The position numbers were made by a program, and so were the translations under genes. From the NCBI GenBank assembly GCA_037951105.1, contig JBAMJV010008090.1:1-64000 (forward strand): a stretch of 64,000 nucleotides of DNA, read 5' to 3'. The DNA comes from Echinarachnius parma (Eukaryota > Echinodermata > Echinoidea > Clypeasteroida > Echinarachniidae). Under the pieces are notes generated by a model. The model searched no databases, was not told where the DNA came from, and saw only the letters and a program-made list of their open reading frames with translations. Positions 1 to 64,000 of the stretch are shown here, piece after piece; positions within the stretch are counted from its first letter, which is position 1; the number at the start of each line of letters is the position of its first letter.

Positions 1-42
1 CTATTATAAATAAATAAATACTTTCTCTTATTTTCACGCAAG

Positions 43-329
43 GGCACCACGCTGAATGGTGCAAGCACGACAGTAACGCAACGTCAAACGGACGGCACCA
101 CAGATGGTGTCATCTCCACCACGGCACCATCATCTGTTACCACCGACACCACTACTCCACGAAACGTTGGTACCACAGACGGACGCACCCAAACCACGGG
201 TGGTACCTCAGATGGTGCCATATCCACCACGGCACTATCATCTGGTACCACCGACATCACTACTACACGAACTGATGGTACCACAGATGGGCGCACCCAA
301 ACCACGGGCGGTGCCTCGGATACCACCAG
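43..329 (+). CDS. Mucin-like exon, Thr/Ser/Gly repeats
   Basis: The acceptor follows TTTTCACGCAAG and the donor is CCAG|GTAAAA. The exon reads in phase 0 and ends in phase 2. It encodes 95 residues dominated by Thr, Ser, Gly and Asp. An imperfect repeat is visible, with segments such as GTTDGRTQTTGG and SDGAISTTALSSG appearing twice at a spacing of about 36 residues. There is no Cys or hydrophobic segment. This fits an extended O-glycosylated stalk. The minus-strand reading of the same region (Val/Ser rich) is a shadow. Confidence 0.75.
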
Positions 330-3300
330 GTAAAATTCGTATTCCATGGTCGTATTTAATGTACACTATACTAATTATGGGGTTGTTATCCGCATTCGAA
401 TACCGTACAACATGAAAATACAACTTGCCTAGCGACACATCAACCGACGCACATCACCACAGAAGGTGGAATCTCCGTAACTGCCATAAACAATCGCAAG
501 GTACCATCGACACTTGTGCGAGAAGCACGGGCGTAGACATGACATTGATACCCATTCAAGTGGGGGGGGGGGGGGGGGGGGGGGGGGGATGAGCTATTCA
601 TTCATCGGATTACATCCCCCTCTCCCCCCCCCCCCCCCCCCCCCCCAGTTGAATAAGTATTACGTAACTCGCTACGCCCGTGGCGAGAAGTCATTTTGGT
701 ACAACAGATGAACACAAGTAACCCACTGACGATATCTGGGATGACGGTTTTCAATAGGAAGTTTTCGACTGAAAATCTAGAACATGCACGTCTTAAATAA
801 TGACGTCACTGGCCCCGCCCCTTTGTGCGGCAAGTTGAGGACGACGTGGGTTTGACCAATTTGGCGTCAACTATACCTCGCCCAAAAAGTTCCGCAATCA
901 AGGTTTGCGCATTAATAACTTTTCTATTACGCTATTACCATTCATAAATATGGCATCGTTGGAAAGCGTAAATTCTCCCCCTTTACATTGATATAACACT
1001 TGCTATGAATATTTTTATCATGGAATGTTCATTGCATCCAAATGTAGGGCAAAGTCAAAAGTGAAATGTTGCAAAATGCACTGATTTTGTCAACAGTGTG
1101 CCTTCCTTGGCTTGAATGGGGTGTGAGGTGGTCATGCATTCAAGCCACGTTTTAATCTTCACACAAAAGAAAGGCACACTGTTGACAAAATCAGTGCATT
1201 TTGCAATATCTCATTTTTAGCTCATCCGGCCCGAAGGGCCCGATGAGCTTAATATGCCATGGCGTGGCGTCCCTTCGTCCGTCCGTCCTTCCGTCCGTCC
1301 GTCCGTCCGTCCACAGTTTTCAAAATGCTTCTTCTTCGTTTTTTTCAACCCGATTTTGATTCTGATTGTTTCATAAGATAGGGCTAGGAGGGGGATTTAA
1401 AACTTCTACACAGAATCGTGAAATTCATTATCTATGGTAATTTATGCAAATTTATTCCAGAAATCACAAAAAATGCTTCTTCTCCTTCATTTCTCGACCG
1501 ATTTTGATTTGGTTTGCTTTATCTGGTAGAGCTAACTTTGGTACACTAAACTTCTACACAGAATTTTGAAATTTTTCTCCATTAATTAATTATGGTAATT
1601 TATGCAAATTTATTCCAAAAATAACAAAAATTGCTTCTCCCTCATTTCTTGACCGATGTTCATTCTGTTTGGTTTATCTAATAAGGCTAGGTTTCATAAG
1701 ATAGGGCTAGGAGGGGGATTTAAAACTTCTACACAGAATCATGAAATTCATTATCTATGGTAATTTATGCAAATTTATTCGAAATCACAAAAAATGCTTG
1801 TGCATTTTGCAACATTTCACTTTTGACTTTGCCCTACATTTGGATGCAATGCACATTCCATGATTAAATATTCATAGCAAATGTTATATCAATGTAAAGG
1901 GGAGAATTCAAACTTTCCAATGATACCAAATTTAGGAATGGTAATAGCGTAATAGAAAAGTTATTAATGCGCAAACCTCGATTGCGGAACTTTTTGTGCG
2001 TAGTATAGACATTGCATGTGTTGCATTTTGTGTGGGATTGAAGCATGTGAATAGCGGTGTGTGATTAACGTTCATACATCGATATTTGTGTCGTGGCACT
2101 TAACAAATTAAATATGGTGTTGTTATGTTTTGTTTATTTTGTACGACATAATGTTATTACTTATTATTATAATTATTTGAGTTATTACTTGAATTGCCTG
2201 TCCCCAGGACTCCTTCGACGGACTCTTCAACAAGCACAACGGCAAGCAGCACCGACGACGTTGCTACAATGCTGGGGGTGACGGAAACAACAGTTGTGAC
2301 CGAGGTTGTCGATGTTGCCAATGGTAGCGACATGACAGCTACGACAGATTCAGCAGCAACAACAACAACACCTGTTGCAGCAACATCGGTCAGCACGGCA
2401 GACGCAACAAATGATGCCAATGCTGGAGGAGAGGGATACTGGCCACCAGGTAATGTTTACAACCGTAACAACAACAACAATCGTCACTTTAATAACAACA
2501 TAATCCATCAACACAATACATCAAGTCTATAACATCAATTGTTTGAATACAATATATTAAACACACGGATTGCTATACTAGTTAGAATCCGTACATGGCA
2601 TAGTTTACAACAATGAAAACAACAACAACACCGACACCAACAACATCAACAGCACCAACATCAACAACAAACAAAAACAACAATAGCAACAGCAACAGCA
2701 ACACTACTTATGATATTATCGATAATTTCATTAATACTATACTGACAAAAAAGGAAGGAAAACAACAGCCAAACTTGGGCCCGATTATAAAACATGTGAT
2801 ATAAGGGTAAATGCTAGTGACTATTCCAGTAATGATGGATTATTATACAAATAGTGCATGGTTTGGAGTTGAATATACCAGAATAGACAACGATACATTT
2901 TTAATTTCTCGAGAGCGATTATATATTGCATCGAGGCCGCAGGCCGAGTGCAATATAATCGCACGAGAGAAATTAAAAATGTAGAGGTGTCTATTGTGGA
3001 ATATTTAACGACAAGAAGCATGTACTATTTGTTATATAATATGATTATTTTGAGGAACTGATATGGTTATCATGTTGATAAACCCAAATTGACCTTGCTC
3101 AAATTGTGAGTGTTCTCTCCAGCCATTGTCGGCCCTGCGTACTGTGTTAAGTGCCAGCGCGTATTAGAAATAATTGCGCGCTCTGCGCATTTTCCCCCAT
3201 TCAAGAACAAGCGCACAAGAGCACATTACGCACTCCAAGGCAATCCCCTGCGCAGCTCGTTTGGCTCTCTATGGTCAGTTTGTACATACTGAAAAGTTAT

Positions 3301-6300
3301 AAGACATATGTATTATAACTTTACCATTGATTATACCGGATTAAGCATCGGTAATCAACCAATGGGAATGCTCAATTTACCTTCATTATGACGTCATCAT
3401 ATTATATAAACAAATATACCATGCACTGAGAGCCTCTAGTTGAAATTATGGATTCCGAGGTGACAGGAAAAACACTATGTTCTGAGGGTCGTAGACCCGA
3501 AGAACATAGTGCTTTTTCTGTCACCGAGGAATCCATAATTTCACTAGTGGCTCGAAATAGTGCATGATATATTTGTTTTATATCCTTCGCATTATCATAA
3601 TCATCGCAAAAATAAATGATTTCAATTAAATTAAAGAAAAATATAAAGAAAAACAAAGCATTGATCATGGAACCATCACTGCACTGACTATGACATGTTC
3701 TGTTTGTGACACTGACCCCCTTTGCGCAATAGTCATAGCGCAGAGCGCGTATTGCGCTATCTTTCCATTCATGGTTCCGCGCCATAACAACTAATGCGCA
3801 CCCAAATGCAAAACGCGCGCATCAAAGTGAATAATTAACCTGCTTTACATTACTACACACGTGTAATTGTATGGAGAAACTAGTTATTCGTACATTACAC
3901 ATACAGCTAGTGTAGTGCACACCGCGGCCAATTTTCTAATGACGAATTAGTGTCACGACCACAGAAGGACAACGATGCACAATGTACACCATTGTCGTAA
4001 TTTTTAAATTCGAATACCGCTACGTTATACATGAAATGCATCTCTAGAATATTCTTTGGAACTTATTGATATTCACGGGTGAAAATATGCTGTATTTCTT
4101 TTTAAATAACTCTTTGAGAAATCTCGTCGAGCATCTTTCGCAAGCTAAAACAAGACCTCTGCTCGCGGGGAAGTGTTATAACACGCATCTCTATGGGCTC
4201 AAAATGATCACCCGGCGTCTATGACGTCATTCATGGAATAGCATTTACTATTCCATGAATGACGTCACGCATAGCACATTTTTCTCCATGGGCATTACTA
4301 TGTTTGGTCACATGACGCTATGTAGACCAATCACTGAACAGGATTTCATTCATGTAGGATATAATGTATACTATTGCACAATATGCATTGATACAATCAT
4401 GAATATTCATGAGGTACTCGCCGCTCATGTTACAACATACGAATCGAGCAAACAATATCCTTTATTTCATTCATCAATAAATAAGTTACCATGGTTACTA
4501 TAATTGCTATATATCACTAGTATGTACTTTATGCAGGTATTTATTTATTCATCGTTTTATCCGCATCTAATGATGTAAATGCTTTTACAAATTCAACTAT
4601 TTCCACTAACCACTAAATCTCATTGTTGATAAATAGATATATAGGAAGCCCGTCCCATTTCAGGTTAAAAAGGGCTTATGTCACTTGTGGCACATGGTAA
4701 GGCCGATTGGCCTTCCGTGCGGAATCACTATCAAGAGATTTCGGAAGCATAATATTTTCTGACCCGTGGCAGTCGTTCTCATTTGGACTGACGCCCGACT
4801 TGCTCACATGAAAAGAAATTCGAATATCCTTATATTACAACAATCTTAATAGAGGTGATGAGAGCCTAAAGGGGGTTTCACACCGGGCCCTGCGTAGAGT
4901 TGTGTACGCTGCCCTACGCTGTCCTACGCAACTATACGCTGAGGTACGCAGAGGGGTACGCGAGATGGACGCCAAAAATTAAACATGTTTAATTTTGTTT
5001 CGCGTACTGTCTGCGTAGACACTGAACGCAGAAAGTACGCAAGTCTACGCAACACTACGCTACTGTACGTCATGCCAACGCAAGTCTACGCAACACTACG
5101 CTACTGTACGCCATGCCTACGCAATAGTACGCTTCCCTCACTACGCCAGTCCGACGAAACATCTACTCGCGGCTCCTACGAGCATTAACTGCCGAAGAAT
5201 GTTTTTTGTTCACGAATACGCAGCCTATATTCGGCGTACTCTGTACGCAACACTACGCAACTATACGCAGGTCCGGTGTGAAAGGGGCTTAACTCCTGTT
5301 ATTTCTAGTCATTTATTTCTTGAATATTCCCAATAACGAAAATAATCAATATTGTATGGACCACTGTCGTCTACTATTCAAGTAATGAATAATCATGAAT
5401 ACTATTGCATATGCATCAACAATCATGAATATTCATGAGGTACTAGTACTCGCTGTCTCTGTTACAACATACAGATTGAGCAAACAATATTATTTATTCG
5501 TTCATCGATAGGATACCATGGTTACTAACACACTTTAAATGGTATGTGCTTTATTCAGGTATTTATTCACACATCATTTTATCCGCATCCATTTACAAAA
5601 TATAATAATAATGTAAATGCATTTACAATTTAAAATATTTTCACTAACCACTGCGTAAGCTGTTCGAGAAATATACATAGTAGATATTCATCATGGTTTA
5701 GGCAAAAAGGGCTTATGTCACTTGTGGCACATGGTAAGGCCGATTGGCCTTCCGTGCGGAATCACTATCAAGAGATTTCGGAAGCATAATATTATTCTGA
5801 CCGTGGCTGTTGGTTCTCATTTGGACAGACGCCCGACTGGCTGAAATGAAAAGAAAGAATGTGTAAACTTTTACAGGAAGTTGTAATGTCCTAATGTTAC
5901 AACCGTCCTAAAACAAAAGTTCGCTAAATAGGCTGTAATTGCGGCCTCGCACCTTCGTTTGGTTCTCTATAATCTATGGATATGACGACACCTAATCAAG
6001 CCAATAGTGTTGACGAGTTATTAATGATAGGCATCGTTAGAGACACAGTGGCGTAGAAACGAAGGGGCATGGGACATGGGGGGGGGGGGGGGGCGTTTGT
6101 CCCCGATAATTTGCCAAAAGAAATACAAAACATGAGGGTGAAATCCGTTCTGGAAATACAAGATTACATACAGTACTCCCCCAATAAATCGCTAGCCCCG
6201 CCCACGTCCCTTCCAAAATCAGTCCAACCACGCTACGCCAATGGCTAGGATACATACAACAATATAAATGAGTGCTCCTGCGCCTTATAACTGTTTACTT

Positions 6301-7865
6301 AAAAGTTAAGACTTAGGTTTACGTTATGTACCATTTTATATTAGTATCGATAATTATTATAATATCCACATGTAGGCTATAATCTTTGTTCTCTCTATCA
6401 ATTTTCTCTGATCATCTCGTTGTTCGTAGCGGCGATCGGTCTGATGCTCGGTGCCGTGGTCCTGGGCTTCCTCCTCGTCTGCCTGCTCATCTGCATAGTC
6501 GTTCTCAGGTACGTTAGATTCTTGAAGGGATCTAGATAAATAGCCTAACCCCACTACACCGCTTCTCCTTCCGCTACCTATCCGTTTGGGCATCCGGAAG
6601 TTACTAACATGAATCGAAGTGATTGGACTTAGTTCGGAATGTACTATAGCCATGCTTGTCGGATACTTTTAATTCGACTCCGTTTCGCGTATAACGGAAA
6701 GTCATGAATCTTTAAAAAGTGCTTTATATACTGACCATTTCACCACAATTTGGTCGGATAGGAAACGGAAGGAGAAACCGTGCAGTGGGACTAGGTCAAA
6801 ATCCACACAATTTCTAAGTTAACACATAACTCTCCCGGTTCTTACATAACTAGTTGCATTTTTATTTTCATTAATATAAGCATATAACATGTTTCAGTTT
6901 TCCACATGTAACTTTATTTTATACACATGTATTATTGAAGAATTCGGATTTGAAAGTCTTTCTGGGAGACTTTCAACTGCATACGAAGTTAGTGCCGAAT
7001 GAGTTATCAAATATCACTTTGCATTTTCGCTCGTTAATCGCTCATATGACATTCCTTTGCCCTTGAACGTTCACACATCACTCAGTGGGCATATCAGACT
7101 AAATATCTACAAAGTTACCAGATCCATTTAAGCACATTACACGATCCGATGCATATCCAATAGGCGTATACTTCTGTAGTTTCTGACAATCGGGCTAGAA
7201 AGCTCGACACAAATCTACGACGATACTGACTTTTTCATGACCTTATTCATCCCAGTCATGCCTATTCAATATTACAAATACATTTAATCATTTACATACA
7301 CGTAACTATGAATTATGTTCATATGTTGTGTGTAATAATGTGAAAACTAACACGTCCACTATGTAATGGGCTACGTTTTTGTCACCACTTTCTTGTACTA
7401 TTTAGACCGAGAGCCAGAGCGATACGAGGTCGTGACCCCGACACCGTGGCGCTGAGGAAGTCTCGACAATCGCCCTCTAGCTCGACCTACTCTCCGGACA
7501 TCGTCCTCAAGCAGCGTCGACAGTACCACCAACACGCACCGGGGGACGAGTGCGACGTCGACATGGACGGCAACCCGTACAGTAATCGCGCCTTCCTCGC
7601 GGACGAATACTCGAGCAATGACGATAATCGCTCCCCGTCGATCGGATTGTACGGCGAGCGCCCTACCGTGGTTGAGAACCCGTACACGCTATGTGAGGAG
7701 GACGAGAGCGGAGATGCGGCGCGAAACAAGAAACTCTTCTCCATAAAGGCGCGAAAACTGAACCAGATCTACGTTCCGGGCACTCCTAACGGGCCGAACT
7801 TTGACGGGCGGGGAGACTCGAGACAGAGCAATGATGGTCGCTACGGAGCGCAGCTTGTCATTTGA
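43..7865 (+). CDS. Mucin-like type I membrane protein gene, 3' part (4 exons)
   Basis: Four exons join with matching phases: 43-329 (ends phase 2), 2208-2449 (ends phase 1), 6430-6508 (ends phase 2), 7406-7865 (TGA stop). Each has AG before it and GT after it. The 355 residues seen consist of about 175 Thr/Ser-rich residues without Cys, then one strongly hydrophobic helix (about residues 178-202, ending VVLR), then a polar cytoplasmic tail of about 152 residues. The 5' end, including any signal peptide and upstream ectodomain, lies outside the window. The order O-glycosylatable stalk, membrane helix, tail is typical of membrane mucins and mucin-stalked adhesion or receptor proteins. I do not recognise a named orthologue. 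Two U11 snRNA genes sit in the intron 2450-6429 on the same strand. The phase agreement across three introns is the strongest support. Confidence 0.8.
563..646. repeat. Poly-G run and poly-C run pair
   Basis: A run of about 27 G is followed 30 bases later by C-rich runs, so the two could pair as a hairpin or form G-quadruplexes on either strand. Similar tracts recur through the window. Confidence 0.8.
841..2010. mobile_element. Fold-back element with about 200 bp inverted arms
   Basis: The segment 885-1081 reappears in reverse complement at 1805-2000 (shared words: AAAGTTCCGCAATC, ATTAATAACTTTTCTATTACG, TGTAGGGCAAAGTCAAAAGTG). Inside is a second inverted pair (1066-1103 with 1172-1209). The core also has a GC-rich hairpin at 1219-1250 (GGCCCGAAGGGCC), a (TCCG)n run near 1275-1310, and three imperfect direct repeats of about 155 bp with the word GGTAATTTATGCAAATTTATTC near 1438, 1593 and 1759. 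No transposase ORF is present, so it is non-autonomous. Confidence 0.75.
2208..2449 (+). CDS. Mucin-like exon, Thr/Ala/Val rich
   Basis: The acceptor is TGTCCCCAG and the donor CCACCAG|GTAATG. It enters in phase 2 (completing an Arg codon) and leaves in phase 1. The 80 residues are rich in Thr, Ser, Ala and Asp, with a run AATTTTPVAATSVST and the terminal GGEGYWPP that leads straight into the membrane exon. The composition suggests an O-glycosylated juxtamembrane stalk. Confidence 0.78.
2826..3045. mobile_element. Palindromic MITE
   Basis: The two halves are near reverse complements about 2930-2945. Matching words are ATTTTTAATTTCTCG / CGAGAGAAATTAAAAAT, AGACAACGATACA / TGTAGAGGTGTCT and TATACAAATAGTGCATG / CATGTACTATTTGTTATA. 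There is no coding capacity. Confidence 0.7.
3394..3600. mobile_element. Palindromic MITE
   Basis: The arms at about 3404-3490 and 3505-3592 are inverted copies, for example ATTATGGATTCCGAGGTGACAG against CTGTCACCGAGGAATCCATAAT, and AACAAATATACCATGCAC against GTGCATGATATATTTGTT. The centre is GGGTCGTAGACCC. Confidence 0.75.
4223..4268. repeat. Perfect 46-bp palindrome
   Basis: TGACGTCATTCATGGAATAG is followed by a 6-base centre and its exact reverse complement. Each arm carries the CRE-like octamer TGACGTCA. It lies about 400 bp upstream of the first U11 gene, and its role is unknown. Confidence 0.8.
4600..4613 (+). promoter_or_regulatory. PSE-like element of U11 copy 1
   Basis: TTCCACTAACCACT lies 54-67 bases before the RNA start. 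The same word recurs at the same distance in copy 2 while the intervening DNA has diverged. The position fits the proximal sequence element of snRNA genes read by SNAPc. Confidence 0.55.
4667..4801 (+). ncRNA. RNU11: U11 small nuclear RNA, copy 1
   Basis: This RNA of about 135 nt matches metazoan U11 snRNA, which pairs with the 5' splice site of U12-type introns in the U11/U12 di-snRNP. Diagnostic parts in order: the 5' end AAAAAGGGCTT, whose AAAGG pairs with the CCUUU of U12-type donors; a central hairpin (AAGGCCGATTGGCCTT); the highly conserved block CATCAAGAGATTTCGGAAGC (here ATCAAGAGATTTCGGAAGCATAA); an Sm-type site (AATATTTTCTG); and a 3' stem in which AGTC (4771-4774) pairs with GACT (4786-4789) before ACGCCCGACT. 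The length equals that of human U11. The start was set at the five A residues. A PSE-like element lies upstream at 4600. It is intronic in the mucin-like gene but appears to have its own promoter. Confidence 0.93.
4870..5289. mobile_element. PIF/Harbinger-type MITE (TAA target duplication)
   Basis: The ends are AGGGGGTTTCACACCGG and CCGGTGTGAAAGGGGCT (inverted repeats), flanked on both sides by TAA (4867-4869 and 5290-5292). A 3-bp TWA duplication is the mark of PIF/Harbinger. The interior is a set of short direct repeats of the type CTACGCAACACTACGCTACTGTACG. The flanks (GATGAGAGC before, CTCCTGTTATTTCTAGTCA after) rejoin into an end of the TTAA MITE family seen at 12129 and 63516, so this is a nested insertion. 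Confidence 0.85.
5639..5652 (+). promoter_or_regulatory. PSE-like element of U11 copy 2
   Basis: TTTCACTAACCACT lies 52-65 bases before the copy 2 RNA start and matches the copy 1 element. Conservation of word and distance is the evidence. Confidence 0.55.
5704..5838 (+). ncRNA. RNU11: U11 small nuclear RNA, copy 2
   Basis: The first 90 or so nucleotides are identical to copy 1, including the 5' AAAAAGGGCTT and the AAGAGATTTCGGAAGC block. The Sm-type region reads AATATTATTCTG. Differences cluster in the 3' stem: TGTT (5808-5811) still pairs with GACA (5824-5827), so the A-T pair of copy 1 (4771/4789) has become a T-A pair (5808/5827), and a C-G pair has become T-G. This compensatory change implies selection on structure, hence function or very recent function. 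Same strand and same PSE spacing as copy 1. Confidence 0.92.
6047..6244. mobile_element. CAGTGGCGTAG-type MITE (hAT-like)
   Basis: It starts CAGTGGCGTAG and ends CTACGCCAATG. It contains a G16 run at about 6079-6094 and the words CCGATAATTTGCCAAAAGAAA and CAGTCCAACCACGCTACGCC, all shared with the copy at 20103. Assignment to hAT rests on the CAGTG terminus and is tentative. Confidence 0.65.
6430..6508 (+). CDS. Transmembrane exon of the mucin-like protein
   Basis: The acceptor is TTGTTCGTAG behind a pyrimidine-rich tract and the donor is CTCAG|GTACG. It enters in phase 1 and leaves in phase 2. It encodes AIGLMLGAVVLGFLLVCLL followed by ICIVVLR, a single membrane helix with a basic stop-transfer residue at the junction to the tail (PRARAIRGR). 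Two Cys lie near the inner face and could be palmitoylated (inference). The 79-base exon is GC-rich against its AT-rich introns. Confidence 0.85.
6509..7405 (+). other. Intron, no feature seen
   Basis: AT-rich DNA between the transmembrane and tail exons. I see no ORF, repeat or RNA in it. Confidence 0.5.
7406..7865 (+). CDS. Cytoplasmic-tail terminal exon
   Basis: The acceptor is TACTATTTAG and the stop TGA is at 7863-7865. About 152 residues, polar and GC-rich. It opens with a basic stretch (RPRARAIRGRD) expected just inside the membrane. Two NPY motifs occur (GNPYSNRAF and VENPYTLCEED), resembling sites read by PTB or SH2 adaptors, and a basic KARKLNQIYVPG region follows. The C-terminus QLVI fits a class II PDZ ligand (hydrophobic at 0 and -2). 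These motifs suggest a signalling or scaffold-binding tail, which is inference. The first base completes the Arg codon split with the membrane exon. Confidence 0.85.
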
Positions 7866-8537
7866 TTCAGTGATTGTTTTTAGACAATTTTACTCATTAA
7901 GCACCAAGTATAATATAATAGACGAATACAACTTTGCCATTGAAGCTGGGCGGCTAGATTACTAGATACGACAAAGCCCTTTGAAGTTGAAGCGCGAGTG
8001 TTGCCATCTTTAAACTTCAGAACTAGACTCTTCGTGAGCCTGTTAATACATATCTTATAAGAAGCACACTGATAAATTTGAAACAATTATATGGCTACGC
8101 GATATCTTCAAGTGTTTATAATGTTTATAGGCCTAGATACGAGTAATTATTATATAGAGATTTTGTTATGATTATATGTATAAAAACATTATAAAAGATA
8201 TGTTGACATCAAATGACTTCCAAATATGTTCTACTTAAAATTGTATGATAAAGTTTACCATGACCTTTCTTGTGATATATCTATGTGTAGCTAGCTTATC
8301 CCATGCACGTATTTGCTACAATTGTAAAACAAAAGGGATCTAGTAACTCTTTTTGAATCGACCAAACTAAACAGCATCGCTAAATGTTTTGTAATGCCTG
8401 GTTCTTTTTATATCGCTAATAGAGGTATAACACCGGATTTGTATTTGTTATTTATTGCATCGTTTTTATTGCGATATTTATCATTTAATAGAAAAATGAA
8501 AATCACCAGAATTGATTGTCACTGTGTGCACACGTAT
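7866..8537 (+). other. Probable 3' UTR and intergenic DNA
   Basis: AT-rich with no ORF or repeat recognised. No convincing AATAAA close to the stop was found, so the 3' end of the mucin-like transcript is not placed. Confidence 0.4.
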
Positions 8538-9080
8538 ACAGGGTGGCCTAAAAAAACCGGAACGGGGCACTTCCCAAAATAAAGTAACAACACGATTATG
8601 TACATCGGATAGAGCGTCCATTCCAATGAAAAACGATACCAAAAACAGTAATTTTGGACGAGTAGTTTTTGTTGTAGGACGTCTTCAGTGAGAATATGTC
8701 AGGTTCACATTTTTGTCATTTTTTACCGAGTCACTGCCTGATAAATCGCACTTCCTGCCCGTCATCGCATCGGTAAACTATGCCCATTCTCTCGGGACAC
8801 AGCTAAATGCACACTAACAATTGCGCACGTATTGCTCGTTCTTCAATGCTATGGCGGGCAGTAAGTGCGATTTATCTAGCACTGACTTGGTAAAAAGTGA
8901 CAAAAATGGGATCCTGACATGGTGTCACTCACAGCGCCCTAAAACAAAAACTACACGACCGAATTGACTGTTCTTGGTATCGTTTTTCATTGGAAAAGAC
9001 ACCCTATCCGATGGACATAATCCTTGTATTATTTTATTTTGGGAAGTGCCCCGTTCTGTTTTTTGGGGGGCCACCCTGTA
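8538..9080. mobile_element. TA-flanked MITE with about 50 bp inverted ends
   Basis: The left end ACAGGGTGGCCTAAAAAAAC and the right end TTTTGGGGGGCCACCCTGTA are inverted and bounded by TA. The inverted match extends inward (GGGGCACTTCCCAAAATAAA against TTTATTTTGGGAAGTGCCCC, then the CGATACCAA region). Ends and TA flanks suggest a Tc1/mariner-type non-autonomous element. A broken copy lies at 20955-21130. Confidence 0.8.
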
Positions 9081-9701
9081 TATTAATTAGTCAGCTAATA
9101 ATACGCTTTGCATTTGCTTATTAATTACTCAGCAATACAGTCAATTAACATGGATTGTTCACACATCACTCAGTGAACATATCAGATTACAAAATATACA
9201 CAAGCTCGGTTAGGATGTATGCATGTTCTGCTCTATAGATTTCAGTTTTGCAAGTAATGCTAGCCCACGAATACCCTTTGTTAAAACAGAAACAATATGT
9301 TTTAAATGCATATCTGTGTTTATTTACTCTTGCATTTTGTCACGATGAGCACAATGCTAACGTGTCAGGTTGAGAACGTAGATGTACACTATTCGTATAA
9401 ATATGTTATGTTGTGTCTATACAGATTCGGCATCTGGCATCTGGCATGATCAATTATCGTTCGTCGTTATACCATGTATTGTACATAATTTATACCATTA
9501 ATTTTGTTTGAAAATTGAAGCATGAAATTTGATGTTTTCATATTGATACATTTATTAAAACTGATATGATTGCAATATTGTCAAGCTCTCGTCCTAGTTC
9601 ATTTGTTTGTATACATAACCGGTTGTTACAGGGCTCTAGTAACATTGTCCAAATCATTGTCAAAATTGTAGTCAGCTAGTGGTTTTTCATACCTTGTTGT
9701 A
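9081..9701. other. No feature seen
   Basis: AT-rich DNA without recognisable genes or repeats. Confidence 0.4.
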
Positions 9702-9705
9702 TTAA

Positions 9706-10219
9706 AGGTACATTTGAGTATTGGTCATTCCCGAAATGACCCTTGACACTAAATTGGTTGGTTTTAATTCTATTTGAAAGTTCATTGAATAAAACATGTA
9801 AGATGAGAATCATTCCCTTTAAAATGCTCTCATAGTTGTAAAATTTGATTTCAATATATTGTATTCATAAGTCTACCCCGGCCGGGGGACATTTTGACTT
9901 TTTATAATAAATACAAAAAATGTTTATAGACTACTTAGAAAAAAAAATCAAAATAGTTTTTTTAATAGTTTGATGATATATCTATTTAATCATTATTTTA
10001 ACAAAACATAAAATGCTCAATTTTGTATGAAAAATGGCAAAAACCAATGAGTTTTTAGAGAGTGCCATCTTGAGTTGTAACGGCTCTTTTTGAATGATAA
10101 CACGGTTTTTACTTAGTCGTTTGTAATTGTGTATTTCTTTCGAGCATGGTGGAGTAATAACTATAATAGTGCAGGTTATAGTTACTAAAATTAAGTTTAA
10201 CCACAACTCAACTATCCCT
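9706..10219. mobile_element. TTAA MITE family A, variant copy
   Basis: Flanked by TTAA (9702-9705 and 10220-10223). The right end reads CAACTCAACTATCCCT, as in other family members. The left third (GAGTATTGGTCATTCCCGAAA, CCCCGGCCGGGGG) is a variant shared with the 47431 copy. No ORF of note. Confidence 0.75.
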
Positions 10220-10476
10220 TTAATAGCAAATAGAAGCATGGAACAGGTTTTGCTTTTTTGAAATTTCCCTTCCGTTAAAGAAAAGTATTTACGATTGAAG
10301 GGTTCGGATTTTTTATTATCCATTGGAAAGTTATAACTGTGCACATAGTCATTGAAATGAGTTAGCGAATATCAATTTGCATGTTCGCACATTACTCGGC
10401 CAAAAAGCATCCATTTAACTTGATGTTGTTCTCACATTACTTAGTGGACGAATGAGATCACAATAATGCACATTAA

Positions 10477-11012
10477 AGGGGTAGTACAGTTTTGGTAAGG
10501 CTGAACTTAAGTAACCAAACCTGGACAGTAACATTATAAACTAATAGTTATAGCTCCACCATGCTCGAAAGGTATACAAAATTACAAACGACTAAGTAAA
10601 AAGCCCGTTATCATTCAAAAAAAGCCATTAAAACACAAGAGGGCGCTTTCTGAAATGGCATTGGTTTCAACCATTTTTCATACAAAATTATGCATGTGAT
10701 GTTTTATTGAAATAATGTTTAAATAGAGAGATCATCAACAGCTATTTAAACAACGCTTTTGAAAAATTTTGAATAAGTGCAAGCATTTTTTAATTTTTTT
10801 TTTTTTAAATCATCTAAATATTTGGGCCGCAAATAATTATAAGATCAGATATATTAATATGATTTCAGCCGTTTCCGGATCGATTTTGACCAAATAAAGT
10901 TTGTTCTGCCATTAAAATTGCATGTTCTCTCAAATTCGACACTCAGTTTTTCATTACCTCACAACAAAATTGTGATGTGCAGCGCCCTCTCTACCAAAAC
11001 TAAACTACCCCT
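10477..11012. mobile_element. TTAA MITE family A
   Basis: Ends AGGGGTAGTACAGTTTTGGTA and TACCAAAACTAAACTACCCCT, flanked by TTAA on both sides. Closely matches the copy at 29761, including the internal words AACTCCACCATGCTC and GTGATGTGCAGCGCCCTCTCT. A TTAA target is used by piggyBac-type transposases. Confidence 0.85.
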
Positions 11013-11016
11013 TTAA

Positions 11017-11886
11017 CGTCCTTTTTTGCACATGTCAGCAACGTTACAAGGTCCCGTGTATAATTATAGTCATTCATGTACTGTCATTCATTCATGAAGG
11101 CTTTGAATAGGGAAGTTGTGATTATATGTGCACTTCAATGACCCTTATCTTTAGAGCCTGTTTTCTCCTTATTCGGTAAAACTAGACTTGTTCACTCTTC
11201 TACTTTTAATCGCTTTTTCGAATAGGTCATACTGGTCTAAGTTTGATGAGTTATATATCATATTAAAGCTTAGAGTCTACTCTTTCTGACGATGTACAAA
11301 CGTCTAAACTCAATCTGGTGAAGTTGTTGGGGGTTTGACGGTGGGCGGTCACATAATAAATTGCTACGGGAGGGAAAAATACTACGCGTACTAATTAATC
11401 AACAGGATCATTTCCAAAATACAACACAGTTTGTTTGATCAAAGTCATACGACTATTATGATATATATAAAGTCGTTTAAATAAACGTACATGACCATTG
11501 ACTTGAATTCATGATGTTACATATTTGTATAAATCACCAGTGTTCACCACATTCGTGAAAATGTATCAACGTGTTTTTCTTATTGATTCGGATAGTCTCT
11601 CTAGCATGTCTAGTGAACGTTTAAACAAAACAAAATTGTATTTCATTATTTTAATCTCTATGTTGTCAACAGAGCGCCGTTCATAGTTAGTATTTGACAA
11701 ACCAGCCTATATTGCTGATTTGGTGTTCCTTCCATGAGTTTGGGAGATACATTTGTAATGTTCAAATTTAAAACTTAAGAACGGAGTCCTAAGTAATAGT
11801 TGCTACTACGTTTCTCCACCATTCAAACGAACTGGTTGAATGTTAATTATTCTATTATTAAATGCATTTAAACTTCAGTGTTTGGT
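11017..11886. other. No feature seen
   Basis: AT-rich intergenic DNA without recognised genes or repeats. Confidence 0.4.
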
Positions 11887-12056
11887 CTGGGCCCTGTTGC
11901 AGAAAGAGATACAATCGATTGTAAGTTACAATTAATTGTAAGTCAGATCATGTGTTCTGAATGCGCAAATCTGATTGGTTGAAACGCGCAAATGTTCTGA
12001 CTTACAATCAATTGTAACTTACAATCGATTGTATTTCTTTCTGCGACGGGGCCCAG
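11887..12056. mobile_element. Palindromic MITE family B, copy 1
   Basis: The ends CTGGGCCCTGTTGCAGAAAG and TTTCTGCGACGGGGCCCAG are inverted. The arms share ATACAATCGATTGTAAGTTAC. The unpaired centre holds GCGCAAATCTGATTGGTTGAAACGCGC. Other copies are at 30914 and 59134. Confidence 0.85.
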
Positions 12057-12128
12057 AACTGTACATTTCCTTAAAGAAACACTTTATAAAACCACTTAAT
12101 ACGAGAGTTGGCCCTCTCGTTAAACATG

Positions 12129-12528
12129 TTAAAGGGGAATTAACCCTTATCCTTTTGACTTACTGGATGTGATGAGAGCATAACTCTTGTCATTTCTAGT
12201 CACTTATTTCCTCATGAATATTCCCAGTTATGAAAGGAGGCGGCCATTTCTTCAACTTCTCGCGGTGAAATGACGTGTCAGGCGGAGAACACAATAGCGG
12301 GTTACGATAATGCTATTGTGTTCTCCGCCTGCCACGTCATTTCACCGCGAGTAGTTGAAGGAATGGCCGCCTCCTATGGGCATTGAAAGCAGACGACAGT
12401 GGTCCATAAAATATTGATTATTTTTGTAATCGGGAATATTCATGAGGAAATAAGTGACTAGCAATGATAGTAGTTATGCTCTCATCACATCCTGTAAGTC
12501 AAAATGATAAGGGTTAATTCCCCTTTAA
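12129..12528. mobile_element. TTAA fold-back MITE family C, copy 1
   Basis: Bounded by TTAA on both sides with inverted ends AGGGGAATTAACCCTTAT / ATAAGGGTTAATTCCCCT. The arms are inverted almost to the centre, where GGCGGAGAACACAATAGC pairs with GCTATTGTGTTCTCCGCC. A second copy is at 63516, and a relic surrounds 4870-5289. Confidence 0.85.
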
Positions 12529-12783
12529 GTAACTTCCAAGGATAAGCGATTGAACAACAGCTGCTTTGAATCGATCAACTATATTTATGTTGCGGGGATG
12601 CATAATAAGTATCATGTTTACGTCAATGTGACATTATTCCAGATACCGCTTTTCCCAGGTTGGCTGCTATAGACAGGTGACCATTTAAACAGGTTAGACT
12701 ATATAAAGAAGGTCTCGGATGCATCCTACAATAAAATTAATGGTCTCATTTAGGAGACGGGAAATGCCGCAGCCGACCTAGCA

Positions 12784-12895
12784 AATGGTCTATTGTGACC
12801 TGAATCACTGGCGTACTGGTGGGGGGGGGGGGGGGGGGGGCTTGGGGGCGCTTGCCCCCCCCCCCCCCCCAAAAAAAAAAAAAAAAAAAAAATCA
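12784..12895. repeat. G, C and A homopolymer cluster
   Basis: G runs, then C runs, then about 24 A, after GGCGTACTGG. It resembles the poly-G core of the CAGTGGCGTAG elements. The Gly/Pro/Lys ORF across it is an artefact of the homopolymers. Confidence 0.7.
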
Positions 12896-13039
12896 TGGCT
12901 TTTATCTAATTCGATAACAGTGATTGAGAGAAAAGAGTATTTCTTTAGACAAGACAACTCAGATTTTACTTCATGTCAAGTCAAATTTCCTTCCCAAGTA
13001 TGCACCAGATTGCATAATTTCAACTAAAACATTGCAAAA

Positions 13040-13515
13040 AGACCTCTACCGTGCACCCACCTTCCATCACACCCTCCGGCCGCCGTCTGGCAAAAGGGCG
13101 TATCTCGAGTGTCGCGCCGGGATCTCAACACCGAGAAAAATGCCTTTGAAGTTTGACATATTCAACCCTCTGTTGAAGCTTTGGACGTAAAACTTTTATT
13201 GCGGGGTTGATTCTAGTTGAAAGCCGACATATGAAATATTATTTTGAAATTTTAAAATTGATTCTGAACTTGATATTTCTTTGTCTAGGAACATTTTTAA
13301 AAAGATACGCCTTTCTGCCAAACAAATTTGAACAAATTCATAGTTGCTTTTGTACGGCAGAAGGGTCTTTAGATACGTGGAGATATCGCCCGGTATCGTC
13401 CTGCTATCGTCTGGCAGAAGGGCGTATCTTTAGATACGCCTCTGCCTTACAAATGTGACTACGAAATTGTCCACATTTGTTTGGCAGAAGGGCCTATCTA
13501 AAGATACGCCTTCCT
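13040..13515. repeat. Dispersed repeat with GGCGTATCT motifs
   Basis: The words CTGGCAAAAGGGCGTATCT, TTGGCAGAAGGGCCTATCT and AGATACGCC recur several times. The same vocabulary, inverted, is seen at 29300-29720 (TTTGCCAGACG, AGATACGCC). The class is unknown. Confidence 0.6.
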
Positions 13516-14040
13516 TTTGTACAATTTTATATGCCATTGAGATGATATTTTTTGGGAGCTGACTTGATGGATGTGACGTGTCTGACTAGACTACGGTTCG
13601 ATCCGGATATCCGGTGCGCGCGGCACCATCCAGTAATTAACGTACGCCATATGCATGCATAGGTCAAAATCGATGTTTACGCCCGGAAGTAGCTCTTGGG
13701 TCGGTGGTTGGTGCAAATCATTCTAAGGCATGACTGCATAAGTGATTTATTTGTTATATTTGTTTTATTTCATAGGAAATTTTGTTTTAACAGATGCCAA
13801 CGTTTTGTGCATAGGAATGGGAAGGAAAATTATTTTGGTTGTTAAATACACAATTATTACATTCAGGTGAAGTCCTGGCATTCTTCTAGTAGTAAGGTTT
13901 ATATATAAGTGGATGGAGGGGGGGGGGGGGGGGGGGGGTAGGAGTAGGGTCATTTTAAAATTGATGCATCACCCTGTTCCAGCCAACTCTTCATCAAGCA
14001 CAAACTTTATTTTACTCTCTTCCGTCCAAGAATTAATACA
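13516..14040. other. No gene seen
   Basis: Contains a G-run at 13918-13939 and the junction with the tandem duplication to the right. No coding sequence recognised. Confidence 0.4.
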
Positions 14041-15150
14041 ACTTATGAATAGAAAGCAATATTGAGCAACCCAGCTTGGTGTCATGGGTTCGGCTCCTCT
14101 CTTATGACTCTTCTTTTCTATTACCATAATACATGGTGAGTAATGATTCATTTAGTAAATGTATCAAGCAGAGTGTTCACTGAAGTCTGATATCCAACAA
14201 AAAAGTATATAGGAATCATGTGCGCATGCGCCGGAGACAAAAAGTTCGTAGGAAAACAAATTTCGCAATGCGGCAAGTGTCTCTTTCTACTTTCTATTCG
14301 AAAAATAATAAAAAATGAAATATCCTGTTTACGCTCTACAATGATAGTCACCAACCATGAGGAAAATAAATCAAGGTACGTATGGTTGTATAATACTTGT
14401 ATTTCCGTATGTGACCATTATTTCATTACGTACTTTGGATTCCAAATAGAAAGTTGAAAGAGCGATTTGTGGTATTTCCATTTCCTTCTTAAGTAGAAAA
14501 TATAATTATTTGTACACCTTGATTAACAAAATGAATCTACTAATTTATCAATTTCCTTATCTTGCAAACTCCGACTAGATTTGTTCAAAACATTTCCTGC
14601 TCGAATAGAAAGCAATATTGAGCAACCCAGCTTGGTATCATGGGTTCGACTCCTATCTTATGACTCTTCTTTTCTTTTACCATAAGACATGGTGAGTAGT
14701 GATTCATTTAGTAAATGTATCATGCAGAGTTTTCACTAAAGTCTGATATCCAACAACAAATATATAGGAATCATGTGCGCATGCGACGGAGACAAAAAGT
14801 TCGTAGGAAAACAAATTTCGCAATGCGGCAAGTCTCTCTTTCTACTTTCTATTCGAAATTTAAAAAACAAATGAAATATCCTGTTTACGCTCTACAATGA
14901 TATTCACCAACCATGAGGAAAATAAATCAAGGTACGTATGGTTGTATAATAATTGTATTTCAGTATGTGACCATTATTTCCATTACGTACTTTGGATTCC
15001 AAATAGAAAGTTGAAAGAGCGATTTGTGGTATTTCCAAGTAGAAAATATAATTATTGGTACACCTTGATTAACAAAGTTATGTTTTGAATCTGCTCATTT
15101 ATCAATTTCCTTATCTTGCAAACTCCGACTTGATCTGTTCACAACATTTC
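14041..15150 (+). repeat. Tandem duplication, unit about 552 bp
   Basis: The word GAAAGCAATATTGAGCAACC occurs at about 14053 and again at about 14607, and the following 500 bases match closely (AGTCTGATATCCAACAA, AATTTCGCAATGCGGCAAGT, CAAGGTACGTATGGTTGTAT). Short indels separate the copies. The small ORFs in both copies are not alike in frame length, so coding is unlikely. Confidence 0.8.
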
Positions 15151-16135
15151 CTGCTCGAATGGAATGCAATTACCATACTGCTGATAACCCGGACATAGGC
15201 GTATACCCTATGAATTTTTTTAAGGGGGGAGGGGGGTTAAACTCAGATCCGTTTCGAAGAGTGTGGAGGGGATGGTTGATCGCGGTTCAGTGCAGCGATT
15301 TAATGTTCAGGATTCCTTACAATGACATGTTGAATGAACCCACCCACGCACACACACACACCAATCCATCGTTTAATACCATTTTATACCATTTAGGGTA
15401 TTGGAGAGGATTTACACCCTTCCTCGGGAAGAAAAATTTTAAAATTGGGGAAGAAATGGAAAAAAGCTATATTCTGAAATAACACAAGATAGAATACGCA
15501 ATGGTGATGTCGGTCATGCGGTGCAATATGATTAGGGTCAAAGAGAGACCAAATTATTTCTAGCAATTTAGAACTGTCCAGATGTCTTTGTCATTTATAA
15601 TAGATAAAAGTCCATCTTTTCGAAAGCTTTATTTAGCAAACACATAATATAACTAACTGGACACCAAGAACGCAAACCAGACGAAGAGGCAGACAGAGTA
15701 GGCGTTAGATGGACGACATCAGAGAATTTGGGGGAGTTACATGGATGCGACCAGCACAATAACGAATAATAATAATAATAATAATATTGAATATTTATAT
15801 TGCGCAACATCCACCTAATAAAGTGCTCAAAGCGCATTGAAAAAGATAGTTTATCAGAATTAAACAAACAAGAATGAAGGGAAGAAAGAAGGTCTACTTA
15901 AATGCTGTTTGAAACAAATGATATAAGAAGACAATGCAATGGTGATGAAGAGGCCTTCCTTCTGTGCAGCAGTGGAGAGACATAGGCTAGATAGATAAAT
16001 TATTATAGATTTATCAATCATTGCAAGCGACTTGTTGGTTCAAAGACCTGAATGGGTTTGGTCAAATCCAAGGGCATTCACAGTCGGGTAAAAAATAACA
16101 TATTAATAGCTTATTTTAGTGGGCATGGTCCTGAA
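15151..16135. other. Intergenic, with an inverted LINE tail
   Basis: At 15765-15840, (AAT)n followed by TATATTGCGC and AAAGTGCTCAAAGCGC is the reverse of the TTAAAGCGCTTAGAG...GCGCTATATAA...(TTA)n tail of the LINE at 52233. Nothing else is recognised. Confidence 0.55.
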
Positions 16136-16405
16136 TGAGGGTACATGGGCCAGGTTCAAAAGGCCCAACGTTGGCCCGACGTTAACTTGCCAAAATGGGG
16201 CCAACGTTGGGGCAAGAATGACGTGGGCCCAACGTCATATCTCCGATATTGGCCTGAAATTGGTGTAAGGTCGGCTGTATGGTTGGCTCGATGTCAAATG
16301 TAGCCAACAAAAAGGTTGGGCTAACGTTGGCCCAGCGTCAAGAATGACGTGGGCCCAACGTTACTGCACACAATGGGCAAACGTTGGGCAAACGTAGCTT
16401 TGCTA
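16136..16405. repeat. AACGTTGGCCCAACGT-type repeat cluster
   Basis: Many overlapping copies of ACGTTGGCCC, CCCAACGTTGG and GGGCCCAACGTCA, all near-palindromic. The same vocabulary is repeated within about 260 bp. No coding. Confidence 0.7.
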
Positions 16406-17320
16406 TCTGGGTAGTGGGTACATGGTTAAAATAATTGTATAAAAATAAAATACACTGCATTAGTGTGGTGAGATTCTCTCAAGAGGCTCTCAAGCAAGCA
16501 AACACTAATCATCCATGATGAGGAAACATGGTCGCAATGTGATGTATTCTCCAATGGATACAGATGTATCGAGATACTGCCTTACGTTTACTCCCTAACT
16601 ATATACTCAATAACACTTCCCTATGATTTGTGGTAATTTTTACAGAAAATGTTAGACACATACATGAAAAATGTAGAATGTAAAATTACAGATTAATAGC
16701 ACCTTCGATGTACTAGCAGCCATCTTAATTGTTTTTATTTAGCTTTTTATCATTAATAACATTTACAACAATGGTTTGAATGAACTGCTTAACCCTCAAA
16801 ACGTAGGGAATTGACACATAATGTGAAACGGTACAATTTCACATTATGGATTTATAACACCTTCAACGTAATAGCAGCCACCTTGAACGCCATCTTAGAT
16901 TGGTTGTTGCTTTTGTCATAATTATGTCACACTTATATTCATTTATAAAGTTTCACGAAACATTTAAATCAACAGGTATGCATACATATTATAACTCCAG
17001 TGTGAATATCAAATGATTATATTATGGTATTATTTCTGTAAATGGTGGCCATTTTGGACACCATCTCGGATTTGTGTGACTTCTAATTACTGAATTGCGC
17101 TATCACTATTTTCAATGAACTGCTTGACCCTGAAAACTTGGGGGTAGACCATCGATAGTGTATATCGATGGGGTAGACACAAAAATTATAACCGGGATGT
17201 ACAATAACATATTTATGGCACTTTTAAGATAATGGTGGCCATTTTGGACGCCATTTTGAAAAGTAATCAACTTTCCGGAATAGTGATTATTTTCTGTACG
17301 TATACGTCTCTTGATGTAAA

Positions 17321-18263
17321 ATAGTATAGGTTTTCCCATCCATTTTCAAACAATCGTCATTCAATTTCAATAATTGTTAACTTCAATTTCGTCCGGAAAG
17401 TCAATCGCCGATCGTATGTAATGTTCGATTTCGTCATTCATCACACAAGTTCGTTCTTTCGCAACCAAGTTCGTCAATGACCCGGTCGTTTTAGTCAAAG
17501 CTCATTCAATTTCGTCCGATCACTCCTGCTGGTGTACAATGTGATGATCAATTTCGTCATTGGGCATTCAATTTCGTTATTTCCAATTCAAATTCGTCAA
17601 ACAATATTGAAAGCTGTATTTGATACTTTGTTTTATCATCTCTTCATTATTATCTTTTGCTTATTTGAACCCAGTTTCTATCTTTGTTTTGTGTCCCGGA
17701 AATTCATACAATTTTAGTCTATCGTCTATTGAACAATTTTTAAATTTTATATATCATTAATTTGATATTGTAATGTGTCTCCCAACACAGATCTATTGCA
17801 TGGATCAATCAATCAGACTTTTGGTCAATTATCGTTTTTTTAATTGCAATATCGAAATGAATTGTTTGTGATCAGTTTATCGTATTATAAACAATTATTG
17901 AAGTAATTGCTTTTGAAATTAATTGTATGAGCTTACATAGGAAAATACATATGAACCAGAGCAACCAGACTATACATGACGAATTTGAACGACTAAGTCT
18001 TGAAATCGGATGACCAATGACGAATTTGAACTTCACATTGTCATGATTGTGCGTCTTATAACCAGTCTGGACGAATTACATTGCAAAATGACGAATTAGA
18101 ATAAGCCAATTTTTAATTAGAATGACCACTGATCAATTAGAATGGTAAATGACTAAATAGAATGTAGCAATTGCAGTTTCCTAACTTCTCGGGACGAAAT
18201 TAAAGTAAGCATTGATTGAATTTGATTGATGATAGTTTGAAAATGGATGGGAAAACCTATACT
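17321..18263. mobile_element. MITE with subterminal TTCAATTTCGTC repeats
   Basis: The ends TAGTATAGGTTTTCCCATCC and GGATGGGAAAACCTATACTA are exact inverted repeats, and the match continues inward. The left 250 bp carries many copies of CAATTTCGTC and relatives, and the right 300 bp carries the complement (GACGAATTTGAAC, GACGAAATTAA). Dense subterminal repeats of this sort are usually transposase binding sites. There is no ORF, so it is non-autonomous. Confidence 0.8.
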
Positions 18264-18613
18264 ACTAAAAACCATAAATAATAACCTTAAACATACTTTG
18301 TATACATTTTGGAGGGGGAAAACCGTAAATTGCCCTGAAAATCAAAGATGGCCGCCATTTTGAACTTGATTCCATCATCAGATTCTTTGGAGCAACCACT
18401 TTTTAAAGATCTTATAACAAGACGATGCTTAGCTGAAAAAATTACGCTTTTATCCACTGTGTCACGATTTTCCCCCTATAAGGTAACCCAAGAAAGGGGT
18501 CTCGGCCCCGAGGAAACAACTTAACAAGTGGTCTCGGTCTCGGCCTCGAACATTTATGGCGACGGACATGCAGCCCCCCCCCCCCCTCCCCACCTCTGCT
18601 TACACGACTCTCA

Positions 18614-18750
<137 letters not shown>

Positions 18751-20102
18751 CGTATGTGGGGTGGGGCCGGGAATTGCAATATTTTAATGTTGAAATGAGT
18801 AAAGGCACTGCTACAGAGTTTAACTTTTCACTGTAAGTTACAGAAATATTTTGTTTAGACTTTTCTGTAAAGGCTGCCACTAATTTGCATATTTGTGAAT
18901 CTTGGGTGCCAATAAATAGATATTATAGGAAATGACATGAGTGTATTCCTTGACACATACAAGTGCACACAAAGGCATGTTTTGCTTTTGCGGTTATAGA
19001 GTAATTAAAGATTTTAAAGACACGTTTATATAGGTATAAGGTCAGACTAGTAGTGTCATTTCGCTGCCATTTTGTTCATGCAAATTCGATGATTACAAGT
19101 ATTCTTCAGTATAATTAATCCAAAGATTTAATAAGTATCATGATTTGATCAATCATTAGACTTCCAAAGTTAGGTTTTGATACTGTTTTTTAATTGATAG
19201 TTTATAGACCTTAATTACCAAAAGAAAACTCATTTTATACCATTTTCAGTAATGACGGCCACTAATTTGCATATTCATAAGTCATGCATGTCACTTAATT
19301 CATGAGAATAATTTTTTTGAAAAACATGGATATGCACATCGCAGTTGTTTATTTACTCGCCTATAGGCTAGTTGCCGAGTTATAATTAACAGGTTTTTTA
19401 TTAGCTCAAAATATGGTCGAAAAGGTGTCAATTTGCGGCCATTTTGAATATGCTGATTATATTTGTATATGTAATTCGAGTAATTAACAAGCCTGGTGAT
19501 TCAATGAAACGTTCTCATTCAATTATTTGACTCGTCGAAATGTTTAAGACACTGATTCGTTCGTGTTATAATCCAGTATTAAATTTAGCCCAACATAACG
19601 CGTTTTGTATGACTTTTCTGTTACGGCGGCCACTAATTCACATCTTCTTTTCCACTAAGTATATCAGAGTTATCTAATTAGTGTTCCTATTGATATAAAT
19701 CATTATTCTAGACATGTAATTTGCTAGTTCTGCTTGCCTGGTTGCAAAGTTATTAACTAAATATCTTATACAAGTTTTTAAAATGTGTAAATTTGGCGGC
19801 CATTGTATTTTTGCAAATTAGATGGTCAAAAATTCTTAATTTCGCTTGGGAACCGGGCTAATCAGATTCAGCACCCCAAAATTATGAGAAATAGCTTGGT
19901 TCCCAACTTTTACCCCCAAATGCTCCTAACATGCACATTTTCCAGAAATCCCACTGTGACCGCTATTAAAGTGAGGCCAAAATATAACCACAGACCGAAG
20001 GGAAAAAAAATAGTGCAATGAGTTATACGAACCAGTCAGTTTGAAGTGATGCAAATGAAAACAAGTATGGGCTGAGTGGACCATTTAGATGTGGGATAGA
20101 TT

Positions 20103-20270
20103 CAGTGGCGTAGCGACGAGGGGGGGGGGGACGTGCCCCCCCCCCCAATAATTTGGAAAAAAACAATAGAAAAAACAAAGAAATACATAAGTTGTGCCCC
20201 CCCCCCCCCAATAATGTTGCGTGCCCCCTCCCCCTCCCCAATCAGTCCGACCACGCTACGCCACTGTATA
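20103..20270. mobile_element. CAGTGGCGTAG-type MITE, short copy
   Basis: CAGTGGCGTAG at the left and CTACGCCACTG at the right, with G and C homopolymers inside. The flanks GATAGATT and TATAGATA agree at 6 of 8 positions, consistent with an old 8-bp hAT duplication. Confidence 0.75.
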
Positions 20271-20859
20271 GATATCATGCCTTCATGCTCTTTAGGAAAA
20301 GGAAGTTCAAATTGACAATTTCTAAAAATAGATTTTTGATGAAATCACACTTCACCACTATTGGATAACGAATACTTGTTTTTTCTCTGTTTTATCCTCT
20401 GTACACATGCAAATCACACCCAATTACATGCAAGTCAGTCACTGAGCACAACCCAGACAACCAAGAACTTTCAAGTCATATACAAAGAGGCTCTGGACAT
20501 CGTGATTTTAAAAATATATATATTTATTATTTATATAGATCATCCTTGTTACCGTAGCAACATCATTCGTACAGGATTTTGTATGATGAATAAGTGCATA
20601 GATTAACCGTGCGTAGAAGCATTTGAATTTCAAACCCTGTAAAAATGAAAATTCAGTCATGTATAAATGTACATGAAAGAATAACAACACAAATATGAAC
20701 GCAACCCACATTCCATTATCATGAAAAAAATAAAGGTTATTTGAATGCAAATAAAGGTATACAGATATTAAATATCTTTTTCAAACAAGAAAATTGACAT
20801 GAACATAGTAATTCTCAATCAGGCCGTTGTAGGACAAATACCTATACTCATGCAGCATT
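20271..20859. other. No feature seen
   Basis: AT-rich intergenic DNA. Confidence 0.4.
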
Positions 20860-21130
20860 GGTTTTAATTCCATTTGAAAGTTCATTAAATAAGATAATAT
20901 ATGTGAAATAAGAATCATTCAATTTCAAATGCTCTCATAGTTGTAAAATTTGATAAAGGGTGTCCTTTCTAATAAACAACGATACCAAGAAAAGTACTTT
21001 TGGACGTGTAGTTTTTGTTTTAGGGCGCTTTGAGTGAGACCATGTCAGGTTCCTATTTTTGTCAATCTTACCAAGTCAATGCTTGATGAATGAGAAGTCT
21101 TACTGCCTGTCATATTTTATGCCCATTTAG
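20860..21130. mobile_element. Chimeric relic of two MITE families
   Basis: 20860-20955 matches the inner left part of the 9706 element (TTTAATTCCATTTGAAAGTTC, AATGCTCTCATAGTTGTAAAA). From about 20960 it matches the 8538 element (CGATACCAA, GTGTAGTTTTTGTTTTAGG, CATGTCAGGTTC). Both are truncated. Confidence 0.65.
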
Positions 21131-21711
21131 ACAGTGGGCCCAAAGGTCAATATGTCTTCCAAAATTGATTTTCATAACCTATTAGGGAGGATGGGAACAG
21201 TGTTGCAAATGATGGCCAATATATTAGCTAAAAACATCATTTTTTTTTTTACAAGTGCAAATGTTGAGCATTTTGGAAAAACATGCATTTCCGTGAAGTG
21301 ATCATTTTCGCATATAACACATAATAATGCATTACATACATGTAAGTGTACATACACATAAACTTCAAACAAAATTAAACTTAAACCTCACTCAACTTAA
21401 AGGGTACAACCACCCAAAAATAATATTATTATTAAAGAAAGGTAACATCTTTAGTATTCCATTCCATCAACAAGTTCACAAAAATATGTTTCCAGAAAAA
21501 AAAAAAAAAATTGGAAACGCATCACCATTCTAAAGCATGCGTTCATGCGGTTTGAATTACGCAGACTGCTATGTGTGCGGTGAATTGCAACGTCTGCAGA
21601 GCTAACGAATCGCCCGGGCATCTATTGTTTACAAACGTGCGCGTGAATAGCATTGGCGCACTCGCAAATGGTTGGCCCGTATGGAACCAGGAAATAGCAA
21701 TATATTATCAT

Positions 21712-21790
21712 TGTAAAGCGCTTAGAGATGATTATCAATCATATTAGGCGCTATATAAATCGAAACATTATTATTATTATTATTATTATA
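21712..21790 (+). repeat. CR1/L2 LINE 3' tail fragment
   Basis: TGTAAAGCGCTTAGAGATGA, then GGCGCTATATAAAT, then (ATT)n. This is the same arrangement as the end of the LINE at 52233-56288. Only the tail remains. Confidence 0.7.
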
Positions 21791-22959
21791 GCAGTGGTTC
21801 CGTAAGTAGTGGAAATTAATTGCTTTGTTTATGAATTACACAACCCTTTGCAAAATGTTGGGTATCTATTTGATATCACAAAACGGTACCAAAACATATA
21901 ATAATGTGTTGTTCTTTGCCTGGTGGTCCCCTTTAAAACTAAAATTTACAGTTGTTATTTTAACCCATCAATAAGTAACAACATTTTAGTACATAAACAC
22001 TCAAATTGGCAACTCCAAATTGGCAACATCTTATTTTAACTTGCCATGTTTACATGTTAGCTCAATTGTTCCAAGTTTATCCAAACTAGTCTTCTTTTTT
22101 TTGCCTAGTTGCCAATTTGACTTTTATACAGTGAAAAAAAATAATAGTGTATTGCCAATTAGAAGATTTAAGTCTAAAAGTCACAATGAAAAAAAATAAT
22201 GAAAAACATAATACATAACAAATCATTTTTAAAAAGGTACAATAATAAATTAGAGCACAATTCTTGAAAATGTTACTTTATTCTATATTATGTACATGTA
22301 CGCTCTATGCGGATAAATTGAAAATTTAAGTCTAAGATTCAAATTTAAAATGAACAAATTGCTATATCAGTGTACATTTAAACAAAAAATAGTACAATAA
22401 TAGTTGAATGCATAAATCCGAGATCCTGTTATGACTTTTGAATTCTACCGATCCGAGAACGAAACAGGATTTTGTCTTTACCTAACAGCATAAGTTGAAG
22501 ATACGATCGTCCACCGTGATAATTTAATGTATGTCCTATCAGAAATTTCGTAATCAAGGTAATTTGAACAGCATGTTACGTTACCATAATTCTGTTTAAA
22601 TCATGTCAGAAATGCTAAAACTATAATTCATATACAAATTTGCTGTAATTTAGAAGATGATTTGTGACCTTACACCACAATAAGACCAATAAGTGGTCCT
22701 TCGTTGGCAATTTAGACATGGTTATAGGCCATCTACAAAGTATGTACGCACAAAAGGGGGGGGGGGAAGGGTTCGCACCGATGTGTATGGTATGCATACA
22801 GGGGGAGGGGGGTCTCATTGTTTGCGTACGCAAAAATCATACACAGTTTTTGTGTCAGTACTGTACCCACTAACCTCTACTAGTAGTGGTCAGTGACTAT
22901 ACCTGAGCTCGATGTTCCATAGCCTTTTAGCAAGGCTTCGTGTCTCAAGCAAGCAATGG
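21791..22959. other. No gene seen
   Basis: AT-rich DNA with a G-run at 22756-22767. No supported gene. Confidence 0.4.
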
Positions 22960-22966
22960 CTGCACT

Positions 22967-23110
22967 CAGGGATGCCAGTGACCTGCAGGTTGAGAGCCTG
23001 AAAATGGAGTCTTGATACTTTGTTTGTGTGCAAAACGGTACAAATAAGCCTGAATTTGTAGGAGCCCAGGGCCTGAAATTCAGGCTTTTGCCTGAAAACT
23101 GGCATCCCTG
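22967..23110. mobile_element. hAT-type MITE, 144 bp
   Basis: Inverted ends CAGGGATGCCAGT and ACTGGCATCCCTG, flanked by CTGCACT on both sides (22960-22966 and 23111-23117). An internal hairpin, CCTGAAATTCAGG, is present. Termini and a duplication of 7-8 bp are typical of hAT. Confidence 0.88.
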
Positions 23111-23651
23111 CTGCACTGCATGCAGGATCCGGAACGACTGAACACATGATGGAGACTACCCGGCGAGTGGTGAAGTCACGGTAAATTTCGGACCAAAATA
23201 TGCGTATGTACTTTTTAGATGTCCCCCATCACAGTAAAATTCATTACCTTTAAAATTGTACATAATTTGTCATATTCAGACGAAGGCAAACCCTATGAAA
23301 ATGAGTGACAGAGATTTGGAAAATGGCTTTAGCAGTTTTAAAACAAGGGAGAAACGGGCCACTTCAAAGATTGCCGCCCATTCAAGCACTGTAATCTGAG
23401 TAATTTTTATTTGATGAAAAAACATACTTAAACATGATTTCTGATGATCAAATTTTATAGAAAGTAGATTAAGATACCTTCATTCAGGAAATACAAACAT
23501 TCTAAATCTCATATTTTTAACCAAATTTATTTCAGCTAATAACAGAAACTACAGTTGAATCAACACTACTAGTATTATGGTGTGTCCATAATAACAAAAG
23601 ATCCTCCTTTATCTAAGTTTGAAATATTTAAGGTGATAAGGGCATTTCCAT

Positions 23652-24205
23652 GGTAACTCGCGTTACACCTAATGGTACATTGCAACCAAAAAAATACTTT
23701 TTTTTTCACGAGGGCGATTTTGAAAATTTTGAGGGAGAAAAACGCCCTCGTGAAATTATTCACGAGGGCTATTTTGGAGCTCAAGGGGGCTCTTTTTTTT
23801 TTCTTTTTTTCGTTTTCACTGCTCAAGGGTCTAATAAATGATTATCATGATCTGATCTATCCGATTATGCCATGTTTGGTACGTTTCTGGCGCTTTCCGA
23901 TCATGCAAAAAGATATTTAAAAAATATATATATATATATATTTTTTTTTTTTTCGCCCCCGTGCCGTGGCTCACGGGGGCGAATCCAAAGGTATCGGGGG
24001 CGAATCGCCCGTCGCCCCCGTGTATTTTTTGGTTGGTACATTGACTACTTCAATGTGCAGTAACTCACATTATTTTATCGAACTGTAGGCTGATTTTATC
24101 ACCAAGGATTAAGTAGATTTGCACTAACTAGATAACACAAAAAAGACTGACAGAGCTATATTTAGGAACCTTTGCAGAAGAATCCTGTTTGGTAACTCGC
24201 GTTAC
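23652..24205. mobile_element. Probable inverted-repeat element
   Basis: GGTACATTGCAACCAAAAAAA (about 23671) is inverted at about 24020 (TTTTTTGGTTGGTACATTGA). The inside has CACGAGGGCGATTTTG-type hairpins and homopolymers. The word GGTAACTCGCGTTAC lies outside on both sides (23652 and 24191) as a direct repeat of 15 bp. The class is unclear. Confidence 0.5.
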
Positions 24206-24363
24206 AAAAAAAGACATGGACAAAATTCAGTAACCCCTAAAACGTGAAAAGCACCATTAAAATATTAATCCTGGTCAAATGTTTTATGTGCTAATTTGAC
24301 ATTTGTATGTGTCCTAGGCTATGAACAAAATTTCAAAGAATTTGGGAATAAATTGTAGGATGC

Positions 24364-24569
24364 AGAATTCCAGCATCACCACCGCCTGGTTGGTCGAAGC
24401 GCGCTTCACGACGATAACGGTGGTCGAACTCATTGTCACATCCGCGTCGTACATCAGATCCCCCACAGAGATCGTAACCGATGTTACGCCTGACTTGATG
24501 AGCGAACCTGTGGCCGAGAGCACGATCATGACCCAGGACCTGTCCAGCCCTAGTTCCACTGATCTCTAA
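24364..24569 (+). CDS. Possible coding exon, strand unsure
   Basis: A GC-rich island of about 200 bp in AT-rich DNA. The plus strand has an acceptor AAATTGTAG and an ORF rich in Ser, Thr and Val ending SSPSSTDL and TAA at about 24567. The minus strand of the same island is also open (24559 to 24314) and encodes a more globular-looking sequence beginning ELGLDRSWVMIVLSATGSLI, with a TTTAG just upstream. GC-rich third positions occur in both. I cannot decide the strand and do not recognise the product. Confidence 0.25.
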
Positions 24570-24698
24570 ATATGCTTGTGCAAGCCTTAACGGTTGAATG
24601 AGTAAGGGAAGTATATGTCTGATCTGCTACATTCTTTTGAGTTTTATACTATTCTAGCATATTGATATCAATGAGTTAGAACCAATGATGCTAATTAC

Positions 24699-24954
24699 CA
24701 TGGTAAATATCGCTGGTCCGTAATCGGGCCCCTGGGCCCAGGTACCATTCTTGTCCTGACGGTCGCTGAAATGGGTGCTACGTCTGCCAGATGGTCACGA
24801 TGACCAAAATCACTGTTTGACTCGTCACTCGAAGTTGTCCTGACGGGGACTCCGGTTGCCGAATTCGTCACCTCATCCAGTCCAATGGTTGAAACTGGCA
24901 CCACGGCAGGCCCCACTGTCGAATTCAGCTCTGCCCTGGCTGGATGGAGAGCAG
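24699..24954 (-). CDS. Putative exon, Ser/Thr/Val-rich product
   Basis: On the minus strand an acceptor TTTTTTATTACAG is followed by 256 open bases and a donor TTACCATG|GTAATT. The other frames and the plus strand are full of stops. It enters in phase 1 and leaves in phase 2. The 85 residues start LHPARAELNSTVGPAVV and are rich in Ser, Thr and Val, with no domain recognised. If the donor is not used, translation stops at once (LPW then TAA). The phase does not match the 24.4 kb island, so the neighbour exons are unknown. Confidence 0.35.
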
Positions 24955-25309
24955 CTGTAATAAAAAACAAATAAATTTCATATTTATATTTTGCATTTGA
25001 GCCATTGGCATGAGGAAACTGACATTTTAACAGGAGATTGTCACTCAAATGTGTGCTTTCAAGTTTCATCTCGGACTTGGAATGGATGAACAATGACATG
25101 AAAATCTATGGGTGGGTTTGCACTACGAGTAGTACGATTTCCAGTAAATACACATTTTTCATGTGAAATTTGAGAGCATAATTCACTAATATCCCGTTGA
25201 GGTACCTCAAATTAGAAATCTTATTTGACAACTTTATCCACCCTAGACCCCGGCAGACTCATATATAAATTTGTATTTGTTTTGTTACATTCCCATCCTA
25301 ATGTATTGT
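24955..25309. other. No feature seen
   Basis: AT-rich DNA flanking the putative minus-strand exon. Confidence 0.35.
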
Positions 25310-26915
25310 TCAGAAACCAGTACGCTTTATCGATGCACCAAACCCTCTGCGCTACCGGTCTATAAGCACCAGTATCCATTTCCATATGTGGAATGGAGAG
25401 CCAGGGAAAATCATGGATAGGCCTATAGATGTGTGCAATCTGCTGGACAGCACAAACACATTTTCAGAAATATATAACTTTTGAGGGAGATTTGCACAAT
25501 ATCTAGCATTGCCAGTGGGTCACGATATATGGGGCATGTACAAATAGATGTAGGGCAAGTTAACTTATGGACTAGTTTGCTTGCCCATCGGGCAACTGAT
25601 ATTTATTTTCAACTAAACAGGACTGTAAGCAAGCTTGCTGTAAGTGTAACACTATAGCAAATCACGTTCTGGCAAATAGTGGCATACCTATTGTACAGGG
25701 CAATTTTTATATTTTGTTGTAACTTTTTTTTCTGTAAATATTTGAAAGGTGGACGGTAAACCAACTTGTTTGGAATCCTACACAGAATGAACATGTTTTA
25801 TGCCTGTACGATGTTAATGGAAAAATGGACACTTCAATAACTGTTTTCCCATCTGGCATTTGCCATAACATGTACATACATGTATTCACGTTTTCTCTTT
25901 GGGCAAGAAGAATGTGGCATGAGCAAATGTGTCACATAAATAGACATACCTTATTTGTTATTGTCCTTTCTGCTCCACTGGAAAAGTGAAGAACTGCTCT
26001 CATGCCGTCATCAGTTCCATGATCTTGAATTAGTCCTAAATGCATAAAAATGGGAACAATAATTGAATTATAAAAAGAATTCATTTTAAAAATACATATT
26101 GGTTATCAACAAATTTAGAATTAGATACATTCTGGCAAGCTTTATAATTAAGGGCTCTGAATTTTTGCCTTTAAGTAAATGTAAACGTAGTCAAGAAAAG
26201 AATTTAAACTATTTCCAAAAGAGATGTTTGGAACGGTATCTTAAATGCATTAAACATGTATTTCGTACTTCAAAACAGCCAACATGAAGTTTTCTGAAGA
26301 ACGCAAGATGAACGAGTGTTGTTTTCTTTTGTTCACGATTCCCTGACCCCGCAGTGAGCAGATAACAAGGGTACATTCGCACAATGGAGTATTTCCTAGG
26401 GGCCATATTTTGGAGGCGCAAGCCGCAAAGGAGCCTTGGCCCCGGGGATGGTGGGAAGACCCTGGCAGATACGGTCCGGTCGTCCATGGTAAGACATTCC
26501 TCTCTAAATGTTCATACATGTCCAGAAATCAGTAGGCTTTTTGATGTACCCCTCTGGATCTGGGCTGCTGGTCTATAAGTACAAACACCCATTTCCATTC
26601 ATCCAATGTGGAATGGAAAGCCGGAGAAAATCATGGATAGGCTTACAATCTGCTGTAGCACAAATGCAGCAGAAATTTTGTTGAGAAAGATTTGCAGTTT
26701 GCACCAATTCTATCCGTGCACCAATTATATCCGTGCCAGTGGGTCACGAAATGGTAAACCAGGTCTCGACAGTAGCACTTGCCCGGGGCAGGTACACATT
26801 GATGTAGGGCAAGTTAATTTTTCATAAAAGGACTAGTTTGCTTGCCCAATCATACCAAATCGGGCAACCGGCATGGTAACTGATGTTTCTGTTCAACTAA
26901 ACGAGACTGTAATTC
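25310..26915 (+). repeat. Direct repeat pair, spacing about 1.2 kb
   Basis: About 25310-25630 and 26518-26915 share ordered words: GGTCTATAAG, AATGTGGAATGGAAAGCC-like, AAAATCATGGATAGGC, GCCAGTGGGTCACGA, GATGTAGGGCAAGTTAA, GGACTAGTTTGCTTGCCC, CAACTAAACAGGACTGTAA. Divergence is moderate. No coding is shared between the copies. The DNA between them (25631-26517) has no recognised feature apart from a short GC-rich patch at 26395-26490. Confidence 0.7.
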
Positions 26916-28380
26916 ATTACATGTGTGAATCTCATCATCAATTTAAAACTCTCACTCAGTTATCAAATTAAATGTATGAATACTATGCTTGTTATCAGTT
27001 GCCTTTTATTTGATTTATTTGTACCAACATATTTGAAATCAGGTATAAAATCTGCAAAGTTTATTCAGCGGTTGAAACTTGAAATTAAGAAAGCGTGATG
27101 TCAAAGATGAACAATACAATGTTGCTGTCATGACAAGTTCAATTTAAAACTTTTACAGCTTAACATAGACTCAAAATACTGTATTTTCAACTGATACAGA
27201 TAGTCAATTACTCACATGACATTCTAAAATTCATTGAATTTGCATTAGTTTCTGATGAGGCAAATCAGGAGGTCCTCATAACCGTCAGGCAACACAAAAT
27301 CAAAAGGAAAGTCGGATTTTAGGGATCGGGAGCTCTTTTAACTACTAAAAGTAGTACAAGTATCTTGTACTAGTAACTTTTAGGCAATTATGCTGCAACT
27401 GCAAGACTATAGTATTAGGGATTTCGTGATCAAAATCTAGCAAACGCATGGGCATGATGCATGGCCCCTGGGGTTGAAATTTCTCAAATGTGATCTAGCC
27501 GAGTTGAAAAAACCGGCAAAGGAAAATGATTAAACGATTCCAGAGTAAGAAAAATGCAAATGAATTTGATGCAGTCTATTGGCCGAGTGGTGCCGCTCAT
27601 ACTCGTATACTAGATCAAGACAAGGGCCTTGCCTTGGTGGAGGAAAGTACAGATCTAAAAATTGTCCGCGCGTGCACAAAGTATGAATCGTCAAACAAAC
27701 AAAAACACTGCAATGTTTCAGATATCAAACTATACCATTTGTATTCTTTTTTGTTATTGAAAGGACTGTTTGATATTCCAACCACGACAGCATAAATGGT
27801 TTTATGTAAGCTGTGGCCGTTTCATTACACACAGCGCACAAGAAATGGGCCTAAATTCAGCTCATTCCCGTGTGTTGAGCGATAATAATCGGTCTATCGA
27901 AATGAACTACTGAATACTGAGCTGAGCGTAGTCGTACTATTCATAGATCTACAATAACAAAAGCGAGAATCAAGTTTCGAGTCACATGTTCAGTGATAAC
28001 TCGAGAGAAGTTAGTTCAGTGCATTCTCATTCTCGGCAAATCTAATTTCAAAGTCAGCCCTAGGCCTGTCCCTTTTCTGGCCGGGTTCTCCCCCGGGCCG
28101 GGCCCGGCCAAGTTCCCTGGCAACTACGCCTACTTGTAGCGTGCAGTGCAGTGCATGAGAAATGTGTAACTGTGATCAGCGCCGTCCGTAGGACGGCGCT
28201 GTGAAGACGAGACGTTAAAAAATTTTGAGGAAATTTTGCGACGGGTGGTTTCAAGAACTTTCCATCTATTATTATTATTATTTTTTTAGTTCTAGACATG
28301 AATTAAACATTCAACCTACCTTGCTTGATATTTAATTTGTTGCAAAAGAATGAAAACTTACCTCAAATTGATGATGATGA
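26916..28380. other. No gene supported
   Basis: Intergenic DNA. The ORF at 27526-27795 has no recognisable domain and no splice context. A GC-rich patch with hairpin GCGCCGTCCGTAGGACGGCGC is at 28179-28200, and its inverse occurs at 28938-28960. Confidence 0.35.
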
Positions 28381-28960
28381 TGATGATGACTGTTATTTCC
28401 TTCGTCTTTGTTCGCTGCATGCAATGTCAGGTGACCGAAAACTCGTCGGCAATGCATAGCGCATGCGCGGGATAGGAGGTATTCCGCGCGTAAGTGGCGA
28501 TCGGTTGACAATATAAAGCCAGGGACTGTCACATGTACCGTGTACAGGGGTGTATCGCGCACGCAGAAATAGATCAATCGCTGTACAGAACGCGCGCACA
28601 TCCAGGCTCGTACGCCAAAGTTTGACCTGCGACCTCGCGCATTGCCGACAAGTTTTCGATCACCTGATATTGCATGCAGCGAACAAATTCGGATACCATT
28701 TTCGTCACTTCTGTAATCTTGCCAGTTTTATAGTAAATTTCAGGATAAATCAAACGAATGGAGCATCAGACGTTTTACCAGTTGGATCATTGATGTCCAT
28801 GCATAACATAATTCGTAAGTTTGAACCGAGATATGTTATTTAAAGTATGATATTGTATGGTTTTGTAGAAGTGTGTTTGCCGTTAAAGCCTATAAAGTGT
28901 TACCATCACGGTATACACAGCTCAGAATGCCAGGCGCCGTCCTACGGACGGCGCCTGGTT
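28179..28960. mobile_element. Probable inverted-repeat element with CG-rich hairpins
   Basis: GGCGCCGTCCTACGGACGGCGCC-like hairpins mark both ends. Inside, about 28408-28470 and 28620-28690 are inverted copies (TTCGCTGCATGCAATGTCAGG against CACCTGATATTGCATGCAGCGAA; CGGCAATGC against GCATTGCCG). No transposase is seen. Confidence 0.5.
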
Positions 28961-29299
28961 AGGTTAGAGAAATGTGTAGAGAAGAACGAGTTTGTCATAA
29001 AAAGAACATCGGTACATTGGCCATCGTAAAATACAATAAAAGTAAAAGTCAGAGTATTTATACAAACCTTATGTTCGATCAGCTGGCCAGATTTGCAGTG
29101 TAATTTGGAGGCGTCATGGTCCAGGGTCATGGTGTTTTGTGCGCCGTTTGTTGCATGCACAAAAGTATGAATTGCAACGTAATGTTGGATCCGGAATTAA
29201 TATTGCAGGGTGATTTTTCAGACGCGTCGCATGCATCCGATCCGATCCGGCATCTAATCATCCGCCATGCGGTATCATTCCCTGCACCATCGTTGAAAA

Positions 29300-29720
29300 T
29301 TACATTAGGGCGTATCTATACTTACATCCTTTTATCTAAAATATATCGCAAATTTTCCGACGTTTTTTGTTTGCCAAAGGCGTAGGTCAACATACATCCT
29401 TTTGCCAGACGGATACCGAGCAGAAACCAACAACATTTCCACAGACAGGGGCGTATGTATAGATACGCCCTTTTGCCGTACAGAATACGACGATAGTTAT
29501 GCAATCGGGTACAGAGGGCCCCCGATATCTCAGAAACTATAACTCGAGCTCTTCTGAAATTTGGCCCAATGAAAATTTTGACCTCAAAAACCCCAAGTAG
29601 GCAATAAAAAAAAAATGGCCTATTTTCGAGATACGCCTCTTTGCCAGACGACGGCCACCTCCCATCACCCTCCCCCCGCTCAGTCGCTTCTCTCCCTCGC
29701 AATATCCGGTGGTGATACGG
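29300..29720. repeat. Dispersed repeat, partner of 13040-13515
   Basis: Repeated AGATACGCCC and TTTTGCCAGACG words, in inverse orientation to those at 13 kb, with the same CACCTCCCATCACCCTCC-like end. Confidence 0.55.
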
Positions 29721-29760
29721 ATTTTGTTTAGCCCCCATTACGCGACTGACTTTATATTAA

Positions 29761-30296
29761 AGGGGTAGTTTAGTTTTGGTAAGGCTGAACTTTAGTAGCC
29801 AAAACCTGCACAGTAACATTATAAACTAATATTTATAACTCCACCATGCTCAAAACGTATACAAAATGACAAACGACTAAGTAAAACGCCTGTAATCATT
29901 CAAAAAGAGCCATTAAAACACAAGAGGGTGCTTTTTAAAAAGGCATTGGTTTCAACCATTTTTCATACAAAATTATGCATGTGATGTTTTATTGATATAA
30001 TGATTAAATAGAGAGATCATCAACAACTATTTAAAAAACGCTTTTGAAAATTTTTGAAAAAGTGCAAGCATTTTTAATTTTTTTTCTAAAAATCATCTAA
30101 TTATTTGGGCCCCAAATAATTATAAGATCAGATATATTTATTGATATTTCAGCCGTTTCTGTGTCGATTTTGACCAAATAAAGTTTATTCTGCCATTAAA
30201 ATTGCATGTTCTCTCAAATTCGACTCTCAGTTTTTCATTACCTCACAAAAAAATTGTGATGTGCAGCGCCCTCTCTACCAAAACTAAACTACCCCT
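29761..30296. mobile_element. TTAA MITE family A
   Basis: Ends AGGGGTAGTTTAGTTTTGG and CCAAAACTAAACTACCCCT, flanked by TTAA at 29757-29760 and 30297-30300. It is the best-preserved family member in the window and closely matches 10477-11012. Confidence 0.88.
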
Positions 30297-30717
30297 TTAA
30301 AGGACTGGTATGAACTCAAATGTCAAATGAGATACGTTTCTCGGTTTATAATCGTATGAGTGCAGACCAGGCTGAACCCACGTTGAACTCTCGATACATT
30401 TATCAATCGCGCGCGTACGAAGTATGTGGATCATTTAGATGTGTTGCTCTTCGTCCGGACGCAGTTGGTACTGTCATCAGATTCGTCGCGGCATTAAACT
30501 ATAATTATTCTAGTTTCGCCGAGCTAATGTTTATTTCTACGAAATCTAATCTCGCAAACAAATATTGTCTAAGTTCGTAAAACAAACAGGCAACATCAAC
30601 AATAGTCAATATAGTTTTTTTTTATAGCGTTCGTGGCGTAAGGAGGACTACGTTGTAATATACCAACGGAGTTTATACGTCTCATTATCTGTATTCACCA
30701 ACGGGACTTGTGACAGA

Positions 30718-30822
30718 ATGATGAGTCGTATACTAATTCTGTGCGTGTTCTTCGTGCTTGCTCCAGGCCTCCGGAGCCCTGCCCTGCATGCCCAGGCCGC
30801 GTCCGTTCAGAATGGAAATAAG
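30718..30822 (+). CDS. Enpp7-like: ENPP exon 1, signal peptide
   Basis: Two consecutive ATG codons open the frame. MSRILILCVFFVLAPG is a hydrophobic signal core, with likely cleavage near ALHA (residue 25). Donor AATAAG|GTATGT, phase 0, joins Lys35 to Glu36 of exon 2 without loss. No promoter could be placed with confidence. Confidence 0.85.
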
Positions 30823-33800
30823 GTATGTGCGTGGATTGTACTCTGTCATGTCTGTGTATAATTTTCTGTGATAGCGTATGTATGATAAGGTATATATGCA
30901 ATGCGTATTACACAATGCCCCCGCTGCAGAAAGAGATACAATCGATCGCAAGTTACAAGTGATTGTAAGTCAGAAAATATGCGCGTTTCAACCAATCAGA
31001 TTTGCGCATTTAGAACTTACAATCAAGTGTAGGCTAACTTACAATCGATTGTATCATTCTCTTTCTGCAACGGGTCCAATAACCATGGATATCCATGCAA
31101 TAACGGACCTACTACATGTACTGTACTATACGCAAACTGGTACGTCCATGATTAAAGGGATTTAGACACTTTGTTGGCATACGTATGCAAACAATCACGG
31201 GATGTCCCCATACACTTTGTACCTAAGCTTCTTCTACACTATTCCCATCTTTAAGGAGTGGTCACACTGAACACGAATCCCCACGAATAGACCCACGAAT
31301 GCAGTACGAATTGGTACAAATCTATGGCAAGCCGTTTTAACATCTATTCCTATTTCTTGATATCAATAATTGAATTATTGATATCAGTTTATTTCTTGAT
31401 ATCAAGTATTACCATCAAGAATGCATTTCTTGATATCGAGAATTGAATTCTTGATATCAAGAAATAGGAATAAATGTTATTATAACACGGCTCTGGTAAA
31501 TTCAGTAACGTGATTGGTTAAATCCTGTCACGTGACTATTCATTAAATTTCAACAAACATGCACGACCGTGCAAAACAGGGTGCAACCCCATGCATTACT
31601 CGTTTTCGTTGCGCAACTTTTTGCACGGCTATGACGTCACAATGCTTGTTTACATAGTTCTATCGGAGACAAACTTGCGAAAGTGATTTTAAAAAAAGAT
31701 GGAAAAAGCTTCGTTTTGTAAATTATCGGTATTGTAGTAAATCAATCTTAGCAGTTTCGTAAATTATATGGTATGTGGTTTGATATTGGTAAGTTTTGGA
31801 ATGGAAATGCATAAAATGCTTTGATAATTCTCATTTTACGGGAATTTTTTTCGGCAATTTCTGGTGGACTGCGTTTGATCTGCTGAGCTTCACATTCAGT
31901 GAAGCGAGTGCAGGTAGTCGGATGGTGAATTTTGTAAATTCATATTCACACTCTAGAGGGTAGATATAAGACTGGGTTTGTGGCATGGCAAGTCTGTTTT
32001 AAAAAATCCAGCAAAATAAACGATTCCGTGGTTGAGCTCGTGTTATAAAACAAATAATACACGGTCTCAATTATCGTGCATCATGTAAATGCATCGCGCT
32101 CTCGGCTCTGTTAGCTGTGCGTTGCGCACTCGGCTACGCCTCGTGCGCAACGCACAGCTAACAGAGCCTCGCGTGCGATGCATTTACACAATGCACTCTA
32201 GACAGTGTATTATTTGTATAAAAACGGCTTGCCATTGATTTGTACCAATTCGTACTGCATTCGTGGGTCTATTCGTGGGGATTCGTGTTCAGTGTGACCA
32301 CTCCTTTACCCCATTTACCCAGTGTTCTAGTTTTTGTATTAGCGTGTTCATAATGTATTATATCCACTAAACTTAAACAGTCTGAATTATAACTGTTATA
32401 TATATTCACATCAATGAAAAGGTATGTCAAGATATGAACAAACTCGATTGAAAATGACACAAACAAATTGTTAATAATGTGTTACTTTACAGTCTCATTT
32501 CACTGGTTTCCAGTTCGATTTAGTTTGTTAGGAAAAGGAAATACAAGTAACATCGCATGATCTATGGTATTATGCAAGTACATTTAATAATGTATAGTAA
32601 CGCCCCTTGAACATCTATATTATGTATGTTATTTAACTGCGTATACTAATGCCAAATTCCTTCATTATCGCGAAACATGTAGAACAAAGCATCTTTACTT
32701 GGTATAACTCATAATTACGTAATATATTTTCATTATATATCTATATAAATATGACCTTTTTATGAGCCATATTAATTGTTAGAATCATTCTTTAACTTAT
32801 TAATTTAAAACAAGTTTATTCTCTCTGTTAAAAAGGCTCATTTTGGCTACCAAGGTTATTTAGTTGCAATAATCATTTAATATGCAACTTTGCTTTAGTC
32901 GATGGAGCGGTAATACCAATGTCTAATGTCTTTATTACCGCGAAATACATACCCAGGGGGCAAACACCCATTTTTTTCGGATATCAGCTTTTGCCTGTTG
33001 TAAAAGGTTGGTGGCCAGAAATGGCTTCTAGGACCTTCTAGGAACACAATCTAGGTGGACAACCTCGCGGACAAGCTGCTCGAAGCCCACAGAATGAGTT
33101 TTAAGAAAATCACCCCTACTGTAGCTATATGGTGGGTTTAGGCCTTAGGGGTCATGAAGTCCCGATCTCACATTTTTCATGATTACACCACGATGCTTGA
33201 TGATATCTGCTTGTAAATTCATGGACGTCTTCTTTCGATTCCTGCGCATCATGTGATACCAAATTTGAGCATATTGCATATTTGGTTGTTGTGAAAAATG
33301 TTGTTAAAGCGTGATGCGTCACACACGGAAGGGACATTTTTAATGGAGCGTTTATGTATAAAAAGCAAATATAGTACCAATAATTAAAAACAATGATATA
33401 TTTTGATCATTACAAACTAAATGTGCATCAAAATAACTTTAGATATATGTTTACCATGAAATAAACTATTTAAAAACACTAAACAATAAAGAACATAAGC
33501 AATACAAACAAAAAAATACATAAGAATTTGAATCTGTTCATGTAATTATTTCTTTAGATCTCTTCAAAATTACATTCACTGATACAAAAATGCATCAAAA
33601 CATAATAAATTTACTTTGTTAGTGTGCCATGAATCAGACACAATAAGAGTTGTGGAGTAGGGAGGATGGGGTCCGGTGGGGGGGGGGGGGGGGGAGGGGG
33701 GGCATGACCAAGCCTTATTGTCAGTGGACTCCACAACAGTATTAAAATGATTACCATTTTAGTATTATGATGGATTTAGTGTGGTCAGGAGACTAAATAA

Positions 33801-36800
33801 ATAGTCTCTATTTGTAGTTGTCTTTAATATTTTTGAGCTCAGATTACAGGATACTATTACAGCCGTGGATTGTTGTGAAATGTTTACCCAACAATGCTTA
33901 TGACCTACGGTAACAACCAGGTTGGACAATTTAACTGCTGAAAGTATGAAGTGAAAATTGAAAAGTGCCCTTTCTATACGTGTATACTAACCCTACTTTC
34001 TGAGATACGCATACATATTTTGAATGAGAGAACCAGTTATAAAACAAAAGTCCATTATTGCAGATACTAATATGTACCAAGCCAAATGAACAAATACATA
34101 CAAAACATACAATGTAAATTGTAGTTTCGGCAAAACATGGTATTATCGCTTTCTGTGAATGATCTTTTCAATTTCTGACTCGCCAACTGATATCACAGAT
34201 TTCCGCGAATTTTCTATTCATTTCTTAAGTCACCAGCTGCTATCACTGATATTCGCAAATGTTCTATTCGTTTTCTTAGTCACCAGCTGCTATAATTGAT
34301 ATCCGTGAATGTTATATTCATTTTCTGTGATGGCCCCAGTACTACAATCATATCATGGATAGGTAGGTATGCATTATGGGCTGTCCTCACCCACATCTCT
34401 GAGCATGCTGAGAGATCCGCGAGATTTGTTGCACCGTGGTATGTATGACAACGCTGTCGACTCCATCATTCTTGAGACTGTAGAGTGTGTGGAGTATGAC
34501 CCGTGTATCAGCCTCCTGTTGTGTAGATTCAAGGGCTGGAACTTCCACCACAGATCCTCCTGTGAGGAGCACACTTTTTGTTACTTCTTTGAATCCGCCA
34601 CCAAGGTACAGATGAGTTTGGCCAAGAGAAGGTTCACGCTGTTCATTCTCACACCACCTTTCACACAGGAAGCTCAGAAGGTTCGCCTTGTTTGCTGATA
34701 CAGAGACAAACTCCTGTCGATCAGGAGCTGTGTACTGCCCACTGACTTCATATACCTTGGCTAATTTGGATCAGGTATACCTCTGTTCCTGCTCAGCAGA
34801 CTTCAGGCTGGGTCAAATGTATCTGTCGCAACAAAAGTGTATGATCTCGGTACCAACAGGAACATCTTTCAGCAACAGATTTGTGTACCGTTCGGCGATT
34901 GCTTCAAATGTTTCCCCTTTGTGAAATGACCAGCGCCGTATGGCGCACATTGCATCAACAACAACTGCTGTTTTGTTGTCATCCTGAGGCAAATCGGAAA
35001 CACATGTCACTTTGGTTTCCTCTTTTAAGACCTTCACCAGGCTAGCATTGGTACCACTTCTCATACTGCCGTCTTCCTTGAACAAAGATGGAGGACTATT
35101 ACTGCACTCATGCTTCCCTATGAAATCAAAAATGTAGAGTTGTCCACCACTAACAATAATCTGTGTCATGCGCAGTCTGAGTGGCAGAGATACCACTAGC
35201 TACCCATGCTTCAGCGGCAAGAAAGCATGGCTCAAGAGCAGCATGAAACGAAACACACCTGCAGTGGTAGACTATGGTGACAACCAAGCAAATGCCATAA
35301 CAGGCGACCTCATCACCCAGGCACGAGAACTGACCATAGATGTGTACACCACCAAAAGCGACCAATTTGAAGATTCTGATCTTGAAAAATTGAGAGCCTA
35401 CAAGTTCTTGAACAACAAGTCAACTCTCCTGAAGCTGCTGCCTCCCACATAAGATGCTTTCCTCTTGCACATAAATAGAGCTGCTCATGCGACCATCATT
35501 GACAAGAATGCGCACATCGCCAAGCCAAACATTCCATCGTGTACAGAGTTCGGATGGTCCTTGACTGATGGGAAACCAATTCCAGTGCCATCTACACAAC
35601 AAGCCTGGCCTGAATCGATGGAAAAGACACTATCGTGTGGATGTGTCAGGGGATGCTAGAAGAACTGTTCTTGCTCAAAGAAGGCGGTTCCATGCTACAT
35701 AGGCTGCCGAAGGGTGCAGTGCACTGCTATAATGGAAAGCAGTGATAGCAGCAGTGACTCAGAAAATGAATAGAACATTCGCGGAAAGCAGAGATTGCAG
35801 CTGGTGACTCATTCGCAGATATCAGTGATAGCAGCTGGTGACTTAGAAAATGAATAGAACATTCGCGGATATCAGTGATAGCAGCTAGTGACTTAGAAAA
35901 TGAATAGATCATTCCTGGATATCAGTGATAGCAGCTGGTGACTTAAGAAATGAATAGAAAATTCGCGGAAATCTGGGATATCAGTTGGCGAGTCAGAAAT
36001 TGAAAAGATCATTCACAGAAAGCGATAATACCATGTTTTGCCGAAACTACAATTTACATTTGATGTTTTGCATGTATTTGTTTGTTTGGCTTGGTAGATA
36101 TTATTATCTGCAATAATGGACTTTTGTTTTATAACTGGTTCTCTCATTCAAAATATGTATGCGTATCTCAGAAAGTATGGTTAGTATACATGTATAGAAA
36201 GGGCACTTTTCACTTCATACTTTCAGCAGTTAAATTGTCCAACCTGGTTGTTATCGTAGGTCATAGAAAGCATTGTTGGGTAAATTTTTCAAAACGATCC
36301 ACGGCTGTAATAATATCCTGTAATCTGAGCTCAAAAATATTAAAGACAAACTACAAATAGAGACTATTTATTTAGTCTCCTGACCACACTAAATCCATCA
36401 TAATACTAATGGTAATCATTTTAATACTGTTGTGGATTCCACTGACAATAAGGCATGGTCATGCCCCCCCCCCCCCTCCCACCGGGCCCCCACCCTCCCT
36501 ACACCACAACTCTTAATGTGTCTGATTCATGGAACACTAACAAAGTTAATGTATTATGTTTTGATGCATTTTTGTATCAGTGAATGTAATTTTGAAGAGA
36601 TCTAAAGAAATAATTACATGAACAGATTCAAATTCTTATGTATATCTTTGTTTTGATTGCTTATGTTATTGTTTAGTGTTTTTAACCAGTTTATTTCATG
36701 GTAAACATATATATACAGTTATTTTGATGCACATTTAGTTTGTACTGATCAAAATATATCATTATTTGTAATTATTGGTACTATATTTGCTTTTTATACA

Positions 36801-39800
36801 TAAACGCTCCATTAAAAATGTCACTTCCGTGTGTGACGCATCACGCTTTAACAACATTTTTCACAACAACCAAATATGCAATATGCTCAAATTTGGTATC
36901 ATATGATGCGCAGGAATCTAAGGAAGACGTCCATGAATTGACAAGCAGATATTATTAAGCATCGTGGTGTAATCATGAACAATGTGAGATCGAGACTTCA
37001 TGACCCCTAAGGCCTAAACCCACCATATAGCTACAGTAGGGATGATTTTCTTAAAACTCATTCTGTGGGCTTCGAGCAGCTTGTCCGCGAGGTTGTCCAC
37101 CTAGGTTGTGATCCTAGAAGGTCCTAGAAGCCATTTCTGGTGGCCAACCTTTTACAACAGGCAAAAGCTGACAAACCCCCTTTGCCCCCTGGGTAACAGT
37201 GCATTTTTTCTTTATATAACTTATATTTTCCGTAAATCCATATAAGTATGAGCCACATTAATTGATATAATCATTTCATCTATGCATTCTCTATTATATG
37301 TGGTAGTATATTTAGCTAAATTTGGACGTTGATAGATCTAGGTATACGTTTATTGTTATTTATGTTCCGTAATGCTGCATCTTCTGGAGCCAGTGTGTGA
37401 GGGTTCACATGCCCTAGGGCAACAGTAATGTACTTTACTTTTGTGAACCCTGACCCACACACTGCTTCTAACTATTTTCTTCTGTCTTGTAACTTGTATT
37501 TTTGTAATTTGTGCATATATAGTTGTGTTGTATTTTACATTGTATTATGCTTTTTGGTCGAATAAATAATAATAATAATAATAATAAATACTGGTATAAA
37601 TAAATTTGATCCGCTCGCTTGCACGCTTTGTTTTGTTATGGATTATACTAGTGCAATCCATGGTTTTATATAACAGTTATCCAGAGAGGTGGAGTTATCA
37701 TAACACACGTCATATCATAGCAAAATACTAACATAGAATACCGTAAGGTTGAATCAATTGATGTTTGCGCGGAGTTAATGCATTCGTCCTCGACCTTGTT
37801 AAAGGTAATAATATATTGAGTAAATTCGCATTTCACCCTCATGATTACATTCACATTTATCACAAACGACATTTTGAAAGAACGACCCTGGATTAACGGA
37901 AATGGCTGCACGACCGTGCGGGAATAATACAAGAGGTAAACATAATCCATTGAAGGGTTTCAAGGTTGAGTATTGGTATTTCCCGAAGTGCCCCCCGATA
38001 TTCTTTTGTGAGATAATGAAAAACGGACTGTCAAATTTGAAAGAACATACATTTTAATGACAGAATAAACTTTATTTGATCAAAATCGGTTCAGAAACTG
38101 CTGAAATATCCATAAGTATATTTGTATTCAAAAGATTCTTCACCGGCAATCACCGGGAGATATTAAGACTCTTTAGAGAAAAAAATTACTTGGAAAAAAA
38201 TCTGAATATGTTTTTAAAAAGTCGTTGATGATATTTATATTGAATCATTATTTTAACAAAACATTAAATGCACAATTTTGTATGAAAAATGGCTAAAACC
38301 AGTGATTTTTTTAAATAGCGCCCTCTTGGGTTGTAACGGCTCTTTTTGAATGATAACAGGGGTTTTACTTAGTCGTTTGTAATTGTGTATACTTGTCGAG
38401 CATGGTGAAATTATAACTATTACTTTGTACCGTAATGGTGCAGGTTTTGGTTACTAAAGTTAAGTTTGACCAATACTCAACTATCCCTTTAATGATGCTG
38501 ACATTGTATCCAAATAATCCGATACACAATAAAGTCCATACAATGTATTTAGTTTTATAATTATGACGGTACAAATTATAGCATGCAACCTATAAACATG
38601 AGACAGTCAACATTGGACAGACATAGGCGTGTACGTGGGAATAATATCCTTCATCATGTTTTTAGTACACTGAACATTTTAATCCAGAAGTATATTCCAT
38701 TGATTGTAATATTGCAATAATCATGTTACTGAAACTCACAACAGCTCTTGATGAACCTTCGGGTTAATGAATGTGTCGGAATGTGAAGGTAAATAACGAA
38801 AACTTAATGCTAATTATGTTTTGCCAATAATGGAAAGGTGGCAACAAAACTGAAATATCTTTAATACATATTTAGAACATAATTGAAAAATAAAACACTG
38901 TACATATTGCTTATTAATGGATGAAGCCACTGGAAATATTCAAATTTCGGTCAGCCATCTTGGATTTCAGGGTGATGCCCATATGGCACATACAAATGAG
39001 CAGCGCAACTGGATTTCTTACCCCAAACTACCCTAGCAAATTTGTTTTCTTATCACGTCTGTACTGTACTACTCCTAGATATAAACTGCCCTCTTACCTT
39101 ATTTTAGAAATATGCAAACTTGTTAATCATCTTTATAATGCTAATAAACCCCCCCCCCCCTCCCCCCCCCCCCCAAAAAAAAATAAAAATAAAATAAAAA
39201 AAAATAAAAATAAAAACAAAAAAATCAATGTTTTCTAGGTGGCAACATCGCTGAATCTTCTATTATAGAAACCATTTAGAACATTGATACAAAGCAGTGC
39301 ACTAAAAACATAATTTCCAGGTCCTAGAAATAATCAGGATCAGTTCGAGCATATCACAATGACGAATGTGTGGGTTGAATGTGTGGGAGTAGATCTTTTG
39401 TGATGGCTATGAAACGACAAACATGCAGCCTAATGTTTTTTTTCTTCAAAAGGGTCTATATGCACGGTTGCGTAAATCAAGCAGAGGGAAGTTTGTCCAA
39501 GGTTTGTTTGAGGAGTGAACGTGCGTTGTAACCTATGAGAACAACATAATCACAAATGCATCAGAGAGTGATCATAACACAAATTATAGGGAATAACAAT
39601 TCTGTCTGGAAAGAAATAAATGAACTCGTTTGATCCCCAATCAAGGAACATTTAATTTGGGCAGTGTAGGTGGAGTATCAAAGTCTACCGAATGCCCCAA
39701 ATGGGCTTCCTAATACCCTTGTCACACTGAGCCTTGATCGCACTACGTACGTTCTCTCTGTGATATGAAGAAATATAGAAGCGCGAGGCGAAGCGCAGTG

Positions 39801-42800
39801 AGAGCAGTGACAACTGTGTTCACTGTTCTTCATTCCCATGATCACGCGGCGCTCATACTGCAACGTGACAACCAGTCCTGACCAGTATGAAAGCGCGAAG
39901 CAAAGCGTATAATAGTGCGGTATCTGAGAATGAGTTGGCAACGCAGGGGAAGCAATCTAGAACGAGGGGATCGCCATGAGCTACCTTGATCGCCAATCCT
40001 CGGCGCTTGCTTTGAACATGCTCTAAACGAGCGCGGCGCGTTCGGCGCTGACCTATGGTATAGGGGGAGTATCTATTCTGGGAGATTACATTTTCATTCA
40101 TCCCCCCCCCCCCCCCCCCTCCCCCACTTGAACAATAGACATTACAACAGCTCTATTCCTGCAACAATAAACACATAAGTCACCACTATAAAACAAATAC
40201 GTAGGATGTGGCTCCAATAATTATTTCCCCAACCCACCTCGCCCTTGCCCATTCAAACCGTGACGCTTTACGACCACGTTATATAATTATATATATATAT
40301 ATATATGTAGATCTAGATCCCTTTCATGCTGACGCTTATATTTTTGTTTACTGCGATAGGAGAAGGTGCTCTTACTAATGACCGACGGATTGCGGTGGGA
40401 CCGGTTTGGTCTGGACCCTCCCAACCTACTCAAGATGGAGCAGAACGGAGTGAGAGCAGACTGGATGGACGGTGTCTTCATGACCATGACGGTCCCGAGC
40501 ACGTTCTCCATTGTCACAGGTGAGAAACCGATAGGCCATGTAGGAACGTGACTAAGGTAAGAGTCGAACACACCTACTCAATATTGAGGATTACAAATTA
40601 CGGTGTGAGGGCGGACTGGATTGACGGGGTCGTCATGACCATGACGATCCCTAGTATACTGTTTCATTTTGTACAAGTGAGAAACCGATATGATATGTAG
40701 GAACGTGAAATGTGACATGTTTACCATGTTTACAATATTCACGAGTAGACACTTACTCGAAATGGAGGATTAAGGTGTGAGGGCAGACTAAAGCCCGGCG
40801 CAGACAGAGCCGACTCGACTGGTTGTCATTCCGATCGGCTCAGTTTTCAGTGCCTCGCGACACACATTTTGCCAGTCGAGAGACAGTCGGATGCCAGTTG
40901 GGGCCGATTCAACAAGATAAATCTGCTCCGACTGACCGGGCCCAACTCAAGCCTGATTGAAACCAGTCGGATCGGGTCGAGTCTGCTCTGTCTGCGCCGG
41001 CCTTAACTTGTCGAGATGTTCATCACCATGACGATCCCTATCAGGTTCTCCATTGTCACAGGTGAGAGTGACCGTGAGACACTGCTAGGAACCTTTTTGT
41101 GATCATAGATAGTTCCACACCCCTTGATTGAATTGAATAAACCACGTTCGGGGTTCACTTCACTACTGGGCTAGTAAAAACTACTTTGACGTATTATGCT
41201 ATACCGTTTTTTTACTAGAGGAAGGTCCCCCAATGGACAGAAAGGTCCCGATAATATACCTCATCACATCAACTCAAGTTGTATGACTATTATGTGGGAG
41301 CATTAAAAGGTCAATAGGAGTTACTACTGCGATACAGTTTGTAAAGAAGATATCTAACTTGATGTATCCATGTCATCCATGTATCCATTCAATCAGGCCT
41401 TTATGGCACTGAACGGGGCTACCCTATGTTTTTAAAGAAGACTGAATAAATAAATAAATAAATAAATAAATAAAATAAATATACCAACTACCAAGGCAGT
41501 TTTGATGGACAGATAACCTAGTCACCGTAACCATGTTTACTCTACAACTGAAGAATTCTCGACGATGACTTTGTCTGGTGAAATACCAATACCATGTCTT
41601 CATATATTGACTCATGCTGTTTTAAATTTCTTGATAATTACAGGACTTTACCCAGAGAGTCACGGCGCGATGCACAACTTGTACTTTAACACGACCTCCG
41701 GAGAAGTGTCCCCGTCCTTCATGGCCACCATGAACTATACCACGTGGTTTGACACAGGCGCAGAACCCATCTGGGTGACGGCCATCTTGCAGGGCGGGAA
41801 GGCCGGTACCATTCTGTACACGGGGGGTAACGTGCCCATCAAGGGTGTGCAACCGGACAGGAATATACCCATCACCATCGATCCATCATGGTAAGGATCA
41901 TCATGTTAACCATTGTGGATTCATGATTTTAAACACACTCACGCATCATCGTGTAGATATATATTTCAATTTAAAATGGCAACCAGTCCAAGATGACATG
42001 ATGGAGAAATAATAGTCTTTACCGAATTTTCCAAATGACATCAGAATTACCTGAATGAAACGATTGTTACGATTTGTAACTGTGTTAGTTGTGTTTGTCC
42101 ACCTAATGTAATTAACCCTTTACAATAGGTCTTAGTTGTAGCACATATACGAAAGAGCGTCATTATAATGACCAATTATCGTCATGATCGTGTAGCTTTT
42201 CATTTAACATGTTTAAGACAGGAATTTTGATATCCAGTGTATCTATTTTTAAACCATAATCGTCATTATAAACTAAAATTTGTAATAGATGGTTAACTAA
42301 ATTATTTGTATTTGTGTCTCTTGGATGACAGTTTCGATCTCCCGCTCAACGATCGCATCGACCACGCCCTCTCTTGGATGATAAACGATGACTTCGACGT
42401 CGTCGTCGTGTACATCAACCTTCCAGATTTCGTGCTTCACAGCTACGGCACGGAAGATGAGCGCAGCCTGCAGTCTGTTCGCGATGTCGATGCCATGATT
42501 GGTTACACATTCGATCGTCTCGACAGCGAAGACCTCACCGACATCGTAAATGTAATCGTGGTCAGTGATCACGGACATATCAACTCTGTCACCAACAAGC
42601 ATGTGTTGTTGTATGATTACATCAATGAAACCGACGTTGACTTTATCATCGCCGACTACGGCCCTTGTTTCCAGTTGAACGCGATCAATGGGAAGAATGA
42701 AGAGGTTAGCTTTAAAGTAATGATTTAAAGGTGGACTGCTCGGATTCATGAAAATAGACGCGCGGTGCGCCATCTTGCGAACACCGTGCGCATGGTGCGA

Positions 42801-44981
42801 AATACACACTGGCTCATTGGTATGTATTGCGCACAGACTAGCCTATTTACGAATGTACGGACCGTCATCTTCATCCTCTTCAAAATGAGAATTACAAACC
42901 ATTACAAGTTGAATAAACATGGATGTGTTATGGTTGTTGCCAATAAAACAATATGTTATATCATTTTCTTAGTATCATTATCAAAATAGACTTGTCGTAG
43001 TGTTGTGGGCAATCGTCTTTCAATTATGTCGGAAATCGTTAAATTAAACCAAAATGTGTTATTTCTTTGTGTTCGTAAATTAAATGCGCTGGATTAAATC
43101 AAAATACCACATCGCATAAACAAATACATTATTTTCATTGACGTATTTGAGCTCATAGAAAATATTTTGTTAACCAATCGGATATTTAATGTGTTTTCCT
43201 TTTTATATTGTCCGTATTTACCCCCTATAATTGTGCGAGGTAGGTCTACACCAGTCTGAAAGACGCACATCCCGCCCTCAGCATCTTCAAGAAGGAAGAG
43301 ATGCCGATGCGTTATCACTATGGCAACAACGATCGCGTTCTGGATATCTTCGGTTGCGTGGATCCTGGATGGCATCTTCACACAGTACGTTCATAATCTC
43401 TAGTTTCCCGGTCAAATTTCACCGGATTGCGTTAACGGACAGACGGATGACCCACGGAGGGTAAAGTTTTCTAGCCGTTCGTTTCCGGTTGCATGCGTTT
43501 CTTGTTGTCAGGTGATGTATCCGGCGAAATTGTTTGTGCATGAAGCAATGGAGACGACTTTCACCATCGGATAATTTGATTTGCAAATGCTCTATTAGTC
43601 GGGCATCCGTTTACGCTATCCGGTGATACGTGACCGGGCCTTAGACAATTCATGATTCACCCTCTATTATTTTGTTTTCTCTGTCGATACTCGCGTCAAT
43701 ATCCCTAAAATAAATGTAAGCTTGAAACGGTGCACTACAAATCGTTTCAATTTGCTTTTGTCGCTGAGGAAAATTAACACTCGATGGAAAACTACAGTCT
43801 TCACCGTCATTTTATTAAGATGGCAGGAAACACCATGTATTGACCATTAAATGCCCTAGAATTATCGTCATTAGTGTTCATTCCAAGTTTTACGAGAAGA
43901 ACAAAATAATCAATCTCGTCCCAATTACGTTTTACAAGGGCGCCCTCTTGTGTTTATTTATGCACGTTAGAGTCATGGAATTAATATAACATCCATATTA
44001 GTAGAATAAATTGTCTACTATGAAACACTTTTTACGATGATTTTTCTTTACCACGGACCACTTTGTACAATGGTGCATGCCCAACTGCATCACTTTAATA
44101 ATAATATTATTTCATTTAATATACCGTCGCGTCAATATTATATTTGTCCCGTACTTTAGACCATCGACCCTAACGCCGATTCGTTTCTAGCGTCCGACCA
44201 CGGGTATGATAACCAGTGGATGGTGATGAAATCCTCCTTCTATGCCCAGGGGCCTCACTTCAAGCAGAATCTGCGAACGCGCCCTCTAGAGTCTGTAAGT
44301 AAACATGTATTTAATAGGCTAGATCGTAGTTTTTAGAAATTACAAGCAACAATGCAAAATAATTAACCGCTTTGCGTTATTGATATCGTCTGGGGTAGAA
44401 CGTATATGCACTGTATTATACTGAGAACAGGAGCAGTCGACCACTATTTTGCCTTTATACGACAAGAAGTATACAGTTTCTAAAAACCAGGTTTATTTCA
44501 AAAAGGTGAAAATTGTAATTATGATAAAAAATTATATTCATGGTTAATATCATACTTATTTGCACACGTAATTCGCATGTTCACTTAATGTTGTTCATAC
44601 ATCCTTGCATTATACAAGTGTTATACAGCTTAATCTTGTTTAGTAATATTGTACTCCAACTATGCTACATTTTGTATGAAGCTCAGTCCTATTATCTACA
44701 GATCTATGTTTATTCTTTTTCATAGTCTTTGGACTCTTTCAATTCCCTGCCTATCCGCTAAACAAAAACAGTATGTTCTTGAATAGTTAATATTATTGTT
44801 TCCTTTTTTCCAGATTGATCTCTATTCCATGATGTGCGAGATTCTTTCGCTAGACCCTGCTCCCAACAACGGATCACGCACAAGATACGCGGATATGTTC
44901 ACCACCGGGGAGGCAGCGAAACCTGCGAGAGTCTCTACTTCTATGCTAACTCTCCTATTGCTTGCTTCTAAACTGTTTTAA
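30718..44981 (+). CDS. Enpp7-like: ENPP7-like ectonucleotide pyrophosphatase/phosphodiesterase (7 exons)
   Basis: Seven exons splice in phase to 442 residues: 30718-30822, 40360-40519, 41644-41890, 42332-42704, 43244-43384, 44160-44294, 44814-44981. Residues 1-25 form a signal peptide. The single phosphodiesterase domain keeps every two-metal and nucleophile residue: D44 (MTDG), T79 (TMTVPS), D203 and H207 (LPDFVLH), D250 and H251 (SDHG), H356 (SDHGYDN). Positions run 3-5 residues from those of human ENPP7, and GGNV, YGP and KDAHP blocks also agree. Sequons lie at N104, N119, N269 and N406. The tail (MLTLLLLASKLF) is a short hydrophobic C-terminus suggesting a GPI signal. ENPP7 hydrolyses sphingomyelin and related choline phospholipids outside the cell, and ENPP6 is a choline phosphodiesterase. 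Substrate here is inference. The residue after the nucleophile loop differs (VPST where ENPP1 has FPNH). Confidence 0.93.
30914..31080. mobile_element. Palindromic MITE family B, copy 2
   Basis: Same layout as 11887-12056: GCTGCAGAAAGAGATACAATCGA at the left and TCGATTGTATCATTCTCTTTCTGCA at the right, with the conserved TTTCAACCAATCAGATTTGCGCA centre on the opposite strand. Confidence 0.82.
31254..32305. mobile_element. Harbinger-type element with about 80 bp inverted ends
   Basis: AGGAGTGGTCACACTGAACA at the left matches TGTTCAGTGTGACCACTCCT... in reverse at the right, and the match continues through ATTGGTACAAATC and GGCAAGCCGTTTT. TTA flanks both ends (31251-31253 and 32306-32308), a TWA duplication. 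Inside are TTGATATCAAG repeats (31355-31465), a nested element (31480-32048) and a hairpin of GTGCGTTGCGCACTCGG type (32110-32160). No transposase ORF. Confidence 0.8.
31480..32048. mobile_element. Nested element with TTATAACACG ends, copy 1
   Basis: The ends TTATAACACGGCTCTGG and GTTGAGCTCGTGTTATAA are imperfect inverted repeats. The whole 569 bp recurs in reverse orientation at 60951-61531, which defines the boundaries (for example GCACGACCGTGCAAAACAGGG and CACTCTAGAGGGTAGAT). Confidence 0.78.
34387..35196 (-). pseudogene. FEN1/XPG-like transposon nuclease remnant, N-terminal and middle parts
   Basis: Minus-strand reading gives ordered blocks from two frames. First comes DNKTAVVVDAMCAIRRWSF and GETFEAIAERYTNLLL, then IIHFCCDRY (the VVFDRY-like N-region). 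Downstream lie NKANLLSFLCERWCEN, LYLGGGF and ALESTQQEADTRVILHTLY. The EADTR block followed by VVIHT matches an invertebrate transposon protein family that I read as a PIN/XPG-type nuclease. Stops (near 34811) and a frame change break it, and the DTDVL acid block expected next is missing. It is non-functional. Confidence 0.6.
35168..35659 (+). pseudogene. FEN1/XPG-like transposon nuclease remnant, C-terminal part, inverted
   Basis: The plus strand reads LSGRDTTSYPCFSGKKAWLK, then LRAYKFLNNKSTLLKLLPPT, an in-frame TAA (35450-35452), then DAFLLHINRAAHATIIDK, EFGWSLTDGKPIPV and KTLSCGCVRGC. GRDTTS corresponds to the GCDTTS block of the same family, and the PPTEDA and CGC blocks are its usual C-terminus. 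It is on the opposite strand to the N-terminal half and starts where that half starts, so the gene is split by an inversion. One stop interrupts it. Confidence 0.6.
37953..38488. mobile_element. TTAA MITE family A, diverged reverse copy
   Basis: GAGTATTGGTATTTCCCGAA at the left and CAATACTCAACTATCCCT at the right. The inner words CTCGAGCATGGTG, TACTTAGTCGTTTGTAATTGTGTAT and AGCGCCCTCTTGGG(TT) are shared with other members. Confidence 0.7.
40360..40519 (+). CDS. Enpp7-like: ENPP exon 2, first metal ligand and nucleophile
   Basis: Acceptor CTGCGATAG, donor TCACAG|GTGAGA; phase 0 in, phase 1 out. It encodes EKVLLLMTDGLRWDRF with D44, and GVFMTMTVPSTFSIVTG with the Thr79 nucleophile. Confidence 0.93.
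40570..41066 (+). repeat. Two decayed partial copies of exon 2 and its donor
   Basis: From the word CCTACTCAA the exon sequence is repeated at about 40572-40708 and 40751-41066. Copy 2 keeps RADWIDGVVMTMTIPS in an open frame and an intact GTGAGA donor. Copy 3 is split by a MITE (40792-41003), then ends ATGACGATCCCTATCAGG and TTCTCCATTGTCACAG|GTGAGA. Neither has the acceptor or the first metal ligand, so they are not usable exons as they stand. Confidence 0.85.
40792..41003. mobile_element. PIF/Harbinger-type MITE, 212 bp
   Basis: Inverted ends AGCCCGGCGCAGACAGAGC and GCTCTGTCTGCGCCGGCCT, flanked by TAA (40789-40791 and 41004-41006). The interior is GC-rich with further inverted words (GACTGG / CCAGTC). 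The insertion splits the third exon 2 copy. Confidence 0.88.
41439..41480 (+). repeat. (AAAT)n tail after a LINE/SINE-like end
   Basis: GAAGACTGAATAAATAAATAAA and onward forms a tetranucleotide run within ENPP intron 2, resembling a retroelement 3' tail. The rest of the element is not recognised. Confidence 0.5.
41644..41890 (+). CDS. Enpp7-like: ENPP exon 3
   Basis: Acceptor GATAATTACAG, donor ATCATG|GTAAGG; phase 1 in, phase 2 out. It encodes LYPESHGAMHNLYFNTTSG to ITIDPS, with the GGNV segment and two N-glycosylation sequons (N104, N119), a stretch very like ENPP7. Confidence 0.92.
42332..42704 (+). CDS. Enpp7-like: ENPP exon 4, metal ligands
   Basis: Acceptor TTGGATGACAG, donor GAAGAG|GTTAGC; phase 2 in, phase 0 out. 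It holds LPDFVLHSYG (D203, H207) and VVVSDHGH (D250, H251), and ends NAINGKNEE. Confidence 0.93.
43244..43384 (+). CDS. Enpp7-like: ENPP exon 5
   Basis: The acceptor GAGGTAG was chosen so that VYTSLKDAHPALSIFKKEEM follows in phase 0; donor CACACA|GTACGT. The MRYHYGNNDRV and DPGWHLHT blocks match the family. Confidence 0.9.
43410..43645. mobile_element. MITE family D copy in ENPP intron 5
   Basis: TCAAATTTCACCGGATTGCG with GTTAACGGACAGACGGATG at the left. AGTCGGGCATCCGTTTACGC with TATCCGGTGATACGTGACCG at the right is roughly its inverse. Related ends are at 58907-59135. Confidence 0.55.
44160..44294 (+). CDS. Enpp7-like: ENPP exon 6, last metal ligand
   Basis: Acceptor GTACTTTAG, donor GAGTCT|GTAAGT; phase 0 both sides. 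FLASDHGYDNQWMVMKSSF holds H356, followed by YAQGPHFKQNL and RPLES. Confidence 0.93.
44814..44981 (+). CDS. Enpp7-like: ENPP exon 7, C-terminus
   Basis: Acceptor TTTTTTCCAG, stop TAA at 44979-44981. IDLYSMMCEILSLDPAPNNG is the conserved family end. The last 18 residues end in a hydrophobic run, as in GPI-anchored members. Confidence 0.93.
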   Translation: MDLYSMMCEILSLDPAPNNGSRTRYADMFTTGEAAKPARVSTSMLTLLLLASKLF

Positions 44982-45990
44982 ATATAAACAATTTTGGTCG
45001 GCATAATCAGCAGCGATTGGAAGGTGTATTATAGAGAATTATTCCTAGTATAGATATTCCGACTCGTACGGTTAAAGGAGGGGGGAAAATCCCGGCTTTG
45101 ATTCAGGTTTATAGCTTTAAATATGTGCCTTTATTGATATACCACACTCTTTTTTTCAAAGAAATCCTTAAGTTGGGAAAAAAAGGTAAATTTCATGCAA
45201 CTTTTTTGCTTTATTTCCCATCGGCGTTCCATGCTCCTAAAAAAAGTCATTTATAGCAGAGCGGGAATGTGCGTACGTGTCACCCGATTCATGACATCAC
45301 ATGCAGACCGCAACGCGGAGGAATTTGCATTGTTTACATGCAGAGCCTATAACTTGCTTGTAAAACAAACTCAAGAAATGAATTGTAGCAGGATGCAGCT
45401 ACACATCTGAGTGTATATCGTCCATGATATAAACCTGAACAAATGTTTGCAAATATTGAAACAAATGGAAATAATATCTCTGTGTCAACGTGAGTATTGC
45501 ACTCAGCGTGTACGTCTATGACCGAGCTAAACTGCGATTGCCTGCAGGTGACGTCACAAAGATGACGTCATTTTTTGTTCGCCCGGGACTCAGTTTTTTT
45601 ACGGGGGTTCCGAAAGTGAATTTACAAGTTGATTTTTTTTATTTTACCTGGTTTTCCCAGGAGGAAAATAGGTTTGTATTAGTAATCTTCATGAAAATCT
45701 ACCTTAGATACAGTAAACCCAATTTTGAGGCAGTTTTCTTGTCACCATACCTTTAATAATAATAATAAAGATATAATGATAATGATTATAATAATAATGG
45801 TGTCTTATTATATAGCGCATGTTCCATCTTTAGTAATGCGCCCAATCGCTGCGGCACATTGTCCGGGAAAATGTTGTATTTTGTATAATGGTTCATTGTA
45901 TAATTCAATATTTGATTTGTAAACTTGTTTATACCTTTGTAATGTGTATATGATCATGTTGAAAAGGTGTGGAAATAAAATAAATAAAAC
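44982..45990 (+). other. Probable ENPP 3' UTR with poly(A) signals
   Basis: Overlapping AATAAA signals near 45974-45988 (GGAAATAAAATAAATAAAAC) could end the transcript. At 45755-45835 a reversed (AAT)n plus TATATAGCGC segment looks like a LINE tail. Confidence 0.4.
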
Positions 45991-46374
45991 ATATCAAATA
46001 TAAAATATACAATTTAACATTAAAATGTGACGTCATAGCTATCCATTTACATTTGAAATCATTCTAAACAGTATCAGAAAAGACAGAAAATTATGCGCTA
46101 ACGCTCGCAAAGCGGTAATTCGTCACGCTCAAACCAACTACCAAAATCAAAATCATATTTCAAATTGTTTCAAACCATAACTATGGTATACATTTGGTAT
46201 TAAAAAAACAAATGTGACGCCACTACTTAGTACTTAATTGTGATCACCTTTGGTGTATTGTATTGCATGGGAGCCGTATTCTTGTTTTCCAGCTGTATAC
46301 CCCTCTCTAACTAAGAATCCCGTAGTACGAAGGTTGACTGTAAATTTCGTATTAATTTAGTGAATTATCATTAA

Positions 46375-47105
46375 AGAGATAGTTGAGTTTTGGGCAAACT
46401 GAATTTTAGTAACCAATCCCTACACCATTACATTACAAACTAATAGTTATAATACTCGGAGGCGCATTATTACCCTTGGTCATCAGGTACAGTTCAAACC
46501 CGCACAAATATTTTGTGCACCATCTCAACTCCCAGGGGAGTATACTAGCCCAAGCTGCCCAACGGACGCTGAAGGCTAATTAACACCCGACCAAGTACCC
46601 ATTTATACTCCTGGGTAGAGAGCAGCAATAGTGGATAAATTGTCTTGCTGAAGGACAAACGGATAACTCTACCATGCTCGAAAGGAATACAAAATTACAT
46701 GACAAAGTAAAAAGCATGTTATCATTCCAAAAGAGCCGTTAAAACTCAAGAGGGCGCTTTCTAAACACTCATAATGTTTAGTTGAAATAGTGATTAATAG
46801 AGAGATAATCATCAACTATTTGGAATCCTATTTTGTACATTTTGGAAAAGAGGAAGCATTTTTATGTTTTTTTGTTTTAACGGCAGGTTCAAAATCATCT
46901 CATAAATAATGGTGGGGCCCCACAATTATTGCGAATGGTTATGTTTATGGATATTTCAGCCATTTCTGAACCGATTTTGATCAAATAAAGTTTATTTATG
47001 TCATTACAATTGTATGCTCTTTCAAATTTGACACTTATTTTGTTCATTATCTCTCAAAAGAAATTTGTTGTGTAGCGCCCTCTATACCAGAACTCAACTA
47101 TCCCT
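46375..47105. mobile_element. TTAA MITE family A with an internal insertion
   Basis: TTAA at both sides, ends AGAGATAGTTGAGTTTTGG and ACCAGAACTCAACTATCCCT. About 220 bp (46452-46672, with CTCCTGGGTAGAGAGCAGC and TTGTCTTGCTGAAGGAC) interrupts it between TAGTTATAA and ACTCTACCATGCTC. The insert resembles a short retroelement but is not identified. Confidence 0.75.
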
Positions 47106-47354
47106 TTAATTGTGATCACCTTTGGTATACTATTGTATTGCATGGGAGCCGTACCGTATTAATGTTGTTTTAGCTGTACCCTCCTCTGACCTAAGAATCC
47201 CGTTGTATGAAGGTTGACTGTAAATTTCGTATCAAATATTGTTTAAGTTAGCCTTTTGTGATAGTTATCTATATATATTCTATTATAGTCTATATGTATG
47301 TTTATATATCCTAACAATTTAGTTTTGTTTATTTTATGTAAATAATGTTCAAGT

Positions 47355-47410
47355 GCTTAGAGGCTCTTTGCAATAATGGGCTATATAAATATATATTATT
47401 ATTTTGTTTA
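47355..47410 (+). repeat. LINE 3' tail relic
   Basis: AAGTGCTTAGAGGCTCTTTG, then GGGCTATATAAATATATATT with ATT units. Matches the CR1/L2 tail plan. Confidence 0.5.
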
Positions 47411-47430
47411 TTTTAGTGACATTTCATTAA

Positions 47431-47896
47431 AGAGATTAAATGTTAGTAAACCAAAACCTGCACCATAACATTACAATAAACATTACAAACTAATAGTTTT
47501 ATTTCCACCATGCTCGAAAGCTAACTTAGTAAAAACCTGTTATCAAGAGCCGTTCAAACTCAGAAGGGCGCTTTCTAAAAAGTCATTGGTTTAAACAATG
47601 TTCATACAAAATTGTTCATGTGATGTTTTGTTAAAATAATGATTAAATAGATACCATATATCATCAACTACTATTTAAAAACCTCTTTTTTAATTTGTTA
47701 AAGAAGTGTCCAAGTATTGTATGTTTTTTCGTAAGACTCGCATGGCAGGGTCGATATTTGAATACACAAGATTTTTTAAATCAAATTTTGGAAATGGAAG
47801 GGAATGATTCTCATTTCATGAACTTTCAATAATAAAAAGGAATTAAAACCAACCAAAACCCTTTGTTTTCGGGAAGTACCAATACTCAAATGTACC
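47431..47896. mobile_element. TTAA MITE family A, truncated variant
   Basis: Begins after TTAA (47427-47430) with AGAGATTAAATGTTAG. The right side, GGGAAGTACCAATACTC, is shared (inverted) with 9706-10219. Confidence 0.6.
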
Positions 47897-48729
47897 TTTT
47901 AGTGATCCTGACCATGAACGGGATAGTGCATGTTTGGTTTAGAGTGCGTTTAATGATTTTAATCTGTGTTTGTGAGGTAAATGAAAACTAAATTTGAAGA
48001 AAAGAAAAACCAATACACACATTTTAAAACTGAATAAACTTAAAGGGGATATTCTGGACGATTACAAAAAAATACAGTATATTGGAAATAAATCTAGGGA
48101 TGTGCTTGAATATTTTCAGGATTGAACTGATTTCTAAGAAATTGTTCTAATGTCATTAACTCTGAGGAAATAATTAAATTTACCGCACACAATCATGAGA
48201 CCCTTGCGTAGCAGCCTCACTTTTCTCAATTTTTTGAGTAGGCTTGAATGCGGTGCCACTGCATTGTTATCACTGTATGTGTCATTCATAATAACCGGTC
48301 ATGCAGAGCCAGAAATTTTCATTAACCACGTTTACAAAACTTTGTGTCTATTCAAATTCCGATAAAAGCCAAACGTCGGGCAGGCAAGTATTTTCAAACG
48401 GTTCAACAATGCAGTAATGCTCAAAGGCACGGTCAGTGGCGCAGCGTAGACTAAACTATTCATGATCGAGCATTGTATTGGTCCGATCAAAACACATTCG
48501 CTGCAGTGTAAACACATAGATAGGCGCATAGTGAGGCTCGCACGTCACAAATTGGTGCATTATGGGAGAGAACAAGCTCGCTCGCGAATTTGTGTAATTC
48601 TAATTTCAAAACCAATCACACTTTTTTCATACAAAATTGTGTTTATTGACCTAGAATATCTGTCTTTCAATCATTAGAAGCTTGAAATCGTCTGAACCTT
48701 CCCTTTAAGTTTTTTTATCAAAATGGAGT
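47897..48729. other. No gene supported
   Basis: Intergenic DNA with no recognised feature. The 48332-48677 ORFs on both strands have no domain. Confidence 0.35.
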
Positions 48730-49356
48730 ACCCAAATGTGTACACAAAATTTCGTTTGTTGGACTTGTTACCAAAGCTAACGCTAGTGCATTAAAGCGTG
48801 ACTTCAGTACTATTTTTGTCAATGCATTATGTACATAAGCTGATCCTGGATTAGGTTTATGTTGATTTTTAAAACCAAATACATACAACATAATAGTTCA
48901 ATGCACTTGACCTGAGTTTGTCAAAATATACAGTGGCGTAGCGGGATACGACTGAATGTAATTTTGGTTGGCGGGGAGGGGGGGGGGGGGGTTATTTGTT
49001 GTTCTCTCTATTATTTACATTATTTACAATTTATTCTTGGAAGAGTTTGATACATTATTTGAAACAACGCATTGATCGATTGACAAATGGAGCGAACAAA
49101 CAGCAAATTGATACTCTAGATTAGCCCCGATAGATAGATGAATTAATATTTTCACACAATACGAAATACTTTTTCACCTGAATTAATATTATTTTATCAA
49201 CATATTAACAATATTAATACACATTAACATTGTAGATCACTTAAACTAAATGCTTCATAGTTCAGTAATTTGTTTAATCATTGTGTTCGCTGCAGATTAA
49301 TATGTTCAACAAATGAGGTCCTAAAGATGTAATGGACTATTTTGTCAATCTGGTAA

Positions 49357-49855
49357 AGAGAGTACAGTTTTGGTCAAACTGAATTTTAGTAACCAAAACC
49401 TGCACCATTACATGACAAACTGATAGTTATAACTCCACCATGCTCGAATGGAATTAAACAATTACTAATGACTAAGTAAAAAGGCTGTTATCATTCAAAA
49501 ATAGCCGTTAAAACTCAAGAGGGCGCTCTCTAAACCCTCATCGGTTTCAACCATTTTAAATGAAATATTGTGCATGTGATGTTTCGCTGAAATAGTTATT
49601 AGATAGAGAGATAATCAACAACTATTTAAAAACCTCTTTTGTAAATTTTTGAAAAGAGGAATTGTGGGGCCCCACATTTATCACGAATTGTTATGTTTAT
49701 GGATATTTCAGCCATTTCTGAACCGATTTTGATAAAATAAAGTTTATTCTGTCATTAAAACTGTATGCTCTTTCGAATTTGACACTCAGTTTTTCATTAT
49801 CTCACCAAAAAAATATTTTGTGTAGCGCCCTCTCTACCAAAACTCAACTATCCCT
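49357..49855. mobile_element. TTAA MITE family A
   Basis: AGAGAGTACAGTTTTGGTC at the left and CTCTACCAAAACTCAACTATCCCT at the right. The right flank is TTAA; the left flank has decayed to GTAA. Confidence 0.8.
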
Positions 49856-50350
49856 TTAATTGCACTTCTCATTATTCCGTGTTCCATGCGGATAAACAAG
49901 TTATACGTACAATTATGGGGTTAATTGTTCTTTATCAAATCATGCATGCATCTAAAACCGTACTTTTGAATGTCATTTAATCTTTTAAGTGAAAAAGGAA
50001 TAAATGTTACCACATAAGCCCTTTTTGTTTAATATTTTTACTCAAATGATTAGGGGCACGTCGCCCCGCCCTCCCTAAATCTACACCACTAATAATTCAC
50101 GGTACAATGGAAATCTTTTCATAAAAGATGATAATAATATACGCTCGGAAATGTATGTTTAGTGGTCATGGTAATAGTTTGGAACGCCATTCTTCAGTAT
50201 CGTGTACAATAAAGTATTTTTCTTAACTGCATGCATTACGCGTACAATATATTGAGGAAATAAGGTTATTTTTAACTGTGATCGCAAAACATGGATACTA
50301 ACACATCAGTTATCATAGACAGGATGGACTCACAAACTTAAGTCAGAATC

Positions 50351-50426
50351 ATGTCGATAATTACTCTGATAATCGTCATTTTGTTCATGTTCATCGGAAA
50401 TGTTACCCGCCAAACTAATGGCCAAG
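50351..50426 (+). CDS. Signal-peptide first exon, copy 1
   Basis: ATG followed by 25 codons, MSIITLIIVILFMFIG with NVTRQTNGQ, then G|GTAAGC in phase 1. The hydrophobic core and polar end suit a cleaved signal peptide. The near-identical exon at 62025 differs by only a few bases (two residues), while flanking DNA has drifted more. That supports it as real coding sequence. No matching second exon was found before 62 kb. The product is unknown. Confidence 0.6.
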
Positions 50427-50717
50427 GTAAGCATTTTGTATTTCCATGAATTTTACTTTAATGGGCAAGCAGTGTTATAGTGCTCTGGTTCATAACTGTA
50501 TGAACCAGAGCACTATACCACTGAGCGCCTATTGCCAAACAAATTCATTCGGATGGGCATATCTCAGCCAATAATTAACATATTTAATTGATTTTTGGTA
50601 TTTAGACATTATTTGTGATGTTCTTTCGGAAAATGAAGTTCAAATTTGAAAGTTATAAAAATTGGTTTTTAACGTCAACCTTTGACGTCACACTTAACCA
50701 CTCTATTGCATGTTTGG

Positions 50718-52232
50718 ACTAAAAAAAACTCATTTTATTTTCGGAGAAACGAACCTTCGGAATAACGAACTTTTGGAATAACGTTCTATAACCTTACTCA
50801 TTACCTTTTTAATGTAGCATAAATGATTAGATCGACCTCTTATTCCGTATTCGCTTACTACTAATATATCATTTATCGTGTTATTATATACATGAATTAC
50901 TTTCCTAATGCTTCTCAAGTATTATCTTTAATACTTGTTTGGGGATGATTCAAACTTGTTGTATTCACATCTAAGTGTGTGCGCCTAACAGCTGCCACAC
51001 TCCTTTTCTCTCTCCCACTTGTATGCTCATAGATTGTGATTTACTTTGACATACTACAATATTGTTGTACCAGTTTGTTTGTAATTATCTGGTGCAACGC
51101 CTGGACTATTTTGAAGTTGATTCTTGGACTCGAAACCCCATACTTTTGAACATCAACTTTTCCACAATTTGTTGTAAATTTGTGAGGAAGCCATACTTTT
51201 ACTGCAGTCAGTATTGGTGTTCATTTTGGCTTGACCGTGAATGGTTGACCTGGACTCACACAATGCTAATCTGGAGGATTACAGCTCTTGCTATTCTTCT
51301 GGTGTGCTGCCCCATCTCTCTCAACTTGACTAATCCGAATAGGTCTATTCATGCCTATAATAGACCTAGCAAGGACCGCAGCAGAGATTACATTGGGGGT
51401 AGAATACTGTACTATCCCAATAGTACAAGTACTTTTCGTATCGAACTGGTTCAACATGGTGATATTCATCCCAATCCAGGCCCTGTATTTGGTGAAAATG
51501 AGGAGAACAGTAATCGAAAGTCATCCTCTAAGGTATACACCAGAACAGAACTGCATGCACTCAATTCGACCACCAGAATTGATGCGAAAACCTGGCAAAC
51601 GACTAATTTCTTGAATATATCATCTAAACGACGTACCCACCGGGGAGTTAAAGGTGGACGCCGAATTCAAAGACGACGAGAACTAGCTTCAGTGCAGTCG
51701 TCTGGAGCCCTGCAGGATTGGAATGGCAAAAATGTGCCTTCTCTTTCGACATTTGCATTATGGAATGCGAGATCGGTCAAAAATAAATCTCACATGATAT
51801 CCGATCTTGTTAATGCTCAACACATTGACATACTAGCCCTAACTGAAACCTGGCTGACTGGTGATGCGAGGGACAACCGTTGCTTGGCTGATGTGAGTTC
51901 ATCCGTACCCAGTCACCAGCTCATTCACTTACCTCGGAAGGATAGAGCTGGTGGGGGCATTGGCATTTTTCTTCACAAGAACTTCACCGTAGTACAACAA
52001 CAAAAACAACGTGAACCTGACTCTTTTGAGTATATGGACATCCTTATCTCAAGCAAGGATCAGAAACCTCTTCGGTTGGTTGTTGTATACCGGCCTCAAA
52101 GGAAAAAAGATCGTACATCTACGACCCCAAAATTCTTCGAAGAATTTGCCATTCTCCTAGAGAAACTTATAACAGAGCCCAACAAACTTGTCATTGCAGG
52201 AGATTTTAATTTCCATATCAATGACCCTAACG
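50718..52232 (+). mobile_element. LINE 5' partial copy (UTR and first 391 codons)
   Basis: Identical at the protein level, and apparently at the DNA level, to the first 1.5 kb of the element at 52233: same start ACTAAAAAAAACTCATTTTA, same ORFs. It stops after residues INDPND of the endonuclease, where the word GACTAAAAAAAACTC begins the next copy. It lacks reverse transcriptase and tail. A 5' end without a 3' end is not what reverse-transcribed LINE insertion yields. Confidence 0.88.
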
Positions 52233-55200
52233 ACTAAAAAAAACTCATTTTATTTTCGGAGAAACGAACCTTCGGAATAACGAACTTTTGGAATAACGTT
52301 CTATAACCTTACTCATTACCTTTTTAATGTAGCATAAATGATTAGATCGACCTCTTATTCCGTATTCGCTTACTACTAATATATCATTTATCGTGTTATT
52401 ATATACATGAATTACTTTCCTAATGCTTCTCAAGTATTATCTTTAATACTTGTTTGGGGATGATTCAAACTTGTTGTATTCACATCTAAGTGTGTGCGCC
52501 TAACAGCTGCCACACTCCTTTTCTCTCTCCCACTTGTATGCTCATAGATTGTGATTTACTTTGACATACTACAATATTGTTGTACCAGTTTGTTTGTAAT
52601 TATCTGGTGCAACGCCTGGACTATTTTGAAGTTGATTCTTGGACTCGAAACCCCATACTTTTGAACATCAACTTTTCCACAATTTGTTGTAAATTTGTGA
52701 GGAAGCCATACTTTTACTGCAGTCAGTATTGGTGTTCATTTTGGCTTGACCGTGAATGGTTGACCTGGACTCACACAATGCTAATCTGGAGGATTACAGC
52801 TCTTGCTATTCTTCTGGTGTGCTGCCCCATCTCTCTCAACTTGACTAATCCGAATAGGTCTATTCATGCCTATAATAGACCTAGCAAGGACCGCAGCAGA
52901 GATTACATTGGGGGTAGAATACTGTACTATCCCAATAGTACAAGTACTTTTCGTATCGAACTGGTTCAACATGGTGATATTCATCCCAATCCAGGCCCTG
53001 TATTTGGTGAAAATGAGGAGAACAGTAATCGAAAGTCATCCTCTAAGGTATACACCAGAACAGAACTGCATGCACTCAATTCGACCACCAGAATTGATGC
53101 GAAAACCTGGCAAACGACTAATTTCTTGAATATATCATCTAAACGACGTACCCACCGGGGAGTTAAAGGTGGACGCCGAATTCAAAGACGACGAGAACTA
53201 GCTTCAGTGCAGTCGTCTGGAGCCCTGCAGGATTGGAATGGCAAAAATGTGCCTTCTCTTTCGACATTTGCATTATGGAATGCGAGATCGGTCAAAAATA
53301 AATCTCACATGATATCCGATCTTGTTAATGCTCAACACATTGACATACTAGCCCTAACTGAAACCTGGCTGACTGGTGATGCGAGGGACAACCGTTGCTT
53401 GGCTGATGTGAGTTCATCCGTACCCAGTCACCAGCTCATTCACTTACCTCGGAAGGATAGAGCTGGTGGGGGCATTGGCATTTTTCTTCACAAGAACTTC
53501 ACCGTAGTACAACAACAAAAACAACGTGAACCTGACTCTTTTGAGTATATGGACATCCTTATCTCAAGCAAGGATCAGAAACCTCTTCGGTTGGTTGTTG
53601 TATACCGGCCTCAAAGGAAAAAAGATCGTACATCTACGACCCCAAAATTCTTCGAAGAATTTGCCATTCTCCTAGAGAAACTTATAACAGAGCCCAACAA
53701 ACTTGTCATTGCAGGAGATTTTAATTTCCATATCAATGACCCTAACGACCGTGATGCTGCTGCCTTCTCTGATCTGATATCATCAGTCAATTTGCTTCAG
53801 CACATAGACTTCGCAACTCATCTCAAAGGGCACACCCTGGATTTGATAATAACTCGAGCTTCAGATGACATCATCTCCCAGATCTCGTGCACCAGTTATC
53901 TGCCTTCAGACCATTCGGCAGTTCTGTGCAAACTTTCAGTCAACAAACCGGATCCTGTAAGGACTAAGATTAGGTTTAGAAAGTTAAAGGATATTGATCT
54001 TGACACTTTTCGATTGGATATTGTAAGCTCAGAGTTATACATGCGTCACCTAGAACTTGACACCGATGACTTGATTGAACAGTATGAATCTACACTACGA
54101 GGTATACTTGATCATCACGCTCCTCTTACCATCAGGACAATTACTGCCAGACCTGGGTCGCCTTGGTATACTAATGAGTGTCGTGGTGCAAAACGGAAAC
54201 TCCGAAGACTTGAGAGACGTTGGCGGAAATCAAAGCTAGAAATTGATCATCAGATATTTCTAGAGGAGGCATCAGTCTATAATTCAGTCTTAATCCGAGC
54301 GAGAAGAGCTTTTTACTCAACGGAACTCGAAGGCTGTGGTCCGAGAGAATTTTTTCACAAAGTCAATAACATGTGTAAGAAATCTCAAAAAACACTGCCA
54401 AAAAATGATGTTGATGGGCCTTCTTTAGCTGACCGCTTTAGTACCTTCTTTGCTAACAAAACTGCTGACATTGTTTCATCTCTTGATCCTTCATCTTGTC
54501 CTGAAGTCGATGACGTCATGTTCCAGAGGACTGATCTACGTTTTGATGAATTTCAAAATGTATCTCCATTGCAGGTTGAAACAGTTATTTCCCGCTCAAA
54601 ATCATCCACTAGCGAATTGGACCCAATCCCAACTGATTTACTAAAAGGTTGCATTAATGAACTGGCTCCAATCATCACAAGGATAGTTAACTTGGTGCTG
54701 ACAAGTGGACGCTTCCCTGATTCACTCAAGGGGGCTCATATTTCACCTATTATCAAGGGAACTGGACTTGATCCTGATGAATTAAAAAATTACAGACCGA
54801 TTTCACATCTAAAATTTCTTGGCAAGACAATTGAAAGGATCATGGTTCATCAGTTGACTTGTTACCTTGAGAGCAACAGCCTGTATGACACGATTCAGTC
54901 TGCCTACAGACAGTATCATAGTTGTGAGACTGCATTGATTAGAGTTGTCAATGATATCCTCCTGTGCCTTGATAAAGGCGAAGAGGCAATTCTACTTCTA
55001 CTTGACTATAAAGCAGCATTTGACACGATTGCACATGAAACATTGTTATCTCGTTTGCATGATAGATATGGTATCAGTGGTACAGCTCTTGAACTCATAA
55101 AATCATATTTTGAGAATAGGACACACACGGTTGTAATTGATAATTGCAAGTCAGATGTTAAGTTATCTTCACTCGGGGTCCCGCAAGGGTCGGTTTTTGG

Positions 55201-56288
55201 CCCGATTGCTTTTAGCCTTTATGTTGCCCCGTTGCATGATATTATTTGCAAACATAAATTAAATGGTATGATGTATGCTGATGATACACAAGTTTATATT
55301 TTGGTAGAAAAGGGTCATCAGACTGAAGCAATCAAGCAACTCCAGACTTGTATGGCTGACATTAAGAATTGGTCAGCGCATAATGGTCTTAAACTAAATG
55401 AAGATAAGACTGAAGTTCTTCACTTTACTAGTAAATTTAGGCAGTGTGGTAGGATCGATAGTATCTCATTTGGTAGTACTTTGAAGCAAACTGTTGACTC
55501 TGCTAGAAACCTTGGTGTGAGACTGGACAAGCATCTGACACTGTCAACTCATGTAAATCAAATATGCAAAGCTGCTTCATTTGCCTTGCACAAGATTGGA
55601 ACAATTCGTCCCTTTCTTTCTAAAAAGTCGACAGAGATGCTTGTTCATGCCCACGTTATGTCTCGGCTTGATTTTTGTAATGGTATTTTATATGGTCTGC
55701 CTAACAATGAGATTCAAAAGTTGCAACGAATACAAAACTCTGCGGCTAGGTTGGTTACTCGCACTCGACTCAATGAGCATTTAAGTCCAGTCTTACGACA
55801 ATTGCATTGGCTCCCGGTTAAGCAGCGAATTGATTTTAAGATTTTAATATTGGTTTTCATGTGCTTGCAAGAATTAGGCCCTGCTTATTTACAACAGTTG
55901 ATAACAAAATATTGTCCAGCAAGAAACCTTCGCTCTCAGTCAAAATCTCTTTTAGTCACCCCCATAATATCAACACATTTTTACGGTGCAAGATCTTTCC
56001 AACTGGCAGCCGCAGAGTTATGGAATAAATTACCGAGCCATCTCAAGCATGTTGACACAGTAAATGATTTTAAGAGTCTTTTGAAAACGTATTTGTTTAA
56101 TTTGTAAATTGATTAGGTTTTACACTGTATGTCAAAGTGTTGTCATTTTTCATTTCACCTTGTCTTTTCTTCGCTCCCTGTCTGTTATTCTATTTTTATA
56201 TTTTCAATCCTTTAAAGCGCTTAGAGACTTAAATTTATTTTTTGTGATTATGCGCTATATAAAAATGGTTTATTATTATTATTATTAT
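52233..56288 (+). mobile_element. CR1/L2-type LINE, apparently full length
   Basis: Begins with a 5' UTR of about 540 bp up to the first ATG (52778), then one long ORF, then about 180 bp of 3' UTR. The end has TTTAAAGCGCTTAGAGACTT, GCGCTATATAAAAATGG and (TTA)n. Such TTA-type tails and no poly(A) are typical of CR1/L2. The ORF is undamaged and a 1.5 kb identical repeat sits beside it, so the element looks young. Confidence 0.9.
52778..56107 (+). CDS. LINE ORF: 2A-like leader, endonuclease, reverse transcriptase
   Basis: The open frame runs from 52577 (no ATG there); the first ATG is at 52778, giving about 1109 residues. After a hydrophobic leader (MLIWRITALAILLVCC) comes GDIHPNPGP, a 2A-like ribosome-skipping motif with His where Glu is usual. 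Next is the apurinic endonuclease: LWNARSVKNK, ILALTETWL, GGGIGIFLHK, VVYRP, IAGDFNFH and SDHSAVL. The reverse transcriptase has LLLDYKAAFDTI, GVPQGSVFGP and YADDTQVY (catalytic DD near 55280). The C-terminal region has QNSAARLVTR, LHWLPVKQRI and ELWNKLPSHL, usual in CR1/L2. It drives target-primed reverse transcription of its own RNA. No gag-like ORF1 or zinc knuckle is seen. Confidence 0.92.
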   Translation: MLIWRITALAILLVCCPISLNLTNPNRSIHAYNRPSKDRSRDYIGGRILYYPNSTSTFRIELVQHGDIHPNPGPVFGENEENSNRKSSSKVYTRTELHALNSTTRIDAKTWQTTNFLNISSKRRTHRGVKGGRRIQRRRELASVQSSGALQDWNGKNVPSLSTFALWNARSVKNKSHMISDLVNAQHIDILALTETWLTGDARDNRCLADVSSSVPSHQLIHLPRKDRAGGGIGIFLHKNFTVVQQQKQREPDSFEYMDILISSKDQKPLRLVVVYRPQRKKDRTSTTPKFFEEFAILLEKLITEPNKLVIAGDFNFHINDPNDRDAAAFSDLISSVNLLQHIDFATHLKGHTLDLIITRASDDIISQISCTSYLPSDHSAVLCKLSVNKPDPVRTKIRFRKLKDIDLDTFRLDIVSSELYMRHLELDTDDLIEQYESTLRGILDHHAPLTIRTITARPGSPWYTNECRGAKRKLRRLERRWRKSKLEIDHQIFLEEASVYNSVLIRARRAFYSTELEGCGPREFFHKVNNMCKKSQKTLPKNDVDGPSLADRFSTFFANKTADIVSSLDPSSCPEVDDVMFQRTDLRFDEFQNVSPLQVETVISRSKSSTSELDPIPTDLLKGCINELAPIITRIVNLVLTSGRFPDSLKGAHISPIIKGTGLDPDELKNYRPISHLKFLGKTIERIMVHQLTCYLESNSLYDTIQSAYRQYHSCETALIRVVNDILLCLDKGEEAILLLLDYKAAFDTIAHETLLSRLHDRYGISGTALELIKSYFENRTHTVVIDNCKSDVKLSSLGVPQGSVFGPIAFSLYVAPLHDIICKHKLNGMMYADDTQVYILVEKGHQTEAIKQLQTCMADIKNWSAHNGLKLNEDKTEVLHFTSKFRQCGRIDSISFGSTLKQTVDSARNLGVRLDKHLTLSTHVNQICKAASFALHKIGTIRPFLSKKSTEMLVHAHVMSRLDFCNGILYGLPNNEIQKLQRIQNSAARLVTRTRLNEHLSPVLRQLHWLPVKQRIDFKILILVFMCLQELGPAYLQQLITKYCPARNLRSQSKSLLVTPIISTHFYGARSFQLAAAELWNKLPSHLKHVDTVNDFKSLLKTYLFNL

Positions 56289-58906
56289 CGTGATCCAGAT
56301 TCCTTGCCCAATATCGTTAATTAAATTGGATTCATGTAAAATAAATTATCATAAAATATTGCTAAAAAACTATTATATATGTTTTGTAGTAACACAACAA
56401 ATTCACTACCTGGACATATTATTTTATTATTTTAAAAATAATATTCATTTACTACAAGTATATATTTTCAAGTCAGTGTGCCTAGGCTTATTGATAGTGA
56501 TCTGTCTTGGAAATCACTTATTAATGTTATTTAATTCCTAGAAATACTGGCATTTTATATAGGTTAAGGATTTTGTTTCAATCTACGGTTCTAGATACCC
56601 TCAATGGAACATTAATATCATCGTGCATGTATTATGGAATGTTATCATGGGGCGATAGTGCATTATTATTATTAGATGAAATTGTTTAATATACAAAAAC
56701 GAGCTATTATTGGAATTGTTGATTTAAAAAAAAGGTTTTTACGCCCACACAATACAATTATTTTATTCCAATAAAGTGTTGAAACTAACTGATGTATATC
56801 TTTGTAATATTGGGATATTTACAGTATAATTTCTATAGTAAGCAAATAATTACCGTTGGTGAATGTGATGGGACAAACTATCACTTCCGAGGCGATCTGG
56901 ATGTAGCTATCTTTCCGAAGCGAAGCTGAGGAAAGAAAGCGTATACATTCAGATCGCCGAGGAAGTGATAGTTTGCCATCACCTGAAACCAAAAGTTGAT
57001 TATTTGCTTTATATTCCACATCAAATATAAACGACCTATAACTAACACATTGATCAATTGATCGAGTCTTTTATTTGAATTTCGTCAATCCTGCACATGA
57101 ACAAGATTTATGATTAAAAGTCAAAGACGCTTAATACCATTGTCTATTAAGCGTAGCCGTGCGTAAACATTGCGCACCAGCGGGCTACCTTTCTGCGCAC
57201 TAACGCGCGCACGCGTACTTGCGCGCGAACAATTGAGTACACAGTGCAACGCACTTTCACCCAAGATAGTACACAGTGTAACGAACTTTTCTTCTCCCAT
57301 CAATGATGGGCGAAACTATGTTGCATCACGTGACCAATTATCGTAGAGCAAGATACAGTGATCCAATAACTAAATTCATCATATTTGGTTCAGAAGTGAT
57401 AAGCGAGTCTCAGGTCAATCACATACCAATACAATAGTGATATTGTCCTGACTGATGTGTGAACTTCTATAGAACTCTCAGTCGTTGGAGCTCAGGCTAC
57501 GTTATACAGAAGAAAATTCGATTATTGGAAATATCTATCGTATTAAACCCAGTTATACATGTCATTTAACAACTTTTCGAGCAGTAGCGCAATTCAACAT
57601 GTTCAATAACAAAGGCAAAAGCATTTTTATTCAAAATATAAACCAATGAAAATGTGATATCATGCATATGAATAATTGTATAACATTTTATTTTAGTATG
57701 ATCACTTTATTTTGGGCAAAAATATTTTTGATTTTGCAGGAAATTAACGAACATTCTAAAAGCTCTTCTAGATTTGTTGGTCTTCATGGACTTCATTCAT
57801 CACTATTTGTGCGCCTGGTCGCTAGTTCAGGCCTGGGGTGGCCATCCTTTTTAAGAAGGGCATATCTTATATTCTCGATCCGCTAGTTTTGAAAGTTATG
57901 TTTTGTACACAAAAGTTAATTGATATTGATATTTTGTTTCACCTTTATAATATATAAATTCTTCAGGTTGATTATTTGGCTGTGCGTGCTCTAGATTTCT
58001 TTGAGGCTCATGTAAAGTCTCGCGCACTTGGTGAAATTATAATTGTACTTTAAAGTTGAAATAGTTGTATAGGTCTGCTGTGTATGATGCTTGGCGACGA
58101 ATGCATCCCGAGGAAAAGAAGTTGGGGAGTTGGCTAGGGGGTGCAGTACCCCCCTCCCCCCCCCCCCCCCCCCCCCACCCTCCTGATGGTTTAAACATTT
58201 ACCATGGTTGGGCCAAAGCACCTCAAATTCAGGCAAAACCATAACATTGTTTTCAGGAAAATTTATCAATAATAAATATTTATTTTGAATAGGCTGTCTG
58301 GTGTTGTGCTAATTCAAATAAAAATCTCTGCAATTTGAATGCTCCAATAACTTACGAATACATTTGCTAATGAATATCAACTTCATGAATTTCCAAATTA
58401 TACAAAGAGGACAATACCTGTCTAACAGTTTCTGTTTTAATAATTATGATCGTTTCTGACACATTTGTAATGCAACAAACTATATTTTGATGAACATTTC
58501 GAGCCTCAAATGCTACACACATTGTTTGTGCTCCATAACTTCATGAACGGTAACGTTTGTTGTCATTGTTGGTGGTGGTGTTGTTATTGTCGTTGTTCAC
58601 CCTTCTTCACCCTTCAATTCAGAATAATATTTGTCTTATTGTCAAACAATTAATTTGTATCGTATAATGGTATTGAATATTAGCATGTTATCATCATGAC
58701 CATACCTACTGTTTAGCACTAAACCTTGCATTCTATAAAGAATAACAAAATAATAATAAATAAACAAATTCGCTAGCATCAAACATTATGTCGAATAAAT
58801 GACAAGCAATGTAAGCTGATGTTCCCAAAAATGAAACCAATAACTCAAAATATGTTTTATCAGGCCTGTATGCACAACGTTGACATTTGACTTCGTGGAT
58901 TCGTAT
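56289..58906. other. Intergenic or intronic DNA, one palindromic MITE
   Basis: No gene seen. 56838-57010 is palindromic: CAAACTATCACTTCCGAGGCGATCTG against CAGATCGCCGAGGAAGTGATAGTTTG, with GCAAATAATTA ends. A (C)n run is at 58150-58180. ORFs here lack domains. Confidence 0.5.
56838..57010. mobile_element. Palindromic MITE
   Basis: The arms GACAAACTATCACTTCCGAG and CTCGGAAGTG-like reverse copies meet near 56925 at CCGAAGCGAAGC. Outer words GCAAATAATTACC and TTGATTATTTGC complete the inverted pair. Confidence 0.7.
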
Positions 58907-59135
58907 GGCCCGGTCACATATGACCAGATATCGCTAACGGACGCCCGACAGATTTTCGAAATCAAATCACCCGGTGGTGAAAGTCATCCTTATTGCTTCA
59001 TGTACAATACACGGATGAACAAACGGATAAAACAACGTACATCGCCTAACAAGAAACAAATAAGAACGGAGACGAACAGATTGAAAATATTACTCTCCGT
59101 CGGGCGGCTGTTTACGTTACCGGTGATATGTGACC
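58907..59135. mobile_element. MITE family D copy
   Basis: GGCCCGGTCACATATGACCA at the left and CCGGTGATATGTGACCTGGGCC at the right are inverted, and CTAACGGACGCCCGACAG matches CGTCGGGCGGCTGTTTACG. A relative lies at 43410-43645. Confidence 0.7.
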
Positions 59136-59304
59136 TGGGCCCCGTTGCAGAAAGAGATACAATCGATTGTAAGTTGCAATTAATCGTTAGTCAGATCACG
59201 TGTTCTAGATGCGCAAATCTGATTGGTTGAAACGCGTAAATGTTCTGACTTACGATCAATCGTAACTTGTTTTCGATTATATCTCTTTCTGCAACGGGGC
59301 CCAG
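59134..59304. mobile_element. Palindromic MITE family B, copy 3
   Basis: CTGGGCCCCGTTGCAGAAAG and CTTTCTGCAACGGGGCCCAG are perfect inverted ends. The arms have ATACAATCGATTGTAAGTTGC and the centre is as in copy 1. It abuts and slightly overlaps the family D end. Confidence 0.88.
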
Positions 59305-60950
59305 GTCTTTATTGTATTCACAATCGCGACTTTGGGTTCAGAACCGACTACCAATAAATGTACGAGGGTGTTTAAGGGAGTATCCAAGTGTGTACACACA
59401 ATTTCGTTTGGACTTATTATGAATTTCAAAAGACCGTCTAAAAGTCTAAAAGACCGAAGCTAATGTTTGTGCGTTTAAGTGTGACTTCAATTGTATAGGT
59501 TTTCCCGCTCAATTTGACACTTTTTTCAATCGATTTCATTTAGGGTCATTCAAATTCACGCATTGCCGCGTAATCGTTGGTATCAGTCTTTCAAATTCTA
59601 ATAAGGTTAAGCGAATTCATGCATACGCATACGCTTTTATGAATAGACATATGAGTTCATGTATGGGCACTCGAATTCGCAAATCATGCAGCCAAATGTC
59701 AACTTGGTGCAAATAAATTAACGCGTCATGCCCTTTCACGAATTCGAATGACCGAAGAGGCGCCAGCGTAACTAACTACGTTCCAATTTGAATGACCATT
59801 GATGAAAAGGTATGCTCTTTGTGCAAATTCACTTGCTCCAACGTGATTTTGAACGACTATTTACGAATTCGAATGCTGCTTTGACACGGCGATCGCAAAT
59901 CGCGCGAATTCGTTTGCTTCTGTTTTTTGGTCAATGCATTATGTACATAAGTTGGTCCCTGGATAAGGTTCATGTAGATTTTGAAAACTGAATAAATACA
60001 AAGTAATTTAGTTCAATGCACCTGTCCTGTGTTTTCTCAAAGTTGCAATAGCATAGCTTGATAAGACTTAATAGGAATGGGGGGGGGGGGGGGGGGGGGG
60101 GGCATGTGAATCATTTGTCACAATGAATTAGAACTGAAATTAATTCGTATTGTTTGTTCTCTATAATATGTTTATGTTGATTTCAAAACAAAATAAATAC
60201 GAAATAATACAACAATCAATATGTGTTTGGTCATTGTATTCTAGTATAGCGTTGCGGAGTAGGCTTGATATGAGAAATAAGCGTACAAATGTCATCAAAA
60301 TTGTTGCGGAATTTGAACACATAAGGTACCATCCCGTGAAGGGCCGAACAATTACTTTTGTTTGTACATGAAATATTGGACTTGAGGTATTTGCGTGAAT
60401 GTTTACTCGAAATGTTAACATAAGGGATGTTTTTGTATGCCAATGAGTACGCAGTTGTGTGTAATGTGGGTATAAATCACCTGAAATATCGTAAATCAGG
60501 GGGTAGTTTTCCCTTCAACAATCTTTGAATATGAAGTGAGAGGGCCGAGGGGGGGGGGGGGGGGGGGGTGGCATGCGAATTTTCGTGACAGACCTCATGA
60601 AATGCACATTTGTTGTTGTCAATTTTTAATCGATTCTATATTTACAATATTTACAATTTATTCACGAAACAGTTTTATACATTATTTGGAAACAACGTAT
60701 TGATCGATTTACAAATGAAGCGAACAAACAGAAAACTTATAAATCGAGGTTAGCTCCGATAATAAATAATAAATTAATTCACATTTTACACACAATATGA
60801 AATGCATTTCTCCCTGATTATTATTATTTCATCAACATAATTAACACATATCTAAATTGTAGATCACTTAAAATAAATGCTATACAAATAATACACGGTC
60901 TAGAGTGCATTTACATGATGCACGATAATTGAGACCGTGTATTATTTGTT

Positions 60951-61531
60951 TTATAACACGAGCTCAACCACGGGATCGTTTATTTTGCTGGATTTTTGAA
61001 AACAGACTTGCCATGCCACAATTAGTAACCCAGTCTATCTACCCTCTAGAGTGTGAATATGAATTTACAAAATTCACCATCCGACTACCTGCACTCGCTT
61101 CACTGAATGTGAAGCTCGATCAGCAGATCAAACAAACGCAGTCCACCAGAAATTGCCGAAAAAAATTCCAGTAAAATGAGAATTATCAAAGCATTTTATG
61201 CATTTCCATTCCAAAACTTACCAATATCAAACCACATACCATATAATTTACGAAACTGTTAAGATTTATTTACTACAATACAGATAATTTACAAAACGAA
61301 GCTTTTTTCCATCTTTTGTTTTATCACTTTCGCAAGTTTGTCTCCGATAGAACTATGTTAACAAGCATTGTGACACCATAGCCGTGCAAAAAGGTGTGCA
61401 ATGAAAACGAGTAACGCACCCCGGTTGCACCCTGTTTTGCACGGTCGTGCATGTTTGTTGAAATGTAATGAATAGTCACGTGACAGGATTTAACCAATCA
61501 CGTTACTGAATTTACCAGAGCCGTGTTATAA
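60951..61531. mobile_element. TTATAACACG element, copy 2 (inverted)
   Basis: Reverse-orientation copy of 31480-32048. TTATAACACGAGCTCAACC opens it and CCAGAGCCGTGTTATAA closes it. Just outside, at 60887-60950, an ACAAATAATACACGGTCT hairpin is also shared with the first locus. Confidence 0.8.
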
Positions 61532-62024
61532 TTCATTAAGTAATTGGTTTCATCATTGTACTACTGTTTTAGTGGAAAATAAATACATTTTACCACATTA
61601 GCCCTTTTTTGTACACCTTTTCAACAATATTGATCAATTAGTTTGGTCAAGAAAGATGATTTCGGTAACTTTTCCAATGACTTTCAGGATTGTATCCTTA
61701 TGTGTTTGTTTAATATTCTACCCAAATAATTGAGAGAACTCCCCCCGCCCTCCCTAAACGCTACACCACTAATAATTTACGGTACGATGAAAATCTTTTG
61801 TATATATAGTAATGTATGTATAGTGGACGTGGTTATAATTCGTACCGCCATTGTTCAGTAACGTGTACAATAAAGCATTTCTTAACAATTGAATTGCATG
61901 CATTACTCGTACACTACATTGAGGAAATGATGTTATTTTTTAATTGTGATCGCAAATCATGGATACGGAACGAGCACATCATTTAGCATAGACAGGATAG
62001 ACTGGAAAACTTAAAGTCAGAATC

Positions 62025-62100
62025 ATGTCGATAATTACTCTGATAATTGTAATTTTGTTCATGTTCATCGGACATGTTATCCGCCAAACTAATGGCCAAG
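62025..62100 (+). CDS. Signal-peptide first exon, copy 2
   Basis: MSIITLIIVILFMFIG with HVIRQTNGQ, then G|GTAAGC, phase 1. Same length, phase and donor as 50351-50426, with only two residues changed (N to H, T to I). The ATG is preceded by the conserved AAAGTCAGAATC. Either the two are first exons of tandem paralogues or alternative first exons of one gene lying to the right of the window. Confidence 0.62.
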
Positions 62101-62791
62101 GTAAGCATTTTGTACTTCCATTTTTTGTTTTCATGATCCATTTTTATGGGCGTCGATCACGGGGGAGGGGGGATATATCCCCCCACACATATTGGAGGTG
62201 GGGTGACCTGTATTATTATCCCCCACCCCGCCTCCAAACAAAATGGGGGTTCAAAAATATAAGAGAACATTAAAATATAGGGATATTGCCCCCTCTTGTT
62301 CATTATTTTTAAGTTGATACAATAGCTATTTAACCACATCTTCAAAGTGTTGAAAAGCAAAAATCAAAATATGTCCGGGGGCTGCGACTGAGTCTGACAT
62401 CACTCAATTCGTTTCGCAACGCTCTGAAAATAACGTTTTTGAAAGAAATGAGGCTTATGGTATAATTTCACATGTTTGAAATGAGAGATGTCTATAAATA
62501 CTTTCACGTCCATGGTGAATTTTACCAGATTACATTGATTTTGTGCTCGTTTTGCGTGGAATATACAATTTCTGTTGTTATTTTATTTTATTGTTTATTT
62601 TTTAACTGGCCGTAAGCCCGTAGACACGTCGTAGAGACCATCACACAGGCACGCAATGGCACTCCACAGGCCCAAAACGGAGCATTTTTCCGAATATCGG
62701 CCAAATCGTACGATAGTCACTAGATGTAAAAGATATCGTTTGAGCGATAAGATTGTAAGTATGGGGGCTGTGTGATTCACTTTTCCTTTAA
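62101..62791. other. Intronic DNA after exon copy 2
   Basis: A G/C-rich hairpin lies at 62158-62235 (GGGGGGATATATCCCCCC). No other feature seen. Confidence 0.4.
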
Positions 62792-63515
62792 CCCTAATAA
62801 GGCCGGGCTATTTGAGGTCTTCAGCAGGCCGGGGAGCAGCCGATCGCCTTGAAAATTTGCACGCATGATGAGTGAAGTGTATAGAATACAATGGCAATTT
62901 TAATTTTTTGAAAAATTCATTAATTTGCATATCTATAGTAATTTATGCAAATAAGGTCATAAAATTCATATTTTTACCCATAAATCATATATTCTTCATA
63001 ATTAAACATTGGTTTTCACTACATATATTCTTTAGAGCATTTAGAATAATAATACGACAAAAAGATTTTGAAGAGCCAGGTTCTTCCTTATGTTTTCTAT
63101 TGTTTTTATAATTTCTTATGTATTTCTTTGTTTTTTAAACTTATGTATTGTATTGTTTTTGTTGTTTATTTTATTTCTAACTATAATTCAACTATTTTGA
63201 ACCCCAAAACAAACATATGAAATGTAAACAAGACCAAATAACCAATGATATACCTCTTTTTACGAAAACTGATATTTTCATATGTTTTGTACACAAATCA
63301 CGAAATTGAGCGATTTTCGGGCTGACATGCATAGACAAAAGGTCACGTGACTTCGTAACGGTAGGTCCGATTTTAAAAATATTTGTTTTAAAATATGCGC
63401 AAGACCCCCAAAAAAAAAGTCACCAAGCAGCGGCGCGTCATCTTACCGCGTTTTTGAGCAATAAAAAAAATCGCGGAGGGGGGGCCATTATGCCCCCCCC
63501 CCGGCCTTATTAGGG
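62792..63515. mobile_element. piggyBac-like non-autonomous element
   Basis: CCCTAATAAGGCCGGGC at the left and CCCCGGCCTTATTAGGG at the right are inverted, with exact TTAA on each side (62788-62791 and 63516-63519). TTAA plus CCC termini is the piggyBac pattern. The 724-bp interior is AT-rich with no transposase. Confidence 0.85.
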
Positions 63516-63943
63516 TTAAAGGGGCAGGAAATCCCAGCCTTTTGACTAACTGGATTTGATGAGAGCACTCTTGTCATTGCTAGTCACATATTTCCTCTTG
63601 ATTATTCCCTGTTACAAACATAATCAACATTTCACTGTCGTCTGCTTTTAATTTGTCTTTTCACGTTGAAATGAGATGGCAGGCGTAGAACACAATAGCG
63701 GGTTACGATACGCTATTGTCATTCTCTATTGTCCCCGCCTGCCACCTCATTTCAACGCGAGAAGTTAAATAAATGATCGCCTCCTAAGTGCACTGAAAGC
63801 AGACGACAGGACGGTGGTCCATAAAATGCTGATTATTTTTGTAACGGGGAATAATCAAGAGGAAATATGTGACTAGCAATGACAAGAGTCATGCTCTCTT
63901 CAAATCCAGTTAGTAAAAAGGCTGGGATGTCCTGCCCCTTTAA
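63516..63943. mobile_element. TTAA fold-back MITE family C, copy 2
   Basis: TTAAAGGGGCAGGAAATCCC at the left and GGATGTCCTGCCCCTTTAA at the right. The arms share GACTAGCAATGACAAGAGT and the GGCAGGCG(T)AGAACACAATAGC centre with copy 1. Its left TTAA is the same four bases as the right flank of the piggyBac-like element. Confidence 0.85.
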
Positions 63944-63950
63944 CTTCTAG

Positions 63951-64000
63951 AGTCATCGTACGTGCTCCGGCGAATATGTGACCGCTACACAAAGATACTG
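63951..64000 (+). CDS. Weak candidate second exon, cut by window end
   Basis: CCCCTTTAACTTCTAG is a fair acceptor, and phase 1 entry from 62100 gives an open frame to the end (ESSYVLRRICDRYTKIL). However, the words CTCCGGCGAATATGTGACCG resemble the end of MITE family D (CCGGTGATACGTGACCG), so this may be repeat DNA. Confidence 0.2.

Follow-up and report, generated by a model that had tools for sequence, protein, structure and literature searches.

Minor-spliceosome snRNA genes have been described at quite different copy numbers in animals. The original prediction for the locus treated here held that U11 is often described as a low-copy gene in metazoans. This fits Drosophila, whose minor snRNAs are described as single copy in the portion of PMC4291461 on which we draw, but not the tunicate Didemnum vexillum, to which a passage of PMC8704543 assigns four U11 genes. 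The same portion of PMC4291461 also suggests, from sequence analysis, that multi-copy snRNA genes all evolve in concert, and it describes developmentally regulated isoforms of U1 and U2 in sea urchins. The sand dollar locus shares with D. vexillum a multi-copy U11 in an animal; the passage of PMC8704543 in question is silent on tandem order, alleles and conversion. Like the multi-copy snRNA genes of PMC4291461, it has several copies and a conversion mosaic, and the genome holds two classes of U11 and of U12. It differs from the sea urchin U1 and U2 of that source in that the RNAs belong to the minor spliceosome and are encoded by few copies. Multi-copy U11 is already in print, and the pair reported here is a real, ordinary tandem gene cluster; tandem U11 genes in an echinoderm were not found among the titles and abstract openings listed from the open-licence literature.

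The window, by which we mean the whole 64,000-nucleotide stretch of Echinarachnius parma DNA that was analysed, contains two Rfam matches above threshold in a covariance-model scan, and both are U11 (RF00548, gathering score 39 bits):

4667 to 4798, + strand: U11 snRNA gene, copy 1; RF00548, 90.6 bits, E 3.2e-15, model positions 1-134 of 134
5704 to 5836, + strand: U11 snRNA gene, copy 2; RF00548, 91.5 bits, E 1.9e-15, model positions 1-134 of 134

The two U11 genes that had been proposed are thus present on the same strand at full length, with their starts 1,037 bp apart, and neither falls below the Rfam threshold. They are the same at positions 1-90 and diverge from 91 on, in agreement with the identity of about 90 nt that had been noticed. 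In the genome at large, U11 has at least six matches: the two in the window, three on contig C10127 and one on contig C365 (the top score, 112.1 bits); six is a lower bound, as 40 of 161,299 first-look candidates were scored. The 5' end AAAAAGGGCTT is the same in all six copies found, and we take the invariant AAAAAGGGC to be the recogniser of the U12-type 5' splice site. In full-length model match and invariant 5' end the cluster copies are like U11 of the Rfam family, and the closing helix, the model hairpins and the 3' stem-loop are also present in the window copies; in contrast, the region presumed to hold their Sm site deviates in the cluster copies from the model consensus. It reads AUAUUUUCUG in the cluster copies and AUAUUAUUCUG in copy 2, against AUAAUUUUUgGaaa in RF00548, so that by its letters a U-rich stretch is in place and the consensus GG is missing from the cluster copies. 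The U run is broken in copy 2 (AUAUUAUUCUG), and C365 has AUAUUUGGAAA there. Both window sequences are genuine, functional-type U11 genes. We consider it likely that they form a head-to-tail cluster within a mucin-like gene, inside one of its introns, partly homogenised by conversion and variable in copy number between alleles.

Each copy is accompanied by a set of promoter and 3'-end elements:

4381 to 4388, + strand: octamer-like ATATGCAT, copy 1
4397 to 4413, + strand: distal element, copy 1, palindrome TCATGAATATTCATGAG, at -270
4605 to 4614, + strand: proximal sequence element, copy 1, ACTAACCACT, starting at -62
4810 to 4818, + strand: possible 3' box, copy 1, GAAAAGAAA, seen in the sequence
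5409 to 5416, + strand: octamer-like ATATGCAT, copy 2
5423 to 5439, + strand: distal element, copy 2, palindrome TCATGAATATTCATGAG, at -281
5643 to 5652, + strand: proximal sequence element, copy 2, ACTAACCACT, starting at -61
5848 to 5858, + strand: possible 3' box, copy 2, GAAAAGAAAGA, seen in the sequence

Within the window, the exact proximal 10-mer and the exact distal 17-mer are confined to the U11 genes, with one occurrence of each at either copy. The octamer-like sequence ATATGCAT lies upstream of six of the six U11 genes found; GAAAAGAAA and GAAAAGAAAGA are candidate 3' boxes by the consensus for that element. Because proximal and distal elements stand at each copy, both look able to be transcribed, as far as their promoters indicate, although either could be silent. 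Transcription of each copy would then start from a separate snRNA promoter, comprising the distal palindrome and the proximal element, and the RNA would recognise U12-type 5' splice sites via its 5' end. A retropseudogene reading of the window copies was considered and rejected, since the promoter elements are intact and positioned as in other snRNA genes. Farther upstream of copy 1, a 46-bp palindrome occupies window positions 4222-4267; it is 91% self-complementary, with TGACGTCA at both ends.

The same arrangement recurs in ten U11, U12 and U4atac genes, which amount to about five loci when alleles and tandem copies are taken into account and from which the motifs were themselves derived. 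The proximal element (core TAACCRY; ACTAACC or like) starts between -61 and -63 in all ten; in nine the distal core GAATATKCATRAG stands between -234 and -281, one C10127 copy having one mismatch. In their looser form the cores are fairly common in the window, where TAACCRY occurs 25 times and the 13-base GAATATKCATRAG four times on both strands, so placement is what counts. By eye, A/T-rich TATA-like stretches are found at about -40 to -24 at the window U11 genes and at C365; such stretches do not discriminate between pol II and pol III, since the sea urchin U2 gene, transcribed by pol II, has a TATA box too. Among the ten best of 35 U6atac matches, the top-scoring three carry ACTAACCA (TAACC at -67) and the other seven do not, so the proximal element goes with the best genes; the distal core, searched for within 350 bases, is absent from all ten. 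At least 35 U6atac matches in the genome exceed the threshold; several of the seven without the proximal element have flanking GT repeats, and many U6atac matches may be retrocopies. For all three families the counts are lower bounds, the first-look candidates scored being 44 of 89,436 for U12, 49 of 67,450 for U4atac and 46 of 40,627 for U6atac.

The main doubts about copy 2 come from its interrupted U run and from the sequence at -50 to -1, where it is like copy 1 at only 24 of 50 positions; the bases directly 3' of its proximal element are also unlike those of the other cluster copies. To these may be added the 3' domain, whose predicted folding energy is -11.4 kcal/mol in copy 1 and -10.5 in copy 2, against -16.3 in the C10127 copies and -11.5 in C365. 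Relative to the C10127 copies, copy 1 has lost one G from the stem by a 1-nt deletion, which could be an assembly error, and copy 2 has a C-to-U change (C-G to U.G) together with a U-to-A change by which a G.U pair is lost. On the predicted folds, then, the 3'-stem differences between the window copies are not compensatory, and each copy has its own weakening lesion. Copy 2, with its weaker 3' stem and broken U run, may be impaired. One might go further and see in copy 2, or in both window copies, a pseudogene in progress, the functional genes being C365 and copies of the C10127 type. We regard such decay as unlikely: the first 90 nt of the copies are intact and identical, the proximal and distal elements of both are intact and in place, and the 3' domain of C365 is predicted to be about as weak, so that, provided C365 is active, such an energy alone would not disable a gene.

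We return to a cluster of functional-type genes and to the gene that houses it. The original prediction placed the U11 genes in sense orientation within a mucin-like gene, in an intron, and a predicted gene model with phase-compatible splice sites supports this:

2208 to 2449, + strand: predicted Ser/Thr-rich exon; donor after 2449, phase 1
6430 to 6508, + strand: predicted transmembrane exon; phase-compatible acceptor and donor, hydrophobic translation
7406 to 7865, + strand: predicted last coding exon (cytoplasmic tail); splice phases agree

The U11-bearing intron, 2450-6429, would be 3,980 bp long and has the same sense as the predicted gene. A Pfam search of three open frames from the mucin-like gene returned no family. 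Against C10127, the tail frame (7344-7865) of 174 codons differs by a single silent change and none in its amino acids, and the transmembrane frame has one amino-acid change in 34 codons. The Ser/Thr-rich frame (2173-2532), part of which extends past the donor at 2449, has 13 amino-acid and two silent changes in 110 codons, six of the 13 falling within the exon at 2208-2449; by these counts it gives no sign of constraint.

Contig C10127 is collinear with window positions 1-10476, in reverse. Identity is 98.8-100% in every 250-bp block of 6404-8403 and 87-97% in most blocks outside that part over 6154-10476. A 1,697-bp flank (6404-8100) has 62 matches in the genome (40 of 4,514 first-look candidates scored), of which two, the window and C10127, are full length; the remaining 60 span at most about 317 query bases and resemble dispersed repeats. 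Only two full-length matches are what would be expected for two unmerged alleles, and C10127 is probably the other allele of the window locus, with three U11 copies to the window's two. The difference of two versus three copies on the two likely alleles would presumably have arisen by unequal exchange. The patchiness of the identity and the excess of amino-acid over silent changes in the Ser/Thr-rich frame could instead be taken to mean that C10127 stems from a segmental duplication of recent date and lies elsewhere in the genome, and that the haploid genome has five cluster genes, not two or three. This we find quite improbable, as the two full-length flank matches suit a diploid assembly with unmerged alleles and the U12 locus is likewise a pair of stretches that are 96.9% alike. 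The alikeness of that pair, on contigs C5112 and C6233, extends over about 3.1 kb, and the U12 RNA is identical in the two. They make up one of two diverged U12 classes; the other is a paralog on C8253, where the predicted pair between positions 34 and 51 has undergone a compensated change and is A-U, against G-C in the first class.

With C10127 as the probable second allele, the history of the cluster can be followed a step further. Between the window copies lies an insertion whose unoccupied site occurs twice on C10127:

4870 to 5289, strand not assigned: insertion between the U11 copies, 420 bp, putatively MITE-like; inverted ends AGGGGGTTTCACACCGG / AGCCCCTTTCACACCGG, TAA target duplication

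The window copies differ at 354 columns, gap columns included, and these were the basis of a mosaic analysis. The C10127 counterpart of copy 2 is mixed, mainly type 2, far upstream; from about -100 and across most of the RNA it is type 1, and downstream it is again mainly type 2. At -50 to -1 it agrees with copy 1 at 47 of 51 positions and with copy 2 at 22 of 50; at +134 to +200 it agrees with copy 2 at 62 of 67 and with copy 1 at 34 of 43, with 24 gap columns. This pattern indicates that one C10127 copy is shaped by gene conversion and that the cluster copies exchange sequence. Gene conversion would partly homogenise the copies, and together with constraint it would explain the near-identical RNA part, the first 90 nt included.

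Other features of the window and of the assembly were recorded alongside. A non-LTR retrotransposon open frame with endonuclease and reverse transcriptase occupies window positions 52565-56107 and includes the motif GDIHPNPGP, which to us resembles 2A peptides. Upstream of this frame, 50986-52234 matches 52501-53749 with 100% identity over at least 1,249 bp, which would reflect either a tandem copy of recent origin or an artefact of the assembly. Open frames at 41517-41894 and 42297-42728, probably exons, match type I phosphodiesterase/nucleotide pyrophosphatase (PF01663). Contig C14600 (19,741 bp) is mitochondrial: its COX1, a Pfam match, has 12 internal TGA codons, and in the 17,000 of 19,741 bases examined the echinoderm mitochondrial code gives long open frames. 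By eye, one strand was read as encoding ND1, ND2, COX1, COX2, ATP6, COX3, ND3, ND4 and ND5 and the other as encoding ND6, and tRNA-Arg follows COX1. Such a gene order is echinoid in type and marks the host as an echinoderm, probably an echinoid. At the far end ND6-like and cytochrome-b-like sequence appears a second time in slightly different form, also seen by eye, and this end duplication is perhaps the overlap of a circular molecule.

The 3' stem had been the centre of the original prediction, according to which an A-U pair in copy 1 had become a U-A pair in copy 2 and the matched substitutions testified to selection on both copies. The cited letters are present, A4771 and T4789 in copy 1 and T5808 and A5827 in copy 2, but they are partners neither in the minimum-energy fold nor in the Rfam register. 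When both RNAs are folded, as had been proposed, A4771 and U5808 are not paired and form a one-base bulge, in the minimum-energy fold and in the Rfam register alike; in both copies GGC pairs with GCC, and GUC (copy 1) or GUU (copy 2) with GAC. With the 3' domain folded alone, U4789 of copy 1 is unpaired and A5827 of copy 2 is opposite a G; in the C10127 copies the U equivalent to this position forms a G.U pair. In the whole-RNA fold the five cluster copies retain the same 3' stem, and C365 obtains another outer pairing there. The swap would require a helix of C4770-G4790, A4771-U4789, G4772-C4788, U4773-A4787 and C4774-G4786; when the 3' domain is folded by itself, the pairing probability of this helix does not exceed 0.01 in any of the six copies. 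By the predicted energies, forcing it costs 2.6 kcal/mol in copy 1 and 2.4 in copy 2, giving -8.8 and -8.1, and is 6.4 kcal/mol worse in the C10127 copies. In favour of this helix, its five base pairs can be drawn in both copies, with 92% of cells paired and a score above every slid register, since GACUGAC offers two registers. Moreover, the copy-1 letters A and T also occur in the C10127 positional counterpart of copy 2, so the difference between the window copies at these bases is probably allelic. A compensatory swap brought about by selection on both copies is therefore very improbable: the Rfam register, built from other species, bulges the first base, C365 carries U at both positions, and 211 of 500 shuffled-column trials equal the proposed helix.

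Compensatory changes do exist in the family, between the cluster and the C365 gene, when pairs are read in the Rfam register. On the Rfam structure, both-side changes occur at four of 42 pairs (columns 33-48, 34-47, 36-45 and 113-121), a number that one of 500 shuffles reached, and 92.8% of 209 pair cells are standard, counted over five distinct rows of six. All four divide the cluster from C365 and none divides the window copies. Pair 113-121 holds in the Rfam register and in the predicted fold of C365, whereas the cluster copies are predicted to fold there with a one-base shift, and this leaves three both-side changes as firm. Pair 109-124 is lost, by a mismatch in copy 2 and a deletion in copy 1; model pairs 101-131 and 115-119 form in no copy, and 12-78 forms only in C365. 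The changes point to structural selection acting on the U11 family, in a sample of five distinct U11 sequences from one genome with all both-side changes on the single C365 branch.

Between the cluster and C365 there are, accordingly, three or four compensated pairs in addition to the Sm-region differences. One could imagine that the two U11 classes, that of the intron cluster and that of C365, and the two U12 classes are stage-specific isoforms of the minor spliceosome, with the cluster, whose number of copies differs from allele to allele, serving a period of high demand. The developmentally regulated isoforms of sea urchin U1 and U2 would be the parallel; we think this scenario distinctly unlikely.

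Using this comparison of the window pair with the other snRNA genes of the genome, we arrive at a set of points on minor-spliceosome RNA genes in this organism:

(i) U11, U12 and U4atac appear to have a promoter code in common in this genome, made up of the proximal element and the distal palindrome, and the proximal element extends to the three best U6atac genes.

(ii) Matched letters in two copies of an RNA gene are compensatory only if they are paired with one another.

(iii) The locus offers a small, clear case of tandem amplification, of a probable allelic difference in copy number and of gene conversion in a minor-spliceosome RNA gene.
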